A stretch of DNA of 55,595 nt from a bacterium (GTDB lineage Bacteria > Patescibacteriota > Saccharimonadia > CAILAD01 > BJGX01), in contig JAKOQC010000083.1 in NCBI GenBank assembly GCA_029778565.1, forward strand, positions 1-55,595. Direction: 5' to 3'. Position 1 is the first letter of the stretch; each line of letters starts with the position of its first letter. Below the pieces are notes generated by a model. The model searched no databases. It saw nothing but the letters and a program-made list of their open reading frames with translations, and was not told the DNA's origin. The position numbers were made by a program, and so were the translations under genes. Below are positions 1-55,595 of this stretch, piece after piece.

Positions 1-365
1 ATTGCTTTTTGATACTCACCAAAAAACTGATCTGCATAGCTTTGTGATGTACCATCGGGTGCAGGAACGAGATACAATGGCTTACCCACCTCATCTTCAT
101 ACGTCTCTGGTAAATATGGATAGCGTTTGCGAAGTGCATCAAAGTCATCAACAAAATGTATATGATCTACACTGCGACCACGTTTTATAAGTCCGCGACG
201 CAGAGCATCGGCTGTTAATACTTCACGAGTGTGACCAATATGGTACGGCCCCGACGGAGAGATACCACTACAAACACGCAAATTTCCATTTGGATGTTTA
301 GCTTCTATTGCATCACAAACAACATCTACCCAATAACTAGATTGGCCTTGTGTTTCATTATTCAT
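1..365 (-). CDS. lysS: Lysyl-tRNA synthetase class I, N-terminal part (truncated by window edge)
   Basis: Minus-strand reading MNNETQGQSSYWVDVVCDAIEAKHPNGNLRVCSGISPSGPYHIGHTREVLTADALRRGLIKRGRSVDHIHFVDDFDALRKRYPYLPETYED...; SGISPSGPYHIGHTRE is the class I LysRS HIGH-motif region. Partial, so absent from the ORF track. Confidence 0.85.
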   Translation of the reverse strand, partial: MNNETQGQSSYWVDVVCDAIEAKHPNGNLRVCSGISPSGPYHIGHTREVLTADALRRGLIKRGRSVDHIHFVDDFDALRKRYPYLPETYEDEVGKPLYLVPAPDGTSQSYADQFFGEYQKA

Positions 366-402
366 AGTAATATTATACGCACTTTTCATCATTTGCTCCA
401 TT

Positions 403-437
403 CAAACAAAAAGCGCCTCATTCTAGCAGAAGCGCTT
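403..437 (-). terminator. Intrinsic terminator downstream of greA
   Basis: AAAAAGCGC...GCGCTTTTTGTTT inverted repeat followed by a T-tract on the minus strand, between greA and lysS. Confidence 0.7.
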
Positions 438-457
438 TTTGTTTGTAAAACCTTTTC

Positions 458-919
458 TTATTCAACCTTCATAATCTTATAAGTCATTGTTCCGGCTGGC
501 ACCTCTACATCAGCAACCTCACCTACCTTTTTACCAAGCAAGGCTTTACCAATAGGAGATTCATCCGAAATTTTACCACTGTCTGGATCCGCTTCGGTAC
601 GACCGACAATGTGAAACACCTGTTTGCCATCATCAAGACTAACATGTACTTTCGAACCTACCGCAACTACACCACCTTCACTTTTCGTAATGGTTTTGGC
701 GTGCTTTAAGATATTACCAATCTCGGCAATACGGCCTTCAATAAACGCTTGGCGCTCTTTAGCATCATCCCAGCTAGAATTTTCTGATAAATCACCAAAT
801 TCTTTCGCTTCGCGTAATGCTTTAGCAACTTCTTTTCGTTTGTTCTTAACCAAATCTTCGAGCTCTGTTTCGAGATCTTTAATTCCTTGGGGTGTCAGAT
901 AGAAATCTTGTTGTGACAT
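458..919 (-). CDS. greA: Transcription elongation factor GreA
   Basis: Protein MSQQDFYLTPQGIKDLETELEDL...SPIGKALLGKKVGEVADVEVPAG is typical GreA. Confidence 0.95.
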   Translation of the reverse strand: MSQQDFYLTPQGIKDLETELEDLVKNKRKEVAKALREAKEFGDLSENSSWDDAKERQAFIEGRIAEIGNILKHAKTITKSEGGVVAVGSKVHVSLDDGKQVFHIVGRTEADPDSGKISDESPIGKALLGKKVGEVADVEVPAGTMTYKIMKVE

Positions 920-1123
920 GAATTTTTTAACTACTCCTTATGTTTCTCTCTTATTCCGTAAGTTCTATATGTTCTTCAAGAAAAATGACCCTTGGCCGCA
1001 CTTGTTTGGTTTGGCTTTCAGGTCGCAATAAAACCCGAGAATATTTTGTTATTATTCTGCTGGTGTTTGTTTTTTATTCTCGCAAATCACACCCCTTATG
1101 TCAAGCTCGCTGAGATATATTTT

Positions 1124-3100
1124 TTAGTTTCTTGGTGTAGAAAAATACCATTTAAGAATTTCTTTGGTTGTTGGCACAGCAAATTCTGCACCCTCGCCTG
1201 AGTTTTCAACCAATACCACAGTAACAATTTTAGGGTCATTGGCTGGCGCATAGGCAGTAAACCATGCATGCGGCTTGGTGATAGGATTCTTGCCATCAAA
1301 CCCTTGCGTGCTGGTTTCGGCTGTACCAGTCTTACCGGCTACTGGCACAGGTACTTCACGCTTCATACTACAACATGCTGTGCCAGACGCTACAGCGCCC
1401 TCCATACCAGCTCTTACCACTGCTAACGTGGCTGGTGAGGCAATATTGGCAGTTTGCACCACTGGATCAATTGTGCGCACTATTTGCCCCTGAGCATCTT
1501 TTACTGCCATCGCAAAATGGGGTTGATAAAGTGTACCGCCATTTGCTACCGCAGCAGTTGCCATTGCAAGTTGTAATGGAGTAACACGAATGTCTCCCTG
1601 GCCAATTGAAATATTGTAGGTATCACCAACAAACCATGGGTCGGTAGAATATTTTTTCTTGGCTTCGGGAGATGGTATAAAACCAGCAGACTGATCACCA
1701 ATATCAGCCTTTAGACTAGTACCAAAACCAAACTTTTTATACCAATTGGTTAGTTTGGTTGGGCCAAGCCCGGTAAAGCTTTCAAAGCCACCCCCAACCA
1801 TATAGTAGAAAATGTCTGAGCTCCATGTTAAGGCCCGTACAACATTAACAGCACCAAGCCCACCCGGCTCCCAGCCCTTAAATGTATATACAATATTTGG
1901 ATCGTACTGATTTTTTACATCAAGTTTACCGTTATCAATCAGAGTAGTATTAGAGTTAATAACTCCTTCCTCAAGTCCGGCAGTGGAGATGAATGGTTTT
2001 ATTGTAGAACCTATTGGATATCCACCTGATGCGACACGATTAAACAGAGGCTTAGCAGGATCATTTAGTAGTGTATTGTAGTCGTTTTGACTAATACCCT
2101 TGGCAAAGGCATTACCGTCATAACTTGGATAATTAACAGCTGCCAGTACTTGTCCGTTTCTTGGGTCTACCGCAACAGCAGCACCACCACGCGAACCAGC
2201 TCGTTCTACTGCAGCTTTCAACTGGGCGGCCATCTGGTCTTGTAAGCCTTTATCGATACTGAGTACTAAATTTTTACCTGCCAGAGGATCTTGCTTGGCC
2301 AAGTATCTTACCGGAGTACCGGTAGCGTCAACTTCTACTTGTTCTTTTCCATACTGACCACGTAAGTCTGTCTCGTAATATTTCTCAAGACCAGTCTTAC
2401 CAATAGTATCAATTGGTCGATAACTTGGATTAGCCGCCCATTCTTCTTGCGAAATACGTCCGGTGTAGCCCAGGAACGGCGCCAGGGTACCACCGTCAAG
2501 ATACTGGCGTGATGGATTAACTTCTACACTAAAGCCGTTTAATCGAGCGGCTGCTTCTTCGGTATTTAAGGCAACGTCACGACTAACGTTTTCAGCAATA
2601 ACAACTGGCTGTGAATTTTTTAAGCCCTTCTTCTCCACGATCTGTACAATTTCTTCAGGTTGTTTTGAAAGAATACTCGCAATTGTCTGATAGGCAGCTG
2701 CTCTATCTGTTTTACTCGTACTCACTTGACTTGGAATAACTACAATATCAAAACGGGCATCATTGCGTACTAAAAGTATGCCATTTCGGTCGTACATGGC
2801 TCCACGGGGTGCAGGAATTTCCGAAATTCTCACCCTATTACTGCTAGCTAAGAGTGAGTGTTGCTGTCCAGTAATAATTTGCAGATACCCCAGTCGCAAG
2901 ACCAATACTGAAGCAAATAGTAAAAGTAGTGCAACCATCACCCAATAAAATGATATGCGTACCGGTTCTTCAAGCTGAATTTTTTCTGAGCTACCGGCCA
3001 AAATTGCTGCCGACCAATCCTCACTCTTCTGAACACGCTGTTCTTTTTTAGAAAACCGAAATTCTATAGCTCTGTCATAAAATTCACCAAATATATTCAT
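1124..3100 (-). CDS. mrdA: Penicillin-binding protein 2 (peptidoglycan transpeptidase)
   Basis: N-terminal TM, PBP dimerisation region, SxxK-type GSTIKPF, KTGTAE motif; adjacent to mreD/mreC/mreB. Confidence 0.93.
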   Translation of the reverse strand: MNIFGEFYDRAIEFRFSKKEQRVQKSEDWSAAILAGSSEKIQLEEPVRISFYWVMVALLLLFASVLVLRLGYLQIITGQQHSLLASSNRVRISEIPAPRGAMYDRNGILLVRNDARFDIVVIPSQVSTSKTDRAAAYQTIASILSKQPEEIVQIVEKKGLKNSQPVVIAENVSRDVALNTEEAAARLNGFSVEVNPSRQYLDGGTLAPFLGYTGRISQEEWAANPSYRPIDTIGKTGLEKYYETDLRGQYGKEQVEVDATGTPVRYLAKQDPLAGKNLVLSIDKGLQDQMAAQLKAAVERAGSRGGAAVAVDPRNGQVLAAVNYPSYDGNAFAKGISQNDYNTLLNDPAKPLFNRVASGGYPIGSTIKPFISTAGLEEGVINSNTTLIDNGKLDVKNQYDPNIVYTFKGWEPGGLGAVNVVRALTWSSDIFYYMVGGGFESFTGLGPTKLTNWYKKFGFGTSLKADIGDQSAGFIPSPEAKKKYSTDPWFVGDTYNISIGQGDIRVTPLQLAMATAAVANGGTLYQPHFAMAVKDAQGQIVRTIDPVVQTANIASPATLAVVRAGMEGAVASGTACCSMKREVPVPVAGKTGTAETSTQGFDGKNPITKPHAWFTAYAPANDPKIVTVVLVENSGEGAEFAVPTTKEILKWYFSTPRN

Positions 3101-3106
3101 TCTTGC

Positions 3107-3610
3107 CTAGCCCCGCAACCACCGTTTTTTTACTTCACCAGAGTTTAGGTAACTCTGGAGCCATATTGCAGCCATATACAGCAGTGCACCAGCTATCAAA
3201 GTAAAAGTTAGCTGAATAACACCGGCTACAAAATAACTACTGAGTTGACGAAATCTCTCAATAGAAAAAACCATTACCAGCTGAATAAATAAGTACAGTA
3301 TTTCTAATAACCCAAGGGTGATTATTACATTCCAAAAACCCACTGCGCGCTCACCTAAATGCACAACATATTTGGCAATTACTGCAGCAAATAACAGAAA
3401 GAACATATTAAAACCAAAGAAAGTACCAGCATGAATATCGAGTATCAATCCGCTTACAAGTGCGATTGGTGCTAAATCTGAAGCACGTAATTGCAGTGTA
3501 GAGACGACAATTACCGCTAAAACCAAATTAAAAGTAAAACTACCACCTAAAAGTGTAATTTGGAGTAAAACAGCAGCCAGTGCAGCGAGATAAAATACAA
3601 TCAACTTCAT
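3107..3610 (-). CDS. mreD: Rod shape-determining protein MreD
   Basis: Small polytopic membrane protein between mreC and PBP2. Confidence 0.8.
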   Translation of the reverse strand: MKLIVFYLAALAAVLLQITLLGGSFTFNLVLAVIVVSTLQLRASDLAPIALVSGLILDIHAGTFFGFNMFFLLFAAVIAKYVVHLGERAVGFWNVIITLGLLEILYLFIQLVMVFSIERFRQLSSYFVAGVIQLTFTLIAGALLYMAAIWLQSYLNSGEVKKRWLRG

Positions 3611-4410
3611 TGCTTGAGACCCGTTACAACAAATACCAACTCTAACGTATTGAGGTTTACTAATGGTTTCAAACTAGCACTTTGAAACACTGCATTGTCT
3701 GCCTTCGTTACTCCCTCCACCTGACCAATCAGTATCCCCTGCGGTACCAAGCCAGAGCCCGCCGAAACAATTTGTTCTCCTTGAGTTACTACTTCACCCT
3801 GAGCGACGTCTTCAAAGCTATACCCTTGTCCAATTTGTCCACGTACTATACCTTGGGCACGACCATCTTGTCCTATCGCACGAATTCGAAAATCTGGATC
3901 GCTCACCAAAAAGACTTTACTACTATAATCATTTACCTGATAAATGGTTCCTACCAAAACCCCACTACTAATTACTGCCTGACCCACTTGCACGCCACTA
4001 CTACTGCCCCTGTCTATGGTTATAAATCGTCTACTATCATCTGGTTCGGTACTCACAACCCTCGAAGGTAATAACTGTAGGTTGAGACGTGAGTTAAAAT
4101 TAAGCTGTGCTCGCAATAGTTCGTTCTCATGCCCCACTTCTTTAAGAGCCGAGAGTTGATTGCGCAAATCGAGCACCTCAGATTGTAAATTTTTATTATC
4201 TTCACCCAGGCGAGAAATCGAACCAAGAAAACTAAACTCGCCAGTTATAGTATTACGCAAGCTTACTAATCTGGCGCCTACTGGGTTAAATAATTGATCG
4301 TGCACCAAACGAAAAGGCCAACCTATTCCGGCTGCATTAATAACAATAATAATCACTGCAATTGCTGCAGCTATGCCGACAAGTAATATCGAACGATTCT
4401 TCATACTCAA
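3607..4410 (-). CDS. mreC: Rod shape-determining protein MreC
   Basis: TM, coiled coil, beta domain (RFITIDRGSSSGVQVGQAVIS...GLVPQGILIGQV). Confidence 0.92.
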   Translation of the reverse strand: MSMKNRSILLVGIAAAIAVIIIVINAAGIGWPFRLVHDQLFNPVGARLVSLRNTITGEFSFLGSISRLGEDNKNLQSEVLDLRNQLSALKEVGHENELLRAQLNFNSRLNLQLLPSRVVSTEPDDSRRFITIDRGSSSGVQVGQAVISSGVLVGTIYQVNDYSSKVFLVSDPDFRIRAIGQDGRAQGIVRGQIGQGYSFEDVAQGEVVTQGEQIVSAGSGLVPQGILIGQVEGVTKADNAVFQSASLKPLVNLNTLELVFVVTGLKQ

Positions 4411-4417
4411 ACCCCCT

Positions 4418-5470
4418 CTAATGCGGTACTTTTTCGTACTGAGTACTTACCAACACGTCTTTTAGACTATCTAAATCTTCTAATACCATACCGGTTCCGC
4501 GCACAACTGCAGTAAGTGGGTCATCGGCAATATGTACCGGCATTTTCGTTTGAGCTGCCAACAACACATCTAAGCCACGTAGCAGTGCGCCGCCACCGGC
4601 AAGATATATACCTTTGTCCATAATGTCTGCCAAAAGTTCTGGTGGTGTTTCTTCTATAGTATGCTTTACTGCATCTACAATAGCTCTTACCGATCGAGAT
4701 AAAGCTTTTCTGGTTTGATCAGAATTAATAGTCATCTCTTTTGGTAAGCCAGTTATCATATCTCGTCCACGAATAGGCGCCTCAAGCATTTTACTTAGTT
4801 TTGCCGCCGAGCCGATATTTATTTTAATTGTTTCGGCCGTGCGCTCACCAATCTGTAGACTGAATTCTTCTTTAGCATAAGCGATAACATCATCAGTAAG
4901 TTCATCCCCAGCAATACGTACCGAGCGTGACGAAACAATTCCTCCAAGCGAAATTACCGCCACCTCTGAAGTACCGCCCCCAATATCAACTATCATCGAC
5001 CCGGCGGCATCGTGTACTGGCAAGCCACTACCCACAGCCGCTGCCATTGGCTCTTCTATCAAGAAAGCCTGACGTGCACCAGCGTTCATAGCCGCTTCTT
5101 CTACCGCACGTTTTTCTACTTCGGTAACACCAGATGGAATACCCACTACCACACGTGGACGCGGAAAGAGCACAAAACTTTCTTTATGTACTTTTTCAAT
5201 AAAGTATTTAAGCATTTGCTCAGTAATTTCAAAGTCTGATACCACACCATCTACGAGGGGTCGTGTTGCCACAATATTAGCTGGAGTTTTACCAACCATC
5301 CGTTTGGCTTCATCTCCAATTGCCAAAATCTGCTTGTTTTTAGTGTTAATTGCTACTACAGAAGGTTCGTTAATGACAATACCCTTACCACGCACGTATA
5401 CCAAAGTATTGGCCGTACCAAGGTCAATACCTATATCATGACTAAAATTACCCAAAAGCTGTTGTATCAT
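4418..5470 (-). CDS. mreB: Actin-like rod shape-determining protein MreB
   Basis: DIGIDLGTANTLVYVRGKGIVINEPSVVAIN...GGALLRGLD. Confidence 0.97.
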   Translation of the reverse strand: MIQQLLGNFSHDIGIDLGTANTLVYVRGKGIVINEPSVVAINTKNKQILAIGDEAKRMVGKTPANIVATRPLVDGVVSDFEITEQMLKYFIEKVHKESFVLFPRPRVVVGIPSGVTEVEKRAVEEAAMNAGARQAFLIEEPMAAAVGSGLPVHDAAGSMIVDIGGGTSEVAVISLGGIVSSRSVRIAGDELTDDVIAYAKEEFSLQIGERTAETIKINIGSAAKLSKMLEAPIRGRDMITGLPKEMTINSDQTRKALSRSVRAIVDAVKHTIEETPPELLADIMDKGIYLAGGGALLRGLDVLLAAQTKMPVHIADDPLTAVVRGTGMVLEDLDSLKDVLVSTQYEKVPH

Positions 5471-5556
5471 CTCTATTTAGTGTAACAAATCTTAGCCATC
5501 TGTTGCTAGGGTAAATGTAAGAATAATAAAAAACTGCTAGCTAATCGCCAGCAGTT

Positions 5557-5802
5557 CTAACTTTCTAACTGAAAGAGTGCTCTCTTGACACTATCCTTTG
5601 CCACGTTAAAAGGTACTTGCTTCGCATTCTCTTGCTCCCAAAGTTCCCACTCTTTCTTTAAACGTTCTTCATCTCTCACATCAGCAAACTTAAAACATCG
5701 ATTACACCGTTTGGCAGTGGTATACATTGAGCATTCGTCATACCATTGATGAAAGCCAAGCTTACAGAGCAATGGTTTCTTTACTGTTTCTTCATCAGCC
5801 AT
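5557..5802 (-). CDS. Small hypothetical protein with Cys pairs (possible zinc-binding)
   Basis: ORF of 81 aa with KRCNRC; SD-like AGGAGG upstream; followed by a hairpin/T-tract at about 5528-5557. Confidence 0.6.
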   Translation of the reverse strand: MADEETVKKPLLCKLGFHQWYDECSMYTTAKRCNRCFKFADVRDEERLKKEWELWEQENAKQVPFNVAKDSVKRALFQLES

Positions 5803-5872
5803 TCTAACCTCCTTAGGACAAGTAAGGTTCTTGGTATTATATATATGAAGCTCTAATTAGTCAATGTAGCTA

Positions 5873-6631
5873 TTAATGCAACCAACCAGCAATTATCGAA
5901 AATGCAATGAGGTTATTAAAAGCATGTAGTAACATACTAGGAATCACACTTTTTAGACGCAAGCGAATAATTGCCAAAATAATTGCCAAAATAAAGGTAT
6001 AAATTACTACGTTCGGCTGAAAGTGTAATAGTGCAAAGACCAAGCTCGTTAGAAAAATACCAAAAAATGTCCCAAACCGTCGCATTAATACTGGCAATAT
6101 TAACCCTCTAAAATACAGTTCTTCCACAATTGGTGCTACAACTACAGCAGCTGCAAAACTCAGCCACAACCCAACTCCGCTATTACCATAGGTCAGAGCA
6201 TTGTTCTGGGCTTGGTCGGCGTTAAAACTCGGCACTAGCCAGACCACCAGACTAAAAATTAGTATTACACTAGTCGTTAATATAAGTAATCCACCAACCA
6301 CAAAAAGTGCAAATCGCCACCACGAAAAGCCATTTAAGCCAAGAGTTTGCCTAGTAGCATGGTATTTTTTTACCAGCCAGAAGAGCAAACAAAACTCGGT
6401 CGCTAAGGTTGCCAGATCGATTATTGCCTCTACTAATTGCTTGTTATTAATACCATTCAGTAATGGTGTAGGCAGTGGTAAATGTTTAAGTCCAAACCAA
6501 GCGATAGCCAACACAATAGGTACCAAAATTGTTACAGCCAACACCATTACAACATCGCGTATGCGCCATGGAACCTCTGGCATTGGTAACCATGGTTGGC
6601 GTTTCTTTTTAACTCCCGCCTCGGCCTGCAT
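5873..6631 (-). CDS. CPBP family intramembrane (CAAX-like) metalloprotease
   Basis: Motifs PIVEELYFRGLILPVL and LLHAFNNLIAF. Confidence 0.9.
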   Translation of the reverse strand: MQAEAGVKKKRQPWLPMPEVPWRIRDVVMVLAVTILVPIVLAIAWFGLKHLPLPTPLLNGINNKQLVEAIIDLATLATEFCLLFWLVKKYHATRQTLGLNGFSWWRFALFVVGGLLILTTSVILIFSLVVWLVPSFNADQAQNNALTYGNSGVGLWLSFAAAVVVAPIVEELYFRGLILPVLMRRFGTFFGIFLTSLVFALLHFQPNVVIYTFILAIILAIIRLRLKSVIPSMLLHAFNNLIAFSIIAGWLH

Positions 6632-6633
6632 AG

Positions 6634-7716
6634 CTAGAATAACTTACGAATATCAGATACTGATACAATAATCATCAGGCCAATAAGAGCAACAAAACCA
6701 ATAATATGTACCAAGTTTTCGCGTTCTGGAGAAATCTTTACTCCAATCTTGCGCAGTATCATCATGAATTCTCTCCCGCCATCAAGGGCTGGTAATGGAA
6801 GAGCGTTAATGACTGCAAGACTAAGTGAGATAGAGGCAATAAAGAGCCAAATGTAGGTCGAGCCAAAACGTACTATTTGCGAGAACAGGCTTACAATACC
6901 AATTGGTCCAGCTACCCCTTCGCTAACTTTAGCCTGAGTAAACAACCCTAAAATAAGGTTACCAAATACCGCCAGCGTGGCGACAATTAACTCAAGCATA
7001 AGCACAAAAGCAGCAATGGGGGCTGCCCACCAAGAATATTTACTTATCTGTACAGGTTCAGCTACTAATCCAAGAAAACCTACATTTTCATCTTTGCCCA
7101 GAACAATTGTTTTTGTTTGCGTGGTGTTGCCATGTTGATAAACAACTATCGCTTCTTGCCCAGCACGAGTTTTCGTATAACTGCGCAAATCATTACTATT
7201 TTGAAAGTTTATATTATCGAGCGTAACAAGTTTATCACCCTCTACAATACCAGCACTTTGAGCGGCTGAGTTTTTACTCACACTAAATACTGTTAAGCCG
7301 GCAGAAGTTTCGGTAATCGGTTTAACTGGGCCAAACGAAGGTAGATTTTGAATAATTGGTGGCACACCCACAATAAGAAGAGTGGTAAAAATACTGTAGG
7401 CAATGAGAAAATTTACCGTCACCCCCGCCATAACAATACGGGTTTTTTGCCAAAATCCTTTCGAATTAAAGCTTCTTGGGCCCGTCTGAGCATCGTCTTC
7501 ACCAAACAGACGAACAAATCCACCAATTGGAAACAGATTAATACTATATCGTGTCTCACCCTTTTTTATCGACCAAATACGAGGCGGAAACCCAATACCA
7601 AACTCTAAAACACGCACACCCTCTCTACGCGCCATTAAAAAATGCCCGAGCTCATGGGCAATAACTAACAAAGAAAAAATGATAATTACGCCAAGTATTA
7701 CTGGTAGCCAGCTCAT
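6634..7716 (-). CDS. rseP: Site-2 protease family zinc metalloprotease (RseP/RasP)
   Basis: HELGHFLMARREGVRVLEFGIGFPPRI, PDZ region, NALPLPALDGGRE. Confidence 0.95.
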   Translation of the reverse strand: MSWLPVILGVIIIFSLLVIAHELGHFLMARREGVRVLEFGIGFPPRIWSIKKGETRYSINLFPIGGFVRLFGEDDAQTGPRSFNSKGFWQKTRIVMAGVTVNFLIAYSIFTTLLIVGVPPIIQNLPSFGPVKPITETSAGLTVFSVSKNSAAQSAGIVEGDKLVTLDNINFQNSNDLRSYTKTRAGQEAIVVYQHGNTTQTKTIVLGKDENVGFLGLVAEPVQISKYSWWAAPIAAFVLMLELIVATLAVFGNLILGLFTQAKVSEGVAGPIGIVSLFSQIVRFGSTYIWLFIASISLSLAVINALPLPALDGGREFMMILRKIGVKISPERENLVHIIGFVALIGLMIIVSVSDIRKLF

Positions 7717-8408
7717 TTACCGAACCTTCTTCCTCTATTAGCATAATCTTGCAGAACAGCATCAAGACGGACCTCGTTAAACTCAGGCCAAAACTCATCG
7801 ACAAAGGCAAATTCCGAGTATGCACTTTGCCAAAGTAAAAAATTACTCAAACGCTTCTCACCACTTGTACGTACAATCAAATCTGGGGCAGGTACTTCTG
7901 GGCAATAGAGATGTTTTGTAATAACTTCATCATCAATCTCTTCAGGTTTCAGATTTTCTCGAACAATTGCCCTTAGGGAGTCTACGATTTCTTGCCGCCC
8001 ACCATAATTAAAGCAAGCTAAAAATGTGCCAGCAGTGTTATTTTTAGTTAGCTCTTCAGCTTCTTCAATAGCAGCTCTTAATTTATCGCTCAGCTTTTCT
8101 CTGCTACCCACAATACGCAAACGCACATTTTTTTTGTGTAACTCTTTGGCGTCTTTTAGTACAACTTTTAAAGCCATTTTCATCAAGATTCCGACTTCAT
8201 CACTAGCTCGTTGCCAATTCTCACTCGAAAATACAAAGGCAGAAAAATAGGGTATGTTTCTATCAAAACACGCCTGGGCAACAACTCGCAATTGTTCGTA
8301 CCCGCGCTTATAGGCTTGATTTATACTAAACCCATTAGCTTTGGCCCAACGCCGATTACCGTCAGGAATAAATGCAATATGTTGCAATTGGTGTTTTGTT
8401 TCGGCCAT
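7713..8408 (-). CDS. uppS: Isoprenyl transferase (undecaprenyl diphosphate synthase)
   Basis: HIAFIPDGNRRWAKANG...RTSGEKRLSNFLLWQSAYSEFAFVDEFWPEF. Confidence 0.97.
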   Translation of the reverse strand: MAETKHQLQHIAFIPDGNRRWAKANGFSINQAYKRGYEQLRVVAQACFDRNIPYFSAFVFSSENWQRASDEVGILMKMALKVVLKDAKELHKKNVRLRIVGSREKLSDKLRAAIEEAEELTKNNTAGTFLACFNYGGRQEIVDSLRAIVRENLKPEEIDDEVITKHLYCPEVPAPDLIVRTSGEKRLSNFLLWQSAYSEFAFVDEFWPEFNEVRLDAVLQDYANRGRRFGK

Positions 8409-8416
8409 ACAGATTC

Positions 8417-8989
8417 TTAAGTTTGTAGTAACTCGGCTTCTTTTTCTTTAGAAATTTCGCTTACCTGAGCATGATATTTATCGATCATTGTATTAAGATC
8501 TTTTTCTAAACTAGTCACATCATCTTCAGTTAATTTCTTTGCCTTAGCAGCGGCTTTACCGTCATTGAGTGCTTCGTGGCGAGCATTACGGAGCGAAATA
8601 TTACACTCCTCACCCTTTTGATGTAACACTTTCACCATCTGAGTGCGAGTTTCTTCACTCATTGGGGGAACATTTATTCGTATTACATGGCCGTCGTTAT
8701 TTGGAGTAAATGCCATGGTTGGATTTTCTGAGATAGCTTTTTCAATAGCGGCAAGATTACTTGCATCCCAAGGCTGAATTTGCAGGGTTTTTGCATCTGG
8801 GGTAGATACACTGGCAATTGATTTTAATGTCATTTCTTGACCATAGACATTTACTTTTAAGCCATCAATCATCGCGGCGTTCGCCCGACCCGAGCGAAGC
8901 CCGGCCAGTTCTTCACTAAAATGATCAATTGCGGCTTTCATTTTGGTTTCGGCAGATTTGAGATATTCTTGATTCATAATATTCCACAT
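8417..8989 (-). CDS. frr: Ribosome recycling factor (actual start may be the internal MNQEYL, about 8974)
   Basis: LAGLRSGRANAAMIDGLKVNVYGQEMTLKSIASVSTPDAKTLQIQPWD. Confidence 0.97.
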   Translation of the reverse strand: MWNIMNQEYLKSAETKMKAAIDHFSEELAGLRSGRANAAMIDGLKVNVYGQEMTLKSIASVSTPDAKTLQIQPWDASNLAAIEKAISENPTMAFTPNNDGHVIRINVPPMSEETRTQMVKVLHQKGEECNISLRNARHEALNDGKAAAKAKKLTEDDVTSLEKDLNTMIDKYHAQVSEISKEKEAELLQT

Positions 8990-9056
8990 TATACCTAATT
9001 TGGCTGATTGAAGCTAGACTGTTAATAATTAAAAAAGCCCTCGTAATCGAGAGCTA

Positions 9057-9647
9057 TCAACTTCTGTTGTTTTTTTCTTTCTCACCCAAGACAGCAGCAA
9101 TACTTGGTGCTGACTCTTGTGTACTAACTACTGTGATGCCCCCTTGTGTGGGTACGATGCCTGGTTCAAGAACTCTCATGTACCAACCACACCGAGCATT
9201 ATCCCACATACGAACCTCTATATCGCTTACGCCCAAATGCCAACTTAGTTTATAGCATGGTTGGCGTGGCTTACTAACTTCAAGTAAAGCATCTCCCCAA
9301 CGCCAAACATCTCCAACACGAACCACTGTTTCATCCACGCCATCGATAGTCAGATTCTCACCAAATGAGGGAATATGAAGGTCTAAGCCGAGCTCTTGTC
9401 TCCAAAGGTCGTAATGTACAACGGGGTAGACATATATTGCCTTTTCGTTACCACCATGCAGTTGGCGTCCATCTTCTTTCGGTCTTGTATCTACCTGTTG
9501 ATCACCAAGCAAGTTTGTGTATGTTAACAACAGTTCACCTGAAGAGACTACAGGATGCTTGTTAATACTAGAGTACACTGTTTTCGTTCTTAGTTGACGA
9601 AGTACTTGCGGTTGCCCTACATTGACTGATACAATTCTTACCTCCAT
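9057..9647 (-). CDS. MOSC domain-containing protein (YiiM-like)
   Basis: VSVNVGQPQVLR...FGENLTIDGVDETVVRVGDVWRWGDALLEVSKPRQPCYKL. Confidence 0.85.
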   Translation of the reverse strand: MEVRIVSVNVGQPQVLRQLRTKTVYSSINKHPVVSSGELLLTYTNLLGDQQVDTRPKEDGRQLHGGNEKAIYVYPVVHYDLWRQELGLDLHIPSFGENLTIDGVDETVVRVGDVWRWGDALLEVSKPRQPCYKLSWHLGVSDIEVRMWDNARCGWYMRVLEPGIVPTQGGITVVSTQESAPSIAAVLGEKEKNNRS

Positions 9648-9711
9648 CGTAACACTCCTTATATCGACGATTGGAACGATATCATTATCTATGACAACAA
9701 TATAAATTGCA

Positions 9712-9741
9712 AAAAAAAAGACCCTATACTGGGTCTTTTTT
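9712..9741 (-). terminator. Intrinsic terminator downstream of tsf
   Basis: AAAGACCC-TATACT-GGGTCTTTTTTT inverted repeat with flanking A/T tracts. Confidence 0.8.
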
Positions 9742-9756
9742 TGTTCTAGCTATTTA

Positions 9757-10353
9757 TTATGATTTTACGCCTAGCTCAAACCGTACAAAACGAGCAATTA
9801 CAATGTTTTCACCAAGCTTACCAATCAGTTCTTTGGTAAGTTGTTCGATAGTTTTGCTGTCGTCTTTAATGAATTTTTGATTACTTAAACACACCTCTTC
9901 ATACCATTTCGCTAACTTACCTTCTACGATTTTGTCGGCGAATTCTTTTGGCTTTCCAGAAGCTACCGCTTCTTTTTCGATAACGTCACGTTCCTTCTTG
10001 AGTTCTACTGCAGGAATAGCGTCGGTATTTAAATAAAGTGGATTGGTTGCCGCAATATGCATAGCCACATCACTGGCAAAATTTTTAAAATCATCAGTTT
10101 TAGCAACAAAATCGGTTTCGCAATTAATTTCAACTAACACACCAATCTTTTCACCATGCACGTAGCTTTGGATTATACCCTGGCTAGCAGTTCTATCGGC
10201 TTTCTTTTCAGCTTTAGCAATGCCTTTTACACGCATCAATTCCACCGCCTTATCATAGTCACCCTTTGCTTCTTCTAGAGCCGACTTGGCATCCATCATA
10301 CCAGCACCTGTAGCTGCGCGGAGTTTTTGAATATCTTCTATTTTTACACTCAT
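9757..10353 (-). CDS. tsf: Elongation factor Ts
   Basis: IQKLRAATGAGMMDAKSALEEAKGDYDKAVELMRVKG. Confidence 0.97.
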   Translation of the reverse strand: MSVKIEDIQKLRAATGAGMMDAKSALEEAKGDYDKAVELMRVKGIAKAEKKADRTASQGIIQSYVHGEKIGVLVEINCETDFVAKTDDFKNFASDVAMHIAATNPLYLNTDAIPAVELKKERDVIEKEAVASGKPKEFADKIVEGKLAKWYEEVCLSNQKFIKDDSKTIEQLTKELIGKLGENIVIARFVRFELGVKS

Positions 10354-10356
10354 TTA

Positions 10357-11166
10357 TTATGCCCTTCCTGTAATTGTATTATCTTTATCTTCTTCAGCTT
10401 CTGGAGCTACTTCTGCTGCTTTTGCCAGATATACACTAGACCCCTTAAGAGCAGCATTGGCAATTTTCTCAGCTATAAATGCAACCGAGCGAATTGCGTC
10501 GTCATTACCCGGAATGACATAATCTATTCCTTCTGGGTCTGCATTGGTATCAGTTAATGCTACTACTGGTATACCAAGCTTATTTGCTTCGGCAATAGCA
10601 GTATCTTCGCGCGGAACATCAACTACAAAAATCATTGCTGGTACACCATACATATCGCGTACCCCAGTAAAGATTTTTTGTAACTTTTCCATTTCTTCGG
10701 TAAGACGTAAGCGTTCTTTTTTGATAGCCGTATCAAATGAGCCATCGGCCACTTGAGTTTCAAGTTTTTTCATGCGGGCAATTCGCTGCTTGATAGTTTC
10801 TAAGTTTGTAAGCATACCACCTAGCCATCGATACGTTACATATGGCATCTTGGCACTTTGGGCGGCCTGTTTAACGGTATCTTGAGCTTGGCGTTTGGTA
10901 GCAACAAAAAGTACCTGTCCGCCCTGTTTGGTAACAGATTCAACTGCTGCTTCGGCAGCTTTTAGATTAGCGGCGGTTTGCTCTAAATCGATAATATGTA
11001 CACCACCGCGTGCACCGTAGATATATGGAGCCATCTTGGGGTTCCAACGTGCTGTACGATGACCAAAATGTACACCAGCTTCTAGCAACTGCTTTAAGAT
11101 TGGGTCTATTTTTGTGGTTGGTTTTTTTGCAGCCTTTGTGGCTGACTTTGGTTTGGCTTCTGCCAT
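10357..11166 (-). CDS. rpsB: 30S ribosomal protein S2
   Basis: LLEAGVHFGHRTARWNPKMAPYIYGARGGVHIIDLEQT. Confidence 0.98.
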   Translation of the reverse strand: MAEAKPKSATKAAKKPTTKIDPILKQLLEAGVHFGHRTARWNPKMAPYIYGARGGVHIIDLEQTAANLKAAEAAVESVTKQGGQVLFVATKRQAQDTVKQAAQSAKMPYVTYRWLGGMLTNLETIKQRIARMKKLETQVADGSFDTAIKKERLRLTEEMEKLQKIFTGVRDMYGVPAMIFVVDVPREDTAIAEANKLGIPVVALTDTNADPEGIDYVIPGNDDAIRSVAFIAEKIANAALKGSSVYLAKAAEVAPEAEEDKDNTITGRA

Positions 11167-11284
11167 AGATATTGTCTCCTTTTATCGTGACGCCGGCTCC
11201 CCAAGCGGGAGGAGTTTGTACATGCCAGCGCTGTTTCGTTAAAAATGTACTCGAGTATAATACCAAAAAAGTTATTCTTTTGCA

Positions 11285-11312
11285 AGAAAAAACCCACTAT
11301 AGGGTGGGTTAG
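11285..11312 (-). terminator. Intrinsic terminator between the 11332 gene and rpsB
   Basis: AACCCACTATAGGGTGGGTT; minus strand ends in a TTTTTT tract. Confidence 0.7.
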
Positions 11313-11331
11313 ATTATTTCGCTGGGTTGTC

Positions 11332-11739
11332 TTACTGGGAGGTCGGTTCGTAAAACTCAGAAGGGTGTACATTGTTAATTTCTGAGATGTGATCATGTAT
11401 TAACTGAGCTAATTTCTTGCAATATCTGCGCAGATTCTTTCGCTCGCGAATACCATAGAGGCGATTTTCCCACATAACAGGATTCATTATATCAAAACGA
11501 TTCGTGCCTCTGACAAGCAGAATCTCACAAAGATCGAGCTGAATATGGAGCGCGTTACCGAGATCGGCGTACACCGCCGTGGCAACGATAACCGAAGTTG
11601 ACTCATCCTGAATGTTAATTACCAAAGTATCTGGTGTGCAATAGTGACTGTTAAACTTCACGACTCTAGAAGCTCGACGTAGTTCTCGACGTAGTCGCTT
11701 AATGAACTGTTCTTTGGTAACGTAGCCAAAATAGAACAT
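11332..11739 (-). CDS. Hypothetical protein
   Basis: 135-aa ORF, SD upstream (GGAGGCAGCC), own terminator. Confidence 0.6.
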   Translation of the reverse strand: MFYFGYVTKEQFIKRLRRELRRASRVVKFNSHYCTPDTLVINIQDESTSVIVATAVYADLGNALHIQLDLCEILLVRGTNRFDIMNPVMWENRLYGIRERKNLRRYCKKLAQLIHDHISEINNVHPSEFYEPTSQ

Positions 11740-11815
11740 CGGCTGCCTCCTTTAATAAGAGAAGGTACAAGTGAGTAAAGTATAGACGAATGTAAACTAA
11801 CGTGTCAAAAGTAGT

Positions 11816-13603
11816 TTACCCGGCCAAATCGAATTTCTTAAGCTGTTCTTTACCGGCCTTGGTGGTGCTTATTGTTTGTAGTTTAAGGAGCTCGGCATAG
11901 AGTCCACCACGTTTCTTGGCAAGCTCGGCTGGTGTACCAATTTCGGCAACCTTACCGCCTCGCAAACCAACAATAGTATCTACATTCGAGATAGTGCTGA
12001 GGCGGTGAGCGATAATAAGCGTAGTTCTATTCTGCATAAGTCGCTCAAGCGCTTGTTGTACCTCGTGTTCTGCTTTACTATCCAAACTACTGGTGGCCTC
12101 ATCTAAGATAAGAATTGGTGGATTTTTTAAGATAGCTCTTGCGATAGCAATTCGCTGTTTTTGTCCACCACTCAGCTTCACCCCTCGCTCGCCAATTTCA
12201 CTTTCAAAACCCTTGGGTAATTTCTTAATAAAATCGTAGGCATTGGCGGCTTTGGCCGCAGCAATCATGTCTTTTTCTGATGCCTTGGGGTTGGCATACT
12301 TAATGTTTTCGGCTAGCGTACCAGAGAATAGTTGCGGTTCCTGAAACACCACGCCAATGTTTTTTCGCAAACTCGCCTGAGAAATAGTATTAATATCTTC
12401 GCCATCAATAGTTATCACTCCACCACTCAATTCATAAAAACGCAGCATTAAATTGGCTAGTGTCGATTTACCCTCACCACTCTCACCAACCAGTGCTAAC
12501 TTCTTTCCTGGTGCAATGGTGAAGCTTATATCATGGAGTACTTTTTGGCCTTTTTCATAACTAAAACTCACCTTTGAATACGATACCTTGCCTTGAGTAA
12601 TTTTAAGATTTTTGGCATCTTCTACATCAACAATCTCAGGTTTTTTATTCATTATTTCAAAATAATCTTTACTGTCTGCAGTAGCTCGTTGCAGGGCGTC
12701 GATAATAAAACTACTACCAAAAAGCGGAAATTGTGCTTGGTTTGCTAAGGTAATAAGAAGCACGACTGTACCGAGTGTGTAATTAAACCGAAAGGCCTGC
12801 CAAATAATCACGAAGTATATCCCGAAAAACACCAGGTTTAGTACTAGCCGACGTATAACATCATAGTTATGCCACTGCCTAGATTGACCACGAGTAACTT
12901 TTTCTATCTCACGTCGTGTTTTAGAAAAATAACTAGTTTCGCGTAATTCAGTTACGAAACTTTTTACGACTCGTACCTGAGCAATAGATTCTACAAATCT
13001 ACCATTGCCAATATCGCGCTGATGATTTATTTTACCCTGATGTTTTTGCCAGGCTTTTGAACTTAAATGCGTTACCCAAATATAGACCGGGAAGATAATA
13101 AAGAGTAGTAGTGCTACGGCCCAACTATAGAATGCAATTACAACCAGTGTAATAATTGTGGTAAGAAAGAACTGCACGAAGTTATTACTCAGTGTCTGCA
13201 TAAGCGTCGAAATAGTAGCAATACTTCTATCTAGGCGGGCAGTAATTTTACCGGTAATCTCGCTATCATAATAACTAATCGGCAGCTCCATTAAGTGTGC
13301 AAAGTAACGTTCAGAAAGTAAATTATTCAGCTTTGCCGACATAATATCGCCCAGATAGCCATTTAAATTACTCAGTAACGTGATAACAACATTTGCCAGC
13401 AAAATAAGTAATAACAATACGATAAAATAGCCAAAACTTACACTCCCGCCGCTAAAATGGGTTGTGAGACCGTCTACCAGCCCCTTGGTAAGAAAAGGTG
13501 TTGCTAAGTTTAATACAGAGAGAATTACCACAAAAACAGTTATTGCCAAATAATATGGCCATAGTTGTTTCGAGTATTTAATTATTCGCCAAACTTCTCT
13601 CAT
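11816..13603 (-). CDS. ABC transporter, fused permease/ATPase (MsbA/MDR-like)
   Basis: Walker A GESGEGKST, signature LSGGQKQRIAIARAIL, Walker B ILILDEATSSLDS. Confidence 0.95.
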   Translation of the reverse strand: MREVWRIIKYSKQLWPYYLAITVFVVILSVLNLATPFLTKGLVDGLTTHFSGGSVSFGYFIVLLLLILLANVVITLLSNLNGYLGDIMSAKLNNLLSERYFAHLMELPISYYDSEITGKITARLDRSIATISTLMQTLSNNFVQFFLTTIITLVVIAFYSWAVALLLFIIFPVYIWVTHLSSKAWQKHQGKINHQRDIGNGRFVESIAQVRVVKSFVTELRETSYFSKTRREIEKVTRGQSRQWHNYDVIRRLVLNLVFFGIYFVIIWQAFRFNYTLGTVVLLITLANQAQFPLFGSSFIIDALQRATADSKDYFEIMNKKPEIVDVEDAKNLKITQGKVSYSKVSFSYEKGQKVLHDISFTIAPGKKLALVGESGEGKSTLANLMLRFYELSGGVITIDGEDINTISQASLRKNIGVVFQEPQLFSGTLAENIKYANPKASEKDMIAAAKAANAYDFIKKLPKGFESEIGERGVKLSGGQKQRIAIARAILKNPPILILDEATSSLDSKAEHEVQQALERLMQNRTTLIIAHRLSTISNVDTIVGLRGGKVAEIGTPAELAKKRGGLYAELLKLQTISTTKAGKEQLKKFDLAG

Positions 13604-13610
13604 AGTCTTT

Positions 13611-15287
13611 CTAGTGAGCCGCCACTGGGCTTTTGCCCTTTTCTTTTTCTAAATTCTTTACGTTAGGTAAGCCCAGAGCCACAAAGAAGCTAAGTATTGC
13701 AAATACTAAAGCAAAATCAAGACCCCGCTTCACGCCATCTACCACCGCCTGATTAGTAATCGATTTAATCTCGTTGGTAATAACAGGTGGCACTGCTGTA
13801 CCCAGCTGTGGTGTTGCACCAAACTCGGTTGCCGAGCTCTGTGCCGATACTGCCTGAGAAATTTTATCTTTGGCAATATTTGGAATAACCTTACTATTAC
13901 TTATTCCGCTCATTAAACTGGCAGTTAGGGTGGCTAACACTACTGCACCAATAATAGCCGAACCAAAACTACTCCCGAGTTGACGGGCTGTACCAGAAAT
14001 ACCCGAGGCCTCACCCGCCTGCTGAACAGATACAGCTGAAAGTGTAAGGTTGTTTATCTGGCTCTGTACAAACCCCATTGCCACACCAAATAAGATTAGG
14101 CCAAGCAACATTAACGAGGTGGTTCCATTGACACTTATACCAGCATTAATACAGATTACTCCCAACACGGTTAGTGCTAGGCCTAGCTGGATAATTCGTT
14201 TTGGTGTTAAGAACTTGGTTAAGAAAATGGCAAGCGGTGAAGCAATAAATAGACTAATAGAAAGTGGTAATAGACTCATACCGGTATGAAAAGCATCCTG
14301 GCCACGCACTGCCTGAAAATACACAGGTAATGCAAAAATCAGTCCTGTTAGACTAAGTGACATTACGAGCAATGTAAGTAAGCCAGAGCTAAATTGCCAA
14401 TTCCGAAAAATCCCCATCGACACCAATGGAGTTTTGCCTTTGGCTTCATGTACTCGCTCATACCATACAAATAGGGCAAGCAAGAAACAGCCTAGCCAGA
14501 GTGCAATAGGAGTAATCGATAATCCCCATGGCATTGGAAAACTATACGGACCAACCTCAAAAACTGCTTTCGCTATCCACCAACCATATGTGGCTGATTC
14601 GATAATTGCAAACACAACAGCGAGTAATCCTGTTGAACTTAAGACAATACCCCATATGTCGAGTTCTTTCTTTTCTTTCACATCACGCGACTCTTTTAAG
14701 AACAGGATTGCGCCAATTAAAACAAGTAGCGCAACAAAAATGTTTATGCGGAACCCCCAGCGCCAGCTATAGTTAGTGGTCAGCCAACCCCCTAAGATTG
14801 GGCCCACAGCCGATGCAGCACCCGCTACACCACCCCAAACACCAAAAGCAATTGCCCTGTCTCGCCCTGTAAAATTGGCAATTACCAAGCTGGCCGTCGC
14901 TGGCATCATTAAAGCCGCGCCAAACCCTTCAATAATCGCTTCACCGGCTATCATAAGGGGTAAACCATGCGAAATAGATGCTAAAAAGCTACCCAAGGCA
15001 AAAATTAACGCACCAGCCACAAACATTTTACGTCTGCCAAAAAGGTCACCCAGTCGTCCACCAGTAATAGTAAAGCTCGCCAGTACAAGTGCATAGAGCG
15101 TAATAACCCACTGAATACCTTGCAGGTCGGTATTTAAATCTTTAATAATTGGGCCAAGGCTTACATTCAGAAGAGTGGTGTCGATAATAATAATGGCCAA
15201 AGCAAGGCTAAGTACCATTAACCCACCCCATTTTTTTATCCACTCTAACCTGGAGTTACCAATTTTCTTGGATAAGTTCTTTTTCAT
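13611..15287 (-). CDS. MFS transporter, DHA2-like multidrug efflux family
   Basis: LNVSLGPIIKDLNTDLQGIQWVITLYALVLASFTITGGRLGDLFGRRK. Confidence 0.93.
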   Translation of the reverse strand: MKKNLSKKIGNSRLEWIKKWGGLMVLSLALAIIIIDTTLLNVSLGPIIKDLNTDLQGIQWVITLYALVLASFTITGGRLGDLFGRRKMFVAGALIFALGSFLASISHGLPLMIAGEAIIEGFGAALMMPATASLVIANFTGRDRAIAFGVWGGVAGAASAVGPILGGWLTTNYSWRWGFRINIFVALLVLIGAILFLKESRDVKEKKELDIWGIVLSSTGLLAVVFAIIESATYGWWIAKAVFEVGPYSFPMPWGLSITPIALWLGCFLLALFVWYERVHEAKGKTPLVSMGIFRNWQFSSGLLTLLVMSLSLTGLIFALPVYFQAVRGQDAFHTGMSLLPLSISLFIASPLAIFLTKFLTPKRIIQLGLALTVLGVICINAGISVNGTTSLMLLGLILFGVAMGFVQSQINNLTLSAVSVQQAGEASGISGTARQLGSSFGSAIIGAVVLATLTASLMSGISNSKVIPNIAKDKISQAVSAQSSATEFGATPQLGTAVPPVITNEIKSITNQAVVDGVKRGLDFALVFAILSFFVALGLPNVKNLEKEKGKSPVAAH

Positions 15288-15368
15288 TAGATTATTTATT
15301 ATCTATCAATTTCCGCAATAATTCAAACCTAGCCGAAAAGTAAAAGCTCCTTCAAAAAAGAAGGAGCA

Positions 15369-15566
15369 TTATCCATTACCACCATATTCACTACTCAACA
15401 TTATCAGATAAATGAGAATAAACATGAATCCCGCCAGCAAAGCTGCACAAAAAATATCAATTATTTTCTCAACAAGTGACTTCTGTCGCCACAAACGAAA
15501 TGCATTCAAAGAATGGTCGATTTCTGAACGCAGCCAGCTTCTTCTCGAATTATGAGCACTCACCAT
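15369..15566 (-). CDS. Small membrane protein, hypothetical
   Basis: 65-aa ORF with one TM; SD GGAGGG upstream; hairpin AAGCTCCTTC...GAAGGAGC downstream at about 15346-15369. Confidence 0.5.
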   Translation of the reverse strand: MVSAHNSRRSWLRSEIDHSLNAFRLWRQKSLVEKIIDIFCAALLAGFMFILIYLIMLSSEYGGNG

Positions 15567-15567
15567 C

Positions 15568-15768
15568 TTACCCTCCTTTCTGGGAATAGGTAATGACGAC
15601 TGTACAGATAAATGAACCAGCCAGACAACAGAGTGCTACCAGTGTGGCAACACTACCGGTGAGACTCTGGTGCTTGATTCGCTTATATCCTTGAAACGTA
15701 ACAAGAAGCAATAAAACGTACAGTACTACCATTCCAGCCAACTGAAAGAATACCGAGCTTCGGTCCAT
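15568..15768 (-). CDS. Small membrane protein, hypothetical
   Basis: 66-aa ORF with two predicted TM segments, tightly spaced with the next ORF. Confidence 0.5.
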   Translation of the reverse strand: MDRSSVFFQLAGMVVLYVLLLLVTFQGYKRIKHQSLTGSVATLVALCCLAGSFICTVVITYSQKGG

Positions 15769-15839
15769 GCCCCCTCCAAGAAACGGTGCAGTAACCTGGT
15801 TATTCTAACACAATAAAGCTTAATTTGCAAGAATATAGA

Positions 15840-16316
15840 TTATTGCATCTGGTTAAGCTGGTTCTGATCTGGAGAGGTTTGTGGTTGTAATTGGGTAGCT
15901 CCACCAGTACTATCTTGCGGATTTGAGGTTCCCTGTGGGTTACTAGAGCCTTCCTTAGGCGTTGTGGGCTGCAAAGAGTTTTGATCGCTCTGTTGTACCT
16001 GCAAGAGCTGATCTTGGCCTGTATTAGCCGTATTTTGCCGTAAATCGTTTGTTTTTTGATACATTACGTACAATACTATGGCCAAGAGCAAAACTACTCC
16101 GATTAATGCATAGATAATCCAGCGTTGATTAAGCGGCTCTCGTGGAGCAGCTTCATTCATCATTGCATCGAGATTTTCTGCTTCTAACTTGCTGTCAGGT
16201 AATTTTGAGCTTGCAACGGAAGCAGTCGCGGTTACTTTTGATTGCGCGTTGACTGCCTTTTGTGACGTTCTCTTTTGAGTTTGCTTGCGCTTCTTAGCTT
16301 TCGATTTTTTGGCCAT
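15840..16316 (-). CDS. Hypothetical single-TM protein: Lys/Arg-rich N-terminus, Gln/Ser/Thr-rich extracytoplasmic tail
   Basis: KKSKAKKRKQTQKR ... WIIYALIGVVLLLAIVLYVMY ... QPTTPKEGSSNPQGTSNPQ. Confidence 0.65.
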   Translation of the reverse strand: MAKKSKAKKRKQTQKRTSQKAVNAQSKVTATASVASSKLPDSKLEAENLDAMMNEAAPREPLNQRWIIYALIGVVLLLAIVLYVMYQKTNDLRQNTANTGQDQLLQVQQSDQNSLQPTTPKEGSSNPQGTSNPQDSTGGATQLQPQTSPDQNQLNQMQ

Positions 16317-16444
16317 TCATTCTCCTATATCAGTATTATAGCGGTTATTATTATCTGGCTCTAGGTATATCACTGAAGAATTTGTTGCACAACAGATAAA
16401 AACTTGCTATAAATAGGTTCGTGTTCCATACATAAGGGGTAGTC

Positions 16445-16894
16445 GTGGATCCAGTTCCTTCGTCACTAGAAGTAGTTATGCAGCGAGCACTCGATATCTT
16501 TAGAGAATTCGCCGAAAGTTTTGGCGAAAGAGATGGTGAATACCGTATTGTTGCTTTGCAACCCGCATCTATACTTACCCGAAATGGCCTATCGCATACC
16601 GATGCTGAAAGAGCGTATTCCGGCCTAAAACGCAACGAACTCATCATAGTGCTACAGCGAGGCCGCAGTAATATAGAACCGATTCTTAAGATAGACATGT
16701 GTACTTCGGTAGTTGAAAGACGACTACAGCGAGTTGCAGCTCATCGTCGTGGATACTCAGTATCTACAAACCAAGCAATGCTTGACTACTATACTCGTCT
16801 AGAACGAGACCTACGCCGTGAACTTGATAAAGTATTACAAGCTAAGGCTGAAGTGCAAGCACGAATGGCTCAAGTAGCAGGTAATAATAGCTAA
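16445..16894 (+). CDS. Hypothetical protein
   Basis: 149-aa ORF followed by a hairpin ATCCCACAAAATGTGGGAT with a T-rich tail (about 16923-16945). Confidence 0.6.
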   Translation: MDPVPSSLEVVMQRALDIFREFAESFGERDGEYRIVALQPASILTRNGLSHTDAERAYSGLKRNELIIVLQRGRSNIEPILKIDMCTSVVERRLQRVAAHRRGYSVSTNQAMLDYYTRLERDLRRELDKVLQAKAEVQARMAQVAGNNS

Positions 16895-17022
16895 GCAAAT
16901 AGAATAATTCAACGGTATATTTATCCCACAAAATGTGGGATTTTTCTTATATTTATAGGTTGTCAAGCATAATTAGTACTACTATTCCTATCTGTTAAGC
17001 ACAAAACATTGCCCAAAAACTA

Positions 17023-17051
17023 TTGACAATTACGCTTATGCTTGGTATAAT
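17023..17051 (+). promoter_or_regulatory. Near-consensus sigma70-type promoter for the 17175 gene
   Basis: TTGACA (17023-17028), 17-nt spacer, TATAAT (17046-17051). Confidence 0.85.
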
Positions 17052-17174
17052 AGCCGTCGTTCTGTGGAAACCCCTAGTTTTCACTCCCCTACAGAACGAG
17101 TACATTAACCAAGAAAGGAGATACGACGCGATCTGAGAAACCTTCTTTTAGAGGAGGTCTCGTATCAGACCATT

Positions 17175-17765
17175 ATGCGCCTTATCACTCAAGCTGTTAT
17201 TGCAATTGCAATGGTAGCTCATCAGGCAATCTTACCCGTACAAGTTCCGTTTGCCGAAACAGCCAAAGCCGCCGAGGCTCCAGCTGTTGTACGAAACAAC
17301 TACACATTGACATTTTCTACCGCCAGTCCTAGTGCAGTTTCTGTTAAGCCTGCCAAGGGTACCTTCGACGATACTGTCTTAGCTCCCCTTAAGGCTGCTC
17401 AAACTGCCAAGGCTGCTGCTGACGCTGCCGCTGCTCAGGCTGCTGCTGAACAGGCTGCTGCTGCTGCTCGTGCTGCTTCTGTAGCTCGAGTAAGTACTGC
17501 TCCTGTAGCTGTACCTGCGCTATCTGGTAGTGACGCCGAGTATAAACTTTACATCTATAACCACGAGTCTGGTAACAACCCTACCAGAACTAACTCTGCT
17601 GGATGTTTAGGTTTGGGTCAGGCTTGTCCTGGTTCTAAACTCTTGCGCGTTTGTCCTACAATGGACTATGCCTGTGAAGATGCGTTCTTTACCAACTATG
17701 CTATCTCGCGATATGGTAGTTGGGCCGGCGCTTACTCTTTCTGGGTAACTCACCATTGGTGGTAA
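17175..17765 (+). CDS. Secreted lytic-transglycosylase-like protein with Ala-rich linker
   Basis: Signal-like N-terminus; Ala-rich AKAAADAAAAQAAAEQAAAAARAAS; C-terminal domain YKLYIYNHESGNNPTRTNSAGCLGLGQACPGSKL...ISRYGSWAGAYSFWVTHHWW resembles SLT/aggregation-promoting-factor domains. Confidence 0.8.
   Translation: MRLITQAVIAIAMVAHQAILPVQVPFAETAKAAEAPAVVRNNYTLTFSTASPSAVSVKPAKGTFDDTVLAPLKAAQTAKAAADAAAAQAAAEQAAAAARAASVARVSTAPVAVPALSGSDAEYKLYIYNHESGNNPTRTNSAGCLGLGQACPGSKLLRVCPTMDYACEDAFFTNYAISRYGSWAGAYSFWVTHHWW
17392..17490 (+). repeat. Low-complexity GCT/GCTG-rich stretch encoding the Ala-rich linker
   Basis: Many consecutive GCT (Ala) codons. Confidence 0.7.
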
Positions 17766-17875
17766 GCCGATCGGTAGTAGAATCTGATCATCCGATGTGC
17801 TCGTTAATAAACCAAAAAGCCCGCTATTAGTGGGCTTTTTGTGTACTTACTAATCCTTTTCAAACGTAAGCTTGT

Positions 17876-18415
17876 TTGCTATACTTATCTGCACAATCGC
17901 ACCTTGTTTTAGGGGGGACCGTGCCTGATGCGGCCAAAGAATACGACTATTGGGTTGAACTGCGAGGTGAACGTCTGAGTGTGTTTTTGCTAGATGATAG
18001 CCCATTTATTGATACCCATACCAATGCCATACGAGTGGTTGACGGCATTTTTATTTCTTTAAGTGGTACGAACCCTACCATTGTGCTCGATCTAGTTTGT
18101 ACAGATATAGCGAGTTTGCTGGCTAATGACAAACATCGCAAGCTGTTTGCTCAGCTATGTGGGCCTACTCTGCATAGTTACCTAACCCGTCATGATTTTT
18201 GTCTAAACAGCAGAGAAAAAGTTACCCTGAGTCTCGATGAAATAAAAACTTGGCAATCAGTCTGGCTACCTATTCAGAATGAAATCTTTGCGTCATCTGG
18301 TAAAAAAGCCGTGGTACTGTTTGAAGATTTTTATGAAGATGACTTTGAAGAAGAGGAAGACCTCGTTCCTAGCCCACCTCCAGATAATGTTATCTATCTC
18401 TTCCCTCCTCGTTAA
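17876..18415 (+). CDS. Hypothetical acidic protein; likelier start is GTG at about 17921
   Basis: ORF; AGGGGGGACC lies immediately upstream of the GTG (protein MPDAAKEYDYWVELRGERL...). Confidence 0.6.
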   Translation: MLYLSAQSHLVLGGTVPDAAKEYDYWVELRGERLSVFLLDDSPFIDTHTNAIRVVDGIFISLSGTNPTIVLDLVCTDIASLLANDKHRKLFAQLCGPTLHSYLTRHDFCLNSREKVTLSLDEIKTWQSVWLPIQNEIFASSGKKAVVLFEDFYEDDFEEEEDLVPSPPPDNVIYLFPPR

Positions 18416-18423
18416 GCTAACGA

Positions 18424-18449
18424 GGATCTTTTTTATATAAAAAAGATCC
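18424..18449. repeat. Perfect 26-bp palindrome GGATCTTTTTTATATAAAAAAGATCC
   Basis: Sequence equals its own reverse complement; overlaps the next hairpin. Confidence 0.9.
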
Positions 18450-18484
18450 GCCTTTTCTTCTTAAGCGGATTCTTTTTGTTTTTA
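18446..18484 (+). terminator. Intrinsic terminator
   Basis: ATCCGC...GCGGAT followed by TCTTTTTGTTTTT. Confidence 0.7.
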
Positions 18485-18499
18485 CTGCACTACTTTATA

Positions 18500-18598
18500 T
18501 TACTGACAAGCTTCACACTCTGCGAGCTCTTTTGGATCGATTGGGCAAACCATTGGCTTATCCCAGTCTTCGTCGCTGATTTTATTAACTTCTGGCAT
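18500..18598 (-). CDS. 32-aa microprotein MPEVNKISDEDWDKPMVCPIDPKELAECEACQ (not in the ORF track)
   Basis: ATG preceded by AAGGAGGGTGAGAG (strong SD) and by a promoter-like element; Cys-rich C-terminus CPIDPKELAECEACQ. Confidence 0.6.
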   Translation of the reverse strand: MPEVNKISDEDWDKPMVCPIDPKELAECEACQ

Positions 18599-18655
18599 CT
18601 CTCACCCTCCTTAAATTGTTTGTTTTTGGCCCCATAACGACCAGTTGTGCTTATG

Positions 18656-18685
18656 ATTATATACCCTCGGCTTTTTGGCTGTAAA
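18656..18685 (-). promoter_or_regulatory. Putative promoter for the 32-aa microprotein
   Basis: Minus strand: TTTACA - 18 nt - TATAAT. Confidence 0.6.
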
Positions 18686-18766
18686 GACCTTTTAGGTAAG
18701 TTTTTATGGTTTTTTACGCTATATGTAGTGTTTATACAAAACTACAGACACTATAGTAATAAAATA

Positions 18767-18788
18767 GCCTCTTCAAAATTGAAGAGGC
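18767..18788 (-). terminator. Hairpin/terminator at the 3' end (minus strand) of array A
   Basis: GCCTCTTCA-AAAT-TGAAGAGGC, 9-bp perfect stem; minus-strand continuation TATTTTATT. Confidence 0.65.
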
Positions 18789-18829
18789 AAAGTATCTATC
18801 TGTGAAAAAGCGCATTTTCTGAACCAGAA

Positions 18830-19980
18830 CTTAGGATGCGCTACCAGAGACGAGCTTATATCCATATACTAACCACAACCGAAATCGGTATATACACCCA
18901 GAGCCGAGCAGATCAGACCAGACGCCAACTAAGCAGAGCGTAGACCAGATAGTGCTGGTGTCCTCACCGAAGTGCAATACTATAATACCAGACCCAAGGC
19001 CAGGAGAGCCCAAAAGCCATCAGCAAAGCAAACCCTACGTTTACATCACCCAGGCATAGCTTAGCTTATTGCTTCATTAGCTGAGGCAGGCGCGTCTCAT
19101 AGTACTCAACCTAAGCCAAGGCCAACTAAGAAAGTCCCTACAACAGTAAAGAACATAGTGGCAAAGCCAAGAATAATTCACCCCTAAGGAGGTTCGATAC
19201 AATACAGGAACCCAGGATAACTAGCCTAATAAATCCGTAAGATAGGGAAGCCTATCGAAGTCTAGATTGCCGAAGTAAAGCCCATTAGCCTCAAAACCCA
19301 AGATCGTCAGAAGACAACTTAATTAGCCAGACCGTAAGATTCCGTAGTGGAATTTATAGAAGCACAGCGAAACGGAACATGGCAGAGCTAATAACTCCGT
19401 AGACGAGCCTACAGCGCTCTACCTAAGCCCAACGCAGCCAAGGTTTTTCATACGTACCTAACGTTAACGAAAATAACCTTAAGACTTCATTACCCAAGTC
19501 AACAGAAGTGGAACTAAGCCAAGCTTATACCTCCTCAACCAAAAGGAACCTAGGTTACTAAAACAAAGCAAATTCTTCCACACCCAAAAGAACTCTACGC
19601 TAGCGGAACTGAGCTGATACTTCCACAGACAACTCTAACGAAGACTACCGAAAGACAGAATAACGTATAGATCCAGAGCTAAACCAAAGCCAACTCGCCA
19701 GAATCTACGCTACCCAGCCTTAAAAATCGATACCGGACTATGGCTTAGTGCAGCTAAACTTACCCTAGCTCAGTTTACGATAGCTTATCATTCCAGAGCC
19801 AACGGCAAGAAAAGAAACATTACGCAAACTGAGCCCATATTTCCACAGGCCAGCAAACAACACCTAAACATAGCCGAACGAATGATTTCCGGAGTCAAAC
19901 ACACGACAAACGAACTAAGGCCAGCTGATATTTATGTAGGTTAACGGAAATTGGACTAGGTTAGACTCCCTAAGCTCATC
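18830..19980. repeat. Noncoding degenerate repeat array A
   Basis: No credible ORF; A/C-rich + strand; recurring AGCYNATANNTCCRNAG-like units, e.g. 18853, 19386, 19520, 19611, 19782, 19831. Confidence 0.7.
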
Positions 19981-20001
19981 ATTGAGGAATTAGTTTTTTT
20001 A

Positions 20002-20041
20002 ACCCATTATTATAGAAAGGTGCGGGATGGTTATTCATCCC
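20002..20041 (-). repeat. Leader-like element of array A, sharing similarity with 24156-24195
   Basis: ACCCATTA...AAGGTGC...GGGAT...CATCCC; both copies are 40 nt. Confidence 0.5.
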
Positions 20042-20084
20042 AAACTAGCTATTATGCATAATAATCAGTTTGGGGGTAATAACA

Positions 20085-20121
20085 GTCTCATCCTGGGGCC
20101 AAACTGGCCCCAGGATGAGAC
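20085..20121. repeat. Perfect 17-bp hairpin with 3-nt loop, between array A and the helicase stop
   Basis: GTCTCATCCTGGGGCCA-AAC-TGGCCCCAGGATGAGAC. Confidence 0.95.
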
Positions 20122-20140
20122 AAAATAGTTAAGAAACAAA

Positions 20141-22018
20141 TCAGCCCAAGAACTCGACAATCTCATCCTCGATCTCATCGAGGGTGCGGCCACTACGCCA
20201 GCTGGGCTTCAGCCAGTCGGGCAAGCCACCAGGCAAAAAGTTGCTATAGCTCTTAGACCAAAAGATGGTAACGCCACAGTCGGTAGCCGAGCGGATATTG
20301 CGGCCACGTGCCTGCAGGGCCTTGTTTACCTCGCGGTACTGCCACAGCCACCACGGCGCTTCATTGCGCTCGCGACCACGTCGCTGCTTTTTGGCCTTGC
20401 CAAAACGCTGCGTCTCAAACTGTGCCTGGGGGTCGCGCGGGTTGGGGTAGCCAGGTCGCAACAAGTGAATAACCGGGGCCATACCATCTGGCAGGTCCAA
20501 GCCCTCACCGTACTGCGCCATGGTACCCAACAACACATCACCCTTACCAGTCTTAAACAGATTAACTGCCTCGCGGGCATTTGTGTCTTCGCCATACGTT
20601 ACCACTTGCAGATCTTGCATTTCTGCCATCTCTACAAAGAGATTACGTTCGGCTTCGCTTACCACAATTACCAAACTCCGCAGCCCTTTGCCAACATGTG
20701 TTTTGCACATCTTAGCAATACGCTCGAGGGTAATTTCTGGCTCGTTAATATCTCGCTTGGCGGCGGCCAACTCTGGCGCGTCGCTGGCAAAATACAAACG
20801 AGTGTTATCTACCGGAAACAGATTACTCAGTGAGACAAATCGGCTGTTAATGCCCGACTCATACCCAAAGATATTGGCATCCCCAATGGTTGCCGAATAA
20901 GCCAGCGTAAACGGGCTGAGAATGCGCTTAATGAGCGGTGCTACATAGTAGTCGCGAATAACCAGCTTTTGGCGAACCTTCTCGTTGCCAACCAGCTCAT
21001 CTTCGCGATAGGCATAGGTAACGTACTTAAGAGCCGAATGGTCTTCGGTACTCTGTGCATACTCAAAGCTGCGCACATAACGATTCAGATCGAACGCAAT
21101 GGTCTGCAACTGCTTGAGGGTTTTGATGTCCTCAGCATTTGCCTTGGCCAGAGCTTTACGAATTGCTTTGGTAGCAGCTCGTTGCAACTTGCTGGCGTCA
21201 ATCTGATACAGCATATTCAACAGATCATCAATTTCAGACTCGGTAAGAATTTTGAGAGGATTATTACTGCGCTTACGCCCAGCAATAATACGATTCATTT
21301 TCTTAAGGAAATCATACAGCAAGCCGGCAGCTTCGTCTTCGCCTACCTGCTCGAGCAAGATAATTGAACGTTCGAGATGATAATCAGAAATGTCGTAGCT
21401 AAGAGCATTACGCACAATGTCTGGCAAACGATGAACTTCATCGAGTACCAACACACTAGGCGGCTCAAAACCGCGACTAAACATACTATTAAACAGGTAA
21501 AAACTCATGGTGCAAACTACAATTTTACTCTCGTTTATGGCCTTATACTTGGCCAAATAGTACGGACACGGTTCGGCATCTGGATCTTGCGTTTCACCAG
21601 TCTGCATATCTACGCGATGCGCGCAGTCGATACTCAGACACGGAATGTCATCGGCACTAAACTCTTCGTAATCAGGAAAATACAAGCACGGATATTCGTT
21701 GCGCCCATACACACGAGTAACATCAGGAAACATCGTTGCTACCTGATCTACCAGTGCTTTATTGGGCACCACGTACCACAAGCCCGAGTAGCGAGCTTTG
21801 GCGTGCGCCTGCTGCACAGTATAGCCAATGGCGGTTTTACCGCTCCCTACCGGAGCCTGCACCAGCAAACTTTCGGGATGTTGGCTGAGTTCTTCAAACA
21901 CAGCTAACTGATTCGGGTTGGGCGATCCACCAACAATATTACGAGGAAAATGCTTTTTGAGATTAGCCAGTTCGAGCACTTCTTTACGTGTTTTCAGTAC
22001 TACCGGGACTTCTTGCAT
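20141..22018 (-). CDS. DinG/XPD-like superfamily 2 helicase with putative Fe-S cluster cysteines
   Basis: Walker A APVGSGKTAIGY; DEVH box (VLVLDEVHRLPDIV); four Cys in YPCLYFPDYEEFSADDIPCLSIDCAHR...EPCPYY; C-terminal helicase motif LGTMAQYGEGLDLPDG; SD AAAGGAG. Confidence 0.85.
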   Translation of the reverse strand: MQEVPVVLKTRKEVLELANLKKHFPRNIVGGSPNPNQLAVFEELSQHPESLLVQAPVGSGKTAIGYTVQQAHAKARYSGLWYVVPNKALVDQVATMFPDVTRVYGRNEYPCLYFPDYEEFSADDIPCLSIDCAHRVDMQTGETQDPDAEPCPYYLAKYKAINESKIVVCTMSFYLFNSMFSRGFEPPSVLVLDEVHRLPDIVRNALSYDISDYHLERSIILLEQVGEDEAAGLLYDFLKKMNRIIAGRKRSNNPLKILTESEIDDLLNMLYQIDASKLQRAATKAIRKALAKANAEDIKTLKQLQTIAFDLNRYVRSFEYAQSTEDHSALKYVTYAYREDELVGNEKVRQKLVIRDYYVAPLIKRILSPFTLAYSATIGDANIFGYESGINSRFVSLSNLFPVDNTRLYFASDAPELAAAKRDINEPEITLERIAKMCKTHVGKGLRSLVIVVSEAERNLFVEMAEMQDLQVVTYGEDTNAREAVNLFKTGKGDVLLGTMAQYGEGLDLPDGMAPVIHLLRPGYPNPRDPQAQFETQRFGKAKKQRRGRERNEAPWWLWQYREVNKALQARGRNIRSATDCGVTIFWSKSYSNFLPGGLPDWLKPSWRSGRTLDEIEDEIVEFLG

Positions 22019-22059
22019 CTACTCTCCTTTCTCGAGAGATTTGCGAGGGATTGTGACCG

Positions 22060-22930
22060 TATGAAAATTGTTCCGGAAACCAGCGGACAGTAGCGGAACA
22101 GAACTTAACTCAGTACACTATATCTAAACACATTATTAATCACCGCATGAGAGCATAACAGGTGTCACCTAATAGTTCAGAAAGTTAGAACACCAGAGAC
22201 TAAACTAAGGTAGCTAAAGCCATTAACCCATACCAGAAACTACAGTATCGAAACAGAGCGAGGGTCATTACTCCAAACCAAATCCGAGAAGAGCCGACAC
22301 AGCCCGAACAAAGACAAGAGAATATTCAGGAGTTAACCAGAGCGGATCGAACCCGAAAGTAGTCGGCCTTAGGTGATGACTACGAAGCGAAAAGTAGCTG
22401 AACCTACCAGACCCTGGGCTACGCTATACAGTCCAAACCGGAATCTATCAGAGACGAGACAGGCATAACGAACGCCACCGAAACGAATTGAACTCCGAAG
22501 AGCATGCGCAGTAAAAACAAGCCGAACCGAGGGTAACAGACGCAACACTATGTGATCAGAACAACAGCGTTGGTCACCAAAAATTAACTGAACCAAACGA
22601 ATGTCTCTCAAGACGAGCTAAGCCTAAGTAAAATTAAATAAACTAAGCCTATTATCCTCGAGTATACGCCGGCGAACAGAATTGGACCGGAATGTAGCGC
22701 AATTAACCATAGGCCAGTAGTCACTACCGGAGCATAAATGAACCTAAGGGAACGTAGCGTAGCGTAGCTTATTTGGTACCCAAAGCCCAGTGTAGATCGC
22801 GGAAGATTAGCCTACCACACCTTAGTACTGTATAGCAGAAAGCGAGCTGAATTGCCCCGAGCTCAGCCGAACAGACCATACTGTAGCATGGGTCAGCCGA
22901 AATTTGTGTATTTCTTAACTAAATTGTTAA
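22060..22930. repeat. Noncoding degenerate repeat array B (5' of helicase)
   Basis: Same composition and motif family (CCAGAG, CCGAAG, CCGGAG, AACTAAGCCTATTATCC); no credible ORF. Confidence 0.65.
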
Positions 22931-22955
22931 CGATCGAGACTCACTATTTGCGAGC

Positions 22956-22989
22956 CTCGTTTTGGGCTGATAATTCAGCGCAAAACGAG
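22956..22989. repeat. Compound hairpin between arrays B and C
   Basis: CTCGTTTTG-g-GCTGA-taat-TCAGC-g-CAAAACGAG: 9-bp stem, 1x1 mismatch, 5-bp stem, 4-nt loop. Confidence 0.9.
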
Positions 22990-23005
22990 ACAAACAAAAT
23001 AAAAT

Positions 23006-23040
23006 TTTGGGGAGGTTGCCCTCCCCTTCTGTATTTTCTT
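23006..23040. terminator. Putative bidirectional intrinsic terminator separating arrays B and C
   Basis: GGGGAGG-TTGC-CCTCCCC with T-rich flanks on both strands. Confidence 0.75.
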
Positions 23041-23049
23041 TAATCACCA

Positions 23050-24110
23050 CACGCCAATGTGCCTTAACCAAGCTTTGGTCTAGGGTTGAGTTCCGAAGCC
23101 AACCGAAAGAAAAAGAAGTTAGCCGCAGCTAAGGTTATGTCTCACTTCCGTAGCCTAAGCGACAAGAACCGACGATACGTAATATATCCGCAGTCAACCG
23201 CAGCTCAACTGAAACTACCCTAGGTAAGCCTAGTTTTTCCGCACGCAACCGGAGCAGACCATAGCCTGTCCTACCTAAGCCTATACGTCCGAACGCCACA
23301 TGAGACAAGGTAAATGTAGCCAAGCTCATTCCTCTTTACCGAAGCGAGGGCAACCACAACCTGGGACAACTAAGTTGTCCATAGAGGAAATTAATAGAAC
23401 GAAAAGAAAAGAAGGATATTCAATCTTTACTAGACCCTATACTTATCCAAGAAATTCCAGAGACAACCGGACGAGAATTCACCCTAACGTAGTAAACCAC
23501 ATAGTTTTCCCCAGCGAAATACAGTCTAGCTAAGAACAACAAGCCATAGAGTAGCAACTCCACGCCATAATCAAGCGTAGCGAAGCAGAGCTCAACAAAG
23601 CGTATGTTTACGAACATGACCGTACCTCAATACGCGAAAGCATATTATTTACGAACACGAGAATACAATACCGAAGTACACTACAACAAAGCCTAGCTAA
23701 TTAATCCAGAGCACAAAGCAGGGTACCGCACACTAAACTAGTGGAGCGAAGCTAATACGTCTCTCTAGATCACGACACGAGAAAAAAGCACAGGTCAGTA
23801 GTCCTAAGCTGACGCTACACGAGAATGCCGAAGTGGAATAAAACTGAAGTCAGCCAACACTATGTATCCGAAACAGGCCATAATACAACTCACACAACGC
23901 TAGTATTCGTGAGCGTACGCGAAGCAACACAGACTCAGCAAAACTAAGATGATGCATCCGCAGATCAGGCTAATAAAACTGAATATAGCGCGGGCCAGCT
24001 CATTATCCAATAGCGGAGAGCCAACGGAATACAAGCCAAGATAGTGAACCTTATAGTTACAAACTTCACGACACGCGAAATTATGGCAAAATACCACAAA
24101 ATTCCGTAGC
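23050..24110. repeat. Noncoding degenerate repeat array C (most regular block, 23.08-23.46 kb)
   Basis: TTCCGAAGCCAACCG, TTCCGTAG, ATCCGCAGTCAACCG, TTCCGCACGCAACCG, GTCCGAACGCC, TACCGAAG at roughly 40-55-bp intervals. Confidence 0.7.
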
Positions 24111-24155
24111 GGTTGTACGGTTTAATAAGAAAATACTTATTATATCGGGTCTTAC

Positions 24156-24195
24156 ACCCATTACAAGGTGCATATATCGGTGGGATTTACATCCC
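24156..24195 (-). repeat. Leader-like element of array C (partner of 20002-20041)
   Basis: ACCCATTACAAGGTGCATATATCGGTGGGATTTACATCCC. Confidence 0.5.
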
Positions 24196-24247
24196 GCTCA
24201 ATTTATCTAATTTATCTAGATACTCTGGGAGCGATGTAAAAATAGTG

Positions 24248-24277
24248 GTTTCTGACAGCAAAACTGCTGCCAGAAAC
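24248..24277. repeat. Compound hairpin at the 3' side of the GC-rich gene
   Basis: GTTTCTG-a-CAGCA-aaac-TGCTG-c-CAGAAAC; minus-strand continuation CACTATTTTTACATC, so possibly a terminator. Confidence 0.85.
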
Positions 24278-24315
24278 GCTAAAAAGTTACCTAATCAATG
24301 TAACAACATGGTTTT

Positions 24316-24339
24316 GGCGGGGCCCCGAAGGGCCCCGCC
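24316..24339 (-). repeat. 10-bp GC hairpin; on the minus strand capped by a cUUCGg tetraloop
   Basis: GGCGGGGCCC-CGAA-GGGCCCCGCC (+); minus-strand loop TTCG closed by C-G. Confidence 0.9.
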
Positions 24340-24354
24340 GCCACCATCAGCCGA

Positions 24355-25107
24355 TCAGGCCGAGGCCCCGTTGCCGTTGCTGCCGACGCCGGCACCCACG
24401 AGCTCGCCCTCCTTGGGCTCGCTCGCCTTGGCCGCCTTGCCACTGGGCTTGGCGTTGGACGGGTCGTCGGCCGGATCCTCGTAGACGAGGGTCGAAGACC
24501 AGCTGTTGCCCTTCTCCTTGCGGAGGATGGTGATCTGGGCCGAGAACATGCCGTACTCGCCGCCCTTCTGCGGACGCCAGTCGCCGTAGCCGTACGCCGT
24601 ACCGGCGTAGTGCAGCCATTCCTGCAGCTTCTCGGGGCTGCAGGTGCTGTCGTCGTGGACGGTGCCCTCGAACTCGAAGCCCCACTCGTCGATGCGGGGC
24701 CGCGCGATGACAACGGCCTCGCCACCGTTGGGGTTGACGCCCTTGTCGACCTGCAGTTGCGGGGCGCTGCACGGGTCGAAGCGGAAGAAGCGGTCCGCCG
24801 GCATGTGGACGTCGATGAGGCTGAAGGCCAGGGTGGCCTTCTTGGCATCGGTCATCTTGGTCATGCCGGAGTACTGCACGCGCTTGCCCGAGTGGACGAG
24901 GTTGGCGGTGATGTAGCGACTGGGCAGGCCCAGGCCGCCAAACTCGTTCTCGAAGTAGTCGAGGATCTTCTGGCTCTTCTGCTCGTTGGTGAGGCGCGCG
25001 CCCTTGCTCTGCTTCACCGCGCCCTCGAGCTGCGCGAGCAGCTCGGGAGTTGCCGGGTTGAGCAGGATGGGGCTGGTGCCCACGATCTTCACTCGAAAGT
25101 CATACAT
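24355..25107 (-). CDS. GC-rich phage-like protein of unknown function, probably horizontally acquired
   Basis: Intact 250-aa ORF with SD GAGGAGGGACCGTAATG; much higher GC than its surroundings; AGTAYGYGDWRPQKGGEYGMF resembles a motif I associate with phage-encoded hypothetical proteins. Confidence 0.75.
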   Translation of the reverse strand: MYDFRVKIVGTSPILLNPATPELLAQLEGAVKQSKGARLTNEQKSQKILDYFENEFGGLGLPSRYITANLVHSGKRVQYSGMTKMTDAKKATLAFSLIDVHMPADRFFRFDPCSAPQLQVDKGVNPNGGEAVVIARPRIDEWGFEFEGTVHDDSTCSPEKLQEWLHYAGTAYGYGDWRPQKGGEYGMFSAQITILRKEKGNSWSSTLVYEDPADDPSNAKPSGKAAKASEPKEGELVGAGVGSNGNGASA

Positions 25108-25176
25108 TACGGTCCCTCCTCAGGGAAGTTTGTCACAGCGGGGTTGCTGAGACATTGGTTGGGGTTGTCTGGGTAC

Positions 25177-25222
25177 AAAAAAAGGACGAATTACGCGCAA
25201 GCGTATTCACCCTCCTATGTCC
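25177..25222 (-). promoter_or_regulatory. Putative attenuator/terminator hairpin in the 5' leader of the 24355 gene
   Basis: Minus strand: GGAC-ATAGGAGGGT-GAATACGC-TTGC-GCGTAATTC-GTCC followed by TTTTTTT. Confidence 0.55.
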
Positions 25223-25236
25223 GTTTTGACTATGAT

Positions 25237-25265
25237 ATTCTAGCCTATCATTGCATTATTGTCAA
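25237..25265 (-). promoter_or_regulatory. Strong sigma70-like promoter for the GC-rich gene
   Basis: Minus strand: TTGACA - 17 nt - TAGAAT. Confidence 0.75.
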
Positions 25266-25331
25266 TACTTTTTACCAATTTTTTCATAATAGTCAAATTA
25301 CTTGGTAAAATAAAAAGCCCCGCTTGGAGGC

Positions 25332-25946
25332 TTAAAGCTCACAAACAAGGCTATGGTGCCAAAGATAGGTATAGTCTGGCAATTCTTGCCAATATCGGCA
25401 CAGCAGTGGCTGGCGTTCCTCTACCCGCATAACCACTTGATTCTGATTAGGCACATGAAGATTATTTAGTACCGCCCAGTACTCGGGGCCAACCCTCAAA
25501 ACTCTACTCCAACCATTATCGCCTAGCTCAAAAGGCTGACTAATAGCAAGGCAGATATCGTGCAGCTCGAGCAGAGTATTTTCTGATAGCAACTCTGTCT
25601 CGCATGATAGTAACTCTTCGGTTACTTTTGCTAGTGGGCGAGTCTGCCATGCAGTGTTATAAAAAACTGCTGATTTGGCGCCTGCAACAAGAAATTCCTG
25701 TACAGCAACACTCACATCAATGGCAAGACGGCCATTGTGCCAATACCCACAGTGTTCACACACATACGGTGTAAGTTTTCTGTATGGCTTATACTTGGCA
25801 TTCGCCTTATCGGCTGCCACCTGAGCACCAGCCCTGCTCATAAAGATCTGCTTGTGCAGAACTTCTTGATGAGTTTTGGCCGCAAGAGCCGAACATACAA
25901 CTCTGCCATCGAGTAACAGACTGTCTATGGTTGTCATCTGTCTCAC
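25332..25946 (-). CDS. Hypothetical protein with putative Cys/His metal-binding motif
   Basis: 204-aa ORF; YVCEHCGYWHNGR; followed by an AAGCC...GGCTT hairpin near 25316. Confidence 0.6.
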   Translation of the reverse strand: MRQMTTIDSLLLDGRVVCSALAAKTHQEVLHKQIFMSRAGAQVAADKANAKYKPYRKLTPYVCEHCGYWHNGRLAIDVSVAVQEFLVAGAKSAVFYNTAWQTRPLAKVTEELLSCETELLSENTLLELHDICLAISQPFELGDNGWSRVLRVGPEYWAVLNNLHVPNQNQVVMRVEERQPLLCRYWQELPDYTYLWHHSLVCEL

Positions 25947-26064
25947 CCATTCTCGAGTGTCGAAGGTACGCTAAGAACTGAAATATTTTATATTATTAAC
26001 CTATAATTGTCAAGTCGGTATATGAAGCTAGCCCAGAACGAAAAAAAGCATTACAATTATATAT

Positions 26065-26763
26065 ATGGATCAAAAATTTAAGCCTCTTTCGGTATCAGAA
26101 ATTGCTCAGGCTTGCAGTGCCGACCCTAATAACCCTTCGGCAGGTCTGGTATGTGTTAGTAACGAAGAGATTCGCCAGGGGCTCGAGATAGTGCAGCGTT
26201 ACCCCAAAAAAGTAAGTTTTTTTGGTTCGACACGGTTTAAAGAAAACCATCCCGACTACATTCGTGCTCGCGAGCTGGCTTCTCGACTAGTAAAAGAGCT
26301 CGACTACACAGTGGTTACTGGTGGCGGCCCCGGCATAATGGAGGCCGCTAATAGGGGCGCCAAAGAAGCTGGCGGACATTCTATTGGGCTGAATATTACG
26401 TTGCCCCACGAGCAAACCAACAACCCTTACCTTACCGTCTCGGTGCCATTTTATTATTTCTTTACCCGTAAAGTTACCTTAAGTTTTGCTGCCCGCATGT
26501 ATATTTATTTTCCTGGTGGCTATGGCACAATGGATGAGTTTTATGAGATTCTCACCCTCGTACAAACCGGCAAAATCCACAAAGTACCAATTGTCTGTGT
26601 AGGCGCAGACTTTTGGGAGGCTGTTGATAGAGACTTGCATCGTAACAGAATGCTTAATCCCAAATTTATGACTATCGACCCAGAAGATACCAGTCTTTAC
26701 ACCATTACTGACGATATCGGCACCATAATGGAGATTGCTCGCAACGCCCAGCAACGGGTATAA
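26065..26763 (+). CDS. LOG family protein (Rossmann-fold, TIGR00730-like)
   Basis: VVTGGGPGIMEAANRGAKEAGGHSIGLNITLPHEQ...FPGGYGTMDEFYEILTLVQTGK. Confidence 0.92.
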   Translation: MDQKFKPLSVSEIAQACSADPNNPSAGLVCVSNEEIRQGLEIVQRYPKKVSFFGSTRFKENHPDYIRARELASRLVKELDYTVVTGGGPGIMEAANRGAKEAGGHSIGLNITLPHEQTNNPYLTVSVPFYYFFTRKVTLSFAARMYIYFPGGYGTMDEFYEILTLVQTGKIHKVPIVCVGADFWEAVDRDLHRNRMLNPKFMTIDPEDTSLYTITDDIGTIMEIARNAQQRV

Positions 26764-26804
26764 AAAACTCCAGCTTTTGGCTGGAGTATATTTTTTAGCT
26801 ATAT

Positions 26805-27155
26805 CTACGTGCGTACACTACTTTTCTCACCCAAATAGTGCAAGTAGTCATCCACCCGCGAGGGATTGAGAAAATACGTATACGTAACGGCACTACCACG
26901 AGGGGTATGAATGGTTACTTGCGAGGTACAAACAATGCCTTCTTCGCACAACGTTCGAACGGCTTGACGAACAATTCGGCGTGGCAGCTGCGTCTTGGCA
27001 TAAATCTCCTCTATCGAAAGTGGAGATTTAAGCTTGTTTCTTTCTAGGTTCGCTGGTGTTGGATTCTTGTAATACACACCGTTACTAATTCCGGCCAGAA
27101 TTTTCACAACAGTTTGACGATGAGCCTCTGTGACTTGTCGTTTTTGCATTACCAT
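26805..27155 (-). CDS. Hypothetical winged-helix-like DNA-binding protein
   Basis: SIEEIYAKTQLPRRIVRQAVRTLCEEGIV. Confidence 0.5.
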   Translation of the reverse strand: MVMQKRQVTEAHRQTVVKILAGISNGVYYKNPTPANLERNKLKSPLSIEEIYAKTQLPRRIVRQAVRTLCEEGIVCTSQVTIHTPRGSAVTYTYFLNPSRVDDYLHYLGEKSSVRT

Positions 27156-27230
27156 CCTTCTTATAGGCGGGCAACGGGAGAAAATGCTTAGATATTGTAT
27201 AGCGAGACACTGCTTATGTCAATCATCACT

Positions 27231-27461
27231 CTACAACGGTGCTATTTGATAACGTACTTCGTCTTTGCTTTGCCCATTGGTAGCAACCACACTTGCAACC
27301 AACGTCGTTATTTGTTTATCATCTACTAAATACTCCAATATCTCACCTAAATCACGACAACCAGCAAGTGTTTCGATTTGTTCGCGTGTAACAGGATGCA
27401 CACAGAGCTCGAGCGCCTCGAGTACTTTCTTAACTAGATACATATCCGTGTGTTGGGTCAT
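27231..27461 (-). CDS. Hypothetical small protein, winged-helix-like
   Basis: KVLEALELCVHPVTREQIETLAGCRDLGEILEYLVDDKQI; SD GGAGGTGG. Confidence 0.5.
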   Translation of the reverse strand: MTQHTDMYLVKKVLEALELCVHPVTREQIETLAGCRDLGEILEYLVDDKQITTLVASVVATNGQSKDEVRYQIAPL

Positions 27462-27587
27462 TTGCCCACCACCTCCCTACTTGTACAGGTACATAGCTAA
27501 TACTTTATAATGCAGCCAAAATAACGTCAATTATTCTTTTAAAAAATGATTTGCTATAATACAAATCTAAATACGGAGGAAAACAAA

Positions 27588-28001
27588 ATGGACGAGGTAA
27601 CTACAGAAGTCTCGGTAGAAGAAGAAAAAACCCCACTTGAGGCAATTCATAATTTAATGCCCGAGATTCGCGATGCGCATAACAAGGTAAAAACGTTACG
27701 CGATCAGCTAAAAGACGTAATGGAACAAAACGACGAATATCGAGTAATTGCCGAGCAAATTAAAGAGCTCTCGGCAAAACGTCTTGAGGCCAAAAAAGCC
27801 CTTATGGACGACAAAGATTATCAAAAGGTAAGCGCCGATCTCGATGACGAACGAATAAAATTAAAAGATTTGCAAGAAATTCTCTCACATTACTTGGTAA
27901 GTTACTATCGCGACACCAACGAAACCAAAGTAACTGACGATTTAGGTGAAACTCGTCAGGTAGTATTGAGTGCCAAAATCGGTAAGGTAGAAGCCAAATA
28001 A
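27588..28001 (+). CDS. Hypothetical coiled-coil protein
   Basis: ATG preceded by ACGGAGGAAAACAAA; protein MDEVTTEVSVEEEKTPLEAIHNLMPEIRDAHNKVK... Confidence 0.65.
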   Translation: MDEVTTEVSVEEEKTPLEAIHNLMPEIRDAHNKVKTLRDQLKDVMEQNDEYRVIAEQIKELSAKRLEAKKALMDDKDYQKVSADLDDERIKLKDLQEILSHYLVSYYRDTNETKVTDDLGETRQVVLSAKIGKVEAK

Positions 28002-28014
28002 AAACACCTTATTG

Positions 28015-28479
28015 CTAAGGTGTTGAGTTGCTCGTAGTACTAGTTTGCTTATCGAGCTGCCAAATAAGTTGCTGCAAACCATCTGGCTCATCGAATGCCA
28101 CCAGGGCAATGCGAAAGTCTTCTTGGTTTGCACCACGTACTTCGGTAGCTAATTCTGTGGCAGAATCGATATGATCGAGAATATAATATTTGCCATCGTA
28201 GCGACTACCGCTGCGCTGAATGGCTAAATGTGGTCTATTATAAATTGCCGGCAAAAAAAATGGTGCTGGTAATAGCGCCTTAAGGTTATTCACATCCCGA
28301 TAATACACTAAATACTGCAAAACTTCGGTAATGCGAGTGAAGAAGCGGCTTACACTAATCAGAGTGTTCTGTTGGGCTTGACTATCTGCTTCCTCATAAG
28401 CCATCAGAAGAACTGAAACCCTAATTTTCCACCTATTTATCGCTTCATGATCGATCTGGGTTGGTACAGAATTTGTCAC
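28015..28479 (-). CDS. Hypothetical protein
   Basis: 154-aa ORF. Confidence 0.5.
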   Translation of the reverse strand: MTNSVPTQIDHEAINRWKIRVSVLLMAYEEADSQAQQNTLISVSRFFTRITEVLQYLVYYRDVNNLKALLPAPFFLPAIYNRPHLAIQRSGSRYDGKYYILDHIDSATELATEVRGANQEDFRIALVAFDEPDGLQQLIWQLDKQTSTTSNSTP

Positions 28480-28608
28480 GACTCCCCCTCACTAGCCATT
28501 GTTTTGTCGCGCAAATGACTGCAATATCATAACAAGTATCTTGCTATTTTGCAAAAGTTGTCTTATCTGCTTGAAATACCAGATATATTGTGCTACTATA
28601 GTCAAGTT

Positions 28609-28971
28609 ATGAAAGCCAAGATTCATCCTGAATATGTCGATACAAAGGTAACCTGCTTGGGTTGTGGTACTACTTTTGAAAGTAAAAGCACAATGCCAGA
28701 AATTACTGTAGATATTTGCTCGCAGTGTCATCCTTTTTATACCGGCAAGCAAAAACTTGTCGATACCGCCGGTCGTGTCGACCGTTTTAAGGCTGCTCGC
28801 GAAAAAGCCGAAGCGAAAAAAGAAGCCTTGGTTAAAAAAGGCCAAAAAGCACTTTCTAAGGCCGAAGCTGCTGCTATGCTCGAAGCTGATGCTCAAATTA
28901 CCTCAGAAAACACTACCGAAGTAGCAAAATCAGATGAGCCGAGCAAAAAACCGTCAACTGACGACAAATAA
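28609..28971 (+). CDS. rpmE: 50S ribosomal protein L31 with C-terminal Lys/Ala-rich extension
   Basis: [60 protein letters not shown]. Confidence 0.95.
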
Positions 28972-28986
28972 TTTTTCGACAACACC

Positions 28987-29016
28987 AAATACTGCTTTAT
29001 AATAGAAGCAGTATTT
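28987..29016 (+). promoter_or_regulatory. 11-bp inverted repeat whose loop carries TATAAT (candidate prfA promoter / rpmE terminator overlap)
   Basis: AAATACTGCTT-TATAATAG-AAGCAGTATTT; prfA starts at 29030. Confidence 0.6.
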
Positions 29017-29029
29017 TGGTATAAACCCT

Positions 29030-30091
29030 ATGATTGATGATACTACTATAAAACAGTTACAAGCCGATCTGGCCGCTATTGAGGACGAACTGGCCGACCC
29101 TGCTGTCTATGCCAGCCCACGCAGCGCCAAATTGGTAAATACTCAGCGCGAGTTAAAAGATAAACTCGAACTGTTTTTTGAGTTACAGAAAACGGAAGAT
29201 CAGCTAGCTCAAGCCAAAGAAATGCAGAACGATCCAGATATGAAAGAGTTGGCCCTGGCTGAGATTCCCGAGCTCGAGCGCAAACTCGAACAGCTAAGCG
29301 AGCAAGCCAAGGTAGCACTCTTACCAAAAGATCCAAATGATAGTAAAGACGCAATTATCGAAATTAGAGCTGGCGCTGGCGGTGACGAGTCGAGCTTGTT
29401 TGCCGGTGATTTACTGCGTATGTATTTACGCTTTTGCGAGCGACACGAGCTGAAGGCTCAGCTTCTTTCTGAAAGTCCAAATGACGTTGGCGGTTATAAA
29501 GAGGTAATCGTCGAAATATCTGGCAGTGATGCCTATGGCATATTAAAGTACGAATCTGGTGTACATAGAGTACAGCGCATCCCGGCTACCGAAAGTGCTG
29601 GACGTGTCCATACCAGCACGGCTACAGTGGCGGTATTACCCGAAGCCGAAGAAAACGAACTCGAAATTAATCCTAACGATTTGCGTATAGATGTGTTTCG
29701 AAGTGGTGGGCACGGCGGACAAAGTGTTAACACTACAGACAGTGCGGTACGCATTACCCATATTCCTACCGGCACCGTCGTTACCTGCCAAGATGAAAAG
29801 TCACAGCTAAAGAATAAATTAAAAGCTATGGGCGTACTACGTTCTCGCTTGTTGGCTGCCAAACAAGAAGAAGAAGCTAAACAACTTGGCGCCGCCCGTA
29901 AAAGTCAAATTGGTACCGGTGATCGTTCTGAAAAAATTCGAACATACAATTTTCCGCAAGACCGCATTACCGACCATCGAATTGGTTACACCACACATGG
30001 TATTGGCAAGGTGCTCGACGGCGAACTAGACGGAATACTTACCGCCCTACGCGAAGCCGAAGTTAGTAAAGCTCTAGAAAATCAACAATGA
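29030..30091 (+). CDS. prfA: Peptide chain release factor 1
   Basis: [41 protein letters not shown]. Confidence 0.97.
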
Positions 30092-30906
30092 CAATTAGCG
30101 AAGCCTTGCAAACCGCTAGCAAGAAGTTTGGCCAAGCCGAAATCTCATCTTACCGGCTCGATGCCGAGCTGCTTTTGGCACATGCATTAGGCCATACTCG
30201 CGAATGGCTGCTAGCAAACGACCAGAAAACTCTTACTCCTGGTGAAACTCTACGCTTTAACCAGTACGTTTCACGCCGTCTCGATAGAGAACCGGTGTGC
30301 TATATTACCAACAAACTCGAATTTTATGGCATAGAATTTTATGTAGACAACCGGGTGCTTAGTCCGCGAGTAGAGACCGAGCTGGTTGCCGAGCAAGCTA
30401 TTGCAACCGCACCGAAGAATTCAAAACTAATTGATATTGGTACTGGCAGTGGGGCTATTGCAATTGCTATTGCTAAGAACCGACCCGATCTAAATATTAC
30501 CGCCACCGAGATCTCTACCGAGGCCATGCAGGTAGCAAAACGAAATGCCAAAAAAATCCTCGGTGCAGAACATAAGATTGAATTTATTAAAGCTGATGTT
30601 TGGGAAGGTGTTGATGGTGTGTACGATACAGTAGTTACAAACCTGCCGTATGTTTCTGAAGATTATAAACCCCGTATGAAGCCCGAGGTAGCCAAAGAAC
30701 CGGCCGTTGCACTATTTGGTGGTCCAGGTGACGGGCTCGACTTGTACCGACGATTTTATAAGCAATTACCAAAGCATATTAAAGTTGGCTCGCGAGTGTA
30801 CCACGAATCTGACCCGTGGCAACATGAAGCACTTACGAAGTTGGCAGCCACTGCCGGTCTTAAACCTATCTTAGAAGATTATCTGATACTCGGATTTCAA
30901 AAATAA
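30088..30906 (+). CDS. prmC: Release factor glutamine methyltransferase
   Basis: [20 protein letters not shown] and NLPYV; overlaps the prfA stop by 4 nt. Confidence 0.93.
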
Positions 30907-30908
30907 GC

Positions 30909-32069
30909 TTAATTACTTGGGTTTTCGGCTAGTTGTACTTTTACTTGCTGTTCTTTGCCATCTCGAAAGATAGTAAGAGTAACGGTATCGCCAACTTTAA
31001 ATTGATTCACCGCACTACTTAGGCTCGAGTTTTCATCAATTTTGATATTATTAACTTTTAAAATAATGTCGCCTTCGCGCAGACCAGCTTTCGCTGCTGG
31101 GCTCCCACCAATAACAGCAAGACTACTGCCGCTGCCGTGAATAAAGGCTCCATAGTTTACTCCCAAACCATTTTCTTGTGCAAAACTGGCAGTAATAGGA
31201 ATATAACGAACACCTAGGTAGGCGCGGACGAGCTTGCCCTTTTCTTGTAAGCTGGTAATATCGGCCTTAATGTCATTTACTGGAATAGCAAAACCAATAC
31301 CCTGACTACCCTGCCCGGCTACGGCGGTGTTCATGCCAATTACTTGACCATCGATATTTACCAATGGCCCACCAGAGTTACCGGGGTTAATTGCTGCATC
31401 GGTTTGGAACAAATTAGTTAGTCGCTCGGCTGCACCTTGGCCGTCACCCGCCGTAACAGGACGAGCTTTGCCCGATATTACACCGGTAGTAACAGTATTC
31501 TGAAACTGACCCAGAGCATTACCAATAGCAACCACAAAACTTCCTACTTCTACCTTGCTACTATCGCCCAGTGTAGCTGGTTGTAAACCACTGGCATCAA
31601 TCTTTAAAAAAGCAATGTCGTTGGTTGGATCGGTTGCGAGCAGCTTGGCATTTTTGTATTCTTTGCCATCAGACGTAATCACGTTAAAATTACCTCCATC
31701 GGCAACTACATGTTTGTTAGTAAGAATGAGACCATCACTAGAGAGAATAATTCCGGTACCGGCCGCCTCACCACTTGAGGTTCGACCAAAAATGTCCTGC
31801 TGAGTAACGTTTGAGGTAATAGACACCACCGATGGGCTTACTTTTTTGGCAATTTCAATAGTGGCATTTTGTTCGCTAACTACAATATTTTTACTTTGCG
31901 AAGTTGCGAGACGGCCACTAGGATGGTTTGTATTCCACCAAGAAATTCCATATGCGCCAAGCGCTCCGGCCACTAATGCGAGCAAGACAACGCCAAGCCA
32001 AACCCAAGGCGAAACAGTGGCCTTGGCCGGTGAGCTTACTGGTACAGATGAAGATTTGGTTTCTTTCAT
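30909..32069 (-). CDS. HtrA/DegP-like trypsin-like serine protease with PDZ domain
   Basis: LTNKHVVADG, TNDIAFLKID, NPGNSGGPLVNIDGQVIGMN, PDZ. Confidence 0.95.
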   Translation of the reverse strand: MKETKSSSVPVSSPAKATVSPWVWLGVVLLALVAGALGAYGISWWNTNHPSGRLATSQSKNIVVSEQNATIEIAKKVSPSVVSITSNVTQQDIFGRTSSGEAAGTGIILSSDGLILTNKHVVADGGNFNVITSDGKEYKNAKLLATDPTNDIAFLKIDASGLQPATLGDSSKVEVGSFVVAIGNALGQFQNTVTTGVISGKARPVTAGDGQGAAERLTNLFQTDAAINPGNSGGPLVNIDGQVIGMNTAVAGQGSQGIGFAIPVNDIKADITSLQEKGKLVRAYLGVRYIPITASFAQENGLGVNYGAFIHGSGSSLAVIGGSPAAKAGLREGDIILKVNNIKIDENSSLSSAVNQFKVGDTVTLTIFRDGKEQQVKVQLAENPSN

Positions 32070-32131
32070 ATCTAATAGTATATATGCTAATTTTTAAAAC
32101 TGAAAATTAGCTGAGATAATGATTAATAAAA

Positions 32132-32815
32132 TTAGACTACAATCGCCCACTTACTCAGTAGAATAAGAGCAATGAAGATAACCGCGGTAACGGCAATGTA
32201 TTCAATAATGAGTGCATTGCGCAGACTATGTTTTTTGTAGTGATAATAAATTCCACCAAATCCATAGGCCAAAGCAGCAATTGTTAGGGCAGCCTGACTT
32301 ACCAACAAATTAGTCTTGGGAACATGATAGAGATTTATCCAGCGACTAATTATCCAAAACAGCTCTACACACATCAATGCCCATAAACTCGATAGTAGCT
32401 GTGGTGTGGTAGAAAAATCGAGCAGCCAAGTAATAGCCACAAAGAATGTAAATAACCAGACAAGTAGCAATACTATAGCCACCGGCCAATGCCAAAACGC
32501 AATCAATAAACTCGCAAAACTCATGCCTAAAAAGACTAAGATTAATGAGAGGGTATTTTCTATTAACACATTTGGCTCTAAAGAAATATCTTGCCAAATT
32601 ACCACGCAATATCCACCAATAATAAGCATACTTAATACTACAAACCAGGCTATTGGAATAAGAAATAAGAGATGGACAGTGTAAATATAGCCAAAACTTA
32701 CCAGTAGCCATAAACACGGACGAATCGTCTTGGCCAAAACATAGGTTTGTTTTTTACTAATAAGAACCTTACGAAGTAGGAAGTAATTGAGAATGAATAT
32801 AATTGGCAGCAACAA
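32132..32815 (-). CDS. Polytopic membrane protein, hypothetical (reading frame continues upstream to about 32935)
   Basis: Multiple hydrophobic segments; the open frame extends upstream: LRDKLKRIELGSRDQRLIGFFSAVQLFIIIALLYYSTLQ. Confidence 0.6.
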   Translation of the reverse strand: MLLPIIFILNYFLLRKVLISKKQTYVLAKTIRPCLWLLVSFGYIYTVHLLFLIPIAWFVVLSMLIIGGYCVVIWQDISLEPNVLIENTLSLILVFLGMSFASLLIAFWHWPVAIVLLLVWLFTFFVAITWLLDFSTTPQLLSSLWALMCVELFWIISRWINLYHVPKTNLLVSQAALTIAALAYGFGGIYYHYKKHSLRNALIIEYIAVTAVIFIALILLSKWAIVV

Positions 32816-32930
32816 TACCTGAAGTGTTGAATAGTATAGTAAGGCAATAATAATAAATAGCTGAACAGCACTAAAAAACCCAATCAGACGCTGGTCGCGG
32901 CTGCCGAGTTCGATACGTTTTAACTTATCT

Positions 32931-34373
32931 CTAAGGTTTATAATTGGCTCCTACAATAATTGCTATATCAACATTTGGTGCCGGTGCCGTAGAAGGGTCA
33001 GCCGTAGTTGCAGTTACACCAAAACGTCGCTGCAGATATTGTAGCGTATATGGTTTCTTACCGCCAGTGTAGTCAATAATCTGGCTGGTTTTGTGAGTGG
33101 TAGTATCTGCCGGAATTACACTAGCTATAGTATAACCATAGGTTTTTAATAGATCGGCCGTGGCTTGTCCGCGAGTGGGTATGGTAGTTCCGTTTTCTAT
33201 CGCCAAATTGGCTGCTTCGGCCTTAATATAGCCATCGACAAATAGCTGGCGCACATAGGCTTGAATAGCCGAGTAATTATTTAGCCCAGCTGATGGAATT
33301 ACCACACTGGCATCTCCTACCATAGCTGTCTTTACCAGACCATTATTACTATTATCTAAGACAGTATTAGTAATCTTAGCAGGGTCAACTCCCTTAGCAA
33401 TTTCGGCTAGTCTTTCTATCTCGTTTAGCTGTAAATCGGTACGCACATTATTACCAACAATCTGCAATACATCATTAATTTTGGCTGGGTTCGAAAAGAA
33501 ACTTAAATTAGACGCTTTTTGGCGTAAAGCCACCAGTATGTCTTGTTGCCTGCGCGCTCGACCAAAATCATCACCACAATCACCCTTGCGACAACGGACG
33601 TATTTGAGTGCAGCGCTGCCGTTAAAGTGCTGCGGGCCAGCCATAATAGAATACCCACAGCTTAAGCTCTCATTTTTCTCACAAGGGTATTCTGGGTCGA
33701 CCAACGTTTTGGGTACCACTACATCTACACCACCTACTGTATCAACAGCCTGTTTCAGCCCCGAAAAATCGACGCGGATAAAATAATGAATAGGAATACC
33801 GAGTACTTGGCTAACTGTTTGCTTGGCAACTTCTGGCCCACTATCTTTTTTTCTCTGCTCGCCATAATAATAGGCTGTGTTAATCTTTACCATACTGCCA
33901 TACACTTTTACATATAGGTCTCGTGGTAAGCTGAGCATGGCGACGTCTTTAGTTTTGGGATCATAACTTGCCACCAATATGGTATCGGTAAGACTTTCGC
34001 CAGCATGCCCGGGGTCGCCAATACCTAGCAGTAAAATATTAACTCGGCCATCGCCTTCGCCTTTTAACTTCTCTGGAGCAACTGGTGCCGATTGTAATCC
34101 CTGCGCAGTTTCTCCACTATTCTTTTGAATAACTTTATGTATTTGCGCGTATGTTCGATACGCAAAGTATCCGCCTACTACCCCAAGTACCAGCAGGATT
34201 ACCAAAACAATCCAAGGCCACTTACGACGTTTTTTGCGCTTCTTATTTGGAGTATCTAATTTTTGCTGCATAAACTCTGGCATCTCGTCTGAAGACTCTG
34301 TGTGAGTGGTAGTATTGTGACTTTCGGAAGGCGTAAGATCGGTATTCTTTTTGGGTGTGTTGCCGTTGTTCAT
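32931..34373 (-). CDS. LytR-CpsA-Psr (LCP) family protein with C-terminal LytR_C-like domain
   Basis: VNILLLGIGDPGHAGESLTDTILVASYDPKTKDVAMLSLPRDLYV; RARRQQDILVALRQK. Confidence 0.93.
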   Translation of the reverse strand: MNNGNTPKKNTDLTPSESHNTTTHTESSDEMPEFMQQKLDTPNKKRKKRRKWPWIVLVILLVLGVVGGYFAYRTYAQIHKVIQKNSGETAQGLQSAPVAPEKLKGEGDGRVNILLLGIGDPGHAGESLTDTILVASYDPKTKDVAMLSLPRDLYVKVYGSMVKINTAYYYGEQRKKDSGPEVAKQTVSQVLGIPIHYFIRVDFSGLKQAVDTVGGVDVVVPKTLVDPEYPCEKNESLSCGYSIMAGPQHFNGSAALKYVRCRKGDCGDDFGRARRQQDILVALRQKASNLSFFSNPAKINDVLQIVGNNVRTDLQLNEIERLAEIAKGVDPAKITNTVLDNSNNGLVKTAMVGDASVVIPSAGLNNYSAIQAYVRQLFVDGYIKAEAANLAIENGTTIPTRGQATADLLKTYGYTIASVIPADTTTHKTSQIIDYTGGKKPYTLQYLQRRFGVTATTADPSTAPAPNVDIAIIVGANYKP

Positions 34374-34463
34374 AAGTCTTTATTATAGACTAGCCGACCA
34401 CGGATGCAAAAAGACGGCTATGTTTTGGTAATTTTTTAAAAAATCTGTCTATAATGGAAAGAT

Positions 34464-35348
34464 ATGAACCCAAATGATACACAGCCCGAGCACAACGAAG
34501 AGCCAGAAAGAGTCTATTTGTCTGAAGATGAATTGCCAAAACCAGGCGGGGTAGTAAAACCTCAGACCGAAGCCGAAAAAGCTGCCCAAGAAGCTGCCGC
34601 TGCACAGGCTGCCCGAGATAATGCCAAATACAATAAAGATATAGAGTCGCTGCATGCTCCTACTACCGACGACACAGCCGAAACCGAAGAGCCCAAAAAG
34701 AAACACTGGTGGCAATTTGGTGGCATATTTGGTGAATTGGCTATTTGGGGTGTAATTACTATTGCTATTGTTCTGATTATTCAAAATTTTATTTTTCAAG
34801 CCTTCTACGTTTCGGGTAGCTCGATGAACCCAGATTATCACAATAACGACTACCTTATAATCTCCAAGCTCCCTATTACCTGGTACGATATCGCCAAACT
34901 GTGGGGTACTAAAAATATGGACATTAAAAGAGGTGATGTACTTATCTTTCGCTATCCAAATGCCCCCGAAACATTCTTTATTAAGCGCGCCATTGCCCTG
35001 CCCGGCGAGCGAATTACCCTAAAGAATGGTGTATATACTATCTACAATAAAGAACATCCCGAAGGATTTGTACTAAAAGAAGATTATGTCGACCCGCAGT
35101 ATGTTACCGAGGGTGATATTGATGAGGTTATTGAGCAACAACACGTCTTTGTATCAGGAGACAATCGTAGCCCTGGCGGTAGTTTTGATAGTCGTGCCTG
35201 GGGTCAGCTCGACCAGAAATTTATTACTGGTTTTGCCAATGTACGCCTGCTACCTATTAATAGCTTCAAGCTAATTTTTAGACCAGATTATAATAATCCA
35301 AATACAAGCAATAACACCAGTACTCAGCCAGCAACAAACTCACAATAA
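34464..35348 (+). CDS. lepB: Signal peptidase I
   Basis: VSGSSMNPDYHNNDYLIISK; FIKRAIALPGERI; GDNRSPGGSFDSRAWG. Confidence 0.95.
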   Translation: MNPNDTQPEHNEEPERVYLSEDELPKPGGVVKPQTEAEKAAQEAAAAQAARDNAKYNKDIESLHAPTTDDTAETEEPKKKHWWQFGGIFGELAIWGVITIAIVLIIQNFIFQAFYVSGSSMNPDYHNNDYLIISKLPITWYDIAKLWGTKNMDIKRGDVLIFRYPNAPETFFIKRAIALPGERITLKNGVYTIYNKEHPEGFVLKEDYVDPQYVTEGDIDEVIEQQHVFVSGDNRSPGGSFDSRAWGQLDQKFITGFANVRLLPINSFKLIFRPDYNNPNTSNNTSTQPATNSQ

Positions 35349-35351
35349 TTG

Positions 35352-36254
35352 TTATTCTTCGCCAATAATTTGTTTATATATTCGACCGAGTTCTTCGTCG
35401 CTATAATATTCTATCTGTAGTTTGCCACCTTTGGCGGTGCGGAGTAAGTCTACCTTGGTACCTAAATATTTCCCAAGGTCTTTGGTTATTTGCGTTTGTT
35501 GTGCTTTAGCTTCGCGAACTTTGCTGCGTTTAATTTCTACACCACCCTTAAAGTCACGGGCTGCCTCTTCGGTAGCGCGGACGGTTAGGTCGTGCTTTAT
35601 AATATATGCTAAGAATGTGTCTTGTGCCTCTACCGGCAATGCAAGTAGCTGTCGGGCATGGCCTTCGGTAATCTTACCTTCTTGCAAAGCCTGTTTGCCC
35701 TTAGGGGTAAGTTTGAGTAAGCGAATAGAGTTAGTAATGGTAGATTCAGCCTTGCCAACTGAAGCACCAATCTTGGCGTGGGTCATATTAAACTGATCGA
35801 CCAATTTAGAATAGGCTACCGAAAGTTCGAGTGGTTTTAAATCTGAGCGCTGCACATTCTCGAGAATTGCAATTTCGAGCTGTTGTTGCTCGGTCATTGT
35901 TCGAACAACAGCTGGTACTTTTGTGAGACCAGCTAATTTAGCAGCTCGCAGACGACGTTCGCCAGCTATCAATTGATACCGCCAATCATTTTCAGCCGTT
36001 ACTACTAGAGGCTGGACAATACCATGTTTTTTTATACTCTCGGCTAATTGCTTTAGCTCGTCATCGTCAAATTGTGAGCGCGGCTGATGTGGATTGGTAT
36101 CGATTGCAGTAATATCTATTTCATTCACATTACCAGAGTTTAGCTTGGCAGCCGCTGGCAAACTCTCACTAGCAAAGTCATCAATATGTTCTATTTCGGT
36201 AGGGATAAGAGCATCAAGACCTTTCCCTAATCGATTATTATTTTGTGCTGACAC
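35352..36254 (-). CDS. parB: Chromosome partitioning protein ParB
   Basis: NPHQPRSQFDDDELKQLAESIKKHGIVQPLVV...AGERRLRAAKLAGL; HTH region. Confidence 0.96.
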   Translation of the reverse strand: MSAQNNNRLGKGLDALIPTEIEHIDDFASESLPAAAKLNSGNVNEIDITAIDTNPHQPRSQFDDDELKQLAESIKKHGIVQPLVVTAENDWRYQLIAGERRLRAAKLAGLTKVPAVVRTMTEQQQLEIAILENVQRSDLKPLELSVAYSKLVDQFNMTHAKIGASVGKAESTITNSIRLLKLTPKGKQALQEGKITEGHARQLLALPVEAQDTFLAYIIKHDLTVRATEEAARDFKGGVEIKRSKVREAKAQQTQITKDLGKYLGTKVDLLRTAKGGKLQIEYYSDEELGRIYKQIIGEE

Positions 36255-37002
36255 GATTTGCTATCTCCTTACTCAAACGTTTATAGGCCAGTGCGCCCCG
36301 GCAAAACCGGTCGTAATATACTATTGGTTTGCCATGACTGGGTGCTTCAGCCAATCGTATATTGCGAGGTACTCTGTTGTCAAATACCAGACTACCGAAG
36401 TGTTTTTTTAGTTCATTGGTAACTTGCCCACCCAAGCTGGTGCGTCCATCATACATAGTAACCACAACTCCTAAAATATGCAGTTTAGGATTAAGCATTT
36501 GCCGAACTCGCTTAACCGTTTGTAAAAGTTGACCCAACCCCTCGAGAGCATAATATTCTGCCTGCACTGGTATTAAGAGTGAATCGGCTGCCACCAGGCC
36601 ATTTAATGTAAGTAGCCCAAGCGAAGGTGGACAGTCAATAAATATATAATCGTAGTCTAGCTTTTGTAGAATAGTTTGCAGGCCATATTCACGCCGTTGC
36701 CGAGCAGCCAACTCTACTTCGGCAGCTGCCAGACTAGAGGTAGTTGGCAAAATAGAGAGATTTTTAAACTTAGTCTGTACAATTACACTGGCTGGATCTA
36801 CCCCACCAATTAGTACTTCGTACAAGCCGTGTTGCAGGGTGGATTTGTCTAACCCAAGGCCACTACTTGTATTGCCCTGGGGGTCGAGATCGCACAATAA
36901 AACGCGGGCACCATTTTTGGCTAAATAGGCCGCCACATTAATAGTTGTGGTGGTCTTACCAACTCCGCCTTTTTGATTAGCAACAGCAATTATGTGACTC
37001 AA
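36238..37002 (-). CDS. parA: Chromosome partitioning ATPase ParA/Soj
   Basis: IAVANQKGGVGKTTTTINVAAYLAKNGARVLLCDLDPQGN. Confidence 0.97.
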   Translation of the reverse strand: MSHIIAVANQKGGVGKTTTTINVAAYLAKNGARVLLCDLDPQGNTSSGLGLDKSTLQHGLYEVLIGGVDPASVIVQTKFKNLSILPTTSSLAAAEVELAARQRREYGLQTILQKLDYDYIFIDCPPSLGLLTLNGLVAADSLLIPVQAEYYALEGLGQLLQTVKRVRQMLNPKLHILGVVVTMYDGRTSLGGQVTNELKKHFGSLVFDNRVPRNIRLAEAPSHGKPIVYYDRFCRGALAYKRLSKEIANRVSTK

Positions 37003-37178
37003 CTTTCCCTCCTACATTGTCTTGCTAGTATAGCATATTTCGGCTATGGTTTTTAGATAGAAAGAATGAAGTCAACCCGTCTGTAAGCCTCGGGTAAAAA
37101 CCCTTTACAGGTTAGTAACTTTCTGCTACAATCAATAACTATCACTTAGGTATAACGAAAGAAAATTATACAAACATT

Positions 37179-37487
37179 ATGAAAGCAGTTATCGAAACCG
37201 GATCGAAACAATATATTGTAGAAAAAGGCCAAACTTTAGAGGTCGAGCTTTTGCATAACGAAAAACCAACTATAGAGTTTAAGCCTCTCTTACTTATTGA
37301 TGGGGAGAACATTACTGTTGGTAAGCCAGTTGTGGATGGCGCATTGGTAACCGCAGAGGTAGCAGCCGAAGTAAAGAAGGGCCAAAAAGTTACTGTCTTA
37401 CACTACAAACCCAAAAAACGTCAAAGTGTTAAGACTGGTCATCGCCAAAAATACTCGGTTATTACCATTAAAGACATTAAAGCCTAA
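37179..37487 (+). CDS. rplU: 50S ribosomal protein L21
   Basis: MKAVIETGSKQYIVEKGQTLEVE...KKRQSVKTGHRQKYSVITIKDI. Confidence 0.96.
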   Translation: MKAVIETGSKQYIVEKGQTLEVELLHNEKPTIEFKPLLLIDGENITVGKPVVDGALVTAEVAAEVKKGQKVTVLHYKPKKRQSVKTGHRQKYSVITIKDIKA

Positions 37488-37499
37488 AATACATAATCT

Positions 37500-37533
37500 A
37501 AAAAAACCACTCTATTGCATGAGTGGTTTTTAT
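37500..37533 (+). terminator. Intrinsic terminator after rplU
   Basis: AAAACCACTC-TATTGCAT-GAGTGGTTTTT. Confidence 0.75.
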
Positions 37534-37534
37534 C

Positions 37535-38998
37535 TTATCGGCAATTGTTTGGTGCCTTAGCTCCGTTAATAATACTATTCATCCAGGCCAAAGTGTCTTT
37601 AAAACTCGCATTCATAGTTTGGTAGTGATCTACCAGACCGGTAGGATTATATGTTTGCACGGCAAATGCACTTTTGTCGTAGCGTCTATAGGTAACACTA
37701 TTACCGCTCGAACAAAAGCGCTTAAAAGCAGCTTGGCTTTGCACCGGCAAAATAACGTTATCATATAAGCCTTGATTAAGCAGTATTGGGGTTGAGCGTG
37801 CAATAGCACCAGTAATATTTTTGGCCATATCGGCAGCAAACTGGCGATATGTTGGGTCATTTGCAATATTGCCAGTCTTAGCTGCTGCAATAAATTGTGG
37901 CGTATAGACCAAACCAGAGCGATTAGTGCCCATATTATTTGGCCAAAACCTATCGGCGGTATCGATACATTCGCGCAATACATCTGTGCGCAAGTTTTGC
38001 GTCCATTGTGGCATCAAAATTTTATCAACCGGGTAATTATGCTTATACCAATCTTGGTAACTTACTAATACAAACGGTCCAAACCAATTAATGTTCGCGT
38101 TGGCAGTAATGGCATCGGTAAGAGTTTGAGAAACATCGGTTACTGGGCCAAAACCAATCGCTCCCGCCAGCGCAACATCTGGCGCATAATTGGGGGCAAT
38201 TTGATTCGCCCAATAGGCTGCATGCCCACCCTGGCTATACCCACCAGCAAAAATAGCCTTATCATTCATATTTTGCTTTGTAGTATCAAGGTTACGCAAG
38301 GCGCGTACACTATCGAGTACCGCCCGACCTTCAAGCTCACCTACCATATAATGATGAATACGAGATGGGTCGCGCATGCCCTCGTAATCGGTAATAACCA
38401 CTATATATCCCTGGCTGGCATATGCAGCCATTTTACTATCATAATTTGCCCAGTCTCGCTTGGCCGGGTTTTCGAGCGAAGCAGCACAATCATCGCCTAT
38501 ACCAGTAGTGCCAGGCGCAAAGGCTAATACCGGAAGAGTTTTGCCAGTTATATTTTGCGGCCAATACACTCGACCATATATTGGTACCGATGAAGTGGTG
38601 CCATCAGAGCTGGTGTAACGAATAACTTGTTTTTGTATGCCGACCGTCACCGGAGTATCGAAGCTCTTGCTGGTTTGTTTTATTAAGGCAAGGGTCTGAG
38701 TGGCATCATAACTAACTGGTGCATCAGCCGAAAGTATCTTGCCTGTTGCCGGTTGTACAGGTGCAGTCGCTGGTTGAGCTACAGGCTGTGCAGGATTACT
38801 CGGTTTTGGTTTATTGAGCCAAGCAAAAAGAAAAATACCACCTATTACTACGGCAAATGAGGCAACAAAAATAAGTGCTGCCCAAAGCCAACTACGATTA
38901 TTCTTGGTGGTTTTGTCTTGATGATTCATAGGTGTATGTAAATTAATTTCTGGTGGACGCTTTTTTGATACTTTAGCCTTCTTTTTTGCATAACTCAT
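37535..38998 (-). CDS. Membrane-anchored alpha/beta hydrolase (secretory lipase-like)
   Basis: TM after a basic N-terminus; GGYSQGGHAAYWANQIAP nucleophile elbow. Confidence 0.8.
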   Translation of the reverse strand: MSYAKKKAKVSKKRPPEINLHTPMNHQDKTTKNNRSWLWAALIFVASFAVVIGGIFLFAWLNKPKPSNPAQPVAQPATAPVQPATGKILSADAPVSYDATQTLALIKQTSKSFDTPVTVGIQKQVIRYTSSDGTTSSVPIYGRVYWPQNITGKTLPVLAFAPGTTGIGDDCAASLENPAKRDWANYDSKMAAYASQGYIVVITDYEGMRDPSRIHHYMVGELEGRAVLDSVRALRNLDTTKQNMNDKAIFAGGYSQGGHAAYWANQIAPNYAPDVALAGAIGFGPVTDVSQTLTDAITANANINWFGPFVLVSYQDWYKHNYPVDKILMPQWTQNLRTDVLRECIDTADRFWPNNMGTNRSGLVYTPQFIAAAKTGNIANDPTYRQFAADMAKNITGAIARSTPILLNQGLYDNVILPVQSQAAFKRFCSSGNSVTYRRYDKSAFAVQTYNPTGLVDHYQTMNASFKDTLAWMNSIINGAKAPNNCR

Positions 38999-39516
38999 GC
39001 CAGCCTCTTTTGCATTGCATACATATCTACCCCGGCAATATATTCGGGTAATATTTTTGTTAACTCAAATCCGTGCCGCTCATAAAAATGCTGTTGATTA
39101 TGGGTAATGAGCGAAATACTGTCGACCTGTTTTTTTTGCAGTTTTTCTTGAGTGGCAAGTAATAAATTCTTACCTAGTCCTCTCCCTCGATAGTCCGTGC
39201 CTACGTACATCCAAAATATAAATGCGCTGTTATTATTTTGGATACCACTAATACTATAGCCAATTAGTTCGGCTCGATTATACAGACCCAACACAAGACG
39301 TTTAGGATGAATAGTTGCTAATTGCAAACGTGAGAGCCGATTGTTATGACTCACTTCTGCTCGATACACCGGAGTAAAATAGGCAAAGTCAGTTTCGAGT
39401 GCATGCACAAAGAGATTGCGCAAACGTCCACTGTGATGGATTGGTAGGGTACGTATACGAATACTAGACGTTGCTTGCATATATATATTATACGTTTGAA
39501 TGAATACAATAGGCAA
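38995..39516 (-). CDS. GNAT family N-acetyltransferase
   Basis: MYVGTDYRGRGLGKNLLLATQEKLQ. Confidence 0.85.
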   Translation of the reverse strand: MPIVFIQTYNIYMQATSSIRIRTLPIHHSGRLRNLFVHALETDFAYFTPVYRAEVSHNNRLSRLQLATIHPKRLVLGLYNRAELIGYSISGIQNNNSAFIFWMYVGTDYRGRGLGKNLLLATQEKLQKKQVDSISLITHNQQHFYERHGFELTKILPEYIAGVDMYAMQKRLA

Positions 39517-39527
39517 AGCCTATAGGA

Positions 39528-41111
39528 CTAAAATAGACTAATTTGTTCGGGCTTTGCAGGAGCAGGTGTAGTAAACTGCTGCAAAACTTCAAAAATACGT
39601 ACCATGGCATAGGTATCGAGCTGACAATATTGACGCAAGTTTTCCATTATTTTACTCGTCTCGGCTTGAGAAAAAGCATTTTCGTACACTGCCTGCATCC
39701 ACAGTCGTTGCGCACTTGCACCTTCTTGTATTTCCATATCGCCATAACTTAATTCTGGTGCCAATACCGGCAAAACCTTTTTAATACTGGCTGAGCCATA
39801 AAAATCTTTATCAATATAATACCCTCTATCAAACGGCAGCATCAGATCGACTACTCGACTATTTACATCACTCAGAAAATCGGCATACTCTGGCTGCATA
39901 CGCCCCATAAGGTCATTACAGCTTTTCTCAAAACCCTCATACCACACCAGTACCGTGCCACTGTCGCCAATGTCTTTCTGTAACTGAGCTAAGAGTTCTG
40001 GTAATGGATTGGTATCGAGTGTATGGAGGAATTCTTTGTGTTGTAAATCTCCGCCAGGTTTATCAATACTATGCAATGAATACTGAAACGGTAATTGTTG
40101 GTAAGGCTTAAGACCATCAAAGGGTGGTACGACCGAAGACAAGGTTTCGTAATCGAGAAAATATAAGGGATATTCTAGCGATTCAATAAAATGAGAGATC
40201 TTCTCTGGTTGCACCAATGGCTCGCCAACTTTTATCGCTTCTATTTGCCACTGTTGTTTTTTACTCAGCTCGAAACTATCTGGCATATCTCTTAGAGACG
40301 ATATATGCATATCTTCGAGCTGCCCCAATTGCTCGGGCGTAGCACGGCAGAGTTTATATATTGAATACGGATCAGTACTTGGACGGAGAGATAGGTATAT
40401 ATCTAGCCATTCATTAAACGACCCCATCTTAGCTCGCCTGGGTGTTGGATCGGGCATTTCTTCTAAGGCAATAGTTTGCAGAGCTGCCAAAATAGCGCGA
40501 TTCGTTTGCTCGAGCCTAGCTCGTACCTGGTCAGTAACATCTTGTAAGGCACTTAAGGCCAGAATATCAATTTCACCCTGACGTACATATTGGTTATTGC
40601 AATAAATTACCGCAATATTTCGCACTTTGTAGCCGGCTTTTTCTAGCACCGTTACCTGAAAAGCCAAATCTTCAATATGTTCGGGTTTTACCGAGGTAGA
40701 ACTTTTTATTTCGTACAGATCGACAGTCTTTGCATTAATAAGTTCAATAATATCGACTATGCAGGTTATAGTTTGCTCACCAAAATCCGCTACAAAGCGA
40801 GCCTGACTAAGCTGTTTGGCTCCGTCTTGAATTGCTTTGGTACTGCGTTCTGGCATAGAAAGATATTCGTCATAATTTGCAAAACCTATTCGGGTTAGCT
40901 TATCAAACCGAGCCTCGGCATATTCTTCAAACACATTTCCGGTATCAAACAGCGCTTGCAAGTTGGCATCTGGCTCGGGGAGTTTCTTCTTGTCGTGTTT
41001 TTTTAGCCACAGCCAAGCTGGGTGTTTTAAAAACATCAGATATTCTGATTTAGAAAGTTCTATTCTTGTCATTGTTCTATTATAACCTACCTGGCCCGGA
41101 CTGCTGCACAT
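39528..41111 (-). CDS. DUF2779-like RecB-type nuclease domain protein
   Basis: DLYEIKSSTSVKPEHIEDLAFQ (PD-(D/E)xK-like) plus YFLDYETLSSVVPPFDGLKPYQQLPFQYSLH. Confidence 0.8.
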   Translation of the reverse strand: MCSSPGQVGYNRTMTRIELSKSEYLMFLKHPAWLWLKKHDKKKLPEPDANLQALFDTGNVFEEYAEARFDKLTRIGFANYDEYLSMPERSTKAIQDGAKQLSQARFVADFGEQTITCIVDIIELINAKTVDLYEIKSSTSVKPEHIEDLAFQVTVLEKAGYKVRNIAVIYCNNQYVRQGEIDILALSALQDVTDQVRARLEQTNRAILAALQTIALEEMPDPTPRRAKMGSFNEWLDIYLSLRPSTDPYSIYKLCRATPEQLGQLEDMHISSLRDMPDSFELSKKQQWQIEAIKVGEPLVQPEKISHFIESLEYPLYFLDYETLSSVVPPFDGLKPYQQLPFQYSLHSIDKPGGDLQHKEFLHTLDTNPLPELLAQLQKDIGDSGTVLVWYEGFEKSCNDLMGRMQPEYADFLSDVNSRVVDLMLPFDRGYYIDKDFYGSASIKKVLPVLAPELSYGDMEIQEGASAQRLWMQAVYENAFSQAETSKIMENLRQYCQLDTYAMVRIFEVLQQFTTPAPAKPEQISLF

Positions 41112-41141
41112 AGTGTAAGAAGTTTGTTATAATGATTGTCT

Positions 41142-42068
41142 ATGAGTGAGAAAGTATATGACGTGTTAATTATTGGTGCGGGTCCGGCTGGCTACACAGC
41201 TGCTATTTATACTGCTCGTGCCAATCTAAAAACTATAATGATTGCCGGTGATAGTCCGGGCGGTCAGCTCTTACTGACCTCTGAGGTTGAGAATTTTCCG
41301 GGTTTTAAAGACGGTATTATGGGGCCAGAGCTAATGGAAGAAATGAAAGCCCAGGCGGTGCGATTTGGTACCGAGATGCGTACCGACTTTGTTACCAAAG
41401 TAGAATTAGAGGGTGATATTAAAAAGGTTTGGGTTGGTAGTGATGAGTATCTGGCAAAGACGGTAATTATTTCTACTGGTGCATCGGCTAATTGGCTGGG
41501 GCTCGAAAACGAAACTCGCTTAATGGGCAAGGGTATTTCGGCCTGTGCCACATGCGACGGCTTTTTCTTTACTGACAAGCATGTAGTAGTAGTGGGTGGT
41601 GGCGATAGCGCTATGGAAGAAGCCCTTACGCTAGCTAAATTTGCTAGCAAAGTTACTATTGTGCATCGCCGCGATGAGTTTAGAGCCAGCAAAATAATGC
41701 AAGATAGAGTAAAGAGTCACGACAAAATCGATATTATTTGGAACAGTGAAGTTATAGATGTAATGGGTGAAGATTTTGTAAGTGGCGTAAAACTAAAAGA
41801 CACCAAGTCTGGCAAAGAATCCGACTTTGCTTGTGAGGGGTTATTTGTAGCAATTGGCCACACGCCGGCGACCAAACTCTTTGATGGTATTTTACCGCTC
41901 GACGACAAGGGCTATTTGCAAATTAATCACGATACCTCCACAAAAATACCTGGTGTATTTGCAGCTGGAGACGTAGCCGACGCTCGCTATCGCCAGGCCA
42001 TAACCGCTGCTGGCGAAGGCTGTAAGGCCGCTCTAGAAGCCGAACATTATATAGAATCTAGCAAGTAA
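41142..42068 (+). CDS. trxB: Thioredoxin reductase (start may be 41136 or 41142)
   Basis: IIGAGPAGYTAAIYTARANL; CATCDGFFF; GGGDSAMEEALTLAKFA. Confidence 0.95.
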   Translation: MSEKVYDVLIIGAGPAGYTAAIYTARANLKTIMIAGDSPGGQLLLTSEVENFPGFKDGIMGPELMEEMKAQAVRFGTEMRTDFVTKVELEGDIKKVWVGSDEYLAKTVIISTGASANWLGLENETRLMGKGISACATCDGFFFTDKHVVVVGGGDSAMEEALTLAKFASKVTIVHRRDEFRASKIMQDRVKSHDKIDIIWNSEVIDVMGEDFVSGVKLKDTKSGKESDFACEGLFVAIGHTPATKLFDGILPLDDKGYLQINHDTSTKIPGVFAAGDVADARYRQAITAAGEGCKAALEAEHYIESSK

Positions 42069-43889
42069 TTATTTTCGTTTGCGCTTATTGGGGTCGAGTT
42101 CGCGCTTGCGTAGGCGCAATGACTTTGGTGTTACTTCTAAAAGCTCATCGTCTTCAATAAAATCGATACATTCTTCTAAACTAAAGATTGTTGGCGGCAT
42201 TAGCTGTACTACACCGTCAGAAGAGCTGGTACGCATATTGGTAAGTTGTTTACCCTTACACACGTTAATTTCCATATCTTCTTGCCGGTTGTTTAAACCA
42301 ATTATCTGACCCGCATATACCTTTACACCGGGGCCAACAAAGGCAATACCGCGCTCTTCTACCTTTTGCAAGGCATATGCTGTGGTAGCACCAGTTTCAA
42401 ACGAAATTAAGGCACCATTTCGTAATTGGCTCAGCGCTGGGCCCATTGGCTGATAACCAATCATAAGTGAATTTAGCACTGCCTCACCCTTGGTGTTGGT
42501 CATTAAAATACCGCGCAAACCAAGCAATGCTCGAGTTGGGAGTTCGTAAACTAACTTTGTTACGCCTTTCGGGCTGGCAAATTGTTCTTTTAGGGTTGCA
42601 CGGCGCTGGCCTAGTTCCATTTGTACCGCACCCACATATTCGGCTGGTACTTCTACAATAAGTTCTTCTACCGGCTCCATAGTTTTGCCGTCTTCTTCTT
42701 TGGTTACAACTTGCGGACGCCCCACCTCAAACTCGTAACCTTCACGACGCAGCGTTTCTATTAATACACTCAAGTGCAACTCACCTCTTCCACTTACCAA
42801 AAAGCCCACATCGTGTTGTTCTACGAGCAAACCAACATTGGTTTCGAGCTCTTTTTGTAGCCTGTCACCTATTTGGCGACCAGTAGTAAAGTCGCCTTCT
42901 TTACCCTTTTCTGGGCTAGTATTTGGGCCAAGATATATCTTTAGGGTTGGTGCTTCTACCTCTAACACCGGCAAAGCTTCTGGCTTATCGCTATCGGCAA
43001 TAGTTTCACCAATTTGCGCTTCAGCTACACCAGTAAGCTGTATGATATTACCGGCAATACCAAGTGGTGTTTCAACAATCTGTAAGCCTTTACTTTCAAA
43101 AACATGATCAATACTCGCTTTAGCCTGCGTACCATCTTTTTTGCATAGTACTACACTATCGCCTGGCTTTACTTGGCCGCGGTTAATACGTCCAATGGCA
43201 TACTTGCCTTTATAGCTATCCCAGCGCAGGGCTGTTACTAACATCTGAAAAGGCCCGTCGAGCTCTACTTTGGGGGCTGGTACTTCGTTAATAATGGCAT
43301 CAAAAATAACCGAGAGATCGCCAGCCACACTAGGGTCTTCTGGTAACGTCTTCCAGGCTTTGGCTTCACGACCAATGGCATAATATATAGGAAAGTGCAG
43401 CTGATCTTCATGAATAGCCAGCTCTAAGAATAAATCGCCGAGTTCGTTTTCGACATCTGTAATTCTACTGCCGGGTTTGTCAATTTTGTTAATCACCACA
43501 ATTGGCTTTAACCCACCTGCCAGTGCTTTTTGCAGTACAAACTTGGTTTGCGGCATTGGCCCCTCTTGCGCATCTACCAGTAGTAAACAGCCATCGGCCA
43601 TATTAAGGGTACGCTCTACTTCGCCAGAAAAATCGGCGTGCCCTGGTGTATCGATAATATTAATGCGGTACTCACCGTGTACAATAGCAGTCGTTTTGGC
43701 AGTAATGGTAATGCCACGCTCACGTTCTTGGTCACCGCTATCCATTATTAGCTCTTGGCTCATCTCGGCCTGGTTATCGCGAAAAGTTTGCGATTGCTTT
43801 AACAACCCATCTACCAAGGTGGTTTTGCCGTGGTCTACGTGAGCAATAATAGCAATATTACGAATTTTTTGGGGGTCTTGCGTAGTCAT
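42069..43889 (-). CDS. typA: GTP-binding protein TypA/BipA
   Basis: IAIIAHVDHGKTTLVDGLLKQS; RERGITITAKTTAI; TypA C-terminus. Confidence 0.97.
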   Translation of the reverse strand: MTTQDPQKIRNIAIIAHVDHGKTTLVDGLLKQSQTFRDNQAEMSQELIMDSGDQERERGITITAKTTAIVHGEYRINIIDTPGHADFSGEVERTLNMADGCLLLVDAQEGPMPQTKFVLQKALAGGLKPIVVINKIDKPGSRITDVENELGDLFLELAIHEDQLHFPIYYAIGREAKAWKTLPEDPSVAGDLSVIFDAIINEVPAPKVELDGPFQMLVTALRWDSYKGKYAIGRINRGQVKPGDSVVLCKKDGTQAKASIDHVFESKGLQIVETPLGIAGNIIQLTGVAEAQIGETIADSDKPEALPVLEVEAPTLKIYLGPNTSPEKGKEGDFTTGRQIGDRLQKELETNVGLLVEQHDVGFLVSGRGELHLSVLIETLRREGYEFEVGRPQVVTKEEDGKTMEPVEELIVEVPAEYVGAVQMELGQRRATLKEQFASPKGVTKLVYELPTRALLGLRGILMTNTKGEAVLNSLMIGYQPMGPALSQLRNGALISFETGATTAYALQKVEERGIAFVGPGVKVYAGQIIGLNNRQEDMEINVCKGKQLTNMRTSSSDGVVQLMPPTIFSLEECIDFIEDDELLEVTPKSLRLRKRELDPNKRKRK

Positions 43890-44013
43890 AAATAATGATT
43901 GTTTTAGAGAGTAAAAATAATAGCGCTCTGGCTTTTCAGGTGTGCTGATACCAAAGCGCTATCAATACCGTGTAATTTTAGCATAGTTATGCTTAGATTA
44001 CAATATAGTTCTG

Positions 44014-44277
44014 TTACAGCCCGAGAATTTGTTTTTTCTTGGCATCAAATTCTTCTTGAGTAAGAATCCCTTCGTCTTTTAGCTTACCAAGCTTTTCTAG
44101 CTGAGCAATTTGATCGTCCTGAGTAGCTTGTGGCTCTATTGGTGCTGCTTGGGCCTGTTGAGCCTGTCCTTCTGCTCCCCAGCGCTGTGCTTGTCTGCGA
44201 CTCACGTTATTCGATACTGCCGTAGCTGTCCCGGCAATTACGGCCGTTCTGGCCATTCCACGTAATAATCCTGGCAT
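44014..44277 (-). CDS. SHOCT domain-containing small protein
   Basis: DQIAQLEKLGKLKDEGILTQEEFDAKKKQILGL. Confidence 0.85.
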   Translation of the reverse strand: MPGLLRGMARTAVIAGTATAVSNNVSRRQAQRWGAEGQAQQAQAAPIEPQATQDDQIAQLEKLGKLKDEGILTQEEFDAKKKQILGL

Positions 44278-44278
44278 A

Positions 44279-44695
44279 TTATTCTCCTTTGGCGTTTAAT
44301 TCTTTTTCGGCATCGGGGTGAATGCGTCCTTCGGCAATGAGTTCTCCACCAGCATCTACAATAGCTTTCTTAAGGCCTTTTGCCCAAAGATGTTCTATTA
44401 CTAGTAGCCCGGCAGAATTACCGTTTTCTAAAATATCAGCAACCTCGGCAACATCATCGTCCGATATCATACCCGAGGTAATATTTTTGGCCTTGGCAAA
44501 TTCTGCAATGACGGTATCGTCAATTTGGCTCAACTCGAGCGAGGTTACTGCGCCTTTGTCGTCTTTCATTACCAGAGCGAGATCGAGCACTGCTATTGTG
44601 CCGTCACTGGTAGCTTTTTCTAATGCCTTCAGAATTTCTCCATTAAATTTGTTTTCTTTAAACCCTACTATTATAAAGTCTATTGGTCCGCGCAT
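44279..44695 (-). CDS. DUF6325/DUF1269-like protein
   Basis: MRGPIDFIIVGFKENKFNGEILKALEKATSDGTIAVLDLALVMKDDKGAV; paired with the SHOCT gene. Confidence 0.7.
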   Translation of the reverse strand: MRGPIDFIIVGFKENKFNGEILKALEKATSDGTIAVLDLALVMKDDKGAVTSLELSQIDDTVIAEFAKAKNITSGMISDDDVAEVADILENGNSAGLLVIEHLWAKGLKKAIVDAGGELIAEGRIHPDAEKELNAKGE

Positions 44696-44721
44696 GTTTT
44701 CTCCTTTCGTTAACTATTCTT

Positions 44722-46335
44722 CTAACCGAGGGCATGCGGCCCAGGCTTAACTTTGGGCAACTTTACCGTGGCTACCAAGCCAAGTAAACTTAACACACCA
44801 AAGAGCAAAAATACTCTGCTAAGGGCAGTTTGCCGCGCCTGAGCATTTATAGCCACTACCTCGCTCGAGAGATTAGCCGGCAGACTAGCAGTGGCGGCTT
44901 CTACCTGAGCATTCGAGGCAATCTGAGCATTTTGTTGGTATGCAGCCGTGAGCTGAGCTTTTTGCGCATCATTTAATTGAGTATTTTGGGCAATTAACTG
45001 AGTACTAACCCCCAACAAAGAAATGATAAGTAACACACCGCTGAGCGCTGTACCAAGGCTCATACCCAGATTTTGAAACGTAGCCATCAGCCCTGATGTT
45101 TCTGAGGCATCCTTTAGCTCTACCGAACTTTGTACCAAATTCTGCAATTGCGACATAATAATACCAATACCAGCACCCGCTACCGCAATACCGGGTACCA
45201 GTGCCCAGCCAGTAGTCGCGTTTTTACCAAACAGACCAAGCAACACAGCGCCAACAAATACCAACACAAAGCCAGCACGCACAATATAGCGAGGGGCAAA
45301 TTTCTGCGCCATTATTGCCCCGCGACTGGCCAAGAGCATTATCATTATCGACATTGGCAGTAGCGTTAGCCCAGAAAGAATAGCACTATAGCCAAGATTT
45401 ACCTGGGTATAGAGAGCCATGGCATACATGGTACCGCCCATTATTAAATACAGCGTAAGTATTGAGGCCAACCCAGACTGAACAATACTGTTGGCAAATA
45501 AGCGCAAATGCACCAACACATCTTTGCCGACTTTTTTGCGATGCATTTCCCACAGTACAAATAGCCCGAGAATACCCAAGCCAGCTATAACAAACAAAAT
45601 AGATGGTGATACCTGCCCAGCTTGCAATACCACATTACCACCTACCGAGAATGGTACGCGTGCCTTAAAGAATCCATAGGTATTGGCCAGTAATATTCCT
45701 TGTACTATTACAAACATACCAGCTGCAGTCAGGCCCGCGCCCAGCCAGTCGAGCTTGGGCTTCTCGCCCACCAAATGAGCATCTTGAATAGTCTTATTAT
45801 TAATAAGAATATACAGCACAATTAGTACTTCGCCGGCAAACACATAGCGCCAACTAGCATAGGTAGTTAATAGCCCGCCAATAATTGGGCCAATTGCTGC
45901 ACCAATAGCTGCCATTGCCGCCAAATTGCCGTAGGCTTTTACCCGCTTGGGGCCCTTCTCGAAGTTGGCCGATATCAGCGAGATCATGGCTGGTACTACC
46001 AAGGCAGCACCCAGGCCTTCCATAAATGACCAGCCAAAGGTAAGTACGCGAATATTTGGTGCCAGCGAGGTTATAAGCGAGCCAGTACCGTAAATAATGA
46101 GTCCAATTACAAAAGCCTTTTTGCGACCAATAATATCGCCAATTTTGGCACCCGCTATCATAAAGGCTGCCATTACTAAGGTATAAAACGCAATTGCACT
46201 TTGCACTGCACCAACAGTAGTATTAAGGTCTTTTACCAGTGTGCTAATACTAACATTCATTACCGTCGAGTCGAGCGTAAGAATAAGCTGTGCCATGGCT
46301 AGTAAGATAAGTACTTTTTTCTCGAGCGGCTTCAT
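44722..46335 (-). CDS. MFS transporter, DHA2-like family
   Basis: LDSTVMNVSISTLVKDLNTTVGAVQSAIAFYTLVMAAFMIAGAKIGDIIGRKK. Confidence 0.92.
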   Translation of the reverse strand: MKPLEKKVLILLAMAQLILTLDSTVMNVSISTLVKDLNTTVGAVQSAIAFYTLVMAAFMIAGAKIGDIIGRKKAFVIGLIIYGTGSLITSLAPNIRVLTFGWSFMEGLGAALVVPAMISLISANFEKGPKRVKAYGNLAAMAAIGAAIGPIIGGLLTTYASWRYVFAGEVLIVLYILINNKTIQDAHLVGEKPKLDWLGAGLTAAGMFVIVQGILLANTYGFFKARVPFSVGGNVVLQAGQVSPSILFVIAGLGILGLFVLWEMHRKKVGKDVLVHLRLFANSIVQSGLASILTLYLIMGGTMYAMALYTQVNLGYSAILSGLTLLPMSIMIMLLASRGAIMAQKFAPRYIVRAGFVLVFVGAVLLGLFGKNATTGWALVPGIAVAGAGIGIIMSQLQNLVQSSVELKDASETSGLMATFQNLGMSLGTALSGVLLIISLLGVSTQLIAQNTQLNDAQKAQLTAAYQQNAQIASNAQVEAATASLPANLSSEVVAINAQARQTALSRVFLLFGVLSLLGLVATVKLPKVKPGPHALG

Positions 46336-46387
46336 ACTTACATTATACCAGAACCTACTAGTCTAAGGTGGAGTAAGGAGACCTAAA

Positions 46388-46738
46388 TTACGCCAAAGAT
46401 GTCATTACCAAATAAATGGTAGAGGCACCTAAGAATACTGGCACAATATAGTCCCAAAAGTTAAGGTAGGCCCGCCCGGGTGGATATAAGAACCCAAAAA
46501 CAATTGCTTCGAGTGCAAAAATGGTGAGCATAAACACCACCATGGTATGAAACGGCGAAAAATAATGAAACCAGCGCATATATAGCCAACTCGAAAGGGC
46601 CATAATAATTACCACACCAGTTAGATGGATTGGCACAAACCACGCCTTGGGCACATTTTGTAATGCCACAAAGATACTAGCCAAAAACAGCCAGGTTACT
46701 GCTGCATAACCAATCGTAATCAGATAGGCGCCAACCAT
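46388..46738 (-). CDS. Small polytopic membrane protein adjacent to heliorhodopsin
   Basis: 116 aa with about 4 hydrophobic segments; separated by 4 nt from the heliorhodopsin stop. Confidence 0.65.
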   Translation of the reverse strand: MVGAYLITIGYAAVTWLFLASIFVALQNVPKAWFVPIHLTGVVIIMALSSWLYMRWFHYFSPFHTMVVFMLTIFALEAIVFGFLYPPGRAYLNFWDYIVPVFLGASTIYLVMTSLA

Positions 46739-46742
46739 TTTG

Positions 46743-47510
46743 TTATGGTCTTAGTGTACCGGCAAACACCTGCCAGGCTAGTGCCGACTTCGCTACTAGG
46801 CTGAGAATAATATAGACCCGCTCGCCAAAGAGATAGTTCTCCCATGGGCCCCATTTTTTATACTGCAAGAACATGTTTAGTGCAAAGCAGTTAAAGAAGA
46901 TAAAGATACTCACGTATATCCAGTACACAAAGGCTGGAATTTGCCCGCTACCATAGGCCGAGCTGGCCCAAAAGTAGAGACCAATTGCCACCCAAGGCAC
47001 AATGCCGGCAATACAGCCCACCACAAAGCTCACCCATTTTGTCTTCTGCGTGGTCTGGTTGTGAATTTCCATTACTAAGCCGCAGAGATTCATTACTGCC
47101 ACCAAGCTAAAGAGCATAATAAGGCTACTGAGGTCGTAAATACCCACCAGCATGGCGATAGCCACTATCATAGTGGAGGCCGATACGCTGTATTCTATCC
47201 AGCGCGCCCTATTCATGCCCTTACTAAGGTCTTTTTTGTACTTAGGGTACCAAACAGTAGCAATTATTAAATGAGCTGTCATACTCATCAGTAAGAAACC
47301 AATTATTAGCCAGGCAAGTGGTAGGTTATAAATAACTTTCGTGGCTGGTTCTAGGCTTTGAGTAAGACGATTAAACGTTAAGTAACTTGCTGTTATTGGC
47401 AAAGTAAATTTCTTAGCCAGTAGCCACATAGCCAATGCTTGCAAGCCAAAAATAGGCACCATTATCGCATTAAACTTACGTAGGCCTTCGGCAGTAATTT
47501 TCTTACTCAT
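46743..47510 (-). CDS. Heliorhodopsin
   Basis: Polytopic; RWIEYSVSASTMIVAIAMLVGIYD, NLCGLVMEIHNQ, VPWVAIGLYF, FNCFALNMFLQYKKWGPWENYLFGERVYIILSLVAKSALAWQVFAGTL with a Schiff-base Lys in the last helix. Confidence 0.92.
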   Translation of the reverse strand: MSKKITAEGLRKFNAIMVPIFGLQALAMWLLAKKFTLPITASYLTFNRLTQSLEPATKVIYNLPLAWLIIGFLLMSMTAHLIIATVWYPKYKKDLSKGMNRARWIEYSVSASTMIVAIAMLVGIYDLSSLIMLFSLVAVMNLCGLVMEIHNQTTQKTKWVSFVVGCIAGIVPWVAIGLYFWASSAYGSGQIPAFVYWIYVSIFIFFNCFALNMFLQYKKWGPWENYLFGERVYIILSLVAKSALAWQVFAGTLRP

Positions 47511-47549
47511 TTGGGTCCTTTTTTATTAATTCTTATGCTTAATTATAGC

Positions 47550-48050
47550 TTATAATTTTCTACTGTCATAGGCCCAGTGCAGCAAAGCCTGGCGCTGCAC
47601 AGGCCGGCAATTTAGCTCACCAATTGGGCAAGCTTTTTGCAATTGCGCCACATGCCGGCGAATATTGCGCCAGCGCCCAATTTGCCAAGCATCGTATTTG
47701 GGAATACGCCGACCCATATAATAACGGCAATACCACTGAAACCACCCTCTGGGATCATACTCTTCGCGTATCCACCCCTTGTCGAGCCAGACTTGCCGTG
47801 GCTGAGATGCCTTTACGCCAAAATAATTTAGGTCTTTATTATAGGCTGTACTTAGCTTAGCCTTTTGCCACCACTCTTTTGGCAGATCACTAGGCTTATC
47901 AGCAAAGTATTCGCCGCCAAATACACCAAGTTCTAACATCTCTTTTGGTGTTAGCTGCGGCATAAACTCGGCAGCAAAGTTTTTCCCTTCCGGTTCGCTT
48001 AGCTGATAACTAAACTTGCCAAACTTATCCTTGCCCTCTACGCGCTTCAT
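47550..48050 (-). CDS. Conserved hypothetical protein
   Basis: 166-aa ORF rich in Trp/Tyr/Arg; overlaps the idi stop by 4 nt. Confidence 0.65.
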   Translation of the reverse strand: MKRVEGKDKFGKFSYQLSEPEGKNFAAEFMPQLTPKEMLELGVFGGEYFADKPSDLPKEWWQKAKLSTAYNKDLNYFGVKASQPRQVWLDKGWIREEYDPRGWFQWYCRYYMGRRIPKYDAWQIGRWRNIRRHVAQLQKACPIGELNCRPVQRQALLHWAYDSRKL

Positions 48051-48607
48051 TTACTTAACCCCTCGTAAAACTGTCGAAACGCCGGGTTCTTTTCGAGCAA
48101 GCCAGTTTCTTCTACGCACCACTGCGAATACGCATTGGGCTGTTTTGTTTCGGCTACAAAATCGGCCCAGTCTACCCAGCGGGTGGCTTCTACCTCGTCG
48201 GCATTCGGTTGCGGCTCGGCATTACTTTGCACTGCCATTACTGGGCAAATTTCGTGCTCTACCACCCCTTTATGCTCATAGCGATACATATAGCTTAGTT
48301 CAAACACACGAATGTCTTTTTCGTTCAGACTTATCCCAAGTTCGTAGTCGGCCCGGCGCACCGCGGCCGCCTGCGCAGTTTCTCCCTTTGCTGGGTGGCC
48401 ACACACCGAATTACTCCACACACCCGGCCAAGTCTGCTTGCTATGTGCCCTCTGCTGCAATAACAATTGGCCTTTGTGGTTAAAAATAAATAACGAAAAT
48501 GCTCTGTGCATTGGGGTATTAGCAGTATGCACACGCGACTTTAACTCTACCCCCAGTTGGTTATTTTTGTTATCTACCAACACAACATATTCTTCTGTAG
48601 ATTTCAT
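48047..48607 (-). CDS. idi: Isopentenyl-diphosphate delta-isomerase (type I, Nudix)
   Basis: HRAFSLFIFNHKGQLLLQQRAHSKQTWPGVWSNSVCGHPAKGE...RADYELGI. Confidence 0.93.
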   Translation of the reverse strand: MKSTEEYVVLVDNKNNQLGVELKSRVHTANTPMHRAFSLFIFNHKGQLLLQQRAHSKQTWPGVWSNSVCGHPAKGETAQAAAVRRADYELGISLNEKDIRVFELSYMYRYEHKGVVEHEICPVMAVQSNAEPQPNADEVEATRWVDWADFVAETKQPNAYSQWCVEETGLLEKNPAFRQFYEGLSK

Positions 48608-48720
48608 ATTTTTAGTATAGCATTTTTACCTTTTTAGCCAGTGCTATTGCAAAGTAATTATTGCTACAACCATATTTATCTGCTATAGTACAGCTACTTT
48701 GCACCTGTTAGGAGAAGAGC

Positions 48721-49221
48721 TTGAGCGACGAAGACCCTGGTACCACTGACTTTGCCGAAGAGATAGAATTGGCAGTGTTTAATGTTGTTATCGACTTTCC
48801 GGGCCAGATTGTTCCACGTATTCGTATTTTTACTTACCAAGATGATGGCGAAGGAGTAAAGGTTCCGTTCTTGCTCTACGAGCAGACCGAAGACAGCGCC
48901 GCCAAGACCGCCAGTGGTCTGGCTCGCATGTGGTCGCCTGGCAAAGCATTGCGTAGCCAAATTGCTGCACAGCCCGTTAGCGAGATGGCAGTTGGCGTTA
49001 CGAGTGCAGCAACAGTTGTCTACGAGTGGGCAATGTCTTACCAAGAACAGCTCGGCGAGCCGTTGTTTCCTGCGCCCGAGTCTATCTCGAGAATCGTTAT
49101 TAACGAAATTATGGCCGAGATGTGTTTTGCCCACGGCATTTTCTACGCCGGCAGAGTCTTCGATGTTACCTTCTCTATCTCAGAACCCGAAGAGGATTAC
49201 CGCCCCGGTATTTATCTCTAA
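48721..49221 (+). CDS. Hypothetical protein (TTG start)
   Basis: AGGAGAAGAGC-TTG; 166-aa ORF followed by a CCCCGCC-TCG-GGCGGGG hairpin with TTTTTATTTT at about 49230-49257. Confidence 0.6.
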   Translation: MSDEDPGTTDFAEEIELAVFNVVIDFPGQIVPRIRIFTYQDDGEGVKVPFLLYEQTEDSAAKTASGLARMWSPGKALRSQIAAQPVSEMAVGVTSAATVVYEWAMSYQEQLGEPLFPAPESISRIVINEIMAEMCFAHGIFYAGRVFDVTFSISEPEEDYRPGIYL

Positions 49222-49303
49222 ATTTTCTTGCCCCGCCTCGGCGGGGTTTTTATTTTACCTGCTAACCTTGCGCAAAGTGCTAATGTTTGCCACCATAGTA
49301 GAT

Positions 49304-49702
49304 ATGAACATTAGCCTTAGCCTGGTACAAAAAATTGGCGCCCTCGTAGATTTAATAGGTGCTATTACCATTGCCTTGGGCATACTTATTTCTACCCTGG
49401 CAGTAGTATGGCACTTTATTCGCCGAGTACGCGGCGACAAACTCTACGATGGCTACCGCAAAGACCTCGCTCGCTCTATTTTGCTTGGTCTCGAATTTTT
49501 AGTAGCTGGCGATATTATTCGCACAGTATCGAGCCAAGTAAGTATTGCTAGCGTACTGGCCTTAGCCGGCATTGTAGCCATAAGATCGTTCTTAGGAATG
49601 GAGTTTGAGATGGAGCTAACGGGCAAATGGCCATGGCAGCGCAAGATTAAGCACGTACACAAGCGCAAAAAGCCTAAAACCAAATCTAAGAAAAAGCGCT
49701 AA
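49304..49702 (+). CDS. DUF1622-like membrane protein
   Basis: MNISLSLVQKIGALVDLIGAITIALGILISTLAVVWHF...RKDLARSILLGLEFLVAGDIIRTV; the longer ORF from 48914 overlaps another gene and is probably spurious upstream. Confidence 0.8.
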   Translation: MNISLSLVQKIGALVDLIGAITIALGILISTLAVVWHFIRRVRGDKLYDGYRKDLARSILLGLEFLVAGDIIRTVSSQVSIASVLALAGIVAIRSFLGMEFEMELTGKWPWQRKIKHVHKRKKPKTKSKKKR

Positions 49703-50001
49703 TATCGTTGCATAAGTCGCATTGCCAAGCCTATAAGCACCCAGCCAAGCACTACCGCACCCAGAATGCGCCTAAATCGGCTTGCTCCCCAGCCTATCTC
49801 TTGCACAGCCCAGACTATAAGCGCAGCAGTATAGACTATCTCGAGTGCCATATGCCAGCGCGATACGGCCGCCCAGTGCAAACCTATCCATGCCGCCACC
49901 GCTGCCCATAGTGAAACATTCGGGAACTGAATAATTACCAATTGACCATTTGCGTCGGCAAACAACCAGCTCACTAACAGAGAGTGATGGGGCTTTTTCA
50001 T
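49699..50001 (-). CDS. Small membrane protein, hypothetical
   Basis: 100-aa hydrophobic ORF. Confidence 0.5.
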   Translation of the reverse strand: MKKPHHSLLVSWLFADANGQLVIIQFPNVSLWAAVAAWIGLHWAAVSRWHMALEIVYTAALIVWAVQEIGWGASRFRRILGAVVLGWVLIGLAMRLMQRY

Positions 50002-50013
50002 GTAGTAAAGCTA

Positions 50014-50394
50014 CTACTCGGCTACGTGTGCAGCTTCGGCAGCCTCGGCGTCTGCCTTGGTTTTGTGCACCGTACCATCTGGATGATGTGGTGGGCTATA
50101 CGTAGTAATTATCTTCATTGGCTCGTCGCCAACAGTTGTAAAGTTGTGCTCGGTGCCGGCAGGTACCAACACAGCATCGCCTTTATTAAACTCGCTTTTT
50201 TCGCCGTTGAGTACCACCTCGCCCTTGCCGCTTACCAGGTAGAGAACTTGGTCGTTATCTGGGTGTGTCTCGAGGCCAATATCTTCGCCCGGATTAATAT
50301 GCATTACTACTACTTGTGTGTGTTTGCCAGTAGCTACTACGGTACGAAACGTAGTGTTGTCTTTGGCTTGTTGTTTTAGATCTTTAAGATGCAT
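50014..50394 (-). CDS. Cupin domain protein
   Basis: HINPGEDIGLETHPDNDQVLYLVSGKGEVVLNGEKSEFNKGDAVLVPAGTEHNFTTVGDEPMKIITTYSPPHH. Confidence 0.9.
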   Translation of the reverse strand: MHLKDLKQQAKDNTTFRTVVATGKHTQVVVMHINPGEDIGLETHPDNDQVLYLVSGKGEVVLNGEKSEFNKGDAVLVPAGTEHNFTTVGDEPMKIITTYSPPHHPDGTVHKTKADAEAAEAAHVAE

Positions 50395-50498
50395 ATTTTT
50401 TCTCCTTCTTTATACTTCTATTATACACCCACAGCCAAAACTTAAATGGCTTATCTGCAACTATAAGGGCTACAGTCTAGCTTACTCTTCTCTTAGTA

Positions 50499-50843
50499 TT
50501 AGCGTCGGCGCTCTAAGTACATCATTACCGACTGTATTGCAGCTACTAGTATTAAATACACCAGCGCGGCAAATAGCGCCGAGGTATCTAAGTAGCCACC
50601 GCTAAACTCGGCTGCATGTGGCGGGAATATACCTCTAAATGGAGCCATAAAATAGTTAGATGTATTATAAACAAAGTTTACAAATGGCGTGAGGGGATTA
50701 GCAGAGAACAGTAGTAGCACTACTCGTAGCAACAATATTACTTCTATAAATACAGCAATTAAATACACTATATACGCCACAAGCCGGCTTATACTTAGCG
50801 CAGCATTTTTGGGCGCTGGTTGTTGGTTATTTTCTTCTTGCAT
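50499..50843 (-). CDS. YggT family membrane protein
   Basis: YLIAVFIEVILLLRVVLLLFSANPLTPFVNFVYNTSNYFMAPFRGIFP. Confidence 0.8.
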   Translation of the reverse strand: MQEENNQQPAPKNAALSISRLVAYIVYLIAVFIEVILLLRVVLLLFSANPLTPFVNFVYNTSNYFMAPFRGIFPPHAAEFSGGYLDTSALFAALVYLILVAAIQSVMMYLERRR

Positions 50844-50897
50844 ACTATCTGCTCCAATTTATATTTTCTATTATACACCCAGAGGGAAACTCAACTA

Positions 50898-51815
50898 CTA
50901 AAAGTATGAGGGTAAGACTTTGGCAAAATTCTCTATAGTTTCAAAAAGCCAACTAATTAGATTGTCTTCCTTACCTTCGTCTTCAAAATCACCATTTTTA
51001 GTAATTATTATTCTAGAGGCCTTCTTGTTTGGTAGCTCTTGCCAATCTAGTTTACCAATACTGTTTTCAATGGAAGTTTTCTTAGAATAAAGTTTGTTAA
51101 ACAAATCCTTATTATCACGTATATATAACTCAATGCCTACTTTATTTTCTCTAGTATTAATTGTTGCAGTTACATTAGCCTGTGAACTTCCAATGGCAAT
51201 ATTGTACCAGTGACGTGGTTTTGGTTTCTGCCAACTCTTTACATATACCGAGTTAGTTTCACCGTACTCTTTTAATTTAGCCCAAAATTCCTGTTGTTTT
51301 AATTTTAGGTCTGTGATCTTATTATTACCTGCTCTTTGCTTGATTGTTTTAGCCCACTCATTGGGTTCGGCAACAATATTAAACCTTGGGGCAGGCAGTG
51401 AGTCCCCAATTTTTAGCGCCTCAACCTCTATTAAGAAGAAATTTGCACCCTCTGTTGTATTTTCATTAAGCCAATTAATAGCCTGTTCGTGTTCTTCTCT
51501 CGCTTGGGCTACTATCCATATTACTATTTCGGCATCCAGACCGGAGGCATAAGTAATTATCTTACCTAAATGATCATGGTTGGTTACTTCTAGTTGATTT
51601 TCAATTATTATTTTTTTACCATTGTCATCTTCTGCTAATATATCGACATGAAATTTCCCAACGCCCACTTCAGTTTCAGAATTTAAAATACTAACCCCGA
51701 TAGACTCACTTAATAGTCCTAAGTTATTTTCTTCGGCCAACCAGTTAGTAAAATCTAGGGCCTCGTGTTTCCAAATTTCCCTCAAAGGCACTTTTTTGAT
51801 CTTGCCCAGTTTCAT
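50898..51815 (-). CDS. DUF4268 domain-containing protein (N-terminal nuclease-like region)
   Basis: FHVDILAEDDNGKKIIIENQLEVTNHDHLGKIITYASGLDAEIVIWIVAQAREEHEQAINWLNENT...; C-terminal KPRHWYNIAIGSSQANVTATINTRENKVGIELYI. Confidence 0.85.
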   Translation of the reverse strand: MKLGKIKKVPLREIWKHEALDFTNWLAEENNLGLLSESIGVSILNSETEVGVGKFHVDILAEDDNGKKIIIENQLEVTNHDHLGKIITYASGLDAEIVIWIVAQAREEHEQAINWLNENTTEGANFFLIEVEALKIGDSLPAPRFNIVAEPNEWAKTIKQRAGNNKITDLKLKQQEFWAKLKEYGETNSVYVKSWQKPKPRHWYNIAIGSSQANVTATINTRENKVGIELYIRDNKDLFNKLYSKKTSIENSIGKLDWQELPNKKASRIIITKNGDFEDEGKEDNLISWLFETIENFAKVLPSYF

Positions 51816-51940
51816 ACATCAAACCTTTATATTATATGGACATTATAGCACGTGCGTAAACCGACATTAGTCAGAGTAGAGCAACAACGGGGAAACATGA
51901 AAACAAACAGAGCTGTCACCCGCCACACAGCCCTGATTAA

Positions 51941-53011
51941 CTAATTATTACATATTACATAATGTAGATATTCAGTCGTCGTGTCAGCCGCATAAGCCCT
52001 ATTCTCAGATCTGTCTGCTTTAAAACGATTATATTCTTTTGTAAAATACCCATATTTACCACGTAAACTCATAATTTCTTTAATATCATCCAAGGACATT
52101 AAGCCTTCATTGTTATAGCTTAAAAATATATACCTTGATTTTGCTTTCAATATCAAATCCCTAAAAGCGTTAAAGACTTGTCTACGTGAACAATAAAGAG
52201 ATTTTTGTTTACTATAGTCTCGTAACCCTGTTTTCCCATATATATTAGGGTTGTCATATTTAGCAATTGTTTCTAAAAGATGATAGTTTGTCGCATATTG
52301 ACGGTGATTATAGGGTGGATCTAAGTATAGAATGTCGCCATTGATTTTACCAATGATACTATTAATGTCCGTATTAAATACTACATGGTCTTGGTCATTA
52401 ATAATTAATTCAGCTGGCTTTAAGATTAAATCGTTTTGAGCAGTTTTTTTTATTTTTTTCAGGTATGCGCCGTAAACAGAAGCAGTATTCGCATATTTAT
52501 CAATTGATTCAATCAGACTTGTAACTAAGAAGTAATATTCATCATCATTAATTAAATCTTTTATCTTCCACTCTTCTATTTTTTGACGTATAGCATCGCA
52601 GCGTTTCCCATTTTCATCTGTAAAATAGAGCCTCGGTTGATCATTATCCTTTGTACCACCAAGACAATAATTTTCGTAAATAAATCCTTCTATACCTTCT
52701 ATATTAGACAAATAGTCGCAAACAAAATCTTTACGATTTTTTGTTTCTATATTACCTAGGCCCGAAATTTCCGCAACTAGACTATTAAAATTTAATACCT
52801 TGTGGTTACCTATATAATGCCTATTTAAAACATAACTGTAGTATTGAATATCGTTAGCAATTATCTTATAACCCCTTTTCTTAAAATGAGTACCGACTAT
52901 ACCCGTACCTGCAAATAAATCACAAAAACTATCACAGTCATTGTCCACCACCTCAGTAATTGACGCCTCCAAAAACTCCAATAATGACAATTTACTCCCA
53001 ATATAATTCAT
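51941..53011 (-). CDS. D12-class N6-adenine DNA methyltransferase
   Basis: MNYIGSKLSLLEFL...FCDLFAGTGIVGTHFKKRGYKIIANDIQYYS...DILYLDPPYNHRQYATNYHLLETI. Confidence 0.92.
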   Translation of the reverse strand: MNYIGSKLSLLEFLEASITEVVDNDCDSFCDLFAGTGIVGTHFKKRGYKIIANDIQYYSYVLNRHYIGNHKVLNFNSLVAEISGLGNIETKNRKDFVCDYLSNIEGIEGFIYENYCLGGTKDNDQPRLYFTDENGKRCDAIRQKIEEWKIKDLINDDEYYFLVTSLIESIDKYANTASVYGAYLKKIKKTAQNDLILKPAELIINDQDHVVFNTDINSIIGKINGDILYLDPPYNHRQYATNYHLLETIAKYDNPNIYGKTGLRDYSKQKSLYCSRRQVFNAFRDLILKAKSRYIFLSYNNEGLMSLDDIKEIMSLRGKYGYFTKEYNRFKADRSENRAYAADTTTEYLHYVICNN

Positions 53012-53075
53012 AGATTAATTTTAACATACGTTACTATATAACTTAAAAAAAACTCTAGTATGGTAATATTTACAT

Positions 53076-53807
53076 ATGTTAAATAATGAACAAATTGGTA
53101 TATCCGTTGAAATTTCAATATCTGATGTTTTTAATATAAATCTATCTGACAAATATCGATGCCGTGGGGTGCCTACTATTGTCAACACAGTCAAACCAAT
53201 TATTAATAATATTTTTGTTGAAAATAATATACCTAAACCAACAAAACATGTTGCCGAGAATCAAAACTCTATTGATTTTATCTTACAAAATAATAAAACT
53301 CTGTCAGTAAAAACTAACAAGCAAAAACTAGGCAAAGCAGCACCACAAAAAATTGGCCAAGCATCATCGAATACATGGTTTACAATTTTAGCAGAAAGGT
53401 TAGGTATAGCATATATTCCAACAGCATATCCAGAAAAAGTGAAATTATTTAAAATAATTGCGTTAACAAGAATTGATGAATTACTTTCTATTTATTGGGA
53501 ATACATGTTTGATTGTGATTTTTTAATACACTTCTTTAATATAGTAGACAAAATTGATAACCCAACATTTGAACCAAAATATATAGTTATAAAAAAAACC
53601 TGTAGCCCGATCTGGGATCCCACGAAAATAACTTTCACAAAAGCAACTGTTTCCGAATGGAATGAGAGTAATACTGTGAAATACGAATATGAAGGGGTAA
53701 CGATAGGTGAGTTTCAGGTTCATAATAACAGGGATAATTTTAAATTCCGTTTCAATATGATGGGTATTTATAAGCTAATGTCTGAAAATCGATTTAATTT
53801 TTCTTGA
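53076..53807 (+). CDS. Putative type II restriction endonuclease (PD-(D/E)xK-like)
   Basis: NSIDFILQNNKTLSVKTNKQKLGK; located between two DNA methyltransferases. Confidence 0.65.
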   Translation: MLNNEQIGISVEISISDVFNINLSDKYRCRGVPTIVNTVKPIINNIFVENNIPKPTKHVAENQNSIDFILQNNKTLSVKTNKQKLGKAAPQKIGQASSNTWFTILAERLGIAYIPTAYPEKVKLFKIIALTRIDELLSIYWEYMFDCDFLIHFFNIVDKIDNPTFEPKYIVIKKTCSPIWDPTKITFTKATVSEWNESNTVKYEYEGVTIGEFQVHNNRDNFKFRFNMMGIYKLMSENRFNFS

Positions 53808-54579
53808 AAATCAGTATGTATTCATGTTTAAAAATATAGTAATCACCTAAAAGTGCCCGATATCTCCAAATACCTTCTTTGTTTTGCTTAGCACGATTAC
53901 CGGCCATGTTTTTTACAATTACACTTTTAAGAGTCAGGCCTAGTTTTTGAGCAGCATTCATACAATAAAAACCCAATGGAATCCATTCTCCATTAGTATA
54001 TTTATCACCGATCACGATTGCTAAATACCGTTTTTCTTCTAGTATATCGATTGTGTTTTTTAAGATGGTAGAAAATTTTTCAATGAACTCATGCAGAGTT
54101 GGTGCATTTGATAAATCACCAGCTAATTTACTAAATCTGATAATATCTGTGTATGGTGGATGCAATATTGCTAGTTGTATGTATTGTTTATTGTGTCTTC
54201 TTAAAATTTTTTTAACAATACTATATGTACTTGACTGTACACTATCACCAGCAATAACTTCTACAAAATTATTGTGTGGTTCAACCTTTTTTCGTACTTC
54301 ATCAACAAGTTCCTTTTGAATATCAACACCAATAAAATTTCTTTTTAAATTTTCGGCCTCATAGGCACTAGTACCGCTACCTAAAAAAGGATCAAACACT
54401 ATGTCGTCCTGCTTACTATATCTCAAGATTAACTGACGGGGTACCTGCGGTACAAAATTACCATGATAGTAACCATCATGCTTCCCGGTGTTATCTCTTT
54501 CAGAAATGAGCCAAAGACTATCTGTCCAAATTTCCGATTTTTTCCACTCACCCATATTTATATCATTATAATAAGACAT
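53794..54579 (-). CDS. DNA methyltransferase (N4/N6-type) with HPPY catalytic motif; ORF open to 54636
   Basis: FDPFLGSGTSAYEAENLKRNFIGVDI; LAILHPPYTDIIRFSKLAGDLSN. Confidence 0.82.
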   Translation of the reverse strand: MSYYNDINMGEWKKSEIWTDSLWLISERDNTGKHDGYYHGNFVPQVPRQLILRYSKQDDIVFDPFLGSGTSAYEAENLKRNFIGVDIQKELVDEVRKKVEPHNNFVEVIAGDSVQSSTYSIVKKILRRHNKQYIQLAILHPPYTDIIRFSKLAGDLSNAPTLHEFIEKFSTILKNTIDILEEKRYLAIVIGDKYTNGEWIPLGFYCMNAAQKLGLTLKSVIVKNMAGNRAKQNKEGIWRYRALLGDYYIFKHEYILIFKKN

Positions 54580-54670
54580 AAAAGTATTATATTCGCTTTT
54601 TATTCGTATTTCAATAATGTATTTTAAAATGATCAAAAAAAGACGGCTGTCACACCGTCTAAAACTTTCA

Positions 54671-55087
54671 TTATATCTGCCCTAGCGCTAAGCGGCGTTG
54701 GTCGGCAAACCAATTTGCCTGCTTCTGCGCAATATCGTTACGCCACTCTAGGCCTTTCTCGGCCAGCTCGGACACAAACTGCTCGTAGCTAACGTTGCCC
54801 TTGGCAAGATTGCACAACCGACAACTACAGAGTAGATTGCTTAAGATTGTTAAGCCACCTTTGCTAAATGGTACTTTGTGGTCGGCCTGAAACCTCTCGA
54901 GAGTAACTACTGCTCCGCAGTAATGACACTTACCACCATCGCGCTCGTACACACATTTGCGCATAGCCTTGCCAGCAAATCGTATGCGTTTGCCGTCGAG
55001 ACTAGCAAGTACAGGGTTATCCTTTAAAGACTCTGGTAAATGAAAGTATCCATCGCTATTACATGGGTCTTCTGGTTGGTCCGACAT
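54671..55087 (-). CDS. HNH endonuclease
   Basis: CVYERDGGKCHYCGAVVTLERFQADHKVPFSKGGLTILSNLLCSCRLCNLAKGN. Confidence 0.9.
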   Translation of the reverse strand: MSDQPEDPCNSDGYFHLPESLKDNPVLASLDGKRIRFAGKAMRKCVYERDGGKCHYCGAVVTLERFQADHKVPFSKGGLTILSNLLCSCRLCNLAKGNVSYEQFVSELAEKGLEWRNDIAQKQANWFADQRRLALGQI

Positions 55088-55096
55088 GTAATGCAG

Positions 55097-55351
55097 CTAT
55101 TTTTTGTCTTGCAAAAGGCGGCGGTGTAACAATAGGGCCAACGTGCCATAAAACAGCACCGCACCACTTACCAACACTGCACCCAGTACAATGTAAGAAA
55201 TAGCATTCTCGAGTGAGACAGACTGATCGCCATGATAATTGACAGTAAGCTGCCAAATGGTAACGCCAGTTACCACCCACACAACACTAATAACAATCGC
55301 TTCTGGCCAACCCAACTTGGTAACTAACTCGGTCTGTTGCTCGGTAGTCAT
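55097..55351 (-). CDS. Small membrane protein, hypothetical
   Basis: 84-aa ORF with two hydrophobic segments. Confidence 0.5.
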   Translation of the reverse strand: MTTEQQTELVTKLGWPEAIVISVVWVVTGVTIWQLTVNYHGDQSVSLENAISYIVLGAVLVSGAVLFYGTLALLLHRRLLQDKK

Positions 55352-55560
55352 TGTTGCTCCTCGGCTGGTTCTTCTATCTTTGTAGTACTGAGCGTCAGCT
55401 CGTACTCGCTGCCATCGCCGGCTCGTACTCTAAAGGTGTCTTCGTGGTTACGATATTGCTCATTATAGTAATAAAACACTGCTGTAACGGTAACGAGCTC
55501 GCTGCGCAAGTGTTTCTTGTGGTCTCGATGAATAGTTCCACCAGAGATTGATGCGGCCAT
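55348..55560 (-). CDS. Hypothetical protein (small beta-rich)
   Basis: 70-aa ORF overlapping the next gene by 4 nt. Confidence 0.45.
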   Translation of the reverse strand: MAASISGGTIHRDHKKHLRSELVTVTAVFYYYNEQYRNHEDTFRVRAGDGSEYELTLSTTKIEEPAEEQQ

Positions 55561-55595
55561 ACCAGTAATACGTATACTTCTACCAACGAGATATG

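What the first reader, a model, noticed from the sequence alone, without database searches (positions are those of the whole stretch)
24310..25120. GC-rich island encoding an intact phage-like protein of unknown function
The ORF 24355-25107 and its codon choice are visibly far more GC-rich than its flanks, with abrupt transitions, yet it keeps its own SD and promoter. Saccharibacteria live on high-GC Actinobacteria, so acquisition from a host or host phage is plausible. A RAMP/Cas7-like fold is only speculation from the N-terminal IVGTSPILLNP pattern.
Basis: partly seen in the sequence, partly recalled or inferred. Interest (0 to 1): 0.7.

Follow-up and report, generated by a model that had tools for sequence, protein, structure and literature searches.

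The report
VIPR RNA-guided locus in Patescibacteria
The odd GC-rich gene encodes a Vipr protein, the core of a recently described RNA-guided DNA-binding system thought to be older than CRISPR, and it sits next to about sixty tandem guide units and a CRISPR-type-IV-like helicase on the chromosome of a bacterium from a group with few known defences against viruses.

Summary
The GC-rich ORF at 24355-25107(-) is real: GC3 is 0.92, against 0.38 +/- 0.07 for 50 other genes of the window. It encodes a Vipr protein, shown by homology to PDB 36pp (SUSP1 Vipr), to phrog_4652, and over its full length to a Felixounavirus Vipr (hhalign E 4e-12).

The finding missed the main point. Three flanking non-coding tracts have a strict 5-nt period (18.82-19.99, 22.07-22.90, 23.05-24.13 kb). 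On the vipr strand the motif is NN-GBT, matching the GGY/NN guide code of VIPR systems. About 62 units of ~50 nt are marked off by GGA-NN-TAT. A type-IV-A-like DinG helicase (20141-22018) lies between the tracts.

In all nine other Patescibacteria genomes where both sides of vipr can be seen, vipr and this helicase are neighbours on one strand, mostly with pentamer arrays. This is a chromosomal VIPR locus, most likely antiviral.

Acquisition from Actinobacteria is not supported: the closest relatives are Patescibacteria, and their vipr genes are mostly GC3-rich too. Targets remain unproven; one guide matches a phage capsid gene 20/20, but chance matches are common at this depth.

The parts
24355..25107 (-). 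vipr gene: 250-aa Vipr (RAMP homologue) with C-terminal G-rich loop GYGDWRPQKGGEYGMF; GC3 0.92
   Evidence: phrog_4652 E 1.5e-12; PDB 36pp SUSP1 Vipr E 4e-4; hhalign to a Felixounavirus Vipr E 4.1e-12, 170 columns; invariant residues
25237..25265 (-). promoter-like TTGACA-17-TAGAAT upstream of vipr
   Evidence: consensus scan, 11 of 12
25113..25120 (-). Shine-Dalgarno AGGAGGGA for vipr
   Evidence: sequence
24316..24339 (-). GC-rich hairpin directly downstream of the vipr stop codon
24248..24277 (-). terminator-like hairpin downstream of vipr
24139..24166 (-). promoter-like TTGTAA-16-TATAAT just upstream of array A3
   Evidence: 10 of 12
23045..24130 (-). vrRNA array A3: about 23 units of NN-GBT pentamers, boundaries GGA-NN-TAT
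   Evidence: 5-nt autocorrelation, HMM parse, unit spacing
22905..23045 (-). inter-array leader with hairpins (23009-23026 and 22947-22998)
22070..22905 (-). vrRNA array A2: about 16 units
20141..22018 (-). candidate vap: DinG/CasDinG-like SF2 helicase, 625 aa
   Evidence: Pfam Helicase_C_2 and DEAD; PADLOC typeIV_DinG PDLC01439 E 2.7e-48; adjacent to vipr in all Patescibacteria genomes where both sides can be seen
20085..20121 (-). strong terminator-like hairpin (17 bp) after the helicase
18815..19990 (-). vrRNA array A1: about 23-26 units; includes guide U5 (19343-19398)
18767..18788 (-). terminator-like hairpin after array A1

Best explanation
The ORF is the effector gene of a chromosomal VIPR (Viral Interference Programmable Repeat) locus. 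Order on the minus strand: vipr, array A3, array A2, DinG-like helicase, array A1. The arrays are transcribed with the genes and yield about 60 guide RNAs (vrRNAs), each of about 9-11 pentamers NN-GBT. Vipr subunits coat a vrRNA through their G-rich loop, with one subunit per pentamer presumed. The variable NN pairs then read double-stranded DNA with one skipped base between pairs. The helicase is loaded at the bound site and unwinds or clears it, like CasDinG in type IV-A CRISPR. The result is repression or interference against invading viral DNA. Shown here: Vipr homology, the 5-nt arrays and their likely strand, and the conserved vipr-helicase pair. Inferred from the SUSP1 work: vrRNA processing, RNP formation and the 1-nt-skip DNA reading. 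Inferred by analogy: the helicase step and the antiviral role.
For: Vipr homology: and profile scores. The lag-5 autocorrelation signal (600-base windows) is confined to these three tracts in the 55.6 kb. NN positions are near-random (information 0.01-0.03 bit) while the T position is fixed at 84% (1.15 bits). Unit spacing has a median of 50 nt and CV 0.24, n = 62. Six phage vipr loci, used as positive controls, show the same adjacent 5-nt tracts; the Gordonia one is plain GGY/NN. The same order vipr - array - helicase - array on one strand, with canonical GGY/NN, is seen in same-class genomes G032 and G638. Among 60 relatives the helicase occurs only in G032, beside its vipr. G504, G513 and G284 were picked by helicase alone, and all three proved to have an adjacent vipr. 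The experimental basis for the mechanism is PMC13142463. A3 has a promoter-like site on the minus strand, and A1 ends in a terminator-like hairpin on that strand.
Against: No expression data. The triplet is looser than GGY (G 50%, middle base degenerate), and there is no per-unit tail or hairpin, unlike SUSP1 or G032. No target was established: of five guides scanned in IMG/VR, three gave nothing, one gave an out-of-phase single hit, and one gave a 20/20 hit to a capsid gene of phages related to proteobacterial ones. A reversed-order control also gave one hit. The single-sequence AlphaFold model failed (pLDDT 36), so the RAMP fold rests on sequence homology only.
Confidence: 0.87

Rival explanations
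1. The GC-rich ORF is a recent import from an actinobacterial host or its phage, a single 'moron' gene of no relation to its surroundings.
For: GC3 0.92 against 0.38 in the genome; rpsB GC3 is 0.29, so high expression by host codon preference does not explain it.
Against: Closest relatives are Patescibacteria, not Actinobacteria phages (actinobacterial genomes themselves were not searched). The gene stands in a conserved vipr-array-helicase cluster. Vipr exceeds its neighbours in GC3 in most relatives as well: G262 0.98, G245 0.89, G425 0.85, G638 0.85, G032 0.78.
Confidence: 0.06
2. The locus came by horizontal transfer from a GC-richer patescibacterium or its mobile element; the GC excess is donor memory and the system is a recent arrival or phage-derived weapon, not a settled host defence. 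(Compatible with the VIPR identification; rivals only the settled-defence reading.)
For: Helicase GC3 0.53 is also the second highest in the window; vipr is absent from G001 (same genus) and from the 11 family members tested; VIPR is mostly viral or proviral (PMC13142463).
Against: The arrays are near genome GC (0.42-0.46). Vipr alone is extreme even in GC-richer genomes, so donor memory is not the whole answer. No phage genes were found around it.
Confidence: 0.45
3. The 5-nt tracts are ordinary low-complexity or decayed tandem repeats unrelated to Vipr.
For: The motif is degenerate; no two units are alike.
Against: The NN positions are near-uniform while T is fixed, which neutral decay of a tandem repeat would not give. 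Tracts flank vipr and helicase in the same order in relatives, and adjacent tracts occur at all six phage controls.
Confidence: 0.03
4. The arrays are read on the plus strand (A-V-C/NN) and the system regulates host genes rather than fighting viruses.
For: On the plus strand AGC also resembles RGY.
Against: In relatives the GGY/NN consensus lies on the vipr strand. The promoter-like site of A3 and the terminator-like hairpins of A1 and the helicase are on the minus strand. Sixty unrelated guides look like immunity rather than regulation (inference).
Confidence: 0.05

Closest known systems
VIPR system of Escherichia phage SUSP1 (type II VIPR, PMC13142463; PDB 36pp)
   Same: Vipr homologue over full length; vrRNA of pentamers with two free bases; arrays flank vipr; accessory gene nearby.
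   Different: SUSP1: phage, four ~100-nt vrRNAs with a structured 3' tail, GGY fixed, small DNA-binding vap1. Here: chromosome, about 62 short units, no per-unit tail seen, GBT motif, helicase as accessory.
VIPR types with enzyme vaps (types III-V, PMC13142463)
   Same: The preprint says types III-V carry predicted nucleases or helicases; III and V are the antiviral ones with nucleases. A helicase-only locus would by elimination be nearest to type IV.
   Different: Type assignment not testable: the supplement with types and vap families was not readable here.
Type IV-A CRISPR-Cas with CasDinG
   Same: RAMP-based RNA-guided complex plus a DinG helicase and no nuclease seen; helicase best matches PADLOC typeIV_DinG (E 2.7e-48).
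   Different: No CRISPR repeats, no Csf proteins or Cas6 seen; guide code is non-contiguous; helicase has no match in the plasmid collection.
Patescibacteria VIPR loci found here (G032, G638, G200, G245, G262, G425, G504, G513, G284)
   Same: Adjacent vipr and DinG-like helicase on one strand, with pentamer arrays in most.
   Different: G032 has a sequence-variable hairpin after nearly every unit and GGY/NN; G425 has two vipr genes in tandem.

Membership tests
VIPR | Vipr protein (RAMP homologue with G-loop) | tested here: met
   by sequence only, fold not confirmed
VIPR | Guide RNA region of alternating GGY (or related)/NN pentamers next to vipr | tested here: met
   motif is GBT/NN, within 'a related consensus' of the preprint
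VIPR | Accessory vap gene acting on DNA | tested here: met
   DinG-like helicase always paired with vipr in Patescibacteria where both sides are visible; that it works with Vipr is inferred
VIPR | vrRNA expressed and bound by Vipr | not testable with these tools
   Needs RNA sequencing and pull-down
VIPR | Target recognition by NN pairs with a 1-nt skip | tested here: inconclusive
   Guide U5: exact 18/18 in six phage contigs, 20/20 in four, skip bases on codon third positions; but the control and another guide each gave one chance-like hit
VIPR | Structured 3' tail on each vrRNA | tested here: not met
   No per-unit hairpin in the window arrays; described for SUSP1-like systems, and the preprint's main text does not make it a requirement of all seven types
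CRISPR type IV-A | CRISPR array with repeats, Csf1-3 and Cas6-like proteins | tested here: not met
   No CRISPR-like repeat families in the tracts; apart from the helicase no locus gene tested matched a Cas model
CRISPR type IV-A | DinG helicase | tested here: met
   PDLC01439 E 2.7e-48; below NCBIfam cut-offs for DinG equivalogs

The most novel reading that the evidence does not exclude
Patescibacteria carry a distinct chromosomal VIPR subtype: Vipr plus a type-IV-like DinG helicase, with dozens of compact, tail-less guides. It would act as a nuclease-free antiviral memory in bacteria that mostly lack CRISPR, and would be a natural intermediate between VIPR and type IV CRISPR. Guides would be swapped or gained over time without Cas1.
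Probability: 0.4. Interest if true: 0.88.

Novelty: new variant of a known kind. Interest (0 to 1): 0.75.

Why it matters
VIPR was described only in 2026 and mostly from phages. A chromosomal locus with about 60 guides and a CasDinG-like helicase, recurring across Patescibacteria, suggests how these very small bacteria, which rarely encode CRISPR-Cas (PMC6509639), may resist viruses. It also links VIPR to type IV CRISPR through a similar helicase. The arrays give a directly testable set of guides, and the recurring GC3 excess of vipr is unexplained.

Tried and rejected
Rfam scan of the locus: nothing credible, no hammerhead ribozymes. Vipr in viral contigs by peptide patterns: none. Genome contigs gave no answer three times, so no named relatives. 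Plus-strand reading of the arrays (first parse) was dropped once relatives showed GGY/NN on the vipr strand. Other guides did not match the U5 capsid phages above shuffled controls. Guide U1's exact hit lies in a small ORF (looks Hsp20-like by eye) with skip bases at second codon positions, so it is taken as chance. The weak G165 match (E 6e-4) was not counted as a Vipr. The VIPR supplement (types, figures S17-S22) could not be read.

Full report
OBSERVATION. ORF 24355-25107 on the minus strand is intact (250 aa), has a Shine-Dalgarno AGGAGGGA and a good promoter match, and is extremely GC-rich at third positions: 0.92, against 0.377 +/- 0.068 for 50 other genes of the window. GC windows show the step at both edges. 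The contig is chromosomal (rpsB, MreB, RF-1, PrmC, ParB and others).

WHAT THE PROTEIN IS. It matches phrog_4652 (E 1.5e-12) and, in the PDB, one credible entry: 36pp, 'SUSP1 Vipr protein' (E 4e-4). A profile of six patescibacterial homologues aligns over 170 columns with a Felixounavirus Vipr (hhalign probability 97.6, E 4.1e-12). The same profile scores six phage proteins with E from 2e-21 to 6e-14. The conserved core is RPxxxxW ... AGxxxGxGDxRPxxxGxFGxF, which looks like the RAMP G-loop (inference). Vipr is the effector of VIPR systems, a 2026 preprint (PMC13142463): a RAMP homologue that the authors hold to be more ancient than CRISPR RAMPs, with guide RNAs made of alternating GGY/NN pentamers. 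The NN pairs read double-stranded DNA with one skipped base; seven types exist, some with helicase or nuclease accessory genes.

THE ARRAYS. Autocorrelation at lags 5 and 10 stands out in three non-coding tracts (18.82-19.99, 22.07-22.90, 23.05-24.13 kb), and the 25 highest-scoring windows all fall there. A five-state cyclic model gives two free positions (information 0.01 and 0.03 bit) and a triplet whose last base is T in 84%. On the minus strand, the strand of vipr, it reads NN-G(50%)-B-T. Every ~50 nt (median 50, CV 0.24, 62 intervals) the T is replaced, typically as GGA-NN-TAT, which marks units of about 9-11 pentamers. GGANN[TAC]AT occurs 13 times against 2 expected in mononucleotide shuffles. 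I see about 62 units in all; the count depends on how degenerate boundaries are called.

STRAND. In relatives the consensus on the vipr strand is GGY/NN: G032 G.51 G.59 T.58/C.25; G638 G.59 G.55 T.54/C.33; G504 G.45 G.52 T.50. The window's GBT is the degenerate form of this. A3 is preceded on the minus strand by TTGTAA-16-TATAAT; A1 and the helicase are followed by terminator-like hairpins on the minus strand. My first parse used the plus strand and was dropped.

THE HELICASE. 20141-22018(-) is a DEAD/Helicase_C_2 protein; in PADLOC its best match is typeIV_DinG PDLC01439 (E 2.7e-48). Among 60 relatives it occurs only in G032, whose vipr lies 1.3 kb away. Among 381 phylum genomes strong homologues (E < 1e-39) occur in seven others: G200, G245, G262, G284, G425, G504, G513. 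Four of these already had a vipr on the same contig; the other three (G284, G504, G513) were searched afterwards and all three have one beside the helicase, on the same strand. G638, found by the Vipr profile in the class (3 of 343 genomes counting G000), also has both. G361's contig ends just after vipr, so its neighbour cannot be seen. In G262 the helicase precedes vipr; elsewhere it follows. Pentamer tracts flank the genes in most of these; the motif is weak or not GGY-like in G200, G262 and G513, and none was seen in G361. In G032 nearly every unit is followed by a hairpin whose sequence varies while the pairing is kept; the window's units lack it.

CONTROLS. Six phage vipr loci all show strong adjacent 5-nt tracts; that of Gordonia phage UmaThurman is textbook GGY/NN. 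The rest of the window does not show the period.

ORIGIN OF THE GC ISLAND. BLASTP of the protein against the set: G638 1e-26, G504 3e-23, G245 2e-21, G032 4e-18, with the best phage (Felixounavirus) at 6e-10 and a Gordonia phage at 3e-6. A tree puts all 12 patescibacterial Viprs on one side of a branch, but support is weak (78/90) and end branches are long. Vipr GC3 exceeds its neighbours in most relatives: 0.98 vs ~0.6 in G262, 0.89 vs ~0.65 in G245, 0.85 vs ~0.54 in G425, 0.85 vs ~0.6 in G638, 0.78 vs ~0.52 in G032; G513 is the exception. An actinobacterial origin is therefore not needed, though actinobacterial genomes themselves were not searched. Why vipr keeps a GC3 excess is unexplained: rpsB in this window has GC3 0.29, so it is not the codon choice of highly expressed host genes.

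TARGETS. Five guides were scanned as NNxNN patterns (18 fixed bases) in IMG/VR. Three gave nothing. U1 gave one hit with skip bases at second codon positions. U5 (19343-19398) gave six contigs, all at one homologous site in a protease-major capsid fusion gene, with skip bases exactly on codon third positions; four of the six match all ten pairs of the unit (20/20), and the match ends at the unit's boundaries. Against this: a reversed-order control pattern also hit once, the six contigs are homologous and so count as one event, and the nearest cultured relatives infect Rhodobacter, an unlikely shared virus. No other guide hits these contigs above shuffled controls. I regard U5 as a lead, not a target.

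MECHANISM. Shown: a Vipr homologue, arrays, likely strand, conserved pairing with the helicase. Inferred from SUSP1 experiments: RNP formation, 1-nt-skip DNA recognition. Inferred by analogy with type IV-A CRISPR, where CasDinG is a 5'-3' helicase essential for function and interference is nuclease-independent (PMC10450177, PMC11519345 abstracts): the helicase acts at the bound site. Antiviral function is the most likely use of ~60 unrelated guides on a chromosome, but it is not shown.

NOVELTY. The kind is known (VIPR). The subtype as measured - chromosomal, helicase-paired, about 62 compact units without per-unit tail, GBT motif - differs from every locus described in detail in the preprint's main text. 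It may be covered in the supplement, which I could not read (a helicase type exists; by elimination type IV). I therefore rate it a new variant, with the caveat that it may prove a plain member.

Noticed in passing
window 50898-54636: Low-GC (about 30%) island with two DNA methyltransferases (51941-53011 D12-class, 53794-54636), a type II restriction enzyme-like gene (53076-53807) and a PADLOC PDC-S11 candidate (50898-51815): a restriction-modification / defence island 26 kb from the VIPR locus.
   Followed up: partly
L011 10340-11340 and 13260-14350 (G032): VIPR arrays in which nearly every ~11-pentamer GGY/NN unit is followed by a hairpin whose sequence changes from unit to unit while pairing is kept; looks like a processing signal or tail under covariation.
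   Followed up: partly
L014 (G425), vipr ORFs at 28701-29159 and 29410-29835 of contig C13: Two different vipr genes in tandem upstream of one helicase.
   Followed up: no
L042 2730-3045 (Gordonia phage UmaThurman): Long uninterrupted GGY/NN tract of about 300 nt right after a vipr gene annotated as hypothetical protein gp39.
   Followed up: partly
vipr genes of G262, G245, G425, G638, G032 and the window: vipr third-position GC is far above neighbouring genes in most Patescibacteria; cause unknown.
   Followed up: partly
L019-L024 (IMG/VR), guide U5 at window 19343-19398: Guide U5 matches a phage capsid gene at 20 of 20 coded bases with skip bases on wobble positions in four contigs; chance not excluded.
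   Followed up: partly
window 25332-25946(-): 204-aa ORF just upstream of vipr with no match in Pfam, NCBIfam or PADLOC.
   Followed up: no
G000: The genome bin is 2.25 Mb in 633 contigs, more than twice most relatives (0.4-1.2 Mb): possibly a mixed bin despite 4% reported contamination.
   Followed up: no
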